Source of the DNA: Syntrophomonadaceae bacterium
GTDB lineage: Bacteria > Bacillota > Syntrophomonadia > Syntrophomonadales > DTU052
Direction: 5' to 3'
Length of the DNA: 64,000 nucleotides
NCBI GenBank assembly: GCA_012728655.1
Contig: JAAYEQ010000025.1
Location: 1 to 64,000, forward strand
Under the pieces are notes generated by a model. The model had not been told where the DNA came from, made no database searches, and saw only the letters and a list, made by a program, of their open reading frames with translations. The position numbers and the translations under genes were made by a program. Below are positions 1 through 64,000 of the stretch, piece after piece (within the stretch, counting starts at the first letter, position 1; the number at the start of each line of letters is the position of its first letter).

Positions 1-14
1 CTATTTACCACAAA

Positions 15-64
15 TGTAAGGTGAGCCCGGTCCGCTGCCGCGGCTCCCGGGGCTTCACCTTACA
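15..64. repeat. Long inverted repeat / hairpin (TGTAAGGTGA ... TCACCTTACA with GC-rich inner stem)
   Basis: 10-bp perfect arms at 15-24 and 55-64, inner GCCCGG/CCGGGGC pairing; lies downstream of the minus-strand acyl-CoA ligase. Confidence 0.6.
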
Positions 65-144
65 CGGAACCTGCTCATCCAACTACACCATCGACGTTTC
101 CTGTCGGGGCCGGCGCTGTTGAGCAGTGGTTAGCTCCTTTTACT

Positions 145-1818
145 TTATTCTTTTTTCTGTTTGGCGATCTCCTCGTCGCGCAAAATCCGGCGCAGGGCCT
201 TACCGGTAGCGGAACGCGGCAGTTCGGAACGGAACTCCCACAGCTTGGGAACCTTGTAAGGTGCCAGTTTTTGACGACAGAAGGCATCCAGTTCTTCAAA
301 GGTTACTGTTGCTCCCGGCTTCAGCTGTATGAAGGCCTTAACCGTCTCCCCGCGATACTCATCGGGAACACCGACCGCCATAGCGTCGGCAACAGCAGGA
401 TGCTGCATGAGAACCTCATCGATGTCACGCGGATAGATGTTATAACCGCCGGCAATAATCATATCCTTGGTGCGGTCGACTATAAAGATGTAACCTTCTT
501 CGTCCATATAAACCACGTCGCCGGTCTTCAACCAACCGTCCGGTGTTAACGCTTTGGCGGTTTCTTCAGGATTGTTCCAGTATTCCTTCATAACCGTGGC
601 GCCTCTCAGCCACAACTCACCGCGCTCACCCAGAGGTACATCATTGCCATCCTCGTCAACTATGCGGCATTCCATGTCAATATAGGGAACACCAACACTG
701 CCAACTTTGGGACGCCCGCCGGGAGTACTTACCGCCATGGCACAGGTCTCGCTCAAGCCGTATCCCTCATAGAAGTTGAAGTCATATTGACGGCACTTCT
801 GGTACAGAGCGAGCGAGGCGGGAGCCGCGCCGGTACCGCAGTAGACAAATTTGCGGTGCCAATCAATATCGTTAACGCGCGGGTTGGCGAATAGTGCTTC
901 CAACATGGTGGGCACTGCCGGGAAATATGCATATTGGTCATAACGCTCGATAGCATCATACACTTCATTCGGTTCGAAGCGCGGCAGGATAACCATTGTC
1001 ATCAGGGAACGTGCCGCATACAGAATACAGCATACCTCTCCGTAGATATGGAAGAAGGGTATGACACACAGAACGTTTTGAATCTCGGTCGGCTCGTTGT
1101 CGACCATTTCAATACACCACATAACTACCTGAATAGCGGCAGCAACGATATTGAATTGGGTCAATACCGCTCCCTTGGGAACGCCGGTGGTTCCACCAGT
1201 GTATTGGATAACCGCGGGGTCGTCATGCTTGATATCGACCAGGGGAGGTGCCCAGCGTCTGTCGGTTTCCAGAATCTTTGAGAAGTGAAGCCATCCCGGC
1301 TCAAGCCCCAGTTCTTCTTCGGTGCTGACTTTCCCGACCGGCATGAAATCCGATAGCCGAGTAACGACAACCAACGGGATATTGAGCTTTTGGATCAAGG
1401 GTTTGACAACAGGCAACACAGTATCAAAGGTCACAAGTCCTGTGAGCCCGGCATCCTTGAAAGTGAATTCAAGTTCCTCCGCAGTGTAGATGGGGTTAAG
1501 GTTCACGACTACGCCACCGGCCATAAGAACCGCCCAGAAAGCAATAACAAATTGCGGGCAGTTGGGGAGGCAGATACCTACTCTGTCCCCTTTCTTGAGA
1601 CCTTTTTCGACCAATACATTGGCCATGCGGGTAACCTTATGGTAGAGCTGATCCCAGGTAATTTTGGCTCCATAGAAGTCAGTTGCAGTCTTGTCGGGCT
1701 GAAAAACTGTAGCATCACGAAGAATATAATAGGCCGGGATCTTCGGATACCTCATGGTGGTCGGAGTCTTCCAATTGTAGACCTGGGTCCAGAATCGACT
1801 TTCATACGGTGATGTCAT
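145..1818 (-). CDS. Long-chain fatty acid/acyl-CoA ligase (AMP-forming)
   Basis: YTGGTTGVPKGA AMP-binding motif, YGLSET, GWLKTGD, PRSATGKALRR; start chosen at ATG 1818 after GGAGG rather than the longer ORF. Confidence 0.9.
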   Translation of the reverse strand: MTSPYESRFWTQVYNWKTPTTMRYPKIPAYYILRDATVFQPDKTATDFYGAKITWDQLYHKVTRMANVLVEKGLKKGDRVGICLPNCPQFVIAFWAVLMAGGVVVNLNPIYTAEELEFTFKDAGLTGLVTFDTVLPVVKPLIQKLNIPLVVVTRLSDFMPVGKVSTEEELGLEPGWLHFSKILETDRRWAPPLVDIKHDDPAVIQYTGGTTGVPKGAVLTQFNIVAAAIQVVMWCIEMVDNEPTEIQNVLCVIPFFHIYGEVCCILYAARSLMTMVILPRFEPNEVYDAIERYDQYAYFPAVPTMLEALFANPRVNDIDWHRKFVYCGTGAAPASLALYQKCRQYDFNFYEGYGLSETCAMAVSTPGGRPKVGSVGVPYIDMECRIVDEDGNDVPLGERGELWLRGATVMKEYWNNPEETAKALTPDGWLKTGDVVYMDEEGYIFIVDRTKDMIIAGGYNIYPRDIDEVLMQHPAVADAMAVGVPDEYRGETVKAFIQLKPGATVTFEELDAFCRQKLAPYKVPKLWEFRSELPRSATGKALRRILRDEEIAKQKKE

Positions 1819-2259
1819 AAAGGGAACCTCCTTTGATAATTTTCCAAGTCGAATTGAATTGCGTTTTTTTCGTTGTATCCGGATTATTTCGACCATTTCA
1901 GGTCTTTTAAGGTACGGATAGGGTCTCTTAAGCCTGCTGGGCTAATGAAATCTTTTCGGTGAATGGCAGAATGAATACTGGCACGAATTGGCTTCTTTAC
2001 GAGCGCGTTGAAATGAAACGGTTGTTAGGGTTAGTCTGGTTCACGCAGATGGCAGACTCATCGCCAACAGGACGAATCATTACATCTGATTCCAGATTGG
2101 AGATGCTTTTATGGGAGCATTGGAAAGATGTGCTGCGATTATGTGTCGGTTATAGGAGGTGAATGCTGCTGCCTGTAGAGAACGACGTGCGCCCACAAAC
2201 GTGACCGGTTAATCCCCCCCTTCTTTTTTCGCCTTATCCAATAGTAGCTATAAAATTAA

Positions 2260-2325
2260 TGGCAGGGGCAGAGCAAGAGGTACCCGTCTTTTTCTCATGC
2301 CAGGGTTTCCTGCTTGCTCCTGCCA
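2260..2325. repeat. Imperfect inverted repeat (TGGCAGG..AGCAAG / CTTGCT CCTGCCA)
   Basis: Arms read directly in an intergenic region. Confidence 0.5.
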
Positions 2326-2367
2326 GCCTATCCCGTATTTGATAAAAACCCTTTTTTACGGGCAGAG

Positions 2368-2409
2368 AGGAGTCTCATTAAATATTAAATGGGTTTTAAT
2401 GAGACTCCT
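2368..2409. terminator. Perfect 14-bp inverted repeat just downstream of the thiolase gene; terminator-like without a clear T-tract
   Basis: AGGAGTCTCATTAA (2368-2381) / TTAATGAGACTCCT (2396-2409). Confidence 0.5.
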
Positions 2410-2417
2410 TAAGGCTC

Positions 2418-3599
2418 TTAGATGGATTCCACAATAAACGCCACTGCCGGGCCGCCGCTGGCGCACAGCGATGCACAGCCATACCGGACTCCACGGCGCT
2501 TCATTTCATTGATCATGGTTATAATCAGCCTGGCCCCGGTTGCACCTACGGGATGTCCAATTGCTATCCCCGAGCCCACTGCATTCACCCGGTCCAGGTC
2601 AATCTTCAACTCGCGATTTACACCCAGGAACTGGGCGGCGAAAGCCTCATTGATTTCCCAGTAATCGATGTCTTTTTGCTGCAGGCCTGCAAACTTCAAA
2701 GCGCGTTGTACGGCCGGCACCACACCCATGCCCATGATACGCGGCTCAACCGCTCCTGAAGCTGTGGCCACCACGCGAGCAAGAGGTTTGATACCCAATT
2801 CCTTGGCCTTGTCTGCAGACATCATGATCAGCGCGGAACCGCCGTCATTCAAGCCGGAAGCATTACCGGCAGTCACGGTGCCGTCCTTTTTGAAGGCCGG
2901 TTTTAACCTGGCCAGGCTCTCCAGAGTGGTATCAGGTCTGGGATGCTCGTCAGTATCAAAGATGCGGGTTCCCTTCTTCTCGTGGACTTCAACCGGCACT
3001 ATTTCATCTTTAAACCAACCTTCTTTAATGGCGCGGCAGGCTCTCTGATGGCTGAGCAGTGCGTATTCATCCTGCTCTTCCCGGCTGATGTTATACATTT
3101 CGGCAATATTCTCGGCGGTAACACCCATGTGATATCCTACAAATTCGCAAATCAGACCGCCTTTCATAAGGCCGTCAACGATCTGCTCGCCGTGACCCAA
3201 ACGGTAACCCTTCCTGGCACCGTAGAGATAATAGGGAGTATTGGTCATGCTTTCGATTCCCACAGCGGCACCGACGTCAATCTTCCCCAGCATGATTTCC
3301 TGGGACACGATCTCAGCCGCCCGCATGGAGGATGGGCATTGCTGGTGAACGGTGCAGGCGTAGGAGTCAACCCGGCACCCGGATCTCAATGCCACATGGC
3401 GGGCACTGTTGCCCGGTGATGACGACTGGTTGCAGTGACCTGCCACCACTTCATCGATCAACTCCGCGGATATACCCGCTTTTTCCAAAGCGCCTTTGAG
3501 AGCAAACACCCCCAAATCAATCGGGTCGTACTCTGAGAGTGATCCCATGAAGTCCCCAACCGGAGTTCTCGCACCACTAACGATAACAACTTCTCTCAT
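2418..3599 (-). CDS. Thiolase family protein (acetyl-CoA acetyltransferase-like)
   Basis: REVVIVSGARTPVGDF N-terminus, NEAFAAQF, GIAIGHPVGATGAR; nucleophile region QQCPSSM is atypical. Confidence 0.9.
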   Translation of the reverse strand: MREVVIVSGARTPVGDFMGSLSEYDPIDLGVFALKGALEKAGISAELIDEVVAGHCNQSSSPGNSARHVALRSGCRVDSYACTVHQQCPSSMRAAEIVSQEIMLGKIDVGAAVGIESMTNTPYYLYGARKGYRLGHGEQIVDGLMKGGLICEFVGYHMGVTAENIAEMYNISREEQDEYALLSHQRACRAIKEGWFKDEIVPVEVHEKKGTRIFDTDEHPRPDTTLESLARLKPAFKKDGTVTAGNASGLNDGGSALIMMSADKAKELGIKPLARVVATASGAVEPRIMGMGVVPAVQRALKFAGLQQKDIDYWEINEAFAAQFLGVNRELKIDLDRVNAVGSGIAIGHPVGATGARLIITMINEMKRRGVRYGCASLCASGGPAVAFIVESI

Positions 3600-3658
3600 C
3601 CCTTATACTCCTCTCCTTATTTTAATTTGGTGAGTACTGTGTCCTGTGTTGTGATTAG

Positions 3659-3982
3659 TCATTGTTGACCGTTTTCACCCAACATTTTGCACTTTTCAAT
3701 GATGGTCTCAACAATCTTTGATTCATCCACCGGATAATAATCGACCATGTTACCGCCGACAACTATCCACTTACGAGCCTTTCGGCGCAATTCATCTGAA
3801 TCGACACAGGCCACCGGACAGCCACCGAGAATAATACCGACATCCCACACCTCGTCATCCTCATCCCTGATTAACCCGCACCTTCCAGGACACTGCCTTT
3901 GAATTTCCTTATATATCCGAGAACGGTTTATCAGGGGGTTACAGCCGCCGCAGAATTTGACCCCGATTTTGGGTTCTACCAC
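3659..3982 (-). CDS. Small Cys-rich protein (CGGC, CPGRC, CPVAC motifs), function unknown
   Basis: GTG start overlaps the stop of the upstream dehydratase gene (GTGGTAG); six Cys in CxxC/CxxxC pairs. Confidence 0.75.
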   Translation of the reverse strand: MVEPKIGVKFCGGCNPLINRSRIYKEIQRQCPGRCGLIRDEDDEVWDVGIILGGCPVACVDSDELRRKARKWIVVGGNMVDYYPVDESKIVETIIEKCKMLGENGQQ

Positions 3983-5445
3983 GTCACATCACAGTTTTCA
4001 CGGATTCCACAAAGGGCTTCTGCCAGTTCCTTGCGGTGCTGCAGGTTGATCAGGCGCGAGATCATAATCCTCTGAGCCTGTGGCGATCCGGCGCCATGCA
4101 TGGACTCGGTCAGGTAAGCAACTGCACCCGCTCCCAGGGTAAGGTTTTCAATGTATCGCAGCATCCGCTGACGATGCTCCGCAGGAATGTCGCTCCTGGC
4201 AGTGGTATACTTGGCTACCAGCGGACCGATTTCCGGGTGGTTGAAGTCCTGTTCCGAAGGCATGGTCACCATATAACCGCCGGCAATATCCTGAGCCAGT
4301 CGTGAGATCTCATAGGGAAAACGAGTAACGTTCTGCTTGCAGATGTTGGCCAGCAACAGGTCTATCAAATAGTTGCCTGCCGCTGTCTTGCGGCCTTCGG
4401 CTGAGCAGGCAATACCGCATGCATACAGGGTCTCATTCAGATGGCACATTTCAATAATTTTGTCCTTGATGTGGGAAGCTTTGGCGGCGCCGTTATACTC
4501 CGCAATCGCTTGAGCGGCTCCGATGAGGGTATCTCCGACACCCACCTTGCATCCGCCGTAGCTCTGGCGGTGGTAACCGGCAAAGCGCTCTACCAGCATG
4601 GTGGTAAAATCGGTTTCACCATCCATAAATACGCGTTCCCAAGGCACAAACACATCGTTGAATATGGTCATGACCTCCTGACCGCCAAAGTAGATGTTCC
4701 CGCGATCAATGGTTCCGGGTTCCATCTTTCTGGTATCACAGGACTGGCGACCATATACATAAATCATTCCGGGGGTGTCGACGGGTATGGCAAAGCATAC
4801 CGCCCAGTCTTTTTCGCTCTCCTTCAAGGTGTTGTTTGGCATAACCAGAATCTCATGCGAGTTTATCATGCCGGTCTGGTGGAGCTTGCATCCCCGCACC
4901 ACTATTCCGTTATGGCGTCTTTCCACTACCCGCAGGTAAGCATCGGGATCGGCCTGATCACCGGGTGATTTGCTCCGGTCTCCCCGAGCATCGGTCATGC
5001 ATCCGTCAACCGTTAAGTCATTGTCCTGGACATACTTCATATACTCCGTAAAACGCTCATGATATCGGGTTCCGTATTTGGCGTCTATCTCAAAAGTGGT
5101 GCTGAACACCGCATTAAAGGCATCCATGCCCACACACCGCTGAAAACAACACCCGGTTTTCTGCCCCAATAATCTTAGCATCTTAACCTTTTTTATCAGA
5201 TCGTCAGTGCTCTGGTGTAGATGGGTAAATCGGTTAATCTTCCTTCCGGTAAGACTTGAGGTCGCAGTCATCAAATCCTCGTACTCCGGATCCTGCGCCA
5301 GTTTATAAGTCATGGCCATGGCATTGATAGAAGGTCTTATCATCGGGTGATCCACATAATTCTTAACCAATTCCCCAAAAAGATAGAGCTTAATATCCAT
5401 TTTTCGCAGGTCGTCAATATATTCCTGGGGCGTTTTTAGGGTCAT
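3976..5445 (-). CDS. abfD: 4-hydroxybutyryl-CoA dehydratase / vinylacetyl-CoA delta-isomerase family protein
   Basis: KTPQEYIDDLR N-terminus, TGCCFQRCVGMDAFNA Cys cluster, GCKLHQTG, HLNETLYACGIACS, FeS/FAD-type dehydratase family; start chosen at MTLKTPQEY. Confidence 0.85.
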   Translation of the reverse strand: MTLKTPQEYIDDLRKMDIKLYLFGELVKNYVDHPMIRPSINAMAMTYKLAQDPEYEDLMTATSSLTGRKINRFTHLHQSTDDLIKKVKMLRLLGQKTGCCFQRCVGMDAFNAVFSTTFEIDAKYGTRYHERFTEYMKYVQDNDLTVDGCMTDARGDRSKSPGDQADPDAYLRVVERRHNGIVVRGCKLHQTGMINSHEILVMPNNTLKESEKDWAVCFAIPVDTPGMIYVYGRQSCDTRKMEPGTIDRGNIYFGGQEVMTIFNDVFVPWERVFMDGETDFTTMLVERFAGYHRQSYGGCKVGVGDTLIGAAQAIAEYNGAAKASHIKDKIIEMCHLNETLYACGIACSAEGRKTAAGNYLIDLLLANICKQNVTRFPYEISRLAQDIAGGYMVTMPSEQDFNHPEIGPLVAKYTTARSDIPAEHRQRMLRYIENLTLGAGAVAYLTESMHGAGSPQAQRIMISRLINLQHRKELAEALCGIRENCDVTW

Positions 5446-5528
5446 ATTAAGCCACCTCTCCATAAAACAAGTTTCACAAACCTCAGCTAAACCGGGGAAA
5501 CAACATTACGGTTTTTTTGATTTATTAA

Positions 5529-5544
5529 TGCAATAATCATGCCA
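5529..5544 (-). promoter_or_regulatory. Sigma-54 promoter upstream of the dehydratase operon
   Basis: Minus strand reads TGGCATG-ATTA-TTGCA versus consensus TGGCACG-N4-TTGCW, with exact GG/GC spacing; predicted start about 73 nt upstream of the start codon. Confidence 0.8.
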
Positions 5545-5604
5545 TGCTTGACTCTTGTTTAGAATAATCCCAAAAATAACACAATTAACAGTGGCTTCGA
5601 TCTC

Positions 5605-5620
5605 CGGACAATCTTGTATT
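5605..5620. promoter_or_regulatory. Imperfect copy of the GATACA-N4-TGTATC operator
   Basis: CGGACA-ATCT-TGTATT; 8 of 12 defined positions match. Confidence 0.4.
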
Positions 5621-5700
5621 TGCAGGGCGGGAAAGATGGCTTCATCGAGGTGTAAAAACAGTCGTTTATAAACTGAGAGTACGGTTGAAGCAACTCAAAA

Positions 5701-5716
5701 GATACAAAATTGTATC
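5701..5716. promoter_or_regulatory. Palindromic operator / candidate upstream activating sequence
   Basis: GATACA-AAAT-TGTATC, about 190 bp upstream of the predicted sigma-54 start site; same 6-4-6 layout as 7317-7332. Confidence 0.65.
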
Positions 5717-5778
5717 GTTCGGGAAAAATGTTTTCAGAAATTCAAGCGGAAACAGCGACTTTCTGCGGTTTTTACTAA

Positions 5779-5814
5779 TTCCGGCTGCGATTCATGATTG
5801 AATCATAGCCGGAA
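5779..5814. terminator. Hairpin downstream of the chemoreceptor gene, possible terminator
   Basis: TTCCGGCT..GATTCA TGAT TGAATC..AGCCGGAA. Confidence 0.5.
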
Positions 5815-5920
5815 GATTTTTAACAAGTCCGCAACCGTTATAGTTCAAGCGTCGCCATTCCCGTCTTTGAACGATATTATCTTCGGCTCAACCGAGCCTG
5901 TCCCGTTGTATACTATTATA

Positions 5921-7060
5921 CTATACTTCTCGTGCTACCCGATCCAGTTTTTCAGCCGTCTTGGTCAGTTCCTGAATGCTGGCTGCAATCTCCTCGGTTG
6001 CTGCCGCCTGCTCCTCGCTGGCGCGCAGAGTCTGTTCACTGACCTGGCGTGCGTGTTCCAACTGTGCCTTGATTTGATCGGTAAGCTGCTTTATTGATAC
6101 CACTGTGTCACGGGATTGGTCGGAGAGTTTGCGGATCTCTTCAGCTACCACGCCAAAACCACGCCCGGCATCGCCGGCGCGAGCTGCCTCAATAGCTGCG
6201 TTGAGCCCCAGCATCTTGGTTTCGGCTGCAATCTGGGTAACAAAACCAAGGACCTGTTCGATTCTTTCCGATATCTGATAGATCTCGGCAATGCTGTTAT
6301 TGAGGGTTCCCTCATTGGCCGCAATCTGTGAAGCTGAAGCAGCCAGTTGCTGTATCACTGCCGCAATCTCGTTTACATTTTTCTCCATCTTGTCCGACAT
6401 ATTGCGCAGGCGCTGTGCATTTCGCTTGGGTATGGTTATGCCGAAGCTTCCCACCACTTTGTCCTTCTCGTCCGGGTCAAAGAGCGGCTGCCCCATGCTT
6501 AGAAAGGGAATTCCATATTGCTTGGCATCCAACTCCAGGACGTTTGGCTTCCCGGTTCTAAGGATTTCCTGAGCGAACGGGTCCGGAGGATCGCCCACCT
6601 TATACATATCGGTACTGAATTTTGTCGACCCCTGCAGGCCCACATTCTTCTGGGTATCCGTTAGCCACACAAAAGCTCCTTCGGGAAACATCTCGGCAAT
6701 TACGGGCGCAAAGTCGGGAAAAGCGGGGAATATTGGATTCACCCGCGGCTGTACAACCCTGAAGGTTCCGACTACCTTGTCCCCCTCGAAAACAGGGGCT
6801 GTTGTCACCAATACCCGACCACCCTGGCCATCATCCAGTATCCTGGTGGTGAGCCGCTTGGTTTGGATCGTCTCCCACGCAGCCCCTCCTTCACTGAATC
6901 TTTTCCCCACCTCAAACGCCGGCATGTCAAACACGTCCGACGCCAGCTTCCAGGTGTAGACCTCAAGGTCGGTAGTACCGAAAATGGCACCTCCAGGAAT
7001 GAGATTGACCAGCATGGGCGCTATTTGCTTAAAATGCTCCACCGCGGCACTTGTAATCAA
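5921..7060 (-). CDS. Soluble methyl-accepting chemotaxis protein
   Basis: Hairpin signature [36 protein letters not shown]; no hydrophobic TM segment visible; N-terminal sensor-like region. Confidence 0.9.
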
Positions 7061-7316
7061 ATTGTTACCCCCTTACGTTGTACTTCAGGAACAAAAACCC
7101 GTCCAGATCTCAACATGCAACCACTGCTGCACCTGCTTCCAATGCCTTGTTGAATAATGTTTCCATAATTAACATCCATTTTTTCCAATACCGCAATTTT
7201 CTGCTTCCATTATATACAATAAAACAATTTTTAGGTAACAAAATATACAAAGGTTACCTCCATTATCCGACTGCCCATTACATAAAATCGGTTTCGGTGT
7301 TACAATAGTTGATAGT

Positions 7317-7332
7317 GATACATCTGTGTATC
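7317..7332. promoter_or_regulatory. Palindromic operator upstream of the sigma-54 activator gene
   Basis: GATACA-TCTG-TGTATC; same arms as 5701-5716. Confidence 0.65.
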
Positions 7333-7389
7333 ATAAAGTCTGATGAGCATAAACGCTACCGGTACGGTAACCTGAGGGAGGGCATCCGG

Positions 7390-9552
7390 ATGCAAAAAAC
7401 CTGTGTCATCGAAGACCCCTGGATATCAATAGTCAACGACCTCATACGTGACGGTACTGCGATAATTGTTAAAAGTTCATTAAAAGTGCGGGATTTCATG
7501 CGTCCAAATCCTTGGACGCTCACAGTCAATGATACCCTTCAGGACAGCCTGGATATCATCATTAATCGCAGAATTGACGGCGTTCCCATCCTGGATGATG
7601 AAGGCAACCTGGTGGGACTGGTCACCAAGACCCTGGTCTTGAGAGAACTGTTCAAAGGCCGTCCACTGGACTATCCCGTAAGAAAAATAATGAGAACCAA
7701 TCCGATTGTGACCGGTCCTGACGAGGACGTTTCCACCCTCATTACCGTCAGTGTCGGCAACCTGCCGGTGGTGGACAAGGGCAGAGTGGTGGGCATTGTG
7801 ACCCTGTCCGACACCATTCGTGCTTATTTCAGTTCGGTCCTGAAATTGAGAGAGGAACTCTACACCATAATAGATTCCATGCACAACGGTCTTATCTCCG
7901 TTAATGAAGAAGGCAATATCGTATTATTCAACACTGCCGCCGAAAACCTGTTTCAAATCCCGCGGGAGCAGGCGGTAGGTAAGCCGGTTATGTCGATCGT
8001 TCCTGAAAGCAGGTTGAATGAGGTTCTGATGACCGGAAAAAAGGAATCGGGCAAACTAACTTACAACGGCCGTGTTCTCATCTCCAACCGAACCCCTTTG
8101 ATCTCAAACAATAAGGTCATCGGCGCCGTAGCGGTTATGCAAGATATTTCCGAACTGGAAATGATATCGGAGGAATTGAGTATTACCAAACGGATGAAAG
8201 ATGAATTGGATGCCATTATCGACTCTTCATACGACGGTATATACGTTACCGATGGCGAGGGAAAAACGTTACGGGTCAATGAGGCCTACTCGCGGATTAC
8301 CGGGATACCCAGCGAAAAACTGATCGGCAGAAACATCAGCGACCTGGTAGCGGAAGGGATATTAAGCCAATCAGCCATCATGGAGGTTCTGGAGCGCAAG
8401 GAACGGGTGACCATATCTCAGGAAATGAATAACGGCTCCAGCGTGCTGATTACCGGCAATCCCATCTTTGATGATTCCGGCAACATCGTACGCGTCGTTG
8501 CCAATGCAAGAGATTTCACGGAACTTAATACTCTGCGGATGCAGCTTCAGCAAGCCGAGAACCTTTCGAAGCATTTTCAGGTGGAACTTAACAAGTACAA
8601 ACTCGGTGATGAGTACGTAATCCACAGCCAGAAGATGAAAGATCTGGTAGACCTCAGCATACGCCTGGGACAGGTTGATACCACCGTTCTTATTCAAGGA
8701 GAATCGGGGGTGGGCAAAGAGGTCATCGCCAAAACCATTCACCGTCACAGCCTGCGAAGCGACAAACCCCTGATCAGCATTAACTGTGCCGCCATACCGG
8801 AAAGCCTTTTGGAATCGGAACTGTTCGGTTATGTCCCCGGGGCCTTTACCGGAGCAAAAAAAGACGGCAAAGCAGGCATTTTCGAGATCGCTCATCAGGG
8901 CACCCTGTTTCTTGATGAGATCGGAGACCTGCCCTTCCACCTGCAGAGCAAACTCCTGCGGGTAATCCAGCAGCGGGAAATAACGCGCATCGGAAGCACG
9001 ACCCCGATTAAGATCGATGTCCGTCTGATTGCAGCCACCAACCGCGATTTATGGGAGATGGTTCTGCGCAAAGAGTTCAGACGAGACCTGTTTTACCGGT
9101 TAAACGTAGTCCCCCTTTATGTTCCTCCTCTCCGGGAAAGAAAAGAGGAAATTCCGTTTTTGGCCGCCTTCTACCTGAAGAAGTTCAATGACAAGTACGG
9201 ATTCAACAAGCGGCTGCATGAGAAAGCGGTTAAGGCTCTGATCAACTACGACTGGCCGGGTAACGTGAGAGAACTGGAAAACCTCATAGAGAGGCTGGTG
9301 GTAACCTGCGCCGGTGATGTAATTACCGATGTGGGACTGCCGGTGCCCGATCCCCAGGATCTCATTACCCTAAACCTGGATCCCAGCTCATCCTTAAAAG
9401 ACGCGGTCGAGGAATTGGAGTGCCGTCTGATACAGGAGGCCATAAACCGCTGTGGTTCCACCAGAAAGGCGGCCGCCGAACTGGGAGTCAGTCAGCCGAC
9501 CATTGTCCGCAAGGCTGCCAAATATGGCATAAAGCTGAGAGATGAGAAGTAA
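7390..9552 (+). CDS. Sigma-54-dependent transcriptional activator with CBS pair, PAS, AAA+ and Fis-type HTH
   Basis: GESGVGKE Walker A, GAFTGA loop, CBS-type repeats ([18 protein letters not shown]), C-terminal HTH; ATG 7390 preceded by GAGGGAGGG. Confidence 0.92.
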
Positions 9553-9582
9553 GAGCCGTTGCCGGGCCACCCCCATTTTTAA

Positions 9583-9609
9583 GCCGGGCGTGTATAGGTC
9601 GCGCCCGGC
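9583..9609. repeat. GC-rich hairpin between convergent genes
   Basis: GCCGGGCG ... CGCCCGGC. Confidence 0.5.
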
Positions 9610-9648
9610 GTATTAATAACAATTAACGATTAACAACAGGATGATTCC

Positions 9649-10665
9649 TTAGGGTTTAACCATTATCTTTACCGCATCCCCCTTGGGATCATCGAGCCTT
9701 TCAAAGGCCTTTTGCAGATCCTCGAGACCTACAATATCATCGACAAACCTGTCTGTTTTCAGGACTTTACGTGCAATGTAATCGATGGACGTGTCAAACT
9801 CGTCAGGGGAATAGCCGTATGAACCTTTAATCATGATCTCCCGCATGTTTACTCTCATGGTGTAGATGGGAACCAGATCATAGTTCACTCCGACCAAAAC
9901 CACTGTTCCCCCGTAACCGGTCGCTCCGATAGCGGATTGAACCGCCGGAGCCGGTCCCGCACATTCAAAGGTCTTGTCGAACCCGCCATCGGTTCTTGTC
10001 AGGAGCTTCTTCTGGAGTTTGGGATCACCGGCATCGAACACCTCGTCGACATCCCCAAAAGCCAGTGCCTTCTCCCGGCGAACCGGATTAAGCTCCGACA
10101 GCGCTACATAAGCCGCCCCGGAGATTCGGGCCCAGGCCGCACACAACAGTCCGATGATTCCGGCACCTACGACCAGTACCCGGTCCCCCGGTTGTACATT
10201 CCCCAGGTGAACAGCCCGTAAAGCAACTGCCGCCGGTTCCACCATCGCCCCTTCTTCCATGGTCATCCCATCGGGAAGCTTTCGCACCATAAGCGGATTG
10301 GCCAGCATATACTCGGCATAGGCTCCAGGGGTACTAATCCCGGGGGCATCGTCCATGTATTTAACACAAGCAGCATACAGCTGTCGCTTACAGTACTTGC
10401 ATTCCATGCAGGGGTTGACCGGAAGTGCGGTTACCCGGTCGCCCACCTTAAACATATCCTTTGCCGGACCCGGGTCGGCTATGGTTCCGCCAAACTCGTG
10501 CCCCATGATCAGTCCCACCGGGACTCCATTATGCCACATATGGATGTCAGAACCGCAGATACCGGTTCTTTCAACCTTGATTAATAGTTTGGAGTCGGTC
10601 GCCTGCGGCGGTTCAGTTTCGATCAGCTTCAGTTGACATTTACCCTCGATGGCTACAGCCTTCAT
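9649..10665 (-). CDS. Zn-dependent alcohol/polyol dehydrogenase (MDR family)
   Basis: GICGSDIHMWHNG, GHEFGGTI, CMECKYCKRQLYAAC structural Zn site, GAGIIGLL. Confidence 0.9.
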   Translation of the reverse strand: MKAVAIEGKCQLKLIETEPPQATDSKLLIKVERTGICGSDIHMWHNGVPVGLIMGHEFGGTIADPGPAKDMFKVGDRVTALPVNPCMECKYCKRQLYAACVKYMDDAPGISTPGAYAEYMLANPLMVRKLPDGMTMEEGAMVEPAAVALRAVHLGNVQPGDRVLVVGAGIIGLLCAAWARISGAAYVALSELNPVRREKALAFGDVDEVFDAGDPKLQKKLLTRTDGGFDKTFECAGPAPAVQSAIGATGYGGTVVLVGVNYDLVPIYTMRVNMREIMIKGSYGYSPDEFDTSIDYIARKVLKTDRFVDDIVGLEDLQKAFERLDDPKGDAVKIMVKP

Positions 10666-10710
10666 ATGAACAGCCTCCTATCTGCCGGTATTCGATGAGC
10701 AGCTCAGGTA

Positions 10711-11502
10711 CTACGCTATAACGGCGTGCATCCCGCCATCGATGGGTATGGAATGACCGGTAATATGGTCGGAAGCTTTGGAGCAAAGGAAAACTATTGC
10801 TCCCTTCATATCATCCGGACCCCCTACCTTGCGCAGTGGAGTCTTATCATAGAAAACCTGTTCGCCGCCAAGGTTTTCCCAGTGCCGCTCAGTCATATGG
10901 GTTGGGAACGGACCCGGAAGGATAGCATTAACATAGATGTTGTAACGACCCCACTTGACCGCCAGATCCTTGGTCAGGTTTATAACCGCAGCTTTACTGG
11001 CATTGTAAGCAACCGTATCCTGTTCCTCGGGGAAAGTCCCGCCCAAACCGGCTATGGAAGCGATATTGACTATCTTGCCGTAACCGATTTCTTTCATGCT
11101 GCGAGCACACAGCATGCTCAGGTGGAACAATCCAATTACGTTGACCTCAAAAACCCAGCGGAATCTGTCCATGGGGAAGTTCATGGAATCGGCGCCCCAA
11201 GTGACCCCGGCATTGTTAACCAGGATATCCACCTTGCCGAACTCCTTCAAGGTAAGATCTACCAGGTTTTCGATCTCCTCGCCCTTGGATACGTCACAGC
11301 GGGCTGGAATAGCCTTGATACCGTACTTAACCAACTCATTGGCGAGGGCTTCACACCGCTCCACCTTACGGGCGGCAACAACCACATTGGCGCCCGCTTC
11401 GGCTAAGGCGTGACACATCTGATTGCCAAGACCGACAGAGCCGCCGGTAACAATGGCAGTTTTCCCGGACAAATCAAACAATTCCTTCAGGTTCACAAAC
11501 AT
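10711..11502 (-). CDS. Short-chain dehydrogenase/reductase
   Basis: TGGSVGLG, NNAGVTWG, YNASKAA. Confidence 0.9.
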   Translation of the reverse strand: MFVNLKELFDLSGKTAIVTGGSVGLGNQMCHALAEAGANVVVAARKVERCEALANELVKYGIKAIPARCDVSKGEEIENLVDLTLKEFGKVDILVNNAGVTWGADSMNFPMDRFRWVFEVNVIGLFHLSMLCARSMKEIGYGKIVNIASIAGLGGTFPEEQDTVAYNASKAAVINLTKDLAVKWGRYNIYVNAILPGPFPTHMTERHWENLGGEQVFYDKTPLRKVGGPDDMKGAIVFLCSKASDHITGHSIPIDGGMHAVIA

Positions 11503-11674
11503 ACCTCCTTAAAACAGCTTCAATCTGTATCGGCGAAATTTGGTGCCCCACAATTAGACGTCTTAATATGTGGCTGACCGTGCCAAAATGGCATGTCCCC
11601 TGGCACTCAAAACTGTTTTAATTATAAGATTTCCGCGGGTTCAAAAGCAACCAAGCGCGTCATTTCTATGCAAT

Positions 11675-11775
11675 CCCGGGAAAAATGTACCCGGGGAAAA
11701 CCTACGGTTTCACCGGGAAACACAACCCGGTATCCAGGGACAAGAACCCTGAAATACAGGGCTTGAACTGTCCTG
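11675..11775. repeat. Array of short inverted repeats in a divergent intergenic region
   Basis: CCCGGG..CCCGGG, ACCGGG-aaacacaa-CCCGGT (11712-11731), CAGGG..CCCTG..CAGGG. Confidence 0.5.
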
Positions 11776-11782
11776 GGCGGCC

Positions 11783-11811
11783 TTTCCAAGTCCGTCAAAC
11801 TAAACTATAAT
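11783..11811 (+). promoter_or_regulatory. Putative sigma-70-type promoter of the GT-GH130 gene
   Basis: TTTCCA - 17 nt - TATAAT. Confidence 0.5.
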
Positions 11812-11867
11812 ATTGAGGAGTTTAAACACATAAGCTCTTAACAGCGGGTGCTTCAAGGAGGATTGCC

Positions 11868-14800
11868 ATGGGTAATGAAAGCTTCAGCAGCTTTGAAAAG
11901 CGCTTCAGCGAGGCCGTCCGTGAGCTAATCTCTCTCCTTGGGGGATTTGCCCACGTTGACACGGTAATCGGTATTCCATTTTACAACGAAAAGGCCACAC
12001 TGCTCGAACTGTTGCAGCTTTTGTCCGGCAACCCGGATAACCTGCCATCCCCCAACACCATGATCGCCTGTATTGGAGACCCGGCCGGCCGCGATATTGC
12101 GGAAGCCATTAAAGGATTAAACCTGCCTATTCCGCATTTTGAATACGTATTGGCGCCGGGGATCAACGGCCGGGGTGCCAGCATAAGAGCCCTGATTGAG
12201 ATCGCCAATTACCTGGAAGCAGATTTGATAGTACTGGCTGCCGACCTCAGGCGGGAACATGGTCGGGGATTTCGCCCGGATTGGGCCAAAAGGTTGGCGC
12301 AGCCTATTCAAAAAGACTATGATCTGGCTCTGGGGTGTTTTCAGCGGCATCATCTGGAGGACCCGGTAGGCAAGTTATTTACCGGACCGCTGCTCGAGGT
12401 GTTTTACGGTTGCCGGGTTACCGATCCCACCAGCGGCATTTACGCGATTAGCCACGACCTCTTGGAAAACTACTGCCAGGATATCAAACTGTGGACCGAA
12501 ATTACCAGAGGCTACGGCATAGACCCCTGGCTCATAACCAGAGCCCTGCGATGGAATAAGGCCGTCTGCGAGGTAAAGCTTGAAAGCAAACTGGCACGGC
12601 CTTCCCCGGAGAAGGTGAATCTTGTTTTCAAGGAAAACGCCTTATCACTTTTTGAGTGCATAACCCGGGACGATAAGTACTGGTCGAACCGTCCTCAAAT
12701 CCTGAAGCATCTGGATGTTTTCGGCCCGCCTTTCGTTTCTGACGTCCCTGTTAATCCGGCTTTTTCGTTCACTGACCTGGTCATGTCCTTCAAAAGCGGC
12801 TGCAATCAATACGGTAACCTGTTGGATTCCCTGCTCCCTACGGACATTGCCGAACACTTGAAAGACGAAGTTCAGTTTTATGCCAGCCGCTTTACCTTTG
12901 GCCCGCATCTGTGGGCGGCCGTGGTCAACAGTTTCCTGCTGGCGTATGCTTTTAAAAAAGAAATTCCGGTCAACGACCTTCTAATCAGCCTGACATCCCT
13001 CTTTAACGGGCGCATTGCCGGTTTTCTGGCCGAAACGACATCAAGCGCGCCCACAGCACCGGACAACCTCCCGTTTGATCAATCCTCTTTACCGTCACCG
13101 GGTGCGGTCGAGGCGGCCAAAGAAACGCAAAGAGAGGCGTTCTTTATGCTGAGCGAGGGGTTGTCCGAGGAGTGGAGGCAGGCTGCCCACGATACCCGGC
13201 CGGTCATTGTTCCGGCGCATTATATGGAATTCATTCCCGGGATTCCCATTGTACTTCCCAAAACCCTGGTCGGTCCAGGCAATGCTGCGATCTCCACCGA
13301 GGAGGTATTTAACCGGCTGCAAAACCGGTATCAAGAACGTTTCAACAAGTTTGTCCATGAAGGATTGAACGTGCCCGTCGATGCGGATTCAAGCGCACTG
13401 GTTGCCGGTGTTGCCGGCTTTATGGCCGACCTGGAACGCGTATTGGAAGAAATGCTCCCCGGTGATCTCTACACCGAAGAAGGGATCGGACAGTTTCTAG
13501 GAGGCATCTTCAGCCTCTTTTCATTCCCCCGGGTGTTCGCGGTCAACAATGATCTCCTGCGGGAGATGCTGCTTAAGTTCCCCCCGTCGAACCTGATCAT
13601 CCCCCGGGGTTATCATGACGTTCAGGAACTGGTTGACAAGATGGACCTGAGAGACGCCGTGAGCCTGGCCAGCCTGGCGGAAAACCAGCTATTCATCGAA
13701 CAGGCCCAGGAGTGGCTTCTCGATAACCTGCGCCCCGAAAACATGGAAGAAGTTGAGCTTAAACCGCTGATCCTGGGCAGTCAGGACATGCACGGCTCGT
13801 ATCAGCTGGTCGCCACCTCCAACTTCAACATACTGGTTGGCAGGATAGCAGCCAGTCCGCTCGGTAAAGGAGTAGGGGGTCAGTATCCCCGGCTCCGTTA
13901 TTGCCTGTCGGTAGTTCGCCAGGCGGCAATCTCTGCCAACTACTCGCGTTTATGGCGGATTTATGCCCGCGAACGCAGGAATCTGGGAGAAAAGATCGGC
14001 AACTCCCTGGTAGGCTGGTACCGGGCTGAGACCTTTGCGGTCAACAATATCATGGAGAATACCAATCACCGACTGCTGGTCGGGTTTTTCGAGGCGCTGA
14101 TCGATAAGTTAAAGGCTTCCGGTCAGGTCTCCGCCGCCAAAACATTGGATCTGATGGTACAATCCTACGGGCTCAGCCAGATCCTCGACGACGGTACCTT
14201 CCTCCCCTGTTCCGCCTGGACCTGGGCCAGCTACAGCTACAAGGGCGGGCAAGGGTTGCCGACGCCTCTGTCCAGCCATGTGGAGGAGAAGTGGTTTAAC
14301 CATGAGTTGCTGGAAGAGATCTTCTCCTCCCTGGGTTACGATACTGCGGTGGTCGATGAACAAGCCATTCAACTGGTGGGCGAAGGTCGTTCCAATGAAG
14401 ATCTCCTGACCGCGGTATTGGGAGCGGAGGCCGAGAATGTGGTTGCAGTATCCCAGGACACCTATCCGTTCCCCCCGGCCAAGAGCCTGGTTCGCTACCC
14501 GGGGAATCCGATATTATCCCCCATCAAGGAGCATTTCTGGGAATCGCGTTATGTTTTGAACGCCGCATCCCTGCGCATTAAGGACCGGGTTTACATTCTT
14601 TACCGAGCGTACGGAGACGACGAAATATCGCGTATAGGTCTGGCGATAACCGACGGTTATCGGGTCCTGGAGCGGCTGCCCTACCCCGTATTCACCCCGC
14701 TGGGTCCCAAGGAGAAAAAGGGGGTCGAAGATCCTCGGGTCGTGGTAATCGACGGTTACATCTATATGATGTACACGGCTTACGATGGGGTTATCGCTCA

Positions 14801-15455
14801 GGTATCAGCCGCCGCCATCTCCCTTGAGGATTTCCTCAACCGCAGGTTCGACCGGTGGGAACGGAAAGGCCTGGCCTTTGAAGACGTATGGGATAAGGAT
14901 GCGATCCTCTTTCCGGAGAAGATCAAGGGACGCTATGTCATATATCATCGAATAGAACCCGGTATCTGGGTGTCATACCTGGATGAACTCAAGTTCCCGG
15001 CGCCCCGGGGAAGACATTCCATTATCATGGGTCCCCGTTCCGGGCGCATGTGGGACTCGGTCAAGATAGGAGCCGGAACCCAGCCCCTGAAAACAGACTT
15101 TGGATGGCTCATGATTTATCACGGCGTGGATAGGGATCGGGTATATCGCTTGGGAGTCATGCTGGTTGACGCTCGTGACCCGGAACGCCTTCTCTACCGT
15201 TCCCCCAATCCCGTGCTCGCGCCCGAAACGGAATGTGAAATCGGCATTCCCGGCCAGGCCTGGGTATGCAACGTAGTCTTCACCTGCGGAGCGGTCCCGG
15301 CTGAAGATAAAGAACGACTATACGAAGATGATGAGCTCCTGGTGTACTACGGAGCCGCCGACTCCCATCTCTGCGTGGCTACCTGCAAGGTGGGGGACCT
15401 GCTCCCCGAAGAAATCAGACGCAAATACCGGGGAGCGGTTTATGAAAGCGAATAA
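11868..15455 (+). CDS. 1195-aa multidomain protein: GT2-like glycosyltransferase N-terminus, unassigned middle, GH130-like phosphorylase C-terminus
   Basis: N-terminus VIGIPFYNEKATL..LIVLAADLR; C-terminus GVEDPRVVVIDGYIYMMYTAYD..WDKDAILFPEKIKGRYVIYHRIEPG..YHGVDRDRVYRLGVMLVDARDP is characteristic of GH130; clear SD AAGGAGG. Confidence 0.85.
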   Translation: MGNESFSSFEKRFSEAVRELISLLGGFAHVDTVIGIPFYNEKATLLELLQLLSGNPDNLPSPNTMIACIGDPAGRDIAEAIKGLNLPIPHFEYVLAPGINGRGASIRALIEIANYLEADLIVLAADLRREHGRGFRPDWAKRLAQPIQKDYDLALGCFQRHHLEDPVGKLFTGPLLEVFYGCRVTDPTSGIYAISHDLLENYCQDIKLWTEITRGYGIDPWLITRALRWNKAVCEVKLESKLARPSPEKVNLVFKENALSLFECITRDDKYWSNRPQILKHLDVFGPPFVSDVPVNPAFSFTDLVMSFKSGCNQYGNLLDSLLPTDIAEHLKDEVQFYASRFTFGPHLWAAVVNSFLLAYAFKKEIPVNDLLISLTSLFNGRIAGFLAETTSSAPTAPDNLPFDQSSLPSPGAVEAAKETQREAFFMLSEGLSEEWRQAAHDTRPVIVPAHYMEFIPGIPIVLPKTLVGPGNAAISTEEVFNRLQNRYQERFNKFVHEGLNVPVDADSSALVAGVAGFMADLERVLEEMLPGDLYTEEGIGQFLGGIFSLFSFPRVFAVNNDLLREMLLKFPPSNLIIPRGYHDVQELVDKMDLRDAVSLASLAENQLFIEQAQEWLLDNLRPENMEEVELKPLILGSQDMHGSYQLVATSNFNILVGRIAASPLGKGVGGQYPRLRYCLSVVRQAAISANYSRLWRIYARERRNLGEKIGNSLVGWYRAETFAVNNIMENTNHRLLVGFFEALIDKLKASGQVSAAKTLDLMVQSYGLSQILDDGTFLPCSAWTWASYSYKGGQGLPTPLSSHVEEKWFNHELLEEIFSSLGYDTAVVDEQAIQLVGEGRSNEDLLTAVLGAEAENVVAVSQDTYPFPPAKSLVRYPGNPILSPIKEHFWESRYVLNAASLRIKDRVYILYRAYGDDEISRIGLAITDGYRVLERLPYPVFTPLGPKEKKGVEDPRVVVIDGYIYMMYTAYDGVIAQVSAAAISLEDFLNRRFDRWERKGLAFEDVWDKDAILFPEKIKGRYVIYHRIEPGIWVSYLDELKFPAPRGRHSIIMGPRSGRMWDSVKIGAGTQPLKTDFGWLMIYHGVDRDRVYRLGVMLVDARDPERLLYRSPNPVLAPETECEIGIPGQAWVCNVVFTCGAVPAEDKERLYEDDELLVYYGAADSHLCVATCKVGDLLPEEIRRKYRGAVYESE

Positions 15456-15465
15456 TAAGGGCAGA

Positions 15466-16461
15466 TTAGGAATGCAGCAATTGCTCGGCCAACAGCATGG
15501 TGACCAAGGCTTCGGCTCCCTGGTTGGGGTTCAATCCGTCGGGGGTTAACCCGTCATGGCAGCCCCCGGTTTCCGAATTGATCAGGGGCAAATCGTGGAT
15601 GTTTTTCCCGAGATACCACTGCCAGATCATCTCCATCATGGTTTGAAAGTCCTTTTGCCCCGTCACCATAAAAGCCTCGCGACAGGCCAGTATCATGGAG
15701 CCGGCTTCCACCGGCTGCTGGTCAAAAAGCGGTATCTTTTTCCCCTTTTCCCACCATCCTCGGTTCCCTACGGGGGCAAAATACCCCTTCGCCAGCAGGC
15801 TGTCTCCCAGAAACAGCAGCGAGTCCCGTGCTGTATCCTGTACTTTCCGGTCAAGCTTGATGCGGCAATAGGAGAAAAGGGCGTGGGGCAGTATGGCATT
15901 GCAGTAAGTCATACGCTCCTCAAACCACCTCCACCCAGGCGAATTATATAATCGGTAGAGGCGGGTCAACTGCTCGACACAGCGCTGGATTATGCCGGAT
16001 ACACGTTGTTCAGCCTCCGGCATTTCACGAGCGAGGACCGTACAACCGATCAAGACGTAAGCATTGCTGCGGGGAAATTCCAGGGCCTCAATAAACGACA
16101 GGGCATCGGTGGCCATTTCCCGGCAGGCTGCCGATACCTCCGGCAAGTCCGAGACCGCACCAAAACAAGAGGCCATAAATGCCCGGCCCTGGCTGTCCTC
16201 CGAATCCAGGTCGGTAACAAATCCCCGGTTAGGAAGCCACCAGTTGCGCCATCCCTCCCCTCGACGCCACGCCTTCCGAAGCGCCTCGCAGTAAAGGTGG
16301 GCATATTCTTCACGCTGAGAGCCCTCCATGTTCAGAGCCACCAGCAAGGCTCGAGCGGTGTCATCAGTCGTACACCCGCTGTTAATGTCGGGTTCGCCGT
16401 GGGGCGCAAACTGGATTATACCGTAGTCACACGTCAGGCGTGCCAGATGACTGTAGTTCAT
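15466..16461 (-). CDS. 331-aa protein, probable alpha/alpha-barrel-like, associated with glycosyltransferase loci; function unknown
   Basis: Start overlaps the GT1 stop by 4 nt; Trp/His-rich motifs (GWRWFEERMTYCNAILPHALF). Confidence 0.8.
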   Translation of the reverse strand: MNYSHLARLTCDYGIIQFAPHGEPDINSGCTTDDTARALLVALNMEGSQREEYAHLYCEALRKAWRRGEGWRNWWLPNRGFVTDLDSEDSQGRAFMASCFGAVSDLPEVSAACREMATDALSFIEALEFPRSNAYVLIGCTVLAREMPEAEQRVSGIIQRCVEQLTRLYRLYNSPGWRWFEERMTYCNAILPHALFSYCRIKLDRKVQDTARDSLLFLGDSLLAKGYFAPVGNRGWWEKGKKIPLFDQQPVEAGSMILACREAFMVTGQKDFQTMMEMIWQWYLGKNIHDLPLINSETGGCHDGLTPDGLNPNQGAEALVTMLLAEQLLHS

Positions 16462-17633
16462 GCTTGTCCCTTTCCTCCCCGAACACGTTTCAGCCCATAA
16501 TGCATTATCGCCTCATTGGCCACCTGGCTATAATAGCCGGCAACACTGTCCCAGGTCAAAGTCTTCCCATACTCCCAGGCTTTCTCTTCCAAAGCGGCCT
16601 GGAGCTTGGGATCCCCCAGTACAGCATCCAGAAGCTCGGCCAGGGCCTCAGGTGATGCATCCCTGGCTACCAAGCCCCTCCCCTGATCGAGAAGCTCGCG
16701 TGCGTGTTCATAAGGGGTGGAGACTGTTGCCCTCCCACAACCAACGGCAAAGGAAAGGGTGCCGGAAACAGCCTGATCAAGGTTGGGATAGGGGCTCAGA
16801 TACACATCGGTCATGTAAAGACAGTCCCCCAGTTCCTCCATATCCAGGAAGCGGTTAATGAACACAACATTCTTTTCCATCCCCAGTTCGGAAACCAGCC
16901 GCGTAACCTCTTCCCGATACCTGTCCCCCTCCTGTTTAAGGAGATTGGGGTGAGTACTGCCCGCAATAATATACACACAGTCAGGATACTTGTCCACCAC
17001 CTGACTAATAGCCCTGATCCCTATTTCCAGGCCCTTCCCGGGCCCGATCAGACCGAAGGTGGTAATTATGCGTCGTCCCTGGTATCCCAACTGCTGCTTT
17101 AAGACCTCCCGGTCTTTGGCTTGAAACTGAGGAACGCCGTGGGGAATAACATGTACTTTCTGGGGCGACAGGTTGTATACCGGTCCCAGCAAGATGTCCC
17201 GGGCCCGTTTGGTCATGCATACCACTGCGGTGGCATAACCGGCCAGTCGATTAAATACTTCCCGACAATGGGCTGATGGTCGAGGAAGTACAGTGTGAGC
17301 AACAAGCAGAATGGGCTTTTGAAGTCGGGCAGCAAAATCGAGGATGTATTCGCCGTCCTCCCCCCCATAGATGCCAAATTCATGCTGAATTATAACTATA
17401 TCGATATCACGCGACTTGTTGATCCAACCGGCACACCCTGTGTAATCGGAACGCCTCTCCTTACTCAACCGGTAGACCACCTCGTAAGGATAAAGGAACT
17501 TGGAGCCGCTGACCGACGCAATATTTACGTCTTCACCCCGGGAACAAAGACTATCCCTCAAATCTTTGGAGAACGTTGCAATCCCGCACTTTTCTGGCAC
17601 ATAGGTACTAACCATCAAGTAGCGATTCATCAT
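16458..17633 (-). CDS. Glycosyltransferase family 1 (GT4-like)
   Basis: QHEFGIYGGEDG, GLIGPGKGLEIGIRA, E-x7-E-like region AVSGTLSFAVGCGRATVSTPYEHARELL. Confidence 0.9.
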   Translation of the reverse strand: MMNRYLMVSTYVPEKCGIATFSKDLRDSLCSRGEDVNIASVSGSKFLYPYEVVYRLSKERRSDYTGCAGWINKSRDIDIVIIQHEFGIYGGEDGEYILDFAARLQKPILLVAHTVLPRPSAHCREVFNRLAGYATAVVCMTKRARDILLGPVYNLSPQKVHVIPHGVPQFQAKDREVLKQQLGYQGRRIITTFGLIGPGKGLEIGIRAISQVVDKYPDCVYIIAGSTHPNLLKQEGDRYREEVTRLVSELGMEKNVVFINRFLDMEELGDCLYMTDVYLSPYPNLDQAVSGTLSFAVGCGRATVSTPYEHARELLDQGRGLVARDASPEALAELLDAVLGDPKLQAALEEKAWEYGKTLTWDSVAGYYSQVANEAIMHYGLKRVRGGKGQA

Positions 17634-17798
17634 TTCACCTCCAAGATTTCAAAATAGCATGTCCCCGATAATGCAATGCAACCCTTTAATTAACCCCAGG
17701 GAATACCGAGTATAACACCTCCTTTTTATTATTTTACAAACAATTATAGGTAATTAGCAAACCGGAAGGGGGGTAATATCCTACTTTTCGGGGCCGGA

Positions 17799-19169
17799 TT
17801 ATACTTTTATCTCAAGACCCAGGCCGTTTAGAAAACTGCACAACTCATCCTCAATTCGTTTCAGCCCTTCTTTGGTCCGGCTTTCATAACGCACGATCAG
17901 TTCCGGGCCGGTGTTGGAAGCCCTAACCAGACCCCATCCATCCGGAAACAGTATGCGGGCGCCATCAACATCGATGACCTCGTATTCTTTCCGAAATCTC
18001 TCCCGTACCTTTTCCACCACCTGGAACTTCTCGGTATCCGAGCTTTTGACCCTGATTTCCGGTGTGGTCCAGTACCGGGGAACATCCGCCAGGAGTTCGC
18101 TCATACTCCGGTCGGTGTTGGAAAGTATGCGCAGCAATCGGGCTGCGGCATATAAGGCATCGTCATAGCCGTAGTATTCGTCGGCAAAGAACATGTGCCC
18201 CGACATCTCCCCGGTAAAAATGGCGCCTATCTCTTTCATTTTCGCTTTGATCAGCGAGTGACCGGTCTTATACAGCAGGGGACGCCCTCCGAGCTTGACG
18301 ATTTCATCAATCAAGGCCTGTGAGCATTTCACCTCGACAATGCAGTCGATGCCGGGATGACGGGGCAGGATTTCCCGCCAGTAGAGGATCATCAGCAGAT
18401 CCCCCCAAATTATGCGGCCATCCTCAGCCACCACTCCCAGACGGTCGCCGTCACCGTCCAGGCCAATGCCCAGATCGGCCCTTTCGCTTTTCACTACCCT
18501 TATCAGGTCCTGGCAGTTCTCCACTTTGACCGGATCGGGATGGTGGTTGGGGAAATCGGGGTCCGATTCACAATACAGTTCAACCACCTCACACCCCAGT
18601 TCTCGAAACAGGCGCGGGGCAAAGAAGGAAGCGGTCCCGTTGCCGCAGTCAACAACGAGTTTTAAACGGCGGGGTCCCAAACTTATTCTCCGTTTAATTT
18701 CGTTGATGTAGTCCTCGGTGATATCCATATCGGTTACCGTGCCTTTGGGCGACCGGGAAATGAACACCCCATCCCGGGCCAGGCGGTATAACCTCTGAAT
18801 ATCGTCGCCGTATATGGTGTTCTCCCCGAGCAGGACCTTGAACCCATTGTACTCCCCGGGATTATGGCTGGCGGTGATCATAAGTCCGGCCGGGATCTCC
18901 AGATGGCGGGCCGCAAAGTAAAACATCGGGCTCACCACCACCCCCAGGTCGATCACCTGACAGCCGGAATCGGTAAGAGCCTCCACCACCACCTCCCGCA
19001 GATGAGGCGATGATTTCCGGTTGTCCCTCCCCAGGACCACCTTGTTCAACCCCTGCTCCCCAGCCATGGTGGCAAATGCCCGCGCAATTCTGCGAACGGT
19101 ATCATCATCCAACTCCTGGGGCACAAGCCCCCGTATATCATACTGCCGGAAGATGTTCCTGCTAATCAT
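17799..19169 (-). CDS. manB: Phosphomannomutase/phosphoglucomutase
   Basis: FRQYDIRG, TASHNPGEYNG phosphoserine loop, GDGDRLG metal site, RASNTGPELIVRYE. Confidence 0.93.
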   Translation of the reverse strand: MISRNIFRQYDIRGLVPQELDDDTVRRIARAFATMAGEQGLNKVVLGRDNRKSSPHLREVVVEALTDSGCQVIDLGVVVSPMFYFAARHLEIPAGLMITASHNPGEYNGFKVLLGENTIYGDDIQRLYRLARDGVFISRSPKGTVTDMDITEDYINEIKRRISLGPRRLKLVVDCGNGTASFFAPRLFRELGCEVVELYCESDPDFPNHHPDPVKVENCQDLIRVVKSERADLGIGLDGDGDRLGVVAEDGRIIWGDLLMILYWREILPRHPGIDCIVEVKCSQALIDEIVKLGGRPLLYKTGHSLIKAKMKEIGAIFTGEMSGHMFFADEYYGYDDALYAAARLLRILSNTDRSMSELLADVPRYWTTPEIRVKSSDTEKFQVVEKVRERFRKEYEVIDVDGARILFPDGWGLVRASNTGPELIVRYESRTKEGLKRIEDELCSFLNGLGLEIKV

Positions 19170-19217
19170 GGGCCTTCCTCCCTTAATCCACTTGGACTGC
19201 ATTCACAACTTTCTCTG

Positions 19218-20258
19218 TTAGCCGTCTTGCAATCGTTTCTTTAGTGCTTCGATCAGGTTGACCGGAACCGGATCGACGCCATAAATGGCAGCCAGGTACG
19301 TACTTACAAAATCCCCGGTATAAATCAGGCTGAACAGTTGAGCCATCCTGGACCTGCCCCGGGCTTTAACCGTTAAAAACTTCGTGATTCTATCGTTCAG
19401 GATTTCACGGGTTATATCCATCCGGCGGCCGATCCGCGGGTGCTCGTTCCCTCCGCGCAGGATAATCACCGCGATTCTTTTGGTCAGCATTTCCGGACCT
19501 TCCAGGCCGGTAAACTCATTGTGATTCAACTCGGGAAAACAGTTGTAATAAGCCGGGGCCTTGGCATTCTCGTTGATCTGGCCCTTCCAGCGCATGGCCG
19601 CCACCTCCAAATCAGATCCGGCGGCCCAGATCACCGGGATGCAATCCTTTAGCTCCAATGCCAGTTCAAAAGCAGAATTTGATCCATCGGGATCATCCGC
19701 ACAGAGCTCCTCCCTTATTTCCTTCAATACGGCTGCCGTCTCCCGGATCTCATCCCTGATGCCGTCCGCCAGCCCGGCCATTTCCGCCATCAGGGCCAGG
19801 GGCGTAAAAAGATACCCCAGGGCGGCTCGGGGCGGCAGCCCCGCCGGAATAGTAATGAGAGGAATCCCGGCCTTTTCAGCCAGGGAACCCAAATGGCCTC
19901 CGGTGGTAACGGCTATTATCCGAGCACCTTTCGCTCTCGCATCCTCGAACGCGCTGATGGTCTCTTCAGTGTTGCCGGAATAGCTTACCGCCAGTACCAA
20001 TGAATCTCGGCCTACAAATCCCGGCAGGCGGTAATCGCGGCTGACTAATACCGGAACCGACTTCCGGGTGCTGAGACAGCACCGGAGCACGTCCCCTCCG
20101 ATGGCCGATCCTCCCATACCGGCAACCACCACGTTGGATATACCACCGGCTATAGTAATTCGGTATTCCTGCTGCAGACAGTATTCCAGTTGGTCAGGCA
20201 GACCATGGATATATTCAAGCATCTGTTTGACACCTTTAGCATGAACTCCGCTTATCAC
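19218..20258 (-). CDS. Bifunctional phosphoglucose/phosphomannose isomerase
   Basis: SIS-domain motif GGSAIGGDVLR, SYSGNTEETISAF, ELNHNEFTG. Confidence 0.92.
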   Translation of the reverse strand: MISGVHAKGVKQMLEYIHGLPDQLEYCLQQEYRITIAGGISNVVVAGMGGSAIGGDVLRCCLSTRKSVPVLVSRDYRLPGFVGRDSLVLAVSYSGNTEETISAFEDARAKGARIIAVTTGGHLGSLAEKAGIPLITIPAGLPPRAALGYLFTPLALMAEMAGLADGIRDEIRETAAVLKEIREELCADDPDGSNSAFELALELKDCIPVIWAAGSDLEVAAMRWKGQINENAKAPAYYNCFPELNHNEFTGLEGPEMLTKRIAVIILRGGNEHPRIGRRMDITREILNDRITKFLTVKARGRSRMAQLFSLIYTGDFVSTYLAAIYGVDPVPVNLIEALKKRLQDG

Positions 20259-20285
20259 TGGGTATCATCCCTTTCACTTTGTGAA

Positions 20286-21362
20286 TTATATGAAAGCATG
20301 GTAGCCGGTCCGTTTCAGCTCCTCCACCACTTTTTTAATATCCTGGGCCCGGTCCCGGTGACACACCAGAAGGCAGTCATCGGTGTTCACAACTATCAGG
20401 TCCTCAACTCCCAGGGCGGCCACCACTTGCTCAGGCGAGTAAATCAAGCTGTTGCGGGTGTCGAGGAATACACCTCCTCGGCTTTGATGCACATTGCCGT
20501 TCTCATCCGCCGCCTGGTAATGTTGCCAGGAGGTCCAGGACCCCACATCATCCCAGTCGAATCGCGCCGGTATCACCAGCACCTGGCTGCATTTCTCCAA
20601 AATGCCGTAATCTACAGATATTCGGGGAAATCTCTGGTATTCCCTCATCAATACCTCCGATTGCTCCGGAGTCCCCAGGCTGTTCCCTATGGCCTCCAAA
20701 CCCCGGGCAACGTTCGGCAGAAATCGGAGAAAAAGACTCCGGATAAGATCCACCCTCCAGATAAACATACCGCTGTTCCAAAGATAGTTGCCTTCCTCAA
20801 TATATTTCTTCGCACGCTCAATATCGGGCTTCTCTTTGAATTCCAGAACGCTGTGGACCGGTATGCCTGCATATTCTCCCCTGACCTCGCCCATACGAAT
20901 GTACCCATAACCGGTAGCCGGTTCCGATGGCCGGATCCCTATGGTGACCAGCCAATCCCCGCCGGCAGCCGCATCAAAGGCGGCGGCCAGGCACTCATGG
21001 AATCCCCGGACATTGGTTATGTAATGGTCGGCCGGGAGGATCAGCATCGTTCCTCCGGGGTCCCGGCGATAAATGTACTCGGCCGCTAGGCCGACAGCCG
21101 GGGCGGTATCCCGACCAAAGGGTTCACAGATGATATTCGAAAGTGGAAGTTGTGTAAGCTGAGACACAACCTGCTGATGATACTGCTCTCCAGTCACCAC
21201 ATAGATATGATCCGGTTCTATCAGCCCTGCGACTCGTGACACCGTCTGCTGCAGCATGGTCTGCTCTCCGAAGAGACGCAAAAACTGCTTGGGGTTGTCC
21301 TGCCGAGACAAAGGCCAAAACCGTTCACCGGTGCCGCCGGCCAGAATCACAGCATAAACCAC
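20286..21362 (-). CDS. manC: Mannose-1-phosphate guanylyltransferase
   Basis: AVILAGGTGERFWPLSRQDNPKQFL, FKEKPDIERAKKYI; GTG start after GAGGTG. Confidence 0.92.
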   Translation of the reverse strand: MVYAVILAGGTGERFWPLSRQDNPKQFLRLFGEQTMLQQTVSRVAGLIEPDHIYVVTGEQYHQQVVSQLTQLPLSNIICEPFGRDTAPAVGLAAEYIYRRDPGGTMLILPADHYITNVRGFHECLAAAFDAAAGGDWLVTIGIRPSEPATGYGYIRMGEVRGEYAGIPVHSVLEFKEKPDIERAKKYIEEGNYLWNSGMFIWRVDLIRSLFLRFLPNVARGLEAIGNSLGTPEQSEVLMREYQRFPRISVDYGILEKCSQVLVIPARFDWDDVGSWTSWQHYQAADENGNVHQSRGGVFLDTRNSLIYSPEQVVAALGVEDLIVVNTDDCLLVCHRDRAQDIKKVVEELKRTGYHAFI

Positions 21363-21659
21363 GAATATCACCTCTCTTCTGTTGTGCACTTTGCTGGGGC
21401 CAATCAGGTATTATGCAGGGGTGCTAATAAGAATTATAAACACCCAAGTTATAACAGGCAAACCAGCGGTACCAACCTGGACGTTGAACGGCGAACCATC
21501 GAGGTCTAGAATCTGCAGCCCACAGGCGAAAGGAGTCGCTACCGGCCTCAAGATACTTTAAGCATTGCCTCGTCTTATTATTCCTGGCAATTCCCAATAT
21601 CATGCGCTTATCTGATTGCCGGTACATCCACGCTTGAACTTAAGAAAGTAGGCTCCAAA

Positions 21660-22090
21660 TCATAGCCACCGGTCGGGATGAACTGTTAGGTGAGAGCAGG
21701 TTAGGTGCATAAAATCAGTTAAAAAATGTGTTGCGGGGAACGCCCAGGTCGAACTGCTTCCCACAAGGATTCCATGAACCTTGTTCGACTTAAACTCTTT
21801 TTTGACTTCAGATATATAAGCCTTTAACTGTTTGATAGCTTCCCGTCCAAGTTGTCCTTTTTTTACCTCAACCACCGTAAGTGAGTCGTCTTGTTTATCC
21901 CTTAACAGAATGTCGATTCTTTTGTTTGAGGCTAGGCATCTGATTAGTACATCTTCTCTCGCCAAATCACTCCGAGTTGCATATCAATCCGGTCGCCTTC
22001 TTCTAATAAGGCTCAGCAGCGGACCAGTATATTTCGCCGTAAGTCTCATTAAAATGTCTACAATTTGGCGTGCCCTACTTCATTTTCGGT
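21660..22090 (-). pseudogene. Degenerate remnant of a NucS/PD-(D/E)XK-type nuclease-like gene
   Basis: RIDILLRDKQDDSLTVVEVKKGQLGREAIKQLKAYI core; upstream peptide pieces occur in different frames with stops. Confidence 0.45.
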
Positions 22091-22236
22091 AAATATTATT
22101 ACAATCTAAGCATAGCACAATATTTTACAATCAACCCGCCGGAGTCGTCAGGGTAAAATCCTGCGTATTTCGGAAAACAAAAAAATTCTCAGACTTTCTT
22201 TTGGAGAAAACCTGAGAATCCCGATTTTTCCTGTAT

Positions 22237-22325
22237 TGGTGCCCGGGGCCGGACTCGAACCGGCACGGCCGTCACCGGCCGACGGATTTTAAGTCCGTTG
22301 CGTCTGCCTGTTCCGCCACCCGGGC
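22237..22325 (-). tRNA. tRNA-Leu (TAA)
   Basis: Long variable arm, anticodon loop CTTAAAA, GGTTCGAGTCC, encoded CCA. Confidence 0.95.
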
Positions 22326-22349
22326 ATGTTTTATTTGTGAATATAAAAA

Positions 22350-22424
22350 TGGAGGGCGGAACCGGATTCGAACCGGTGAATGGCGGTTTTGCAGACCGCA
22401 GCGTTTCCACTTCGCCATCCGCCC
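22350..22424 (-). tRNA. tRNA-Cys (GCA)
   Basis: Anticodon loop CTGCAAA, GGTTCGAATCC, encoded CCA, U discriminator. Confidence 0.95.
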
Positions 22425-22558
22425 TCATTTCAGCAAACTTAATTATATCCCAGGCATCGCGGCGAGTCAAGGACTGCGCCCTGGCGTTCCTTAGCTGCAG
22501 GTTGAGCAGCCTGATGTGCAAAAAAAGCCGTTCATTGTGAACGGCCTTAAGTCTTAAC

Positions 22559-22633
22559 TGGAGCGGAAGACGAGATTCGAACTCGCGGCCCTCGCCTTGG
22601 CAAGGCGATGCTCTACCACTGAGCTACTTCCGC
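22559..22633 (-). tRNA. tRNA-Gly (GCC)
   Basis: Anticodon loop TTGCCAA, AGTTCGAATCT, encoded CCA. Confidence 0.95.
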
Positions 22634-22641
22634 ATCCTATA

Positions 22642-22717
<76 letters not shown>

Positions 22718-22733
22718 CTGTTAATCAAAAATA

Positions 22734-22809
22734 TGGCGGAGCCGACGGGACTTGAACCCGCGATCTTCGGCTTGACAGGCCGACATGTTAACCTCTACAC
22801 TACGGCTCC
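22734..22809 (-). tRNA. tRNA-Asp (GTC)
   Basis: Anticodon loop CTGTCAA, GGTTCAAGTCC, encoded CCA. Confidence 0.95.
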
Positions 22810-22930
22810 AGAACGCAAGTATTATTATAGCATCGGGGTTGGTTCATATCAAGAGCCAACCCGACTTTTTCCGTAGAACGACCAGAGTTTCGTTCACAGC
22901 ACTTTATTCGGTTAAAAAGAGCATTGAAAA

Positions 22931-22996
22931 GGGTGGGTATCCCTAAGGTATTATGGTTGTGGCAACAAACCAAACCTGAAGGGAGTGTACCCACCC
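22931..22996. repeat. Nested hairpin element, possible ncRNA or mobile-element remnant
   Basis: GGGTGGGTA-TCCCT ... AGGGA-gtg-TACCCACCC with inner AGGT/ACCT and GGTTGT-ggca-ACAAACC. Confidence 0.5.
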
Positions 22997-23075
22997 AATG
23001 ACATTATACAATCAACTTATGCATTCCGGTAACCCACAAGCTGCCGTCCAAACGGTCATTTCTTTGCCGGCCATA

Positions 23076-23957
23076 CTAGCCGTTAATCAACTTCCTGATG
23101 AAGTTGGGAAGCACAAAGGCTGCATGGTGGATTTCATCATTATAGTAGTTGGTCTCCAACTGCAATTTGTTATACCGCTCCCGGTCAAAGTCGGCCAGAG
23201 GATCATATTTTTTCGAACAGAAGGTGAAGCTCCAAATCGCGCTGGGATAGGTCGGGATATATGCCCAGTAAACCCTTACTATCGGGAATATCCGTGACAG
23301 GTTCTCATACAGCTTCTTAAAGGTGCGCTGGTGAAAATACGGGGACTCCGACTGGGTTACAAAGATGCCGTCGTCATTCAATCTGTCGTATGCCATCTGG
23401 TGAAAACTCTTCTGGAACAGGACCTCGGCCGGTCCGATAGGATCGGCGGCATCACAGAGAATGACATCAAACTTCTCCTGCGTGGAGCTTAGGAACTTTT
23501 CTCCATCCGCAAACAGCAGACGGGTTTTGGGATTGCTGATCTGGCCCGCCACCTCCGGGAAAAACTCCTGGCATTTGCGAACCACCAACTCGTCGATTTC
23601 CACCATGGTTACTCGTTCGACCTCGGGATGTTTAAGGGTTTCCCGAACTGTTCCTCCATCTCCGCCGCCGATGACCAGAACCTCTTTGGGGTTGGGATGC
23701 GTAAACAGAGGCACATGGCCCAGCATCTCGTGGTAAATGAACTCATCTTTCTCGGTAATCATGATGGAGCCGTACAGCACCAGCATCTTGCCAAACTCGT
23801 AAGTGTCCAGGATGTCGATCCTCTGAAAAGGACTTTCACCACTGTAGAGAAGGCGTTTAACCTTGATTGTCAGCCCTACTCGGTTCTGATGCAGTTCGCT
23901 GAACCATACATTCCACAGATCGGTCATCGATTCCTCACGGATTATGTCACCGGACAT
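23076..23957 (-). CDS. speE: Spermidine synthase (polyamine aminopropyltransferase)
   Basis: LVIGGGDGGTVRE, CDAADPIGPAEVLF. Confidence 0.93.
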   Translation of the reverse strand: MSGDIIREESMTDLWNVWFSELHQNRVGLTIKVKRLLYSGESPFQRIDILDTYEFGKMLVLYGSIMITEKDEFIYHEMLGHVPLFTHPNPKEVLVIGGGDGGTVRETLKHPEVERVTMVEIDELVVRKCQEFFPEVAGQISNPKTRLLFADGEKFLSSTQEKFDVILCDAADPIGPAEVLFQKSFHQMAYDRLNDDGIFVTQSESPYFHQRTFKKLYENLSRIFPIVRVYWAYIPTYPSAIWSFTFCSKKYDPLADFDRERYNKLQLETNYYNDEIHHAAFVLPNFIRKLING

Positions 23958-23990
23958 TGACCCTACTCTCCTTTCATTTGCGTTTGCACT

Positions 23991-25100
23991 CTAATCGATA
24001 ACTATGGTTTTGGCCGGAGGCAGTCCATTGAAGTTGGTGGCACTGCACCCGGTATAAGCTCCCATAGCCGGGACCACCAGGATGTCACCAATCTCCAGCC
24101 GGGGCAGACTTGAATTTTGATAAATTATATCAAAAGAGTCACAAGTTGGACCAGCGACAATACACTGTTCCCTGGCTCCCTGCCGTTCCGCCAGCAGCGG
24201 GTAATCGCAGTGATCGTATAACTTGCCGGAGAACGAGCCGTACAGACCGTCATCCACGTAGTACCACCAAACATTGGCCCGGTTGGACTTGCCGATGACG
24301 GTCATGATTAGGTTTACCGCATTCGCCACCAGGAAACGCCCCGGTTCGGCAATGATCCTTATATTGGGGAAGAAGCGGTTCAACGCTTCGGCAATGGGTC
24401 TGAAGAAATTCGTAACCGGAATGATGTTTTCCACGTACTCGGCCGGAAACCCCCCACCTATATCCAGTACCTCAAGGATCATTCCCTTTAAGGCCAGCAG
24501 ATTGAATATGCGGCGGCATTCGGCGATAGCATCCACGTATTTATACGGGTTGAGGCTCTGCGAGCCGACGTGGAAGCACAGTCCTTTCACATCCAGTCCC
24601 ATTTCTCTGGCTTTCAGGGCCAAATCCACAGCGTGTTCCGGATCAACCCCAAATTTGTAGGAAAGGTTGACTACACAGTCGGGATTGGGGAAACTGACCC
24701 GGAGCAGCAGTTTAACTTGTCCCCGGTACTTAATAAACTTATCCAACTCGTACTCGTTATCGAATACAAACCAGCTTACACCCTGTTCGAGCGCGAATTT
24801 GATATCCTGCTCTTTTTTGATGGGATGAGTATGAATCATGTTTTCCCCGTCAACCCCCATGCTCTTTACCAGCTCAATCTCCCGGTTGGAACACACATCA
24901 AAGTACGGATTGCAGTTTTTTACGATTTCAAGCACATTGGGATCGGGGTTGGCTTTAACGGCGTAGTACGGTTGAACCTGGGGAAGATAGTCTTTGAGCA
25001 TTTGGAACCGGTCCTCGATCTCCCTCCTGAATACAACCATCAGAGGGGTGCCGTAAGTCTCTTGAAGTTTTTTGGCTTCCTTCATCCCGATTACGGCCAA
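23991..25100 (-). CDS. PLP-dependent ornithine/lysine decarboxylase (fold III)
   Basis: PYYAVKANP, CFHVGSQS, DIGGGFP, AEPGRF, CDSFD. Confidence 0.92.
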   Translation of the reverse strand: MAVIGMKEAKKLQETYGTPLMVVFRREIEDRFQMLKDYLPQVQPYYAVKANPDPNVLEIVKNCNPYFDVCSNREIELVKSMGVDGENMIHTHPIKKEQDIKFALEQGVSWFVFDNEYELDKFIKYRGQVKLLLRVSFPNPDCVVNLSYKFGVDPEHAVDLALKAREMGLDVKGLCFHVGSQSLNPYKYVDAIAECRRIFNLLALKGMILEVLDIGGGFPAEYVENIIPVTNFFRPIAEALNRFFPNIRIIAEPGRFLVANAVNLIMTVIGKSNRANVWWYYVDDGLYGSFSGKLYDHCDYPLLAERQGAREQCIVAGPTCDSFDIIYQNSSLPRLEIGDILVVPAMGAYTGCSATNFNGLPPAKTIVID

Positions 25101-25283
25101 ACTATAACCTCCTACCTTAAATAGTTCCTATCCGGATTGATACGGGACTTTGGCTCTCCCTAAACAGGGGAGGTTATGCTGTAACATAGCACTTAGATTA
25201 TATTTCTAACAAAATACCGAAAAAAAAACAAGTGTTATTTTTGTGAAGGTGAACCGGCACATTGTATGCGGGTAAGAAGGTGC

Positions 25284-26168
25284 TTATAGTGCGGGGTCTG
25301 TTTTGAGGAAATCGAGGAAATTGTCGACTGTGCGACGGCGGTTTTTCTGCCGGGGATAAATCACATATATATCCCGTTTGGCGATACCTCCGGCAATCTT
25401 TAAGGCAACCAGCTTGTCATTCCGGGTCCACTGCGCAGCTGCATGCCGGGAAACCAGGGCCAGGCCCATTTGGGCTTCGACCGCGGATGCCACCGCTTCG
25501 GTGCTGCCCACCTCCGCCTGTATGTCCAGATCCTCTGTCCTTATCCCTAAGCCGGCCAAGATATCTTCTGTAGCCATTCGGGTCCCCGAACCCTTTTCCC
25601 GGAAGACCCACTTCTCCGCAACCAGTTCTTTCAGATTAACCTCGCTGCGACCCGCCAGGTGATGATGTGGGGAGACCAGGACTATCAGTTCATCCTCTTT
25701 CCATTTGAAGCCCTCCACTTTGCTGTTGGGCATCCAGGCTCCTACTACCCCCAGGTCCAGTTCCCTTTCAGCCACCTGTTTGAAGATGCTCTCGGTGTCC
25801 GCTATTTTCATTAATATGTTTACATTGGGATACCTATCCTTAAAACCCTTCAAATACTGGGGCAGAATATACTGCCCGGGTATGGTGCTGGCACCCAACA
25901 GCAGCCTCCCTCTGCGGCTCTCCGACAACTCCTCCATGATCTGATCCGTTTTTTCCAATACTCTAAGGATCTCCTGGGCACAATTATAGAGAGCCTCACC
26001 GGCCGGCGTAGTCTTTAACTTGCGGCCGGATCTTTCCAGCAGCAGTACTCCGTATATCTCTTCCAGCGCCTGTATCTGCTTGCTGACCGCCGGCTGGGAG
26101 AGATTAAGTTCCTCGGCGGTACGGGAAAGATTGCGGTTCTCAACTACCTTGACAAAAGTCTTGAACAA
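25284..26168 (-). CDS. LysR-family transcriptional regulator
   Basis: N-terminal HTH RTAEELNLSQPAVSKQIQALEEIYG; substrate-binding domain; start codon uncertain. Confidence 0.88.
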   Translation of the reverse strand: MFKTFVKVVENRNLSRTAEELNLSQPAVSKQIQALEEIYGVLLLERSGRKLKTTPAGEALYNCAQEILRVLEKTDQIMEELSESRRGRLLLGASTIPGQYILPQYLKGFKDRYPNVNILMKIADTESIFKQVAERELDLGVVGAWMPNSKVEGFKWKEDELIVLVSPHHHLAGRSEVNLKELVAEKWVFREKGSGTRMATEDILAGLGIRTEDLDIQAEVGSTEAVASAVEAQMGLALVSRHAAAQWTRNDKLVALKIAGGIAKRDIYVIYPRQKNRRRTVDNFLDFLKTDPAL

Positions 26169-26198
26169 CGAAAGGTTAATAATACTCCACCACCCGAT

Positions 26199-27137
26199 CT
26201 AGCGCAGGAACCCTGCCAGAATTGTATCAATGGCCTCCTTCTCATCAAGTCCCAGGGTCATGAGCTTTATCAACTGGTCGCCGGCTATTCTGCCAATAGC
26301 CGCCTCATGTGTCAGCACCGCTTCAGCACTCTCTGCATTCAATTCGGGTACAGCCCTTATCTGAGCGTTGCCCATGATTATCGAGTCACACTCCACATGC
26401 CCGGTGGCACGATTCTTACCCACCAGTGAAGCACGAAATACCTGCTGGGACTCGTCTTGAGCCACTGACCGTGACAATACCTGACCTGAGGAATCAGCTC
26501 CGATCAGGTGGATAGTTATATTGGACACCGCCTTTTGCCGGCCATCGGTCAGAAGCCTCTCCACCACCTTCAGCCCGCCTTTGTCATGAATGAAGGCTTC
26601 GGTAGTGCGGATGGTGTCATCAACTCCCCTGATCTGTACCATCTCCATCTCAGCGTATCCGCCTGTCTCGATGGTTACGATGGTAGTGGGGTTTAACACC
26701 CGCTTGCCCTGTCCGCCCCCCTGGCCGTAATGCTTTTCAACATACTTGACGGAAGCCCCTTCCTTGATAATGAACTCATGAATTCCGTCATGTTGGGAAT
26801 CCTGATCTCCTTGATTATGGATGCCGCAGCCGGCGATTATGGTCACATCGGCCCCTTCTCCGATGATAAAGGTGTTGTAAACCACATCTTTCAAACCGGA
26901 CTTGGTCATAATGACCGGGATATGCACCGACTCGTTTTTGGTTCCCGGTTTTACAATAATATCGATGCCGGGTTTGTCCCGCTTCGGAACAATCTCAATG
27001 TTGGCGGATGACTGACGGAGCACTCCCTCCCCGTCTTTCCTGATATTAAAGGCTCCCCGAGGAATGCCGTGGAGGTCGGCCACCGCCTTCAGCAGTTGAC
27101 TATCTATACTGCTGAGCTTCAATGAGTCCACCTCCAC
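26199..27137 (-). CDS. sufB: Minimal SufB/SufD-family Fe-S assembly scaffold
   Basis: C-terminal AEAVLTHEAAIGRIAGDQLIKLMTLGLDEKEAIDTILAGFL typical of SufBD; overlaps sufC. Confidence 0.88.
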   Translation of the reverse strand: MEVDSLKLSSIDSQLLKAVADLHGIPRGAFNIRKDGEGVLRQSSANIEIVPKRDKPGIDIIVKPGTKNESVHIPVIMTKSGLKDVVYNTFIIGEGADVTIIAGCGIHNQGDQDSQHDGIHEFIIKEGASVKYVEKHYGQGGGQGKRVLNPTTIVTIETGGYAEMEMVQIRGVDDTIRTTEAFIHDKGGLKVVERLLTDGRQKAVSNITIHLIGADSSGQVLSRSVAQDESQQVFRASLVGKNRATGHVECDSIIMGNAQIRAVPELNAESAEAVLTHEAAIGRIAGDQLIKLMTLGLDEKEAIDTILAGFLR

Positions 27138-27861
27138 ACTCGTTTCGAATTCCGCAGTTGCATATAATGTCGTCCCTGATTAGCGGCCACACGGATGCTG
27201 CCGGTCCCTTTTCCCGGATTTCACCGTCGGCCACCAGGATGATCTCATCGCATATCGGCAGAAACTGTTCATGGTGTGAAATTATCACCACGGTGTTACC
27301 TTTATTCTCCCGGTGTCTCTTGATGATTAGACTGATCAATTTCTGGATGGTCCACAGGTCAACCCCGGCTTCAGGCTCATCAAATATCGTAAGCAATGCA
27401 TCCTTGGCCAGCAACTGCGCAACTTCCAGGCGTTTGGTTTCCCCGCCGCTCAAACTCGGGCCCAGGTCCCGGCCGATGTAATCCTCCGGACAGAGGCCCA
27501 CATCGCGAAGATATGATCTTATCCCCATATCATCTATAGCAGGATTGGCGATGCGCATAACCTCTTCCACATATAACCCTTTAAACCGCGGGGGCTGCTG
27601 AAAAGCATACGCCAATCCCCTCCGCGCTCTTTCCGTAATGCTCAGGTTGGTTATATCTTCACCATTAAACAATATCTGTCCCTGGGTAGGCTGGTAGATT
27701 CCCATTATCACTTTGGCGATCGAGGTCTTGCCTCCCCCATTGGGGCCGGTTATGGCATACAGTTTGCCGCTTTCAAAGGTAAGGTTTATATTCTTTAATA
27801 TCTCTTTGGCATCGCCATTGCTGCCGTTAAAGCTGAGACTAATGTCTTTAAGTTCAAGCAT
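27100..27861 (-). CDS. sufC: Fe-S assembly ATPase SufC
   Basis: ITGPNGGGKTSIAKVIMG Walker A, LSGGETKRLEVAQ signature, FDEPEAGVD. Confidence 0.92.
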   Translation of the reverse strand: MLELKDISLSFNGSNGDAKEILKNINLTFESGKLYAITGPNGGGKTSIAKVIMGIYQPTQGQILFNGEDITNLSITERARRGLAYAFQQPPRFKGLYVEEVMRIANPAIDDMGIRSYLRDVGLCPEDYIGRDLGPSLSGGETKRLEVAQLLAKDALLTIFDEPEAGVDLWTIQKLISLIIKRHRENKGNTVVIISHHEQFLPICDEIILVADGEIREKGPAASVWPLIRDDIICNCGIRNECGGGLIEAQQYR

Positions 27862-28039
27862 ATATTTGTCCTCCTTTCGATACGCCGGTGACACAATACC
27901 GGGGTATCACTTATTAAAAACTATTCGCTCAATTAATGAGCGGTATAAGTATTGGCTATGCTGGTGTTAATTTGATTATAACCTGATACCACGACACATG
28001 AAAGCGGTTTGCCCAAGGGACTTCGCAGCCAAAACACAA

Positions 28040-28065
28040 AAGGCGGATGAATCACATTCCGCCTT
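28040..28065 (-). terminator. Intrinsic terminator of mrp
   Basis: AAGGCGGA ... TCCGCCTT followed on the minus strand by TTGTGTTTT. Confidence 0.7.
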
Positions 28066-28107
28066 CCAGCTCCGGGCGGCAAACCGCCGCAACACCTCTT
28101 TGCCCGG

Positions 28108-28968
28108 TTACGGTTTTTCCAGGGGTAACCTCTTAACCAGTTCTTCACTTAATCGGGTGACCTCATCACCCTTGTAATCCTCAATTTTGCCCTGATCCAT
28201 CAAGCGATTAAGCTGAGGATTCCAGGGAAGCTGCCCGAAAAGGGGTATATTCATCTGAGCCGCCGCCTCTTGGGCATGGGAGGGGCCGAACAACTCCAGC
28301 CTCTCGTTGCAATGAGGACAACAGGCATAACTCATGTTTTCAATCAACCCCAATATCGGAACTCCCAGCTTGTTGGCCATTTTCACCGCTTTTTTCACGA
28401 CCATAAGCACCAGTTCCTGAGGAGCGGAAACCATCACAATCCCGTCCACAGGGAGTGACTGCATCACTGTCAGCGGTACGTCACCGGTTCCCGGCGGCAG
28501 GTCCACCAGGAGGTAATCCAACTCCCGCCAGTCGGTTTCCTCCCAGAACTGCCTTACCATGCCTGCCAGCAAGGGTCCTCTCCAGATAACCGGTTCGTCT
28601 TCGCCGGGCAGGAATAGGTTTACCGAGATAATCTTGATCCCGCTGCCGGTTTGCGGTGGAATTATGCCAAAATCCGTAGCTTTCAGGTTGCCGCCCTCAA
28701 TCCCAAATATCCGGGGTATGCTGGGTCCGGTTATATCAGAATCCAGCACTCCAACCTTGTAACCCATCCGGTTCAGCCCTACGGCCAGGAGGCTGGTAAC
28801 GGTTGATTTGCCAACCCCTCCCTTGCCGCTCATAACCGCTACTACTTTTTTGATTTGGTTCAGACTGCCCATAAGGGACTTTTCCGGTTGACTGCAGGTT
28901 TCAGGGCTGCAACCATCCTGCCCGGACGCGGAACACGTCTTGCATTTATCCTTGAGAGCCGTCAACAC
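28108..28968 (-). CDS. Mrp/NBP35-family ATP-binding protein
   Basis: VMSGKGGVGKSTV, DLPPGTGD, ENMSYACCPHC. Confidence 0.93.
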   Translation of the reverse strand: MLTALKDKCKTCSASGQDGCSPETCSQPEKSLMGSLNQIKKVVAVMSGKGGVGKSTVTSLLAVGLNRMGYKVGVLDSDITGPSIPRIFGIEGGNLKATDFGIIPPQTGSGIKIISVNLFLPGEDEPVIWRGPLLAGMVRQFWEETDWRELDYLLVDLPPGTGDVPLTVMQSLPVDGIVMVSAPQELVLMVVKKAVKMANKLGVPILGLIENMSYACCPHCNERLELFGPSHAQEAAAQMNIPLFGQLPWNPQLNRLMDQGKIEDYKGDEVTRLSEELVKRLPLEKP

Positions 28969-29022
28969 TTACACCCTTTCCGCTTCGTCTGCCAATTTCG
29001 TAACTCAAAGAGCCCCCTTTGC

Positions 29023-29949
29023 TCAGATTTTCGTTTCAATTTTGGCCTGTTTGCGTAGATTGCTCACATAATCCTTCCAGGCCTGGTCTTCCTTGGCCTG
29101 CCTGGCCAGGGTCTCGGCCTGCTCTCTCACCTGTTCAAAAGGCTCCACATAGGGCTGCCTTTCCTCAAAAGCCTTAATTACATGGAACCCGAATTGAGTT
29201 TTCACAGGTTCCTCCGTTATTTCCCCAGGTTTCAGCTTAAGCGCCGCGGCTTTGAATTCGTCAACAAAATTGCTTTTTTCGTTTATAAAGCCGAGACTCC
29301 CCTTGGTTTCCCGGGCTGCCGGCTCAATCGACAACTCCTGAGCCAGGGTGCCGAAATCCTCTCCTTTTTTCAGCCTCTCAATAATCTCTTCAGCCTCTTC
29401 CTTGGTTTTCACGAGTATGTGGGATACCTTAAGCTCGTACAGGTTGCCGAATTCCTCGGGGTGCGCTTCATAATAGGCCTTAATATCTTCTGCGGTTACC
29501 TCAACCTTGGAGATTACCTTTTCATGCAGTTCGGAAATCAGAACCTGATTGTACATTTCATCCTCAAATTCCTCATCCGTCATGCCCGCCGCTTCAAGGA
29601 AGTTTTTGTAACCCTCAGTCCCCGTCGCTTCCTTGAAGTTTTTAATGGCCTTCCGTACTTCCGTTTCGGTAGCCTCCAGTCCTTCACTTATCGCTTTCTG
29701 TATTATCAGGGTTTGGTCAATGAGATCGTTTAAGGCCATTTTTTCGATCTCTTTCATTAACTCCTCGTCATTAGTTACGTCCTGGTTATAAAGCTGTTTG
29801 GCCTGTGAAACATAAAGGTTTACGATCTTGTCAAGCTGGGAGCGGGTAACCTTCTCCCCATTGACAATGGCTACCGTTTCCTCGCCACAGCCGAACCCGG
29901 TCAGTGCAAGCAAAAAAAACATAACGGCAACGGCTAATCGCTTTTTCAT
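29023..29949 (-). CDS. PrsA/SurA-like peptidylprolyl isomerase lipoprotein
   Basis: MKKRLAVAVMFFLLALTGFGC lipobox; parvulin core VSHILVKTKEEAEEI..GSLGFI..TQFGFHVIK. Confidence 0.88.
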   Translation of the reverse strand: MKKRLAVAVMFFLLALTGFGCGEETVAIVNGEKVTRSQLDKIVNLYVSQAKQLYNQDVTNDEELMKEIEKMALNDLIDQTLIIQKAISEGLEATETEVRKAIKNFKEATGTEGYKNFLEAAGMTDEEFEDEMYNQVLISELHEKVISKVEVTAEDIKAYYEAHPEEFGNLYELKVSHILVKTKEEAEEIIERLKKGEDFGTLAQELSIEPAARETKGSLGFINEKSNFVDEFKAAALKLKPGEITEEPVKTQFGFHVIKAFEERQPYVEPFEQVREQAETLARQAKEDQAWKDYVSNLRKQAKIETKI

Positions 29950-30045
29950 ATGGTCCTCCTCTTCCCCTTCAATGCTAAGTCCCATTATATATTTATCGGG
30001 ATGGAGGCCGCAAGTTAAGGATTCTGCCGTTCCTGCAACCCGCAA

Positions 30046-30507
30046 TCAGGACCTGATCGCGGCAATGAGGTCGATCTCACAGGGCGCATTCAGGGGCAAT
30101 GCACTTACCCCCACGGCCACCCGGGTGTGTTTCCCCCGTTCACCGAAAACCTCCTGCAGGAGGTCGGAGGCACCATTGGCAACATGCGGCTGGCCGTGAA
30201 AGCCCGGAGCCGATTGGATAAAAGCGGTCAGCCTGACGATCCGCTCCACCCGGTCGAGGTCACCCACCAAAAATTTTAGGACCCCCAGACAGTTGACAAC
30301 CGCCTGACGCGCGGCAATATAAGCCTCTTCAACAGATACCTCCGCTCCCACGGTCCCTTCCATCAAGAGTTTTCCGTCCTTGGTGGGAAGCTGTCCGGAA
30401 ACAAAGGCCAGATTTTGGCACACCAGCCCCGGGATATATGAAGCCACCGGCGCCGGCGGTTCGGGAAGTACAATCCCCATCGCAGCCAGTTTCTTCTCGA
30501 CTGTCAT
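30046..30507 (-). CDS. RidA family protein
   Basis: FVSGQLPTKDGKL, NCLGVLKFLVGDLDRVERIVRL, ALPLNAPCEIDLIA. Confidence 0.85.
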   Translation of the reverse strand: MTVEKKLAAMGIVLPEPPAPVASYIPGLVCQNLAFVSGQLPTKDGKLLMEGTVGAEVSVEEAYIAARQAVVNCLGVLKFLVGDLDRVERIVRLTAFIQSAPGFHGQPHVANGASDLLQEVFGERGKHTRVAVGVSALPLNAPCEIDLIAAIRS

Positions 30508-30520
30508 TCTCTCTCCCTCT

Positions 30521-31525
30521 TTAACGGATTATTCCCTCAATGACCATGAAGAAGAATATCACATAAAACACTCCCGCCAGGATGAGATATAGGGCCTCTG
30601 TATGCTGCCTGCGAAGCACTTCAACGTAAAGAATCGCCGAAGATATAAGGGCCAGGGCTCCGCTCAACAGCGCTCCGGCGCCGAGCTGCCAGTCGGTAAG
30701 AAATATGCCCAAAGCGGGAATCAAGGTCCCCTGAAACACCATGGCTCCGGTTATATTACCCAGGGCCAGGGTATCCTTGCCCCGTGACACCCACAGAACA
30801 CTGTTAAACTTCTCGGGCAATTCCGTTGCCACCGGCGCAATCACCAATGAGAGCACAAATGCGGGAACGCCAAAAGCCAAGGCCACCGTTTCTATGGCTC
30901 CCACGAAAAGACGAGCCCCGCCGATAATGAAGGCCAGAGCCACCGCCAACTGGAGGAGTACGACTCTCAATCTCGGCACAATCATGCGGGGTGCAAAATA
31001 ACATGGGCTTAGCTGATTCTGCTCCGGTTCCCTTTTGTCCCGCAGGGTGGCAATCAGATACAAGAAGTATGATAGGATCATGGCTGTAGCCACAATAAGC
31101 TGCCATTTTCTCATCTCGGGCGGCATAGTCCCGGCCAGCAAGGCAGCCGCAAAAACGATCAGGAAGACCCCGAGGTCCCTCTTCACCACCTCAGGGTTGG
31201 CTGTTACCTTTAGCCCGTGTTCGCGCCGTCTTCGAAACAGCACAATGGAGATACCGGTAACAAACATAGCCAGGGTGGACAGCATCAACGGTGCGCCCAG
31301 TATGGCGCCGGTTCCAATGTTAACGGCTTCCGCCCCTCCTCCGATCAGCGCGATTAGGGGGATCATGGTCTCCGGAAGCGCAGTCCCCACCGCAGCCAGT
31401 ACGCTTCCTACCGCTCCTTCGGACAGGTTCAATTTCTTGCCCAACCATTCAACCGCATTGGTGAACAACTCGGCCCCGATCAATATGACCCCCAGGCTTA
31501 TCACCAGAACTGCAATGCTTTTCAT
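30521..31525 (-). CDS. Sodium/calcium exchanger family membrane protein
   Basis: Two homologous TM blocks with AAVGTALPETMI and APVATELPEKFN motifs. Confidence 0.85.
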   Translation of the reverse strand: MKSIAVLVISLGVILIGAELFTNAVEWLGKKLNLSEGAVGSVLAAVGTALPETMIPLIALIGGGAEAVNIGTGAILGAPLMLSTLAMFVTGISIVLFRRRREHGLKVTANPEVVKRDLGVFLIVFAAALLAGTMPPEMRKWQLIVATAMILSYFLYLIATLRDKREPEQNQLSPCYFAPRMIVPRLRVVLLQLAVALAFIIGGARLFVGAIETVALAFGVPAFVLSLVIAPVATELPEKFNSVLWVSRGKDTLALGNITGAMVFQGTLIPALGIFLTDWQLGAGALLSGALALISSAILYVEVLRRQHTEALYLILAGVFYVIFFFMVIEGIIR

Positions 31526-32316
31526 GAGATCCCCCGCCTTATCTCGGATAATGGATAAGAAATGCTTTGTCTCCTGGCAAATCCCGACGCCTTTCGGTAG
31601 CCAACCCTCCAGGCGGTCTGCAAGGCTTCGTAAAGCCCGCTTCCCAGTTCCTCGGGGTGATGAGCATCCGAACCAAAGGTAATGGGTATATTATGAGCAA
31701 ATAAATCCCGCAGCAGCACTTCACTTGGATACATCTCCCTGACCGGTTTGCGAAGGCCGCCGGTATTTATCTCCACCACCGTGCCCGCTTTCCTCATCAC
31801 GTGCAAAAGCGGTTTGAGGAAATAGTTTTCCTGACGAGTGGTCGGTTTGACCCCCCAGACCTTAATCAGATCAAGATGGCCCACAATATCAAACAGGTTG
31901 GATTTTACCGCCCGCTCGACCAATGAATAGTATACCTGGTAAATCTCTTCGATTTCCCTTTCCAGAAATCCATCCTTATAATCCGGGTGATCAAACATCC
32001 ATTCTCCCAGGTGATGAACGGAACCGATGGCGAAATCATAAGGTTTCTGGGCCAAAATCCTCCTTATCTCCGGCTCTCTCTCGGGTTTGTAGTCCACTTC
32101 AATGCCCACCCGGACCATCAGTCCGTCGAATTCAGGACGAGCGGCAACCCCCTTGATCAATTCAACCTCTATCCGGTCTTCGAACCAGTCATGATCGCTG
32201 AATCCTATTTGGCTTAAATTTTGCGCCTGCGCCCGGCGAAGGTATTCCTCGATCCAGGCCAAGGAATACTCGTATTCACCATGGGCCAAAGCATGGACAT
32301 GATAGTCAATAAGCAC
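31522..32316 (-). CDS. PHP-domain histidinol-phosphatase-like protein
   Basis: DYHVHALAHGEYE, FSDHDWF, IGSVHHL, DIVGHLDLIK, FGSDAHHPEE. Confidence 0.88.
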   Translation of the reverse strand: MLIDYHVHALAHGEYEYSLAWIEEYLRRAQAQNLSQIGFSDHDWFEDRIEVELIKGVAARPEFDGLMVRVGIEVDYKPEREPEIRRILAQKPYDFAIGSVHHLGEWMFDHPDYKDGFLEREIEEIYQVYYSLVERAVKSNLFDIVGHLDLIKVWGVKPTTRQENYFLKPLLHVMRKAGTVVEINTGGLRKPVREMYPSEVLLRDLFAHNIPITFGSDAHHPEELGSGLYEALQTAWRVGYRKASGFARRQSISYPLSEIRRGIS

Positions 32317-32573
32317 TTAAACCTCCGTCAAACCCATTAAAGACGAACATTCCAAATAGACCAGATTTTGCTTTACACGTCTAAATTAAAGCACTATGCA
32401 TCGTAAAATGCAAGAAAACCGCAGGTGTCCTGTAATAGAGTACGGGATAATATACGTAGATTAGTCCAGGCGGTTAAGACTGGAAATGCCCGCGGCAGCA
32501 AAATCCCGTTGCGAAGATCATTCCAAGTATTATAGAATTTTGAGTATTGATAGGTATAGGAGGAAACCGTTCT

Positions 32574-33887
32574 ATGGCCGAAATTATCCCGTTTGTTGGG
32601 TTGCGTTACAATAAAAGTAAGATTGCCAATCTGGCATCAGTGATGACTCCGCCTTACGACATCATTGATGAGAAGTCCCAAGCCAGGTACTATGCTGAAA
32701 ACCCGGTCAATATCATACGCCTGGAGCTGGGTCTGGTATTCCCGGACGACAACGAACAGAACAACCGTTACACCCGGGCGAAGAAGTACCTTGACCGCTG
32801 GATAGAGGATGAAACCCTGCTGCCGGAACCCAAACCCGCTATGTACGTCTACCAGCAGGAGTTTCCGGGAGGCGGGGGAACACTTACGCGCAACGGTTTT
32901 ATATGCGGCTTGAAGCTTCAGGACTACGGGGAGGGCTCGGTCCTTCCCCACGAGGAAACCCTATCCAAGCCCAAAGCGGACCGTCTCCGGCTGATGCAGG
33001 CCACCCAGTGCAACTTCAGTTCCATCTTTGGGCTGTACAGCGATCCGGAAAAACTGGTAGACAATGCACTGCATCAGGCCATCGAGGGTCGCGAACCCGA
33101 CCTGGATATTATAGATGAAGCCGGCGAGTCACACCGTTTATGGGTAGTAACCGACGAGAATACCCTGCAAACGGTTTCCGCCTATCTTAAGGAGGAACCG
33201 ATTTTCATTGCCGATGGACATCACCGTTATGAAACGGCTCTGGAGTACTGCAAGCAGATGCGCGCAGCAGGTCACCGGGGTTACGATTACGTAATGGCCA
33301 CGCTGGTCAACCTCTACGATGAAGGTCTGGTTATTCTGCCAACTCATCGGGTGGTGAGAAACATCAACCATCTGGATCTGGAGGTATTCAAGTCGTCTCT
33401 GACCGAGGTCTTCACCGTGGAAGAGTTTGATTCTTCCCAAGGTCTGCCCAGGTTTATGGATGAGTTGGCTCAGCGGGGCAGGAAAAAGCACGTCTTCGGC
33501 CTTTACACACAGGAAAAATCGCTGTATTTCCTGACGGTCAAAAACATGAACCAGGCTAAAAGCCTCATGCCCAAAGCAATGTCCGATGCCTGGAAAAAGC
33601 TCGATGTGGCCCTGCTCGACCATCTGATCCTTGCCCAAATACTGGGGATAAAAGAGGATGACCGGAAAAACCAGAACAACATCACTTATACCCGGGACGG
33701 CGAATGGGCGGTAGCCAGGGTCGACGACGGAAGCCACCAACTGGCTTTCCTGCTTAACCCCACCAAGGTGCAGGAGGTAGTTGCGGTAGCCAAAGCCGGA
33801 GACAAGATGCCGCAGAAATCAACCTACTTTTATCCCAAGCTGTTAACCGGGCTGGTAATCAACCCATTGTTTAAAAACCTGCCGTAA
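32574..33887 (+). CDS. DUF1015 family protein
   Basis: TPPYDIIDEKSQARYYAENPVNIIRLELG; IFIADGHHRYETALEY; SD GGAGG. Confidence 0.88.
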   Translation: MAEIIPFVGLRYNKSKIANLASVMTPPYDIIDEKSQARYYAENPVNIIRLELGLVFPDDNEQNNRYTRAKKYLDRWIEDETLLPEPKPAMYVYQQEFPGGGGTLTRNGFICGLKLQDYGEGSVLPHEETLSKPKADRLRLMQATQCNFSSIFGLYSDPEKLVDNALHQAIEGREPDLDIIDEAGESHRLWVVTDENTLQTVSAYLKEEPIFIADGHHRYETALEYCKQMRAAGHRGYDYVMATLVNLYDEGLVILPTHRVVRNINHLDLEVFKSSLTEVFTVEEFDSSQGLPRFMDELAQRGRKKHVFGLYTQEKSLYFLTVKNMNQAKSLMPKAMSDAWKKLDVALLDHLILAQILGIKEDDRKNQNNITYTRDGEWAVARVDDGSHQLAFLLNPTKVQEVVAVAKAGDKMPQKSTYFYPKLLTGLVINPLFKNLP

Positions 33888-33911
33888 ATAAATCCCAACC
33901 CATAGAATTCA

Positions 33912-33950
33912 AAGACCCGGCCGGGATTATGCCATCCCGGACCGGGTCTT
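33912..33950. terminator. Bidirectional terminator hairpin between convergent genes
   Basis: AAGACCCGGcCGGGAT..ATCCCGgaCCGGGTCTT. Confidence 0.75.
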
Positions 33951-33969
33951 GCTATACCAAGCCGGCATC

Positions 33970-35778
33970 CTATTTCAGTTCCATGCCGGCAATAAATACC
34001 CGTGAGAAATCCGGGTGATCGGCGAGTTCCACCGCTCTTATCTCCCTGGCATATTGCCGGGCTTTCTCTCTTTCCGGAATCACAAGCAGGGCGGCGATAG
34101 CTCCCCGCAGGGCGGCATTCCCGATGGCCTTAATCGCCTCCGGTTGAAACTGCGGGATCATACCTGTCCCCAAAACTGCTTTGGGGTTAAGGTAATTGCC
34201 AAATGCACCGGCGAACATCACTTCACCTATATCCTCCGGAGCGATCCCGGCTTCTTGCAGCAGAATATCTACTCCCGCTCGCACCGCCGCTTTGGCCAAC
34301 TGGAGCCGGCGTACATCCTCTTGATTAAAAACAACGGGAATACCGGATTCAGTCTTGGAACCATCGACAATAACCAATTCCACGCCCTTTTCACTGTCAC
34401 GCCATGCTCCATAATACCTTTCCGCATGAATAAGACCGGTCTCATCCAGTAGCCCGGTTTCCAGCAAAACATGAACCAGGTCAATCAGCCCGGATCCGCA
34501 TATACCCTCAGGCTTAACCCCGCCGATTACATTGTAATTAAGCTTTCCATCCTCCAACCAGAAGCGGTCAATGGCTCCCGTACGAGCCACCATACCGCTG
34601 GTGATGCCTCCGCCCTCAAAAGCCGGTCCGGCGGCAACGGAGCAGGCCAGCAGCAAGTCTTTATGTTTCAGGACAATCTCGCCGTTAGTACCGATGTCAA
34701 TAAGCAAAAAACTGGGCGGGGAACCGCCGTCAACCGCCAGCAGGCACGCCACAATGTCCGCACCCAAAAAACCGGCAATCTGCGGTAATAAGCGGACCCG
34801 CCCCGCAGGATGCATGGTCATTCCCAGGTTTCCCCCCGGCACCGAAAAGGCGTCTCTAAACAAACCCATATAGGGGGCGTGCCCCAGTCCCCGGGGATCC
34901 GCTCCCAGAAAAAGGTGCAGCATTACGGGATTGCCCACCACGGTCATCTCCAGTATGTCTTCCGGATCCGCATTCAGCTTGGCCAGCAAGGTCTTTATCA
35001 TGCCGGAAATATCCCCAATAACCTTTTCCTGCAGCACCTTCAGTCCCTGCTCATTTTCCATAACATAGCTGATACGCGCCAGTATATCCCGGCCGTAAGC
35101 AATCTGCGAGTTGGCGGTGTATCCTTCCCCCAGCAGCTCGCCGCTCACCAGGTCAACCAGGACACAGGACAAAGAGGTGGTCCCAATATCGAGAGCCACT
35201 CCCAAAAAGCAGCCGCTCCCTTCGGGATGAATACGCAGCACCGTGGATTCAAGCAAACCGCCGATCACCTTAAAGTCGGCACCCTTATCCAGTTCAGCCA
35301 TCAGGTTCAGGTCCAAAGGGGTCAGCTCCAGGTCATAGCCTTTAAAGGCCTCCCGGACTCGTTCCAGCAGCGGTATCGGGTTCGTCCGGTCGAAACGTGG
35401 AATGTTGGCACTCACTGTTCGAACCGCCGACAGTACACCGGGGTACCTTTCATACATTAAGAGCCCGGTTTTACAGTCGGCAACCCTGATGTCCGGAAGG
35501 AAAACCGAAGTTTCACCCAGAACGCGGCACTTGCAGGTTAACCGGTAACCCTGGGAAACTTCCTCCGGACTTAAAGCGGACAGTTCCTCGTCGGTGGGAG
35601 GCGAGACCTCGCCTTTTACTCGGGCCTTGCACTTGAGGCACAACCCCCGTCCCCCGCATTCGCCCCTCTGTATAATCCCGGCCTGCTGCACCGAATCCCA
35701 GACGGTCTGCCCCTTTTCAACCCACGAAACCAGGGGCTCGGATGCAGTATAAATTCGAACTTTTAGCCGGTTATTCAC
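33970..35778 (-). CDS. RACo/ASKHA-type protein with N-terminal 2Fe-2S ferredoxin domain (corrinoid protein reductive activator-like, DUF4445)
   Basis: GECGGRGLCLKCKARV..CKC ferredoxin motif; GVALDIGTTSLSCVLVDL; DIGTNGEIVL; GICGSGLIDLV; FAGAFGNYLNP. Confidence 0.9.
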   Translation of the reverse strand: MNNRLKVRIYTASEPLVSWVEKGQTVWDSVQQAGIIQRGECGGRGLCLKCKARVKGEVSPPTDEELSALSPEEVSQGYRLTCKCRVLGETSVFLPDIRVADCKTGLLMYERYPGVLSAVRTVSANIPRFDRTNPIPLLERVREAFKGYDLELTPLDLNLMAELDKGADFKVIGGLLESTVLRIHPEGSGCFLGVALDIGTTSLSCVLVDLVSGELLGEGYTANSQIAYGRDILARISYVMENEQGLKVLQEKVIGDISGMIKTLLAKLNADPEDILEMTVVGNPVMLHLFLGADPRGLGHAPYMGLFRDAFSVPGGNLGMTMHPAGRVRLLPQIAGFLGADIVACLLAVDGGSPPSFLLIDIGTNGEIVLKHKDLLLACSVAAGPAFEGGGITSGMVARTGAIDRFWLEDGKLNYNVIGGVKPEGICGSGLIDLVHVLLETGLLDETGLIHAERYYGAWRDSEKGVELVIVDGSKTESGIPVVFNQEDVRRLQLAKAAVRAGVDILLQEAGIAPEDIGEVMFAGAFGNYLNPKAVLGTGMIPQFQPEAIKAIGNAALRGAIAALLVIPEREKARQYAREIRAVELADHPDFSRVFIAGMELK

Positions 35779-35790
35779 ATAACCACCTCA

Positions 35791-36285
35791 TTACTTACCG
35801 TCCATAAACTTATCCTGTATATAGCGACACAAGGATTCGACCTCATCAAATCCGAACACCGGCACCTCGCTCTGGCGAACCGGAAAATCGGTTACCATAG
35901 CGATCAGGTTGTCGGGTTTAATCAACTCTCTGCTTACAGACTGCCTGGCCACCTCGATTTTGGGCTGGGGCTCCCGTTTGAAGCCCTCCGCAAAAACAAT
36001 GTCAACATCATCCGGCATCAGCCGGCACAATTCCTCCAGGGAAAAATCCCTCTGCACCTGTTTGTAAAAAGCCACCTTCCAGGGCGAGGATACAACTACC
36101 GCCTGCGCACCGGCGTTCGCCAATCGATAAGAATCCGTATTCGGAACATCGATGGTGAAATCACGAGAAGAATGCTTGATCACCCCTACGCGGTACCCCT
36201 GAGATTCAAAATAACCGATCACCTTTTCCAGGATCGTGGTCTTGCCCGCATTATGATAACCGACAAAGGAAACCACCGGTACCAT
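35791..36285 (-). CDS. mobB: Molybdopterin-guanine dinucleotide biosynthesis protein MobB
   Basis: VSFVGYHNAGKTTILEKVI, VIKHSSRDF, VFAEGFKREPQPKIEV. Confidence 0.9.
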   Translation of the reverse strand: MVPVVSFVGYHNAGKTTILEKVIGYFESQGYRVGVIKHSSRDFTIDVPNTDSYRLANAGAQAVVVSSPWKVAFYKQVQRDFSLEELCRLMPDDVDIVFAEGFKREPQPKIEVARQSVSRELIKPDNLIAMVTDFPVRQSEVPVFGFDEVESLCRYIQDKFMDGK

Positions 36286-36381
36286 ACACACGCCCTCCTT
36301 CAGAATACCCGCAAGCGGTGTTTCAGGGTCCACAGCTTATTATAAGCATAATCGCAAATGGAGGTTGTCAAAACCCGGTCA

Positions 36382-36406
36382 CAAAAAAAGGCGGCTTCAG
36401 CCGCCT
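36382..36406 (-). terminator. Intrinsic terminator
   Basis: AGGCGGC-TGAA-GCCGCCT followed by T7 on the minus strand. Confidence 0.85.
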
Positions 36407-36419
36407 GCAGCCAGTCTGA

Positions 36420-36722
36420 TTATGCCTTGGTCTCCGCCATCAGAGCAAAGGAGAAAAGAAGCACCATGCAAAGCGATGTAATAATTGCAATCGCCATCAG
36501 CTTGGGATTGGTCAGTACCACTTGTGCTCCCATTCCCTGCTTGGCGGAACTGAAAAGCCAATTAAAAAACACGACCCCTATTCCGGTAATGATGTATGTT
36601 GCCAACTTAACCTTGCCGGGAAGCGAAAACTTCTTGGCAAAGGTGCAGAATTTCCAAAAAGCCCAAATACCGATGATTACCAGTATCAGTTGAAAAATAG
36701 CGTTGTCAAGAATTCCTCCCAC
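36420..36722 (-). CDS. Small hydrophobic membrane protein, function unknown
   Basis: 100 aa with about three TM segments; followed by a strong terminator. Confidence 0.65.
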   Translation of the reverse strand: MGGILDNAIFQLILVIIGIWAFWKFCTFAKKFSLPGKVKLATYIITGIGVVFFNWLFSSAKQGMGAQVVLTNPKLMAIAIITSLCMVLLFSFALMAETKA

Positions 36723-36957
36723 GATTTCACCTCCTCATAACAGCCGCTTTTACCCGAACCATTGTTCAATGTATCCCTATACAATACGCTCATTCAATTC
36801 CCTATTATTATTCTCCCCCAATTCCCTTTTTCCTGCAACCCAAAGCATAAATTCTGCCAGGGTCTAAAAAGCTTAATCCCGACATGGCTTGCGGTTTTCC
36901 CGGTTCAGCTTTACCGGCGCAGGGAATTGATGTCGAATCGCCGATTCACAACACAAC

Positions 36958-36986
36958 TTGCCATGCACAAGTAATAGTTATATAAT
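36958..36986 (+). promoter_or_regulatory. Sigma-70-type promoter of RNase P RNA
   Basis: TTGCCA - 17 nt - TATAAT immediately upstream of rnpB. Confidence 0.85.
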
Positions 36987-36990
36987 ATGG

Positions 36991-37360
36991 GGCGCGAGTA
37001 AATCGGATAGTCGCGGGTCAAGATTGACCTGAGGAAAGTCGGAGCTCCGCAGGGCAGGGTGCTGGGTAACACCCAGTGAGGGCAACCTCAAGGATAGTGC
37101 CACAGAAACAAACCGCCGAGAGCGGAAACCTGTATTGTGAACAGTTTTCCGCTTTCGGTAAGGGTGGAACGGTGAGGTAAGAGCTCACCAGCGGCCAGGC
37201 GACTGGTCGGCTAGGTAAACCCCACCTGGAGCAAGACCAAATAGGGGAGCATTGGAGTGGCCCGCTCCGCTCCCGGGTTGGGTCGCTAGAGGTGGCAGGC
37301 AACTGTCATCCCAGATAGATGACTATCTAAACAGAACTCCGCTTACAGATTTACTCGCGT
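36991..37360 (+). ncRNA. rnpB: RNase P RNA (bacterial type A-like)
   Basis: Closing helix GCGCGAGTAAAT/ATTTACTCGCG; conserved GAGGAAAGTCGGAGCTCC, CACAGAAACA..ACCGCC, GGTAAGGGTGGAACGGTGAGGTAAGAG, AACAGAACTCCGCTTAC. Confidence 0.96.
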
Positions 37361-37368
37361 TCAACGAA

Positions 37369-37410
37369 AAAGAACAGCAAATGTTTTAAGACATTCGCTG
37401 TTCTTTTTTG
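37369..37410. terminator. Bidirectional terminator shared by rnpB and the HU gene
   Basis: AAAGAACAGCaAATG..CATTcGCTGTTCTTTTTT. Confidence 0.88.
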
Positions 37411-37444
37411 TTTCAGATATTATTATCCGGACTTGAGGAAACAG

Positions 37445-37768
37445 TTACTTTTTCTTGGCTTTGGTCGCTCCCTTCTTCTTCTCGGGCGCTTTAATGGCAA
37501 CCGCTTCCCGCAATGATTTGCCCGGTTTGAATGCTGGAACCTTGGTAGCTGGAACTCTGATCTCTTTCCCTGTGGCCGGGCTAATGACGTTTCTGGCTTT
37601 GCGTTCTCTGACTTCAAATGTACCAAACCCGATGATTTGGACCTTTTCTCCCTGCGCTAACGCAGTTTGAATTGAGTCCAGCACAGAATCAAGAATCTTA
37701 GCTGCATCTTTTTGGGTTACGCCTGCCTTCTCCGCCAAAGATTTTACCAGTCCCGTTTTGTTCACCAC
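37445..37768 (-). CDS. hup: HU-family DNA-binding protein with Lys-rich tail
   Basis: VNKTGLVKSLAEKAGVTQKDAAKIL; GFGTFEVRERKARNVISPATGKEI; C-terminal KKKGATKAKKK; GTG start after GGAGG. Confidence 0.93.
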   Translation of the reverse strand: MVNKTGLVKSLAEKAGVTQKDAAKILDSVLDSIQTALAQGEKVQIIGFGTFEVRERKARNVISPATGKEIRVPATKVPAFKPGKSLREAVAIKAPEKKKGATKAKKK

Positions 37769-37992
37769 GTGACCTCCCTTACGGATTTTTTCCTTGATTA
37801 AGTTCCTCAAGAAGTTGGGAATTCCTTCTTTTTTCTAAGATTTTTTTATTAAGATAACCATTTTTTCGCAAACCATGCTTCCCTTATCGAATTTTTTGCC
37901 CATATTTCGGGATCTTATGAGCATTCGTTCACTGAAAAGGCTGATGATTTATATCGGATGCCGGCGGATTTTTTCAGGGTAAGAATGGCGGT

Positions 37993-38124
37993 TCAGGTGC
38001 GGTAATCCCAATCATCGTCATCGTTTTTGGTTTTGGTTCCTCTGAGCCCCAGCGTTATTGCGCTGATAAAGAGCAAGAACGCTGCCAGTAACGTGAGTAA
38101 TATTGTTTTCGTAGTCACCACCAT
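37993..38124 (-). CDS. 43-aa single-TM small protein with acidic tail (not in supplied ORF track)
   Basis: MVVTTKTILLTLLAAFLLFISAITLGLRGTKTKNDDDDWDYRT; GGAGAG SD 7 nt upstream of ATG. Confidence 0.65.
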   Translation of the reverse strand: MVVTTKTILLTLLAAFLLFISAITLGLRGTKTKNDDDDWDYRT

Positions 38125-38144
38125 CTGTTATCTCTCCTGCCCCT

Positions 38145-39260
38145 TTATTGTTTTCGCCACAAACATTTCTCTTTAAACCCGTGAATCTTAATATCCCAGC
38201 CCTCGTTGCGCGCCGTCTCCTCCAGATAAGATGTAAGCATGTCGACTGCCATAAGCTCCATGCCGTCATGTCCGGGATCAATAAAAGCCAGACCTGATTC
38301 CAGGGCCTCCTTTGCTTCATGGTATTTTACATCCCCGGTTATCATAACCTGACATCCTTCACGCACAGCCGTTTGGATCATTGACGTTCCCGACCCCGGA
38401 ACCAAACAGATTTTTTTCACCCGGTCCGGGTTCTGACCGCTAACCGCGACATGCTCAACCCCTAACAGCCCTTTTACCCTCTCCGCCAGTTCCTCCAGAG
38501 AGACCGCCTCCGGCAATTCTCCCTGTCTGCCGTAGCTGTAGGCCTGACCACTGTTCTTGAGGGGTATCAGGTCATAAGCTACCTCCTCGTAGGGGTGGGC
38601 ATCAAGCATGGCCTCCACCACCCGGCTCAATATTTCCGCCGGTACAATAACCTCGAGGCGGAATTCCGCTACTTCCTCCAAAATCCCGGTGCTGCCCAAA
38701 AAGGGCCGGCTTCCTTCCAATGGTCGAAAAGTGCCAACACCCGGAGAGCGAAAACTGCAGTCCCGATAGTTGCCGATGAAACCCGCCCCCGCATCATTAA
38801 CGGCTTGACGCACCGTATGTAAATGGGTTTCGGGGACAAAAACCACCAGCTTTATTAACTGCTGCGATTTGACCGTTCCCAGCGGTTTTATGTTATTTAA
38901 CCCCAGCTTCTGTGCCAGGTACTGACTCAATCCGCGGGGAGCCAGATCCAGGTTGGTGTGGGCTGAATAAACCGTGATATCGTGCTTGATGAGCTTTCTT
39001 ATCAACCTGCCCGTCGGCGATTCGTAGTCAATAACCTTTATCCCTTTAAAGAAAAGCGGATGGTGGCTGATAATCAGATTGGCTCCCACCTCCAAAGCCC
39101 TATCCACGGCTCTGTCATCCACATCCAGGGTTACCAGGACTGCCTCCGCCGTCCGGTCCTTGGCGCCGAGCTGTAAACCGGAGTTGTCCCAGTTTTCGGC
39201 TAGATAAGGGGGCGCCAGCTCCTCAAGTCGATTAAAAACCACCCTGTTCTTCACTTTCAC
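38145..39260 (-). CDS. Nif3-like dinuclear metal center protein (GTP cyclohydrolase 1 type 2-like)
   Basis: LAENWDNSGLQLG, IISHHPLFFKGIK, YSAHTNLDLAPRGL, AHPYEEVAYD. Confidence 0.92.
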   Translation of the reverse strand: MKVKNRVVFNRLEELAPPYLAENWDNSGLQLGAKDRTAEAVLVTLDVDDRAVDRALEVGANLIISHHPLFFKGIKVIDYESPTGRLIRKLIKHDITVYSAHTNLDLAPRGLSQYLAQKLGLNNIKPLGTVKSQQLIKLVVFVPETHLHTVRQAVNDAGAGFIGNYRDCSFRSPGVGTFRPLEGSRPFLGSTGILEEVAEFRLEVIVPAEILSRVVEAMLDAHPYEEVAYDLIPLKNSGQAYSYGRQGELPEAVSLEELAERVKGLLGVEHVAVSGQNPDRVKKICLVPGSGTSMIQTAVREGCQVMITGDVKYHEAKEALESGLAFIDPGHDGMELMAVDMLTSYLEETARNEGWDIKIHGFKEKCLWRKQ

Positions 39261-39955
39261 CTCAAAATCTCCTCCAGTTCTTTTTTTCTCTTCTCATATT
39301 CCCGCTTCCGCATCAGAGAACGTCCGGTACTTTGATCCGGAATCCCTGCGATTATGCGCTCCAATTTGTCCAGATGAAAACGAAAATAGTCCCGAACCAC
39401 CGGTTCTTCCGTCGCATCCCGCATAAGAAGCGGTCCCCATCTCAACTCGGTTTCGGACAGCTTATGTTCCTGTCGGGACCGGGGGTTCAAAACCAGGTTG
39501 ACATAGTAATCTCCATCTTTGACCACCGTTTCTTTCTCAATACTCCAACCCCTGGAGTCTGCCAGCCGGCGCACCTGTCCCAGGGCATTCATCGGCTGCA
39601 AAACCAGGCGCTTAAAGCTCTGGGTTTTGGCGGGTGACGCATTCAGGATATTGACTATGGTATTCCCACCCATTCCTGCCAGAACAACCGTCGCCACTTC
39701 TCCTTCAGCCAGTACCTCCAATCCGTTGCCCTGGCGTACCTCGATCAGATGGTGCAGACCATGCCTAAAAACCGCCTCCAAGGTTCTGCGATACGGTCCG
39801 TCTCCCAACTCACCGCAGATTGCCCGGGGGCAGCAGCCTTCACGTACGAGATAACAGGCAAGCAGAGCATGATCGGAACCGATGTCCGCTACCGGCTCAC
39901 CGGCGATCACCAGGTCAGCAACACTCATCAACCGAGGAGGAATTCTTATCACCAT
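39257..39955 (-). CDS. trmK: tRNA (adenine22-N1)-methyltransferase-like protein
   Basis: VADIGSDHALLACYLV, VLAGMGGNTIVNIL. Confidence 0.88.
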   Translation of the reverse strand: MVIRIPPRLMSVADLVIAGEPVADIGSDHALLACYLVREGCCPRAICGELGDGPYRRTLEAVFRHGLHHLIEVRQGNGLEVLAEGEVATVVLAGMGGNTIVNILNASPAKTQSFKRLVLQPMNALGQVRRLADSRGWSIEKETVVKDGDYYVNLVLNPRSRQEHKLSETELRWGPLLMRDATEEPVVRDYFRFHLDKLERIIAGIPDQSTGRSLMRKREYEKRKKELEEILR

Positions 39956-40269
39956 AATCGTACCGACCCCAAATGTTATTGCAGGGTTAGTGAAATCTAT
40001 CCGAGAGCACAGACACCCTCACGGTCCTTACGCTTTTTTGATGACCACAGTTTTAATGTCGTCATTCTTCGTTACCCGTTATTCTATTTCCTTTCGATAA
40101 TGATACCAATCTTGTTCAGGAGATGGTATTCCGCCGCCTTTTTCAAAGCAATTTAAAACTCGGGGGCCGCAGTATTCCAGAAAAAGTTCCCAATGGTATT
40201 CCGGGATTCTTCTGCATATACTGAAATAGGTGGTGGAGGTTGGTTTCCTTCCCTGAGAAGCGTATCCCT

Positions 40270-40365
40270 TAGTGAGGTTATTACCTGCCTGACAGAGTGG
40301 TTACTCCTTGAGTAAGGTTAGTTTCTTCCAAAGAGGACTCTGGTTCTTCCTGTGCAAGGTTAATT
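40270..40365. repeat. Degenerate ~41-nt direct repeats
   Basis: AGTGAGGTTATT, AGTAAGGTTAGTT and GTGCAAGGTTAATT about 40-42 nt apart. Confidence 0.35.
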
Positions 40366-40490
40366 AAATCCTCCACCACCACAACCCGACGACCTACACC
40401 CCGGTCACCGGGCTTTTTTGTTGCCCGGTGTTCGTTCTCTCGCCCGATTCCCCCGGAGCACAATAGATACCGGTATCCCATATTTTTCAT
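40281..40490 (-). CDS. Hypothetical small protein, possibly spurious or frameshifted
   Basis: MKNMGYRYLLCSGG...; short ORF over repeat-bearing DNA. Confidence 0.3.
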   Translation of the reverse strand: MKNMGYRYLLCSGGIGRENEHRATKKPGDRGVGRRVVVVEDLINLAQEEPESSLEETNLTQGVTTLSGR

Positions 40491-40540
40491 TAAAGCTTCT
40501 TCCCGTTTGGGAGGCCAATTACTGAAAGGAGGAGACCCGG

Positions 40541-40741
40541 GTGCACACAATAACCTGTTCAAAATGCGGAAAAGTTTTGGGAGCCGTGGTCAAAAAGCCG
40601 TCGGTCAAAATGGCATTAGCCTGCCCCTGCGGCAATAAAGGTTCCATTCATGGTCTAAGATCCACGAGCGGTTTTACACTCAGCAAAAACTCTGAAAAGA
40701 GTCCGCCTGCTGTACGCAAGCACAGAAAAAGCTATAGGTAA
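40541..40741 (+). CDS. Small zinc-ribbon-like protein
   Basis: CSKCGK..CPCGN; GTG start with GGAGGAG SD. Confidence 0.6.
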   Translation: MHTITCSKCGKVLGAVVKKPSVKMALACPCGNKGSIHGLRSTSGFTLSKNSEKSPPAVRKHRKSYR

Positions 40742-40828
40742 ATAATGGAACATTTGGAATTCCCTCCGAATAAACTAAACCAAGTCTAGGGCCCTTTGAC
40801 TACTGATTTGACGAGAAGGAGGGATATC

Positions 40829-41107
40829 ATGAGCATCAACGGTGGCTTGGTTGGCGGCCGGTTTGATCGCAAGTTTGACTTTAATGACTGCGGATTCAAC
40901 AGATTTGGCAACGTAGCCGGAACGAGTTTCTTCACCTTGCTGTTCAGCCTCTGGCAGCAGCGAGTCAAAGTGCTGACGGAAGGAGATGTGGCCGCGGTAG
41001 AAGGAATTCTGACCGATATCAATCCCAGCTTCATTACTGTTGTGGGACACCAGATCAACTATATTCCCATCAATCAGATTACCATCATCGCGCGCACCTT
41101 TACCTAA
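40829..41107 (+). CDS. Small conserved protein with DUF2642-like/spore-coat-like C-terminus
   Basis: KVLTEGDVAAVEGILTDINPSFITVVGHQINYIPINQITII; SD AAGGAGGG upstream of ATG 40829. Confidence 0.65.
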   Translation: MSINGGLVGGRFDRKFDFNDCGFNRFGNVAGTSFFTLLFSLWQQRVKVLTEGDVAAVEGILTDINPSFITVVGHQINYIPINQITIIARTFT

Positions 41108-41128
41108 AATAGAAATACCTATCCCGCG

Positions 41129-41156
41129 AAAAAACCGGTATCACACCGGTTTTTTC
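41129..41156 (+). terminator. Intrinsic terminator
   Basis: AAAAAACCGG-tatcaca-CCGGTTTTTT. Confidence 0.9.
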
Positions 41157-41290
41157 CTTAAAAATAACTGTCAACAAACCCCGATGCCGGCACCAGCCAG
41201 TCCATGGCACCGGTACGAACGTTTACCTGTCGGGCCTTCTTTTTTTAGCCGCATAAGCGGCAACCACTTCATAAGGGGGCTGATGGTTTC

Positions 41291-41857
41291 TTGAATATGC
41301 AACGTAACGGCAGACAGCCGGTAAAAATCTTTTTCCCCCCGCGGAAAGACAGTTATGTGGCCGAGTACAGCGCCGGCAAGAATTATGGCGGGGCGTCCTA
41401 CCTGTTCTGCAACCGGTTTCAGGGATCCGGGGATGTATATCGCAGCCTCATCCAATTCGATCTCAGTTGTTTCGGGGGAAACCACATACCGCCGGGCAGC
41501 GATATCGTATCGGCAAAAGTAATGCTTCATCTGTTCCGCAACGAGGCACGCGAAGCAACGACCTTAAGTGCGTACATGATCAAGCAACAATGGCATGAGT
41601 TTACGGTTAATTGGAACAAACAGCCGTTATACGCCAATTCTCCCGCCGACACCGTTACCGTTCAGCCCGGTTACCTGGGCTTGGTGCTTCTCGATGTAAC
41701 CGAACCGGCCCGGGGATGGTATGACGGCTCCTTTATAAACTTGGGGCTGGTTTTAAAAGGCCCTGAAAACAGAGACGGGATACTCGGTTTCTACAGCCGT
41801 GATCACGATGACTCCACTTTGTGGCCGCGGCTGGCCGTAGAATACTATTTGACCTGA
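41291..41857 (+). CDS. DNRLRE-domain-like protein
   Basis: KDSYVAEYSAGKNYGGASYLFCNRFQGSGDVYRSLIQFDLS; WNKQP; WPRLAVEYYL. Confidence 0.75.
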   Translation: MNMQRNGRQPVKIFFPPRKDSYVAEYSAGKNYGGASYLFCNRFQGSGDVYRSLIQFDLSCFGGNHIPPGSDIVSAKVMLHLFRNEAREATTLSAYMIKQQWHEFTVNWNKQPLYANSPADTVTVQPGYLGLVLLDVTEPARGWYDGSFINLGLVLKGPENRDGILGFYSRDHDDSTLWPRLAVEYYLT

Positions 41858-41890
41858 AGAGCCCTCACGTTCTCGGTTGCAATAAAAATA

Positions 41891-41924
41891 ATCCCGCGTG
41901 GCAATCAATTTCTCCACGCGGGAT
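41891..41924. terminator. Terminator hairpin between convergent genes
   Basis: ATCCCGCGTGG ... CCACGCGGGAT; T-rich on the minus-strand exit. Confidence 0.8.
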
Positions 41925-41959
41925 CCGGAATTATAGTATGCTTTTTTATTGCACGAGTA

Positions 41960-43651
41960 TTACTTTTTCCCCTTTTTGGCCAATTCCTCATCGCGAAGAA
42001 TCCGCCGCAAGGCTTTGCCGGTCGGAGTGCGCGGCACCTCGTCGCGGAATTCGATCAGCTTGGGTATCTTGTAGGCAGCCAGCTTTTCCTTGCAGTAGGC
42101 AATGATCTCTTCCTCGGTTATGGTCTCGCCCGGTTTCGGAACGATGAAGGCTTTCAAGGTCTCCCCGCGGTACTCGTCGGGTATCCCCACGCACATAACA
42201 TCATAGACCTTGGGATGACCGGCAATAACGCCGTCAACCTCAACCGGATAAATGTTGTAACCGCCGGCAATGACCATATCCTTGGAGCGATCGACCAGGA
42301 AAACAAACCCGTCTTCGTCCATATAAGCCAGGTCACCGGTATATATCCATCCGTCTTTTAACACTTGAGCGGTTTCTTCCGGATTGTTCCAGTAACCCAA
42401 CATCACAAAAGGAGAAGTCATAACTATCTCTCCAACTTCACCTGGCGGCAACTCCTTACCGGTATCGGGATCAACGATCTTCAGGTCCACATCCGGGAAC
42501 GGTACGCCCACACTTCCAAATTTCTTCAGAGCCATAGGCGGTCCTGAGGTGGCTTGAGCTGTGGTCTCACTCATCCCGTATCCTTCCTGATAGTAAACAT
42601 TCATATCCAGGAGTTTGTTAACAAGCTCGGGAGGACAGGGAGCTGCTCCACTGCCGACAAAGGTTATCCTGCGGCCAATATCCAGTTCGGCGGCCCGGGG
42701 ATGATTTACTATCGCATTAAGCATGGTGGGAACAGCCGGGAAGTACACTATCTTTTCGAATTTGGCGATGGTATCCATTACTTCGTTGATTTCGAAGCGA
42801 GGCAGGATGATTTGGGTGGAAGCCGCCAATATTCCGTATCCCATGCAGTTGCCCTGCCCATAAACATGGCAGTAAGGGACAAGGCACAGCACATTGCGCT
42901 CAGCTTCGGGGATCCTTCCAATCAGGGTCCTGCCCCAGTAATAAGCCGCATGAGTAGCCGCTACCACGTTGTAGTGCGAAAGGGTTGCTCCTTTGGGGGT
43001 ACCGGTAGTTCCACCGGTAAACTGGATAACAGCCGGATCTTTCAGCGGGTCAATATTGATGCGCGGCCGGACACAGCTCTCGGTTTTGGCAAGCAGATCC
43101 GCAAAGTAGTGCCATCCCGGTTTCAATCCCAGTTCAGCGGCTGAACTCACACCGCCTCCGGGAATGTAATCGGCCAGCCTGGTTACAACCACGTGTTTGA
43201 TAGGCCAGATTTCGCTAAAGGCCTTCAGGTTGTTGATGATGCCGTCGTAACCGATGATCATGACCGGTTCGGTAGTATCCGCGATCGACTTCATCTCGTC
43301 AACCGTATACATGGGGTTCATATTGACCACAATGCCGCCGACAGTCAGGACCGCTTGAAAGGCTATCACGAACTGCGGGGAGTTGGGAAGCATTATGCCC
43401 ACCCGGTCCCCCTTCTTCACGCCCAAAGCTAGCAGGGCTTGTGCAAAGCGGTTGACTGTATTGTACAGGTCCCAGAATTTAATTTCGTTACCGTAAAACC
43501 AGATAGCTACTTTGTCCGGAAACATGGCCGCGGTATTCCGCAGCATATCCGGCACCGGAAACCTGGGGTAACGAATTTCCGCGGGGGTGTCGACATCATA
43601 GAATTTGACCCACGGTCTCCTTTTGAGCAGTTCTTGATCTACAATTCCCAT
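41960..43651 (-). CDS. Acyl-CoA ligase (AMP-forming), paralogue of 145-1818
   Basis: FTGGTTGTPKGATLSH, YGMSETTAQ, GWIYTGD, PRTPTGKALRRILRDEE. Confidence 0.92.
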   Translation of the reverse strand: MGIVDQELLKRRPWVKFYDVDTPAEIRYPRFPVPDMLRNTAAMFPDKVAIWFYGNEIKFWDLYNTVNRFAQALLALGVKKGDRVGIMLPNSPQFVIAFQAVLTVGGIVVNMNPMYTVDEMKSIADTTEPVMIIGYDGIINNLKAFSEIWPIKHVVVTRLADYIPGGGVSSAAELGLKPGWHYFADLLAKTESCVRPRINIDPLKDPAVIQFTGGTTGTPKGATLSHYNVVAATHAAYYWGRTLIGRIPEAERNVLCLVPYCHVYGQGNCMGYGILAASTQIILPRFEINEVMDTIAKFEKIVYFPAVPTMLNAIVNHPRAAELDIGRRITFVGSGAAPCPPELVNKLLDMNVYYQEGYGMSETTAQATSGPPMALKKFGSVGVPFPDVDLKIVDPDTGKELPPGEVGEIVMTSPFVMLGYWNNPEETAQVLKDGWIYTGDLAYMDEDGFVFLVDRSKDMVIAGGYNIYPVEVDGVIAGHPKVYDVMCVGIPDEYRGETLKAFIVPKPGETITEEEIIAYCKEKLAAYKIPKLIEFRDEVPRTPTGKALRRILRDEELAKKGKK

Positions 43652-43982
43652 TTCCAATCCCCTTTCCGTGATTGTGCTTCGATGCCAGCTAAGTCTGAAG
43701 CCGACCAACACCTATTTGTTTAATTAATTCGATAAATTACTTCATTATCCTGCACTATAAATCGAATTCTGTCTTATTTTTTCTTCCATATAATTGAAAC
43801 GGCCCAGGAGGAGTAAGCGGAAACTGGGTATACAAGTCTTGTTTTTCCTCCCTTATAATTGAAACCCATTTTAAACAAGCGGTTATGGTATATGGAGGCC
43901 GATCCATATTTATCTGTTTACTGAGACAGTTTAATGCAGTAAAGTAATAGTTGAGTTAGAATTCATAAGGAGGTTGCGGACC

Positions 43983-44801
43983 TTGAAAAGGAAACTGGCT
44001 TTGATGGTTCTGTTGTGTTTCTCCACATTGCTGTTGCTGGCAGGCTGTGGAACCGGGTCGCAAAAGAGCGCTGAGGCGGACGATTCATGGCAGAGAATCA
44101 AGGAACAAGGGTATTTTGTCGTCGGTCTTGATGATGCATTTCCTCCCATGGGTTTCCGCGAGGAAGGTACCAATGAAATAGTTGGTTTTGACATTGACCT
44201 GGCCAAGGAAGCCGCCAGGAGAATGGGAGTAGAGGTAAAGTTCCAGCCGGTTGTCTGGGATACGGTAATTGAAACCCTGAACATGGGCGACATCGATGCT
44301 ATCTGGAATGGATGTACCATAACCGAGGAAAGATTGAAGCAGATCAACTTTACCAAACCCTACATCGCTGATCACCAGATTATCGTGGTACAAAAAGGCT
44401 CAACAATTACCGGCAAGAAAGATCTGGCCGGAAAGACCATAGGCCTGCAGGCCGGCAGCAGTGCCAGGGACGCGGTTGAGAAAGATGTTGAGACCTTCAA
44501 GTCATTGGGCAAAATCGTGGAATTCAGCAGTAACGACGAAGCCCTCCTGGATTTGAGCACCGGCCGTCTGGATGCGGTGGTGGTTGACGAGGTGGTCGGA
44601 CGGTACTATATCTCCAAGAAACCCGATACTTACGCGGTACTTACCGAGCATTTCGGTGAAGAAGAATTTGGAGTCGGCGTCAGAAAATCCGACCAGGCTT
44701 TTCTGGATGAACTCAATAAAACTCTGGACGCTATGAAGGCAGACGGTACTGCCTCCCAGATATCAATCAAGTGGTTTGGAGAAGACATCATTAAGAAATA
44801 A
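43983..44801 (+). CDS. Amino-acid ABC transporter substrate-binding lipoprotein
   Basis: LLLLAGCGTGS lipobox; GYFVVGLDDAFPPMGF; GFDIDLAKEAARRMG. Confidence 0.92.
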   Translation: MKRKLALMVLLCFSTLLLLAGCGTGSQKSAEADDSWQRIKEQGYFVVGLDDAFPPMGFREEGTNEIVGFDIDLAKEAARRMGVEVKFQPVVWDTVIETLNMGDIDAIWNGCTITEERLKQINFTKPYIADHQIIVVQKGSTITGKKDLAGKTIGLQAGSSARDAVEKDVETFKSLGKIVEFSSNDEALLDLSTGRLDAVVVDEVVGRYYISKKPDTYAVLTEHFGEEEFGVGVRKSDQAFLDELNKTLDAMKADGTASQISIKWFGEDIIKK

Positions 44802-44825
44802 CCCGTTCAATAACGCGCTCGGTTG

Positions 44826-44859
44826 GACAGGCTGGCAGCGGGTGGGCTGTCAGCCTGTC
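44826..44859 (+). other. Intercistronic hairpin between binding protein and permease genes
   Basis: GACAGGCTGgCAGC-GGGTGG-GCTGtCAGCCTGTC; no T-tract. Confidence 0.65.
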
Positions 44860-44982
44860 ATAAGCGTTTTCATAATGAACTGCGCTTGCTCGCGATCGTG
44901 ATTAATCGGGCTAATTGAACAAAAGCCTGTATTGATCAAAAGTATGTTCTGAAATTCTCATTAACGATGCACGAGGACTGTC

Positions 44983-45624
44983 ATGCAGTATTTGCTTAAC
45001 CTGCTCCCTTCACTGCTTGAGGGAACGGCTTTGACATTGAAGCTATTCTTCTTGACCCTGGTGATGTCCATGCCTCTGGGAATCATCATGGCCATAGCCC
45101 GGATGTCCAAGTTCGCTCCCTTGAATATTTTTATGCAGTTTTATGTCTGGGTTTTTCGGGGCACCCCCTTGCTCTTACAGGTCCTTTTTGTGTACTTCGG
45201 ACTGGGTGTCGCCGGTATCAAGTTCGACCAGATGACGGCCGCTCTGATTGCCTTTGTTTTGAACTATGCAGCCTACCTGGCGGAGATCTTTCGTGCCGGA
45301 ATCCAGTCTATCGATCGCGGACAGTTCGAAGCGGCAGATGTTCTGGGACTTACTCGCTTTCAAACTATGAAAACCATTATTCTGCCACAGATGTTCAAGC
45401 GGGTTCTGCCTCCCGTCAGCAACGAGGTTATTACTCTGATCAAGGATACGGCTCTGGTCTATGCCATCGGCATGAACGAATTGCTGAGAGCGGCCAAGAT
45501 AGCGGCTGTCCGAGATTTTCTGTTTGTACCTTTTATTGTGGCCGCTGTTTTTTACCTGGCAATGACGGCCGTTATTCAATTATTCTTTAAATGGCTGGAA
45601 TCCAAGTTTGATTATTATCGTTAG
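44983..45624 (+). CDS. Amino-acid ABC transporter permease (His/Glu/Gln type)
   Basis: FRGTPLLLQVLFVYFG; EAADVLGLTRFQTMKTIILPQ. Confidence 0.92.
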   Translation: MQYLLNLLPSLLEGTALTLKLFFLTLVMSMPLGIIMAIARMSKFAPLNIFMQFYVWVFRGTPLLLQVLFVYFGLGVAGIKFDQMTAALIAFVLNYAAYLAEIFRAGIQSIDRGQFEAADVLGLTRFQTMKTIILPQMFKRVLPPVSNEVITLIKDTALVYAIGMNELLRAAKIAAVRDFLFVPFIVAAVFYLAMTAVIQLFFKWLESKFDYYR

Positions 45625-45636
45625 GAGTGACCGGGA

Positions 45637-46404
45637 ATGCAGGTGCTTCATGCCTCTGACATTCACAAGAGTTTTGGAACCCTGGAGGTATTGAAAGGAG
45701 TATCCCTGCAGGTAAAAAAGGGAGAAATAGTGGCAATAATCGGTCCCTCCGGTTCGGGAAAAAGTACTTTTCTTCGCTGCCTTAACCTTTTGGAAACGAT
45801 TGATCGCGGTTCGATCGAAATTGGCGGGCAGTGTCTGGTTAAAACCGGTCCGGATGGCAAGGCATCCTATGCCGGTGCCCGGGAAACAGCCGAGATCAGA
45901 AGGAAAATAGGCATGGTCTTTCAGAATTTTAATTTGTTTCCTCACAAGTCGGTCATGGAAAATCTGACCCTGGCCCCGGTTCTGGTGCAGAAAATGGATT
46001 TGGAACAGGCTACGGCCAACGCCCGCACCCTTCTGGAGAAGGTCGGCTTGGAAGATAAAGCCAATAATTATCCTTTTGAACTCTCTGGAGGACAGCAGCA
46101 GAGAGTGGCCATCGCCCGCGCCCTGGCCATGAACCCGGATATACTTTGTTTTGACGAACCTACATCCGCGCTGGATCCGGTTCTTACCGGTGAAGTTCTA
46201 AAGGTTATGAAGGATCTGGCCATGGAACACATGACCATGATCGTAGTAACTCATGAAATCGGTTTTGCCCGCGAGGTGGCACACCGCGTACTGTTCATGG
46301 CAGAAGGACGTATCGTCGAAGAGGGACCGGCGGAAGAAGTCCTGTTGAACCCGCGCGAGGAAAGCACCCGTGCTTTTCTGGACACCGTACTGGTGGCCCG
46401 CTAA
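45637..46404 (+). CDS. Amino-acid ABC transporter ATP-binding protein
   Basis: [39 protein letters not shown]. Confidence 0.95.
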
Positions 46405-46583
46405 TCCCGGTGGGTCATCAAGTAAGAATAATTGCCGACAGTTCACGATTCACAGCTCATCGGCCGTTGCTGTACGGAAATGATCATGTATAGGTATGCA
46501 TCCGCTCAACACTAAAGAAATCCCGCCTTAAATCATTGTTACGATCTTGCCTTGAACCTCAAAAAAGCGATGGAGGCTTAAAC

Positions 46584-47273
46584 ATGACTTCCGATTACCT
46601 GCACGTAAAGGAAAGGTTTGATGATTACGCCCGCCAATATGATGCTCAAAGGAGAATGCTGATCCCATGCTTTGACGACTTTTATTCCATTGCCGTTTCC
46701 CTTGCCGACGCGGATAACCGGACCCCTGCTGTTTTGGATATCGGAGCCGGAACCGGGCTTCTGTCGTCCATGGTTCTGCAAAAATTCCCCGATGCCAGGC
46801 TGACCCTGATCGATATCTCGGAGAAGATGCTGGATGTAGCCAGAGAACGGCTAAAAGATGCGGCGGGAGTCATATATATAGTTGATGATTATACTCAATA
46901 CCGATTTGAAGAAACCTTCGACATAGTACTTTCCTCCCTGTCGATTCATCATCTGGCGGACATACAGAAAAAACAGCTTTTCAAGACTATCTATTCCATT
47001 CTAAATCCTGGTGGCGTGTTTATAAATGCGGACCAGGTGCTTGGCAGCACTCCATTTTTGGAAACCCTGTACAAAAAGGACTGGAAATGCAAAGTCGAAA
47101 ACAGCGGTTTATCCGCAGCGGATCTCCAGTCCGCCTATGAAAGAACCAAATTGGACAGAATGGCAAGACTGGAGGATCAGTTAAACTGGCTGGAGGAGGC
47201 CGGTTTTTCCGATGTCGATTGTGTCTACAAGTATTTCAGCTTTGTGGTCATGTTTGGCCGCAAGATTCAGTAA
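46584..47273 (+). CDS. Class I SAM-dependent methyltransferase
   Basis: VLDIGAGTGLLS, LTLIDISEKMLDVARERL. Confidence 0.88.
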   Translation: MTSDYLHVKERFDDYARQYDAQRRMLIPCFDDFYSIAVSLADADNRTPAVLDIGAGTGLLSSMVLQKFPDARLTLIDISEKMLDVARERLKDAAGVIYIVDDYTQYRFEETFDIVLSSLSIHHLADIQKKQLFKTIYSILNPGGVFINADQVLGSTPFLETLYKKDWKCKVENSGLSAADLQSAYERTKLDRMARLEDQLNWLEEAGFSDVDCVYKYFSFVVMFGRKIQ

Positions 47274-47333
47274 CGATATTTGAAAGGCCAACTCATGTGG
47301 AAAACAAATAAATAAGAGGTGGGGTGGAATAAC

Positions 47334-47726
47334 GTGCCGCTGGTTAAGGTGGAAATAATCAAGGGCAAGAGCCGAGAGTACAAGCAGGCGTTATTGGACG
47401 GAATCCATGCCGCTTTGGTCGAGGCTTTCCGAATTCCCGATTACGATAGAATGCAAAGGCTCTATGAGTTGGACGGGGAAAATTTTGACACCGCTCCCAC
47501 CAGGACCGAGCAGTTTACCCTGATTGAAATTACGGCCTTTGAGGGCAGAAGCCCGGAAGCCAAAAAGAACCTGTATTCGGCAATCGTCAGGAATCTAGGG
47601 CAATCACCGGAAATAAACGAGAATGACATTACTGTCGTTATTCATGAGCCTCCGCTTGAAAACTGGTCAATCCGCGGAGGGAGGCCGGTCAACGAAATTG
47701 AATTGGGCTTTGAAATAAAAGTATAA
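47334..47726 (+). CDS. Tautomerase-family protein
   Basis: N-terminal (V/M)PLVKVEIIKGKS places a Pro at position 2; GTG start. Confidence 0.75.
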   Translation: MPLVKVEIIKGKSREYKQALLDGIHAALVEAFRIPDYDRMQRLYELDGENFDTAPTRTEQFTLIEITAFEGRSPEAKKNLYSAIVRNLGQSPEINENDITVVIHEPPLENWSIRGGRPVNEIELGFEIKV

Positions 47727-47735
47727 CAAGAAACT

Positions 47736-47765
47736 AACGGCGGACCTCTTAAGAAGTCCGCCGTT
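47736..47765. terminator. Hairpin terminator between tautomerase gene and tRNA cluster
   Basis: AACGGCGGAC ... GTCCGCCGTT. Confidence 0.75.
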
Positions 47766-47772
47766 TCGTTCG

Positions 47773-47848
47773 TGGTGGGCGATGACAGGCTTGAACTGCC
47801 GACCCCCTGCTTGTAAGGCAGGTGCTCTCCCAGCTGAGCTAATCGCCC
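47773..47848 (-). tRNA. tRNA-Val (TAC)
   Basis: Anticodon loop CTTACAA; encoded CCA. Confidence 0.95.
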
Positions 47849-47853
47849 GATTA

Positions 47854-47928
47854 TGGTGACCCCATGGGGATTCGAACCCCAGTTACCGCCGTGAAAGGGC
47901 GGTGTCTTAACCACTTGACCATGGGGCC
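47854..47928 (-). tRNA. tRNA-Glu (TTC)
   Basis: Anticodon loop CTTTCAC; encoded CCA. Confidence 0.95.
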
Positions 47929-47995
47929 ATGATTGCTATTCGAGGACCGGATTAAAAAGCTGCTGTATTCAACTTCCGGTCTCCGGCTTCCCGTT

Positions 47996-48071
47996 TGGTG
48001 GGCCTACCAGGACTCGAACCTGGGACCAACCGGTTATGAGCCGGTAGCTCTACCAACTGAGCTATAGGCCC
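47996..48071 (-). tRNA. tRNA-Met (CAT)
   Basis: Anticodon loop CTCATAA; encoded CCA; elongator Met versus Ile2 not resolved. Confidence 0.92.
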
Positions 48072-48078
48072 AAATTAA

Positions 48079-48153
48079 TGGCTCCCCGAGTAGGATTCGA
48101 ACCTACAACCTACCGGTTAACAGCCGGTTGCTCTACCGTTGAGCTATCGAGGA
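48079..48153 (-). tRNA. tRNA-Asn (GTT)
   Basis: Anticodon loop CTGTTAA; encoded CCA. Confidence 0.95.
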
Positions 48154-48212
48154 GCGGCTCAGCAAAGTCTATTATAAGATGGATCCCAAGCAAAGTCAAC
48201 TGAATTGGCGAG

Positions 48213-48236
48213 AAAAAAATTGGCGTCTATCGCCAA
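48213..48236 (-). terminator. Intrinsic terminator of rpoD
   Basis: Minus strand TTGGCG-ATAGA-CGCCAA followed by T-tract. Confidence 0.88.
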
Positions 48237-48256
48237 GCTCAAGGCCATTATGAGGG

Positions 48257-49342
48257 CTACTCAATGTAGTCCTTGAGCCTTCGGCTGCGTGAAGGGTGTC
48301 GCAGCTTTCGCAAAGCCTTGGCCTCGATCTGCCTGATCCTCTCCCGGGTAACCCCGAACTCCTGCCCCACCTCTTCCAGGGTTCTGGGTTTGCCGTCGTC
48401 CAACCCAAAGCGAAGGCGCAGCACCTTCTCCTCGCGTTCGGTCAGGGTCTCCAGAATACCGTCCAAGTGTTCCCGGAGGAGAACGAAAGAGGCTGACTCC
48501 TCCGGAGATTCCGCATCCTCATCAGTAATAAAGTCTCCCAGATGACTGTCATCCTCTTCTCCGATGGGCGTCTCCAATGAGACCGGTTCCTGGGCCACTT
48601 TGATTATCTCCATAACCCGCTCCACCGAGATATCCATTTCTTCGGCCACCTCGGCCGGCAGCGGTTCACGTCCCAACTGTTGGAGCAGCGTGCGCTGCAC
48701 CCGCGACAGCTTATTGATGGTTTCCACCATATGGACCGGGATCCTGATGGTCCGCGCCTGATCGGCAATGGCTCTGGTAATAGCCTGCCTGATCCACCAG
48801 GTGGCATAAGTGCTGAATTTGAATCCTTTCTTATAGTCGAATTTCTCTACCGCTTTCATCAGCCCAAGATTCCCTTCCTGAATCAAATCCAGGAAGAGCA
48901 TGCCCCGGCCAACATAACGCTTGGCAATGCTGACCACCAATCGCAGGTTGGCTTCCACCAGTTTCCGTTTGGCTTCCTCGTCCCCCTGTTCAATACGTTT
49001 GGCCAGCTCTATCTCTTCAGCCGCATTCAACAGCGGTACTCTGCCGATTTCCTTCAGGTACATGCGGACCGGATCATCGATCTCAATCCCTTCCGGAACT
49101 GCGAGGTCAAGGTCTTCGGTTTCGTGTTCCGGATGGTCCGTATCTTCCAAATCATCAAAGGTCTCAGGCGCTACCTGAATGCCGTGACTCTGCAGAGAAT
49201 CATATATCTCTTCAATGCGGTCGGGTTCCAGGCTGTATCCCTGCAATTCATCCATTATCTCTTCATAGGTAAGCATGCCTTTCTTCTTACCCTTTTCAGT
49301 TAGGCTGTTTATCGCTTCATCAAGTTTCTTCTCCATTTTCAT
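48257..49342 (-). CDS. rpoD: RNA polymerase primary sigma factor
   Basis: [62 protein letters not shown]. Confidence 0.97.
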
Positions 49343-51155
49343 GAGATCCCTCCTTTCCGGCCCTTCCAAAAGTCATATCCCCCAGCCTGACGATGGACCT
49401 TAAAACAGAGAAAAAATCGCCGTTTAATTCAATTTCCGCGAGTTGTGCTCCGAATTCCTGCCACTGGGTCCTTTCACGCAATACCGTCTGCCGTCTTATA
49501 TAATGCTCGATCTCGTATGCTGTCAGCGGGTTTTCCTCCTCCAGCATACATATTCTGGCCCAAATGGCACTCATCGCATCATCGTTGACGATCTCTTCTC
49601 TAAAGCGGTACCGGGCCTCCCCTGGTTCGCCTGTTGAGCAAACGCTGTCAAAAGTCAATGCCAGGTTTCTCAGCGAAGGGTCAGAAAAGGTGTCAATTCC
49701 TAATTCTCCCTTGATTCTTAAATACAAATCATGATCGGCGATCATTCTAACCAGTAATCTTTCCTCAAAATGACGGCTTTCTCGTTTTTCTTCGCGTTTT
49801 CTATTATTTCTAAATACCCGGTTTCTATTCCTGATACTGCCAACTGTGCCGTGGTTCCTTTTCCAGGAGTTGAATTCCCGTTTAACGTCACCCTCAGGCA
49901 GATTTAAACGGTGCGCCAAAACATTGAGTTGCCTCTCCTGTGCCAGAACACTTTTGACTCGGTCAACCTCAGGAAACAGGCTCCAGAGAATTTCAACCTT
50001 TCTTTCCCAACTGGCGGCCAAACCGGATTTTAAGTAGTTTTGGAGCTTATACTCGGTAACGGTAACTCTATTATTCTGTACGAAATTCAAGAATTCCTCT
50101 TTTCCTTTTTCTCGAACCAAAATATCCGGATCAACCCCGGGCGGCAAGGGGATGACCTGCGCATGAATCCCTTCCTGCCGTAAAACATCCAGTGCACGCA
50201 GGGTTTCCCGCTGCCCGGCTTCGTCCCCGTCATACATTACCAGCACGGTTTCCGTATATCTTTTGATGAGTTTGGCCTGCTCCCGGGTAAATGCAGTGCC
50301 CAGGGTGGCAACCGCATTGGCAACACCACACTGGTGCAATGCCAGGCAGTCCATATACCCTTCCACCAGTATCACCTCGGAAGCTGAGCGAATGGCCTCA
50401 CGCCCATGATACAGTCCAAACAGGTGAAAACGTTTTGAAAAAACTCGGTTTTCGGCAGAGTTCAAATATTTGGGGCCGTCGCCGCAAATAAGCCGCCCAC
50501 CAAAACCTATTATCCTTCCGCTCAAGTCATGTATGGGAAATATTATGCGGTTGCGCAGGAAATCAATATATAAATCAGCCCGCTGACTTCTTCTTACCAG
50601 CCCTGATTCGGTAATGGCTTCAATGGGAAAGCCCCTCTTTAAAAGGTATTCTTCCAGTTGCCGCCAGTCATCAGGTGCATATCCCAGATAAAACTTTTCC
50701 ATGGTTTCAGGATCCACATGGCGCCGCCGGAGATACTCCCTGGCGGTCCTGCCGGAATCGCTCCTTAGAAGTTCATGGTAAAACCGGGCTGCCTCCTGAT
50801 TAATCTCAATAATGATATTGTCCCGGGCACTTTTGGCCGACGTACGTGCGGACTGATAGCGGCTGATATCGATACCGGCTCTATTTGCCAGGTACTGCAA
50901 GGCTTCCCGGAATTCGAGATTATCGTGCTTTTTGAGAAAAGTAAAAACGTTGCCGCCCTGGTGGCAGCCGAAGCAATAAAAAAGCTGCTTCTCCTGAGAA
51001 ACTGAAAATGAGGGGGTCTTTTCAGAATGAAAAGGACAGAGTCCCCAGTAACGGTTTCCGCGCCTGCTTAACTCGACTCTTTCCCCGATTATATCCACAA
51101 TGTCGATGCGTGATTCAATCTGTCTTATCAGATCGTCATCACGACCACCGTTCAT
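49320..51155 (-). CDS. dnaG: DNA primase
   Basis: [33 protein letters not shown] zinc-binding domain; [20 protein letters not shown]. Confidence 0.96.
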
Positions 51156-51169
51156 CCCGTTCCCCCCTT

Positions 51170-52168
51170 TCAACCCAGATCGGCCACCGACATCGGCAGA
51201 AAGTGGCTGCAAAAAAACCTGATGGCATAACGATCGGTCATGCCGGCCACAAAGTCTGCCGCCTCTCTCTCCCCCATAATAGTATTCTTGCCCTGCTGCC
51301 CGTTGACAAGTTCCGGTCTTTCCAAAATCAAATGGAATATCTTTTCGATGATGAAACAGGCTTTCTCTTCCTCTCGTTGGGCCTCAGCCCCCAGATAAAC
51401 CACGTTAAACAGGAAATCCCTGAGCTTTTGAGTGGCCTCCCCCACTTCGCGACTCATGGCAACCTTCGGTTTTCCCATGCTGTTCAAAATGGTATCCCGA
51501 ACCATGGTATTGATCCGTTCACTGTGTTTGCGCCCCAGGATTTCCAGGCAATCCTGCGGCAGATCCTCGATTCTGATCTTGCCTGCTCGCAGCGCATCAT
51601 CAATGTCGTGGTTTATATAGGCTATACGATCGGAGACCTTTACCACCATGCCCTCAAGGGTTTCCGGTTCCGCATCACCGGTATGTTTGAGTATGCCGTC
51701 TCTTACCTCATAAGTAAGGTTTAAGCCCTGATCGCCTTCCAAAACATCCACTACCCGGAGGCTCTGCTCATAATGACGAAACCCTCCCGGCAGCAAACGG
51801 TCAAGAGCTTTTTCCCCGGCATGTCCAAACGGGGTATGTCCCAGGTCATGCCCCAGAGCAATAGCCTCCGTCAAATCCTCGTTTAACCTGAGGGCTCTGG
51901 CAATGGTACGCGCTATCTGGGCAACTTCCAGCGTGTGGGTGAGCCTGGTCCGGTAATGGTCGCCCTCGGGGGCAATAAACACCTGGGTCTTATGTTTCAG
52001 GCGGCGGAAGGCCTTGGAATGTATAATACGGTCTCGATCCCGCTGGAAATCGGTACGAACCTCACAGGGAGGCAGATACCTCATGCGCCCTTTGGTATCC
52101 TTGCTCCTTACCGCATAAGGGGACAAAAACCGGTCCTCGAATTCCTGGTACTGCTCTCTGATATTCAT
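51170..52168 (-). CDS. dgt: Deoxyguanosinetriphosphate triphosphohydrolase-like protein
   Basis: [45 protein letters not shown] motif. Confidence 0.93.
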
Positions 52169-52794
52169 CCTCTGCCCACCCTGATGTTCCGGGTAGCGCG
52201 GGCCACTTGCACCACTCGTTTGGCCAGGACTTCGACCCGTTCCAGGGCGTGCACGTCCTCCAACGCAGGCCGATTGGCCATGGCTCCCAGGTGTCCACAG
52301 TCGTCGTCGATATACCCATCCCCCACCACCAACATACCGTGTACCAACATCATGTGATGGATTGCCTGCACCGCAGTTTCCTGCCCGCCATAGGGGCTTC
52401 CTCCTACGGCTATGGCTCCCCCCACCACATTAAGCAATCGTTTGCCGGAACGGAGAGAGCGGGTTTTGTCCCAAAAGGCTTTAAGCTGACCGGAAACGGT
52501 GCCAAAGTACACCGGACTCCCAATTATTATCCCATCTGCCCTTCCCAGGCTCTGCAGCGCTTTTTCCAGCGGTTTCCCCTCTGCACACCGGGACTGGCAT
52601 GGTGATTGACAATGGGTACAAAAGGGAGCTTTTAAGCCCTTCAACGCTTCACTGCATCGAATCAGTTCCACCTCGGCTCCCATCTCGGTGCATACCTTTA
52701 AGGCCTCTCCCAATAATACCGAGGTATTACCCTCCTTGTTGGGACTGCCGTTTATGCCGATGATCAACGGACGGTAATCCGTTATATGATTCAT
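52165..52794 (-). CDS. Flavodoxin-like NAD(P)H-dependent oxidoreductase (iron-sulfur flavoprotein-like)
   Basis: [43 protein letters not shown]. Confidence 0.88.
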
Positions 52795-52982
52795 AACTCA
52801 CCTCCGATTGCATATCTTAATAAGTATACGCTTCCCACGCAATATGTTCCTCTTTAAAAATGATTTTGCTCCTCCTGGTCTGACCCTGCCGACAAAGTTA
52901 AATTTAGTATTTTCCATAATCGTAATAAATTTATGTGTTATAATTATCTAAAAATTTAAACTTTAAATAAGGGAGAGTTAAC

Positions 52983-54488
52983 GTGTCAGCCAACTTCCGA
53001 ATTATAGAAACCTTCGATGGATACTATCTTAAGGTTACCGGGAAAGTTGACCTTAATCTCCTCTCACAGGAACTCAAGCGGCACAATCTTGACGTTGATA
53101 TCAGCAAAATAATGCGGGAAGTGGTAAATGCCAGGGCAGGACAGGAAATCCTGCTGCAAGCAAAGCCCGAAGAATCAGGGGGTAAAATCATAATCACCGT
53201 GGCCCCGGGCAAGATGTCGGCTCTGCTCACCCTTAACATCCGACCCGGAGAAAAGGTGGCTCTGGATGAGGTATTTCAGAAGCTGAAGGAAAAGCAGGTT
53301 GTTCACGGAGTCAACCTGGAACGTATAAAAACCCTGGTCAATCTCAAGCGGCCTGCCTTTCGCGAGATAATCGCCACCGGGAATCCTCCTGAACCGGGTC
53401 TGGATGCAAGCATCGATTATGTATACCAACCACCCGAGCTCGATCCGGTACGGGTTGAAGACGGTTTTGCCTATGAACCCGGACACATCATACAGGTCCG
53501 TGAAGGTGATGTGGTTGCCCGGAAAACACCCGCCACTCTGGGGGTTTTTGGCTGCAACGTATTGGGCGAAATCGTACACCCCCTGCCGGGAAGAAACCTG
53601 GAATTCAAGGTGGGGCATTCGGTTACTGTTCAGGGAAATACGGCTCTGGCCGGGAGGGACGGGGCGGTAAAATGGGAAGAATCCGTTTTACATATAACCG
53701 ATCTCAATATCATTGAGGACGACCTGCAGACCGGAGCCATAGCAGCCGGAGGAATGGTTCTGGTTCTGGGCAATGTTGGCCCGGGTACACACATTCAAGC
53801 CCGGGATGATGTGGAAATCCGCGGTACCCTGGAAGGAGGCACCGTGATCTCAGCGAACGGCTCGGTATTCGTTAAAGGCGGCATTACCGGAGGGTCCCAG
53901 GTGAAAGCCCCCGGCAATGTAGAAGCACCGTTCATAGAAGAATCCACCGTAGCTGCCGGGCGAAACCTGGTAATCGACGATTATATCTTTGATTCCTCCC
54001 TGTCGGTAGGAAGAGCAGTTTATTTCAAAACGGTCAAGGAGTATAGGCCGGCAAACCGGCAGAAAAAATCCACCGACCCGGATAGAAAACAGGCCCTCGA
54101 GGAAGCGACTGCCGATGTACCCGCTCCGGCCAGGATGAAACAGATCTCCCGGGCCATGAAAGCCCTGGAACGCGAAATAAAGACATTCATCTCGCAGTTT
54201 ACGAACCTGAGCGGAAGAGAGGAATCCCGGCAGGAGTTACGAGAACAGATGGCCCGGTATTCAAAGCGGGTCAACAGCCTCCACCACTTGCGGCAGGAGC
54301 GCCAAAACCTGATAAACAAGACCGGGGGGCGGGGATTGGGCCTCCCGGGACTCCTCGCGAATGTGGGGGTGGAGTTCCACACCAGATACGAAGAGTTTTT
54401 GCTGGAACGGCCGGTGACCAATGCTACCGCTTTTTACAACCACCTTCGAAATAAGGTAGTGTTTATCGGTAAAGAGGCGGACTTGTAA
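52983..54488 (+). CDS. FapA-family (DUF342) protein
   Basis: GVFGCNVLGEIVHPLPGRN-like region; repeated GNV/GTLEGGTV beta-helix; C-terminal coiled coil. Confidence 0.85.
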   Translation: MSANFRIIETFDGYYLKVTGKVDLNLLSQELKRHNLDVDISKIMREVVNARAGQEILLQAKPEESGGKIIITVAPGKMSALLTLNIRPGEKVALDEVFQKLKEKQVVHGVNLERIKTLVNLKRPAFREIIATGNPPEPGLDASIDYVYQPPELDPVRVEDGFAYEPGHIIQVREGDVVARKTPATLGVFGCNVLGEIVHPLPGRNLEFKVGHSVTVQGNTALAGRDGAVKWEESVLHITDLNIIEDDLQTGAIAAGGMVLVLGNVGPGTHIQARDDVEIRGTLEGGTVISANGSVFVKGGITGGSQVKAPGNVEAPFIEESTVAAGRNLVIDDYIFDSSLSVGRAVYFKTVKEYRPANRQKKSTDPDRKQALEEATADVPAPARMKQISRAMKALEREIKTFISQFTNLSGREESRQELREQMARYSKRVNSLHHLRQERQNLINKTGGRGLGLPGLLANVGVEFHTRYEEFLLERPVTNATAFYNHLRNKVVFIGKEADL

Positions 54489-54636
54489 CCTCATCGGTTC
54501 CAACAAATCGCGGCAATAACAGACCGCGGGGTAAAAGCCGCGGCCTGTTGCCGTATTTAAGTCCCGTAGAATCTCACACTTACGCCGCTTTCGCGTTGTC
54601 CGTACCCTCTCGCCGATAATCTGCAATTACCAGGAT

Positions 54637-55620
54637 TTACATACCGGCGGCTCTTCTGACGGCTGCCTGGTGGGCACTGTCAACATGAGCCGGTGATGGC
54701 GCCCACTGGTTTCCGCCGTGGGTCATGCTGTTGAGGAAATGTATGCAGAAATGCCCCGGAAAATTGTTGTCCGCGATCGTTTTCGATCCATGAGGCATGG
54801 CGTGTTGGGAAGCCGCGATCCTTTGCCCCGCCACCGAAACAATTATGGCCCTGCGGGCCCAGCTCCATTGGCCGCCCCAGGTTGCCTTCATCTTGGCGGC
54901 GTCCGCTGCCGTCAGCGGCTCGCAATCCGCATGGTTGCTGCCCCCCATGCGCTTGACCTGCCATGTGGTTCCGGTGTCCAGGTCGGTAACGGTGGCAACC
55001 ATTCCCACTTTGAAGATGTTATTGACCTGGGACCAGTCGATTAGCTGCCCGTACCGGCTGCCGCGGCTGGGCTGTTCGGACGGAGTACTTGGGGGATTGC
55101 TGTTGCCGGGGTTGGTCGACGGGTTGTTGCCTCCCGATGTGGTGGGCTGACCGCCGCTTCCGGGTATTGCCAGCTTTTGCCCCACATAAATTATATCCGA
55201 GGTGAGGCCATTGGCCTGTTTAATGGCAGCCACGGTAGTGCCATAGCGCTTGGCCAGCAGCCAGAGAGTATCTCCGCTGACTACCGTGTGGGTAACCCCC
55301 TTTTGCGACACCAATTCCGTCAGTTTGGCTTTGGTATTGGGGCCGACAATCCCATCAACTTTAAGGCCATTGGCTTTCTGGAAAGACAATACAGCATTAA
55401 GGGTTTTGGGGCCAAAAATCCCGTCTATGCCGTATGTATTATAGCCAAGCCCGGTTAAGTCCCGCTGGAGCTCACGAACATCATCTCCCACGGTTCCTGT
55501 GTACAACAGCCTGTCCCCATAAGCGGCATAACAGCCGGTCACCGGCAGGAACAAGGCTGCAACCAGGAAAACCCCCATGAGGACTGATGTCAGCCTCCGC
55601 TTCATACGGTTTTTGTCCAA
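54637..55620 (-). CDS. Secreted peptidoglycan-binding/LysM protein with conserved C-terminal domain
   Basis: Signal peptide; LQRDLTGLGYNTYGIDGIFGPKTLNAVLSFQ; LysM HTVVSGDTLWLLAKRYGTTVAAIKQANGL. Confidence 0.88.
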   Translation of the reverse strand: MDKNRMKRRLTSVLMGVFLVAALFLPVTGCYAAYGDRLLYTGTVGDDVRELQRDLTGLGYNTYGIDGIFGPKTLNAVLSFQKANGLKVDGIVGPNTKAKLTELVSQKGVTHTVVSGDTLWLLAKRYGTTVAAIKQANGLTSDIIYVGQKLAIPGSGGQPTTSGGNNPSTNPGNSNPPSTPSEQPSRGSRYGQLIDWSQVNNIFKVGMVATVTDLDTGTTWQVKRMGGSNHADCEPLTAADAAKMKATWGGQWSWARRAIIVSVAGQRIAASQHAMPHGSKTIADNNFPGHFCIHFLNSMTHGGNQWAPSPAHVDSAHQAAVRRAAGM

Positions 55621-55813
55621 ACTATCTTCCCCTCCCTTTCAAGTAACTCGTACCTATCGTAACCCGGGTCCCGGTCCTGCCACAAACCCGGCCTGCCCGC
55701 CGGGGCGGTTTTCAGGGAGGAGCAGCCTTGAGGAGCAATTATTAACAAGGGGGTCCAAAATAATGGTCGGATTAACTTAATATAAGGATAAGATGGGCAT
55801 GCCTGGAAAAGAA

Positions 55814-55849
55814 ACCACAGAGACCCGGCTCCGGACCGGCCCCTGTGGT
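55814..55849 (-). terminator. Hairpin terminator downstream of the PPOX-like gene
   Basis: ACCACAG..CTGTGGT with T-rich minus-strand exit. Confidence 0.65.
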
Positions 55850-55861
55850 CACAAGATCACC

Positions 55862-56275
55862 CTAAAACCTGATAACACGCGGTTCAGATGTAAATGAGTA
55901 AAATGTGGCGGTAGCGTCTTTCAGATACAAGACTTCAGTATTATTGTCATCCGCTTTGTAAATTCCCTGCAATTCCGGATAAGCGTCCAACATGTGCTGT
56001 TTGGCTTCTATCCTGTCATCCCTCACCACGGTTGCCGACACCCGCAGCCATTGGTCGCCGTCGTAAGCACAGATTTCAATCTTGGGATTGGCCTGCATCT
56101 GTTTGGAAACATCCTTGACTTTGCCGGTCTGAATATAGAGCCGGCCTTCAAACAGGTCCACCGTCCCGAAGGGGCGTACCCGGGGCTGATCACCGTCAAC
56201 AGTAGCCAGGAAATAGGTTTTGCATTTCTTTAGAAAATCGTATACTTCTTTCACCGGAAATCCTCCCTTGTCCAA
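55862..56275 (-). CDS. Pyridoxamine 5'-phosphate oxidase-like FMN-binding protein
   Basis: TYFLATVDGDQPRVRPFGTVDLFEGRLYIQTGKVKDVSKQMQANPKIEICAY. Confidence 0.88.
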   Translation of the reverse strand: MDKGGFPVKEVYDFLKKCKTYFLATVDGDQPRVRPFGTVDLFEGRLYIQTGKVKDVSKQMQANPKIEICAYDGDQWLRVSATVVRDDRIEAKQHMLDAYPELQGIYKADDNNTEVLYLKDATATFYSFTSEPRVIRF

Positions 56276-56438
56276 CTTGAACTTTATCTCATTATAATCC
56301 CATAACCATTGCTGCCATCAATCGCCATCGGCATTGATAACAGGGAACAAAAACCGGTTAGCTTCCATTATAACCATTTACCTCTTTATGTATGTCCTTC
56401 TGCACATTATCTTTGATCGGCAGAACTGCAAACTAAAC

Positions 56439-56474
56439 AGGGTACTGTGCCCGATAAAGAGGCGACAGTACCCT
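56439..56474. terminator. Hairpin downstream of ppdK
   Basis: AGGGTACTGT ... ACAGTACCCT perfect 10-bp arms. Confidence 0.65.
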
Positions 56475-56539
56475 CCAAACTCTAAAGCTCCCGCCAACAG
56501 GCATTGAAAGCCGTATCCGCACTCTTGGGTTTGTTCCGC

Positions 56540-59185
56540 CTATTTCTCATTGATAATGGCCGCCTGAGCCGCCGCCAATCGCGCCACGGGAATCCGATAG
56601 GGCGAGCAGCTCACATACTCCAGATTCAGCAGATGACAGAACTCAATGGAACTGGGCTCTCCGCCGTGTTCCCCGCAGATGCCGACCAGGAGGTCAGGCC
56701 TGGTCTGGCGGCCCTTTTCCACTGCTATTTTCATCAAGCTGCCCACTCCCCGACGGTCGAGCACGGCGAAAGGATTATCCTTGATTATCTTTTTCTCAAT
56801 ATATATGGGGATGAATTTTCCTTCCGCATCATCCCGGCTGAATCCCAGGGTAGTCTGGGTAAGGTCGTTGGTTCCGAAGGAGAAGAATTCGGCTTCGGCA
56901 GCAATCTCATCGGCTACCAGACATGCTCTTGGCAGCTCGATCATGGTCCCGATCTTAAATTCAAATTCGATCCCGGTTTCCCTGGCAACCTCCTGATAAA
57001 CATCGAGGACTTCCTTCTTCATGGCTGCCAGTTCGTTAATGTCCATAACCAGCGGGATTTCTACCTCGGGAAGCACGTTGACTCCCTCTTTCTTCAATTG
57101 CGCCGTGGCTTCGAAAATAGCCCGCGCCTGCATGCGGTATATCTCGGGATAGGTTACTCCCAGCCTGGTGCCGCGATGTCCCAGCATGGGGTTGGCCTCT
57201 TGCAGGCTAACAACCTTTTTGAGCAGACGCTCCTTCTCCTCAATTAATTTAGCATCTCCGCCCCGGAAACGCAGTTCGGCTATCTCCAGCATCAACTCGC
57301 TATCATTGGGAAGGAACTCGTGGAGCGGTGGATCCAGAAGCCGGACCGTAACCGGCAGGGACTCCATCACCTTAAAGATCTCGTAGAAGTCTCCCCGCTG
57401 CATCGGGAGCAGCTTGGCCAGAGCCTGCTCTCGCTCTTCCAGGGATTCCGCCATGATCATTTCCTGCACAATGGGCAGGCGGTCCTGAGCCATAAACATG
57501 TGCTCGGTGCGGCACAGCCCGATACCCTCGGCTCCGAACTCACGAGCCTTCCGTGCGTCTTCGGGGTTGTCGGCATTGGCACGAACCGACAGCCGCTTGA
57601 ACTCATTGGCCCACTGCAACAGGGTCTCAAACTCAACACTGAAGGTCGGATCAATCATGGGCACCTCGCCCAGATACACGTTTCCGGTGGACCCGTCAAT
57701 GGAGATTATATCTCCCTTTTTAATTGTTATCCCGTTTACCGTAACTTCGCCCGCGTCGGCGTTTATCCTTAAGGCTTCACATCCGCAGACACAGGGTTTG
57801 CCCATCCCACGAGCCACCACGGCTGCATGGCTGGTCATTCCACCGCGGGCGGTCAATACCCCCTGGGCCTTGATTATGCCGTGGATGTCGTCAGGGGTAG
57901 TCTCATTTCGAACTAGGACCACTTTTTCCCCTTCATTGCCGGCCTTCTCCGCCTCGTCCGCATCAAAAACCACCTTGCCGGACGCTGCACCCGGAGAAGC
58001 CGGAAGCCCGCGGGCAATAACCTCAAGCTTGGCGTTGGGATCGATCTGGCGGTGAAGCAGTTGATTTAACTGCTCCGGTTCTACCCGTAACAAAGCCTCC
58101 TTCTTAGAGATCAGGCCTTCGTTAACCATGTCATAGGCGATCTTGACCGCAGCCCGAGCCGTACGCTTGCCGGTCCGGGTCTGCAGCATGTAGAGTTTTC
58201 CTTTTTCCACCGTAAACTCGACATCCTGCATATCCCGGTAGTGCTGCTCCAGGGTCTGGCAGGTCCGTACAAACTGGTCATATATATCGGGCAGTTCCTC
58301 CTTAAGCTTGCTGATGGGGAACGGAGTACGAATACCGGCTACAACATCTTCCCCCTGAGCGTTCACCAAAAACTCTCCGTAGAGTTCGCGCTCACCGGTT
58401 GACGGGTTGCGGGTAAAGGCCACACCGGTACCGGAATCCGCACCCATGTTGCCGAAGGCCATGGACTGGACATTGACCGCCGTGCCAAGATCATCGGAGA
58501 TCTTGTTGGCCTTACGGTATACTATTGCCCTCGGGGTGTTCCAGCTCTTAAACACCGCAATTATTGCCATCTCCAGTTGTTCCTGCACATCCTGAGGGAA
58601 CTCGCGGCCGGCAGCCCGGGTCACAATCTCCTTAAACTCATTGATTATTTCCAGCAGGCTGTCTTCAGGGATCTCATAATCATATTCGAGGTTCAGCCGC
58701 TTCTTGTAGCGTTCCATTACCCCATCAAACATCCCGTGCTCGACATCCAGGACCACATTGCTGAACATCTGGATGAATCGGCGGTAACAGTCGCGGGCAA
58801 ACCGCTTGTCACCGGTCAGTTTGGCCAAACCTTCAACCGCTTCGTCGTTTAATCCCAGGTTGAGAATGGTATCCATCATCCCGGGCATGGAAATGGCCGC
58901 ACCCGATCTCACCGACACCAGCAGCGGGTTATCGCGGTCTCCGAACTTCTTCCCGGTTTTCTCCTCTATCTTTTTCAGTGCCGCCCGGACCTCGTCCATC
59001 AATCCGGCGGGCAGTTGATTGCCGCTGCGATAATACTCATTGCAGGCCTCGGTGCTGATAGTGAATCCAGGGGGGACCGGCAGGCCGATCCTGGTCATCT
59101 CCGCCAGATTTGCTCCTTTGCCCCCTAGCAGTTCCTTGCTCAAACCGCCGCCCTCATCAAACAGGAAGACATACTTCTTAGACAT
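56540..59185 (-). CDS. ppdK: Pyruvate, phosphate dikinase
   Basis: [52 protein letters not shown]. Confidence 0.97.
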
Positions 59186-60002
59186 GACTTAACCCCCTAT
59201 AGTAGATTTCAAGAATTTTACTGGAAGTCTCCTCCACTGCCCGGTTGGTAACATCGATTACCGGACAGCCCAGTCGGCGCATAATCTTTTGAGCGAACTC
59301 CATCTCCTGCAGAATTCTGCTTTCATTGGCATAATTGGCGTCTGCCATCAATCCCAGGCTCTTCAACCGTTCTTTGCGTATGGACAGAAGCTGCTGGGGA
59401 TCTATGGTTAACCCAATAATCTTGCCCTTCTCCACCCGGAACAGTTCATCGGGCGGTGCAACCTCGGGAACGAGCGGTACGTTGGCCACCTTAAGCCGTT
59501 TGTGCGCCAGGTACATGGAAACCGGAGTCTTGGACGTGCGTGACACTCCAATTAGCACGATATCGGCGAGCATTATTCCGCGGGGGTCCTTGCCGTCATC
59601 GTACCTGACTGCAAAATCAATGGCTTCCACCCGGCGGAAATAGATCTCGTCAACCTTGCGCAGAATACCGGGTTCACGGTGAGGTTCCAACCCGGTAAAG
59701 CGTTCAATGGCTTCCATTATCGGAGATAAAATATCGACGACAATAACCCCGGCTGCGGTTGCTTTTTGCAGCAGATAATCTTTCAGTTCCGGCAGAACCA
59801 GGGTAAAGGCGATCATAGCTTTGGTCTCTTGGGCCTGTTCCACCACCCTGTCTATAGTATCTGTATCACCAACATTCGGTATCCTTCTGATCTCGATTTT
59901 GCCCGAGTCGAATTGGCTGGTGGCTGCTCTCACCACCATCTCCGCGGTTTCTCCAATCGAGTCAGATATTATGTAAATACCGGGAATGACTTCAGTCAAC
60001 AA
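59178..60002 (-). CDS. Pyruvate, phosphate dikinase regulatory protein (bifunctional kinase/phosphorylase)
   Basis: [40 protein letters not shown]; adjacent to ppdK. Confidence 0.93.
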
Positions 60003-60656
60003 TCAAACCTCCTTAGCATCCTTATAAGCGAGGTCCAGGAACAGCCGTGCGATATTGGTCTTGGTGATGCGACCAACCACCTCCAGCTTCTCATTTCCCC
60101 GGTCATCAACCTTTGCCTTGACCACCGGCAAGCTGTCAATCTCATGGGTCACAATCTTTCTGGCGGCCTCGACCACCTTATCGTCCGGCGTACAGGTGAT
60201 GACATTGGGCATTCTGGTCATGATCACGCTTACCGGAACCTTGAACAGATCAGTCTGCCCCAGAGCAGTTTTTAGAAAGTCTTTCCGCGATACCACCCCG
60301 GCCAGGTAATTGTCTTTGTCGACCACATAGATGGTGCCCGCATCTTCGGTAAACAGAGTAACGATGCCGTCATAGATGCTGGAAGTCTCCGGGATGACTA
60401 CCGGCAGAGATTTGACATCTCCCACCCGGTACTTGTTCAGAATACGGCGGATGGCATTGTGAAAGCCTTCACTCTTATAGGTATACCCCACACGGGGTTT
60501 GGCTTCCAGGTATCCTGAAATAGTCAAGATCGCCAAATCAGGACGCAGAGCTGCTCGAGTAACATACAGCAGATCAGCAATCTTCTCCCCGGTAATCGGC
60601 CCATGTTTTCGAACAATCTCGATTATCTGCTCCTGCCGTTGAGTCAGGTCGAACAT
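60003..60656 (-). CDS. HTH/CBS-domain transcriptional regulator (CcpN/YqzB-like)
   Basis: N-terminal HTH LTQRQEQIIEIVRKHGPITGEKIADLLYVTRAALRPDLAIL; two CBS motifs. Confidence 0.88.
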   Translation of the reverse strand: MFDLTQRQEQIIEIVRKHGPITGEKIADLLYVTRAALRPDLAILTISGYLEAKPRVGYTYKSEGFHNAIRRILNKYRVGDVKSLPVVIPETSSIYDGIVTLFTEDAGTIYVVDKDNYLAGVVSRKDFLKTALGQTDLFKVPVSVIMTRMPNVITCTPDDKVVEAARKIVTHEIDSLPVVKAKVDDRGNEKLEVVGRITKTNIARLFLDLAYKDAKEV

Positions 60657-60751
60657 CGCTCCACCTCAATATGCTATACTTTTTGCTCCAAATAGCGTTA
60701 ATCATATACACTATATAGATTAAGTAATCCCTCAAACAATGTCAAAGGATT

Positions 60752-62818
60752 TCAAACCACCAGTTTGGAGAAGTCGGCAAAATTGAGGAACATTTGAACA
60801 ACCTGTTTCAAGAGCGCCAGGCGGTTTTCCCGAATCCGATCATCCTCTACCATGACCATTACTCGATCAAAGAAGGTATCCAGGTTAGGCCTCATGGTAG
60901 CCAGCTTTTCGCAATAAGCGGAGTACTCCCGCCGGTTAAGATAACCCGGTAATTCCTGATTCAACCTCAGAACTGCTTCATACAGCTCCTTTTCCGCCGG
61001 GTCCTCGAACAACTCCGGCCGAACCAGTTGGCCCCCCTCCTTCCGGGAAAGGTTGAAAGGACGGTTGAAGGCCACTATCAAGTCTTCGAAATATGGCTGT
61101 TCCTTGATTTCGGTCAGAGCCCTGGCCCTCTCGCTTATCAGCAGCAGTTGCGAAACATCCAGATTTATAACGGCATCCAGAACATCATATGGTACTCCCT
61201 CGTCCTGCAGTACACCCCGCAGTCGGAGCCGAATAAAATCCATAACAGAACTCACCGTCTTCTCCTCGTCAAGGTCGAGACGGGCGGTAAACTCACGGTA
61301 AGACCTGCGTAATACCTGGTCCAGATCAAGTTCCAGTTTGCAGTTCAGTATTATAGCCACGATTCCCAGGGCCTGCCGCCGCAGGGCATAGGGATCCTGG
61401 GAGCCGGTCGGTCGAACCCCGATGGCAAAGTTCCCCACCAGGTTGTCGCACTTCTCGGCCAGGGAAAGGGCGATCCCCGCAGGAGTAACCGGCAGTTCGT
61501 CCCCGGCAAAGCGAGGGAGGTAGTGTTCAAAGATGGCCTGGGCTACCATCGGATCCTCACCGTCACGGAGGGCATAGTTGCGCCCCATGATCCCCTGCAG
61601 CTCCGGGAATTCATAAACCATGTTGGTCTCCAGATCGGCTTTGCACAACAGAGCCGCCCGATTCGTCTGTTCTATCTGCTCAAACCCGAGCTCCTTTGCT
61701 ATAAATACTGACAGGTTCTGCAGACGCCTGGTCTTCTCCCCGATGGTCCCCAGCCGGGCCTGGTAAATCACATTGTCCAGGAGCTTGACTTTGCTCTCCA
61801 GAGGTTCTTTGGTATCCTCCCGATAAAAGAAGTGGGCATCGTCAAGGCGGGCTTTCAGCACCCGCTGGTTTCCCTCGACCACCACCTGAATGTTGTCACC
61901 GGTTCCATTTCGCACCCCGATGAACATCGGCATCAGGTTGCCCTGATTATCTACCACCGGAAAATACCGCTGGTGTTCCTTCATGGTGGTGACCAGGACC
62001 TCCGGGGGTATGCTTAAATAGTCGGAGGAAAAAGTCCCGACAAAAGCGGTGGGATACTCCACCAGGAAGGTTACCTCTTCCAGGAGTTCATCATCCTCCA
62101 GCACCGTTCCCCCCTGGTTCTCAGCTTCCCTTCTCACCTGTTCCCAGATCCACTCCCGGCGTTCCTGGACGTCAACTATGACGTAAGCCTGGCGCAGTTT
62201 TTCGATATACTCGTTAATTCCTCCAACCTTTATGGCCTCGGGATGAAGAAAGCGGTGACCGTAGGTTAGGTCTCCGGATTTTACGTTTTCAATTTCCAGC
62301 GGTATCACTTCACCGCCGAAAATAGCCACTATCCAGCGTATAGGCCTTATGAACCGAAGTTCGGAATACCCCCAACGCATGGAACGGGAAAACGGCATCC
62401 CGGTAATGATCCGGCGCAGCACCTCCGGCAGGACCTGAATAGTCGCCTGCCCCTCTTCTCTTATGGAAGCAAAGATGTATTTGTGTCCCCCCACTTCCCG
62501 GGTGACCAGTTCGTCCAGGGAAACTCCCTGGCTCCGGGCAAAACCCTCAACTGCTTTGGTCGGTCGGCCTTCAGCGTCAAAAGCCTTGTCGGCCCTGGGA
62601 CCTCTTACCTCGCGCACGGACTCCGCCTGTTTCTCCGCCAGCCCCTCCACCATCAGGGTCAGACGCCGGGGCGTGCACCCGATGCGCAGGTTGTCATATG
62701 ATAACCGGGCTGCACTCAGCTCCGATTCCGCCAGCTTCCTTAAATCATCGATTGCTTCCGGCAAAAGCAAAGCCGGCATTTCCTCGGTTCCGATTTCCAG
62801 CAGCATCTCTTTACTCAT
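60752..62818 (-). CDS. glyS: Glycine--tRNA ligase beta subunit
   Basis: [29 protein letters not shown]; downstream of glyQ. Confidence 0.97.
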
Positions 62819-63737
62819 CGATTTTCCCCCCTTTATCCAATCCCAGCCGTTCTCTCTGCGCCGCATCCTTCAGCAGGGGATAACCCAACCGCTCACGCTG
62901 GGCCAGATATTCCTTGGCAACGGAGCGGGCCAGGTTGCGAATCCGTCCGATATAGGCGGTTCTCTCGGTAACGCTGATGGCTCCCCGTGCATCCAGGAGA
63001 TTGAACAGGTGGGAGCACTTCAATACATAGTCGTATGCCGGTTGCACCAATCGCTTTTCCAGTACCCGCAGGGCCTCCCGTTCGCTTAGTTGGAACATGG
63101 TCAAGAGGGTCTCAATATCGGCCACATTGAAGTTGTAGTGGGAGTAGTCTACCTCACCCTGGTGGTGGATATCACCGTAAGTTATCCCATCAATCCACTC
63201 GATGTCGAAAACGCTCTCCTTGTTTTGGATATACATGGCCAGTCTTTCAATTCCATAAGTTATTTCCGCACACACGGGGTAACAATCAAACCCTCCGCAC
63301 TGCTGGAAGTAGGTGAACTGGGTCACCTCCATCCCGTCCAGCCATACCTCCCAGCCCAGGCCCCAGGCCCCAAGGGTGGGAGATTCCCAGTTGTCCTCCA
63401 CCAGCCTGATATCGTGCTTTTCCGGTTCAATCCCCAACCGGCGCAGGCTGTCCAGGTACAGTTCCAGCACATCATCCGGTGACGGTTTCAGGATCACCTG
63501 ATACTGGTAGTAGTGCTGCAGGCGATTGGGGTTCTCCCCATAACGGCCGTCGGTCGGACGCCGCGACGGTTCGACATAGGCCACGTTCCAGGGTTCGGGA
63601 CCCAAAGCGCGCAGGAAAGTCGCTGGATTCATAGTTCCCGCACCTTTTTCCACATCATAGGGCTGCTGAATTATACACCCCTTCTCGCTCCAGTATTTTT
63701 CCAGGGTTAGAATTACATCTTGAAATGTTAACGCCAA
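62811..63737 (-). CDS. glyQ: Glycine--tRNA ligase alpha subunit
   Basis: [51 protein letters not shown] start after GGGAGGA. Confidence 0.97.
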
Positions 63738-63826
63738 TTCGATTCCTCCCTCGAAAAAATATAAGAAATAAGGTTGTTCCCCGGTTGAGACGCCGCCCGG
63801 CTTATTATTAATTAATTGTTCCCCAT

Positions 63827-64000
63827 AACAAATAAGCTCGTTCCCGTAGCAGGGACGAGCTTGGCCCGCGGTTCCACCCTGATTGGCGTAACGCCCTCTC
63901 TTTAACCGGGTTTTACTAACCTTTTCAGGCTTTCCTCCCGCTGCTCCAGAGTGCCTTTCAGCCTGGTCCTTCTGCCGGGTTTCCACCCCTCCCGGCTCTC
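63827..64000 (-). promoter_or_regulatory. T-box leader of glyQS (3' part; 5' part beyond window)
   Basis: T-box AGGGTGGAACCGCGG at 63866-63880; terminator hairpin AAGCTCGTCCC..GGGAACGAGCTT at 63834-63862; directly upstream of glyQ. Confidence 0.92.

Follow-up and report, generated by a model that had tools for sequence, protein, structure and literature searches.

A conserved bacterial gene module that may build a mannoside in the cytoplasm and recover it by phosphorolysis

The window analysed here, a stretch of 64,000 nucleotides from a Syntrophomonadaceae bacterium, holds six open reading frames between positions 11868 and 21389, all of them where the first-pass annotation had placed them (Table 1). 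The genes for ManC, PGI/PMI, PMM, GT4 and the 331-aa protein (P331) run in one direction on the minus strand, separated by short gaps except for the last two, which overlap by 4 bp, and converge on a plus-strand gene for a 1195-aa fusion protein. Transmembrane segments are not evident in any of the six proteins. The PMM matches all of the PGM/PMM domains I-IV and scores 493 bits with the NCBIfam PgmG model, against a cut-off of 600. A search of the genome showed that ManC is present as a sole copy, and it must therefore also supply every other need for GDP-mannose. Two of the initial labels had to be changed. The 391-aa protein had been called GT1, but its Pfam match corresponds to CAZy family GT4. 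The description of the large protein as a GT2-like/GH130-like fusion holds for its GH130 end, whereas the protein has three parts rather than two, namely a predicted GT78-like fold, an orphan domain and GH130.

Table 1. Genes and protein parts of the module, with positions in the window.
Feature	Position	Strand	Assignment
Fusion N-terminal part, residues 1-445	11868..13202	+	GT-A domain and helical tail, predicted (AF2 and Foldseek)
Fusion orphan all-helical middle domain, residues 446-868	13203..14471	+	Without Pfam family or PDB sequence relative
Fusion GH130 domain, residues 872-1185	14481..15422	+	PF04041; beta-1,2-mannoside phosphorylase-like
331-aa protein (P331)	15466..16461	-	Predicted (alpha/alpha)6 barrel (AF2 and Foldseek)
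GT4-family glycosyltransferase, 391 aa	16458..17633	-	PF00534, PF13692 ('Glycos_transf_1')
Phosphomannomutase/phosphoglucomutase (PMM, PgmG-like)	17799..19202	-	PF02878-PF02880, PF00408
Bifunctional phosphoglucose/phosphomannose isomerase (PGI/PMI)	19218..20258	-	PF10432; NCBIfam above cut-off
Mannose-1-phosphate guanylyltransferase (ManC)	20286..21389	-	PF00483, PF22640

PF04041 matches the fusion over residues 891-1178 (E 4e-46, 157.7 bits against a cut-off of 26), and the NCBIfam model for beta-1,2-mannobiose phosphorylase gives 240 bits, under its cut-off of 450. Judged by sequence, the GH130 domain is of the same kind as beta-1,2-mannobiose phosphorylase and not the same equivalog. Its nearest characterised relatives are the Thermoanaerobacter beta-1,2-mannoside phosphorylases (PDB 7fip and 9fj8). 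The mannose-subsite Asn, the catalytic Asp with its preceding Glu and a third Asp are all present: N898, E954, D955 and D1165 correspond to N28, E97, D98 and D287 of Teth514_1789, positions whose roles have been described (PMC4264767). N898, E954, D955, K1010 and R1028 occur in all 76 homologues, including the catalytic D955 on which the earlier proposal of phosphorolysis hinged, and D1165 occurs in 75, with a gap in the remaining one. R913 and H1027 are likewise invariant, and R913, K1010 and R1028 have identical counterparts in an alignment with 7fip and 9fj8. The four basic residues R913, K1010, H1027 and R1028 are candidates for the phosphate-binding set by which phosphorylases differ from hydrolases.

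The N-terminal part of the fusion was modelled by AF2 with a pLDDT of 84. The fold search proposed at first pass for the 1195-aa and 331-aa proteins pointed to a GT78-like N-terminus in the former, the top 8 Foldseek matches all being to the GDP-mannose enzyme mannosylglycerate synthase of Rhodothermus marinus (MGS, GT78; E 2e-11 to 2e-10) with the next fold family at E 1e-6. By sequence the GT2 family PF00535 matched below threshold (E 0.08), and the N-terminal profile searched against the PDB showed no relationship to GT78 or MGS at E up to 10, returning only general GT-A enzymes such as GtrB, ArnC and DPMS; the link to MGS is therefore one of fold alone. This best fold match, made on a predicted structure, would suit a module for a compatible solute, in which GH130 tunes or recycles a small mannoside resembling mannosylglycerate that protects against stress, but no sequence relative accompanies it and the linkages disagree. 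The product of MGS is an alpha-mannoside and the substrates of GH130 enzymes are beta-mannosides, and the fusion may accordingly handle different bonds in its two halves. The middle domain of about 420 aa was found in 40 of 300 Bacillota genomes, every time inside the fusion. Sequence searches gave neither a Pfam family nor a PDB relative for it, and within the top 50 Foldseek matches its own were inseparable from those of the GT part.

The DxD motif of the N-terminal part is degenerate ('AAD'). The first Asp is missing in 76 of 76 homologues and the second, present in 48, is lost in 28; its loss affects most Syntrophomonas homologues, is concentrated in one clade and amounts to 3 changes on the tree. 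The domain may thus not be a classical metal-dependent transferase, and one reading makes it a non-catalytic glycan- or nucleotide-binding regulator, with synthesis carried out by GT4-P331 or by reverse phosphorolysis on GH130, the most conserved part of the fusion. However, conservation of the GT part in the Syntrophomonas clade (61.9%) matches that of the middle domain (61.5%), so the GT part is not decaying, and the second Asp is kept in the window's own clade. We regard a purely regulatory N-terminus as conceivable but doubtful.

P331 matched no Pfam or NCBIfam family. Its AF2 model (pLDDT 91.7) is a predicted (alpha/alpha)6 barrel, for which Foldseek ranked YPO2471 and AGE epimerases first, followed by GH9 and GH76. 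No His is invariant or near-invariant among 33 sequences, and for this reason we rejected an epimerase; the invariant acids are D33, D34, D89, D247, D303, E181 and E317. P331 is an obligate partner of GT4: the pair is nearly always present in the loci, and the two are fused in Pelotomaculum-type loci and on plasmids. In one locus (L082) P331 is fused with a mannose-6-P-isomerase-like cupin, and loci of this type also contain a different GT4 that is joined to a PMI domain. A motif survey found that GT4 lacks the second Glu of its E-x7-E motif, which is replaced by [DE]QxxSGTx[AST] in 48 of 56 sequences, the others being variants or unread.

The neighbourhood of ManC, PMM, GT4, P331 and fusion recurs in many genera of syntrophic and thermophilic Clostridia, and because of this recurrence the arrangement is far beyond chance. 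The neighbourhood check suggested at first pass bore out these five genes as a conserved functional set, with PGI/PMI inside the cluster in only 4 of 80 loci, from few lineages. Our genome-level searches covered 300 Bacillota genomes, 72 with a clear P331 homologue and 228 without; GH130 was present in 71 of the former and 42 of the latter. In a locus of another lineage (L144) P331/GT4 is accompanied by a GH94 phosphorylase in place of GH130. Cultured carriers are found in Syntrophomonas, Thermosediminibacter, Fervidicola, Syntrophaceticus and Sphingobium.

Plasmids of Alphaproteobacteria, Fusobacteriota and Deinococcota carry a core of GT4, P331 domain and GH130, usually with ManC, PMI and/or PMM. 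Compact operons with GT4-P331 and GH130 occur in Sphingobium, Sphingomonas, Devosia, Sinorhizobium, Ilyobacter and Deinococcus; several add ManC, PMI or PMM, some hold ManC, PMI, GT4-P331, GH130 and PMM together, and none contains exporter genes. Since GT4-P331 and GH130 co-occur on plasmids both with and without ManC, we rejected general GDP-mannose supply as the sole cause of the neighbourhood. The plasmid GH130 is stand-alone, without the N-terminus of the fusion, in keeping with a regulatory role for that part. The plasmid module adjoins GroES/GroEL, Hsp20 and DnaK/GrpE, or a cold-shock protein, and the carriers include Thermosediminibacter, Fervidicola and Thermacetogenium, thermophiles by genus. 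Both observations would favour a stress-protecting solute; the chaperone neighbours come from few records, however, and we consider a solute module unlikely.

Among neighbours up to 6 kb away in 80 loci, neither Wzx nor Wzy nor a polysaccharide ABC exporter recurs, in agreement with the first-pass remark that no exporter, flippase or polysaccharide ligase lay nearby; the exceptions, one MatE and two BacA, are confined to single loci. With no flippase, polymerase or ABC exporter recurring beside the module, we rejected an export cluster. GT4 and ManC are common in surface polysaccharide and glycosylation clusters, and the single genomic ManC would fit a GT-built surface polysaccharide or glycoprotein glycan that is exported while GH130 only trims or recycles it. 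The missing export genes, the soluble appearance of all module proteins and the exporter-free plasmid operons make this very improbable. Neither is a sugar importer recurrent near the module in the 80 loci, which speaks against a catabolic role, with beta-mannosides taken up and phosphorolysed as a source for GDP-mannose synthesis, the salvage route put forward for Thermoanaerobacter sp. X-514 (PMC4264767). The GH130 domain is nearest to the enzymes of that strain, which adjoin ManC and GT4 there, and a TIM-barrel glycosidase-like gene with a GH42 match recurs in 9 related loci, but the dedicated GT4-P331 pair and the plasmid operons with PMI/PMM/ManC and without importer do not fit salvage. 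Nor does the lifestyle of the carriers, mostly syntrophic fatty-acid or acetate oxidisers, which are not known to take up sugars. We therefore hold salvage to be improbable.

Glycogen phosphorylase was not found in the genome of the window, and only 3 of 61 relatives gave a strong match. Taken together, the conserved gene set, the lack of a recurrent flippase or polymerase and the relatives that mostly lack glycogen phosphorylase support a soluble cytoplasmic cycle in which a mannoside is made from GDP-mannose and then broken down with Pi, a reading to which we assign a probability of roughly 0.55. PGI/PMI and PMM would lead from fructose-6-P to mannose-1-P and ManC on to GDP-mannose, established activities of their families. 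A mannosyl residue may then be passed to an acceptor by GT4-P331, by the GT78-like N-terminal part or by both. By analogy with its nearest characterised enzymes, the GH130 domain would use Pi to split beta-mannosyl linkages, beta-1,2 being the likeliest, and release alpha-mannose-1-P; it may also run in reverse and extend chains. The mannose-1-P could return to ManC, or enter glycolysis via PMM and PMI. Genes for GDP-mannose supply, transferase and phosphorylase thus lie together without export genes, as in a mannogen-like cycle; the degenerate DxD, a GT4 without E-x7-E, the alpha linkage made by MGS as against the beta linkages of GH130, a glycogen synthase-like GT5 in the genome and the single ManC count against it. 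The first-pass annotation held that the locus encodes every step of making and recovering a mannoside, which is supported in part. The gene set, the GH130 residues and the lack of an exporter stand; a mannan reserve or compatible solute as product, and GDP-mannose as donor for both glycosyltransferases, are conjectural. As product we favour an intracellular beta-manno-oligosaccharide or mannan built on a primer, with putative donor, acceptor, linkage and physiological role, and the main alternative is a small mannoside solute.

The module itself is genuine and has probably not been reported before, whereas its product is presumptive. If the cycle exists, it would give bacteria a mannose-based equivalent of glycogen or else a mannoside solute that a phosphorylase can recycle. 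Its components would include a three-part enzyme not described before and P331, an uncharacterised family that almost always accompanies GH130. Phosphorolysis leaves the sugar phosphorylated and so saves ATP in cells near the thermodynamic limit, such as syntrophs. Such a cycle would also suggest that certain GH130 enzymes, at present interpreted as scavenging foreign mannan, act on a product of the cell itself, and with carriers in culture the question is directly testable. We tentatively speculate that the fusion combines synthase and phosphorylase of a bacterial mannogen in one polypeptide. Syntrophic and thermophilic Clostridia, largely without glycogen phosphorylase, might store carbon as intracellular beta-mannan through the GT78-like part and GT4-P331 and recover mannose-1-phosphate from it, a minimal version being plasmid-mobile among Alphaproteobacteria, Fusobacteriota and Deinococcota.

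The literature searched contained nothing directly relevant to mannogen in bacteria, to GT-GH130 fusions or to the storage of mannan by Syntrophomonas. The mannogen cycle of Leishmania relies on GT108 dual glycosyltransferase-phosphorylases (PMC8950772). The likeness is one of concept, a beta-1,2-mannan inside the cell with GDP-mannose as its precursor and GH130-like propellers for its phosphorolysis. In Leishmania a single GH130-like fold performs both tasks, whereas here transferase-like and GH130 parts are separate, GT4 and P331 are added, and the product is a presumed one. Teth514_1788/1789 of Thermoanaerobacter sp. X-514 are GH130 of the same type, with conserved subsite residues and genes adjoining ManC and GT4. 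They are stand-alone enzymes clustered with an ABC transporter and a GH5, read by their authors as import and salvage (PMC4264767), while here GH130 is fused to GT78-like and orphan domains and no importer is present. Uhgb_MS mannoside synthase (PDB 9eqq-9erh), a stand-alone gut enzyme, is a GH130 relative named a synthase in the PDB. P331 shares its predicted fold with AGE-type epimerases and isomerases and with (alpha/alpha)6 glycosidases (mannose isomerase, cellobiose 2-epimerase, GH76), but has invariant acids in place of an invariant His. Finally, R. marinus MGS (PDB 2bo4 and 2y4m) shares the predicted fold of about 445 N-terminal residues of the fusion, helical tail included, with a TM by target length that reaches 0.73, and differs in its 12-14% identity and lack of a sequence-level match, in the degenerate DxD of the fusion and in the GH130 fused to it.

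The six genes of the locus were all found intact and in place within a 2.3 Mb genome close to Syntrophothermus sp. DTU052. ManC, PGI/PMI, PMM, GT4 and the 331-aa P331 form a minus-strand series on which the plus-strand gene of a 1195-aa fusion protein converges. Comparison with Pfam and NCBIfam confirmed ManC, PMM, PGI/PMI and GT4 and returned no match for P331. The enzyme initially labelled GT1 is indeed a glycosyltransferase but matches Pfam Glycos_transf_1, which is CAZy GT4. For the proposed GT2-like/GH130-like fusion the GH130 part stood, whereas profiles together with AlphaFold2/Foldseek gave three parts instead of two.

The first-pass annotation had proposed a closed cycle, in which a mannoside is made from GDP-mannose and recovered as mannose-1-phosphate. 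We find that the gene set, its conservation, the lack of export genes and the GH130 residues favour this cycle over import/salvage and over a surface glycan. GDP-mannose is the putative donor of the two unusual glycosyltransferases, and the candidate products are beta-mannan, an oligosaccharide and a small solute. A search of open-access literature, in which most subscription journals are not covered, turned up neither this GT78-like/GH130 fusion nor a bacterial mannogen.

The recovery step would fall to GH130, which scores under the NCBIfam equivalog cut-off. By sequence, N898, E954, D955 and D1165 are counterparts of mannose-subsite/catalytic residues named for the Thermoanaerobacter phosphorylases. 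The first three, including the catalytic Asp (D955) on which the proposal depended, are kept in 76/76 full-length fusion homologues and D1165 in 75, the remaining one having a gap. R913, K1010, H1027 and R1028 are likewise kept in all 76, and the basic R913, K1010 and R1028, candidate phosphate contacts, are identical to the residues aligned with them in 7fip and 9fj8.

Features of the locus, the fusion protein and related loci, genomes and plasmids
Feature	Location	Description
Six-gene locus	window 11868-21389	fusion gene (+); P331, GT4, PMM, PGI/PMI, ManC (-)
tRNA genes	window 22237-22809 (-)	five (Leu, Cys, Gly, Phe, Asp), directly upstream of ManC gene
CBS-PAS-sigma54 activator	window 7309-9552	adjoins dehydrogenase genes 9649-11502
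GT78-like part	fusion residues 1-445	sequence profiles return general GT-A enzymes only
Middle domain	fusion residues 446-868	all-helical
GH130	fusion residues 872-1185	closest to Thermoanaerobacter beta-1,2-mannobiose and 1,2-beta-oligomannan phosphorylases (7fip, 9fj8)
GT78-like part alone	G238:C238:903-2048; G220:C65:33436-34602; G243:C16:535-1701	genes in three genomes
Second GT4	L074:12797-14155	MannoseP_isomer fusion, E-x7-E intact
P331 with cupin	L082:12204-13631	C-terminal cupin resembling mannose-6-phosphate isomerase domain
GT4/P331 pair	L144:7892-12802	adjoins GH94 phosphorylase gene and nucleotidyltransferase
GT5, glycogen-synthase-like	G000 contig C16:8938-9639	genome without GT35 glycogen phosphorylase
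Sphingobium yanoikuyae pSES220		groES-groEL, ManC, PMI, GT4-P331, GH130, PMM in a row
Sphingomonas koreensis		ManC, GT4-P331, GH130, close to Hsp20 and DnaK/GrpE genes
Devosia and Sinorhizobium		PMI, GT4-P331, GH130
Ilyobacter (Fusobacteriota)		GT4, two GH130, GT4-P331

The neighbourhood search suggested at first pass covered 80 named fusion-carrying loci, many on short contigs, and the partners recurred: GT4 in 56, separate P331 in 47 (GT4-fused in 11 more), ManC in 44 and PMM in 43, with PGI/PMI in only 4. Carriers include Syntrophomonas, Syntrophothermus, Pelotomaculum, Syntrophaceticus, Thermacetogenium, Tepidanaerobacter, Thermosediminibacter and Fervidicola. In Pelotomaculum-type loci the fusion is immediately preceded by a stand-alone GH130 and a fused GT4-P331. 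Another GT4, joined to a MannoseP_isomer (mannose-6-phosphate-isomerase) domain, belongs to a neighbour family present in 20 loci. Clear P331 occurred in 72 of 300 sampled Bacillota genomes; GH130 was present in 71/72 of these versus 42/228 others (Fisher p 1e-37, overstated since related genomes are not independent). At genus level the counts were 57/211 for P331 and 77/211 for GH130. In one variant within Bacillota the partner of GT4-P331 is a GH94 phosphorylase in place of GH130, possibly a glucose-based form of the cycle.

Outside Bacillota, tblastn of plasmids placed the P331 domain on 28 records, and GT4-P331 adjoins GH130 in 11 of the 12 examined. These compact operons, among them those of Sphingobium, Sphingomonas, Devosia, Sinorhizobium and Ilyobacter in the table, contain neither importer nor exporter and are the strongest evidence for a self-contained cycle, against import/salvage. 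Plasmid loci L184, L177 and L180 have GT4-P331 and GH130 operons adjoining groESL, Hsp20/dnaK/grpE or a cold-shock gene, neighbours that hint at a stress role.

A surface glycan would call for export genes, and the first-pass annotation had seen no exporter, flippase or polysaccharide ligase nearby. The surroundings of the 80 loci, taken out to 6 kb, contain 374 non-core neighbours, of which the 44 polytopic ones scanned were mixed transporters (YitT, P-type ATPases, DctM, symporters, two BacA, one MatE). Within that scope the absence of flippase and exporter holds: none of the 25 neighbour families listed is a flippase, Wzy or a polysaccharide ABC exporter, and there is no sign of a surface polysaccharide export cluster. 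A simple hydropathy scan predicted no membrane segments in any module protein.

The P331 model (pLDDT 91.7) shows an (alpha/alpha)6 barrel. Its closest fold matches are YPO2471 and AGE-type sugar epimerases; glycosidases of families GH9 and GH76 rank lower. Invariant residues include D33, D34, D89, D247, D303, E181 and E317. An ordinary AGE epimerase is ruled out because no histidine is invariant among the homologues; P331 may instead have a glycosidase-like or glycan-binding role. It is tied to GT4: the genes overlap by 4 bp in the window, are fused in Pelotomaculum-type loci and are adjacent or fused in 20/20 distant Bacillota loci sampled. This GT4 lacks the usual E-x7-E and has [DE]QxxSGTx[AST] in 48/56, the others being variant or unread.

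Fusion residues 1-872 were modelled with AlphaFold2 (pLDDT 84, pTM 0.61), and fold search gave the N-terminal part a GT78-like fold. The eight best Foldseek matches are Rhodothermus mannosylglycerate synthase (E 2e-11 to 2e-10; TM 0.68-0.73 by target length), with ArnC, GpgS and DPMS behind at about 1e-6. The DxD-like motif is degenerate, with the first Asp in 0/76 and the second in 48/76 homologues. Loss of the second accounts for 3 changes on the tree and is concentrated in the Syntrophomonas clade, where the GT part is nevertheless conserved at least as well as the middle domain. Many Syntrophomonas genomes (e.g. G006, G013, G019, G035) carry two fusion copies from two clades, with and without this Asp. 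The middle domain matched no family and occurs in 40/300 Bacillota genomes, every time inside the fusion. GT78 forms an alpha bond and GH130 works on beta bonds, so it is plausible that one half would make a primer and the other handle the chain.

The closed cycle can be set beside glycogen metabolism. Glycogen phosphorylase (PF00343) is absent from the window's genome and strong in only 3/61 relatives, versus 12/14 control genomes in which it was found. The window's genome does have a GT5 glycogen-synthase-like gene, for which about ten relatives give strong matches. Of the same 61 genomes, 56 contain the whole fusion or a portion of it, a few matches being GH130 only or fragments. This gene distribution fits a mannoside that may stand in place of glycogen turnover.
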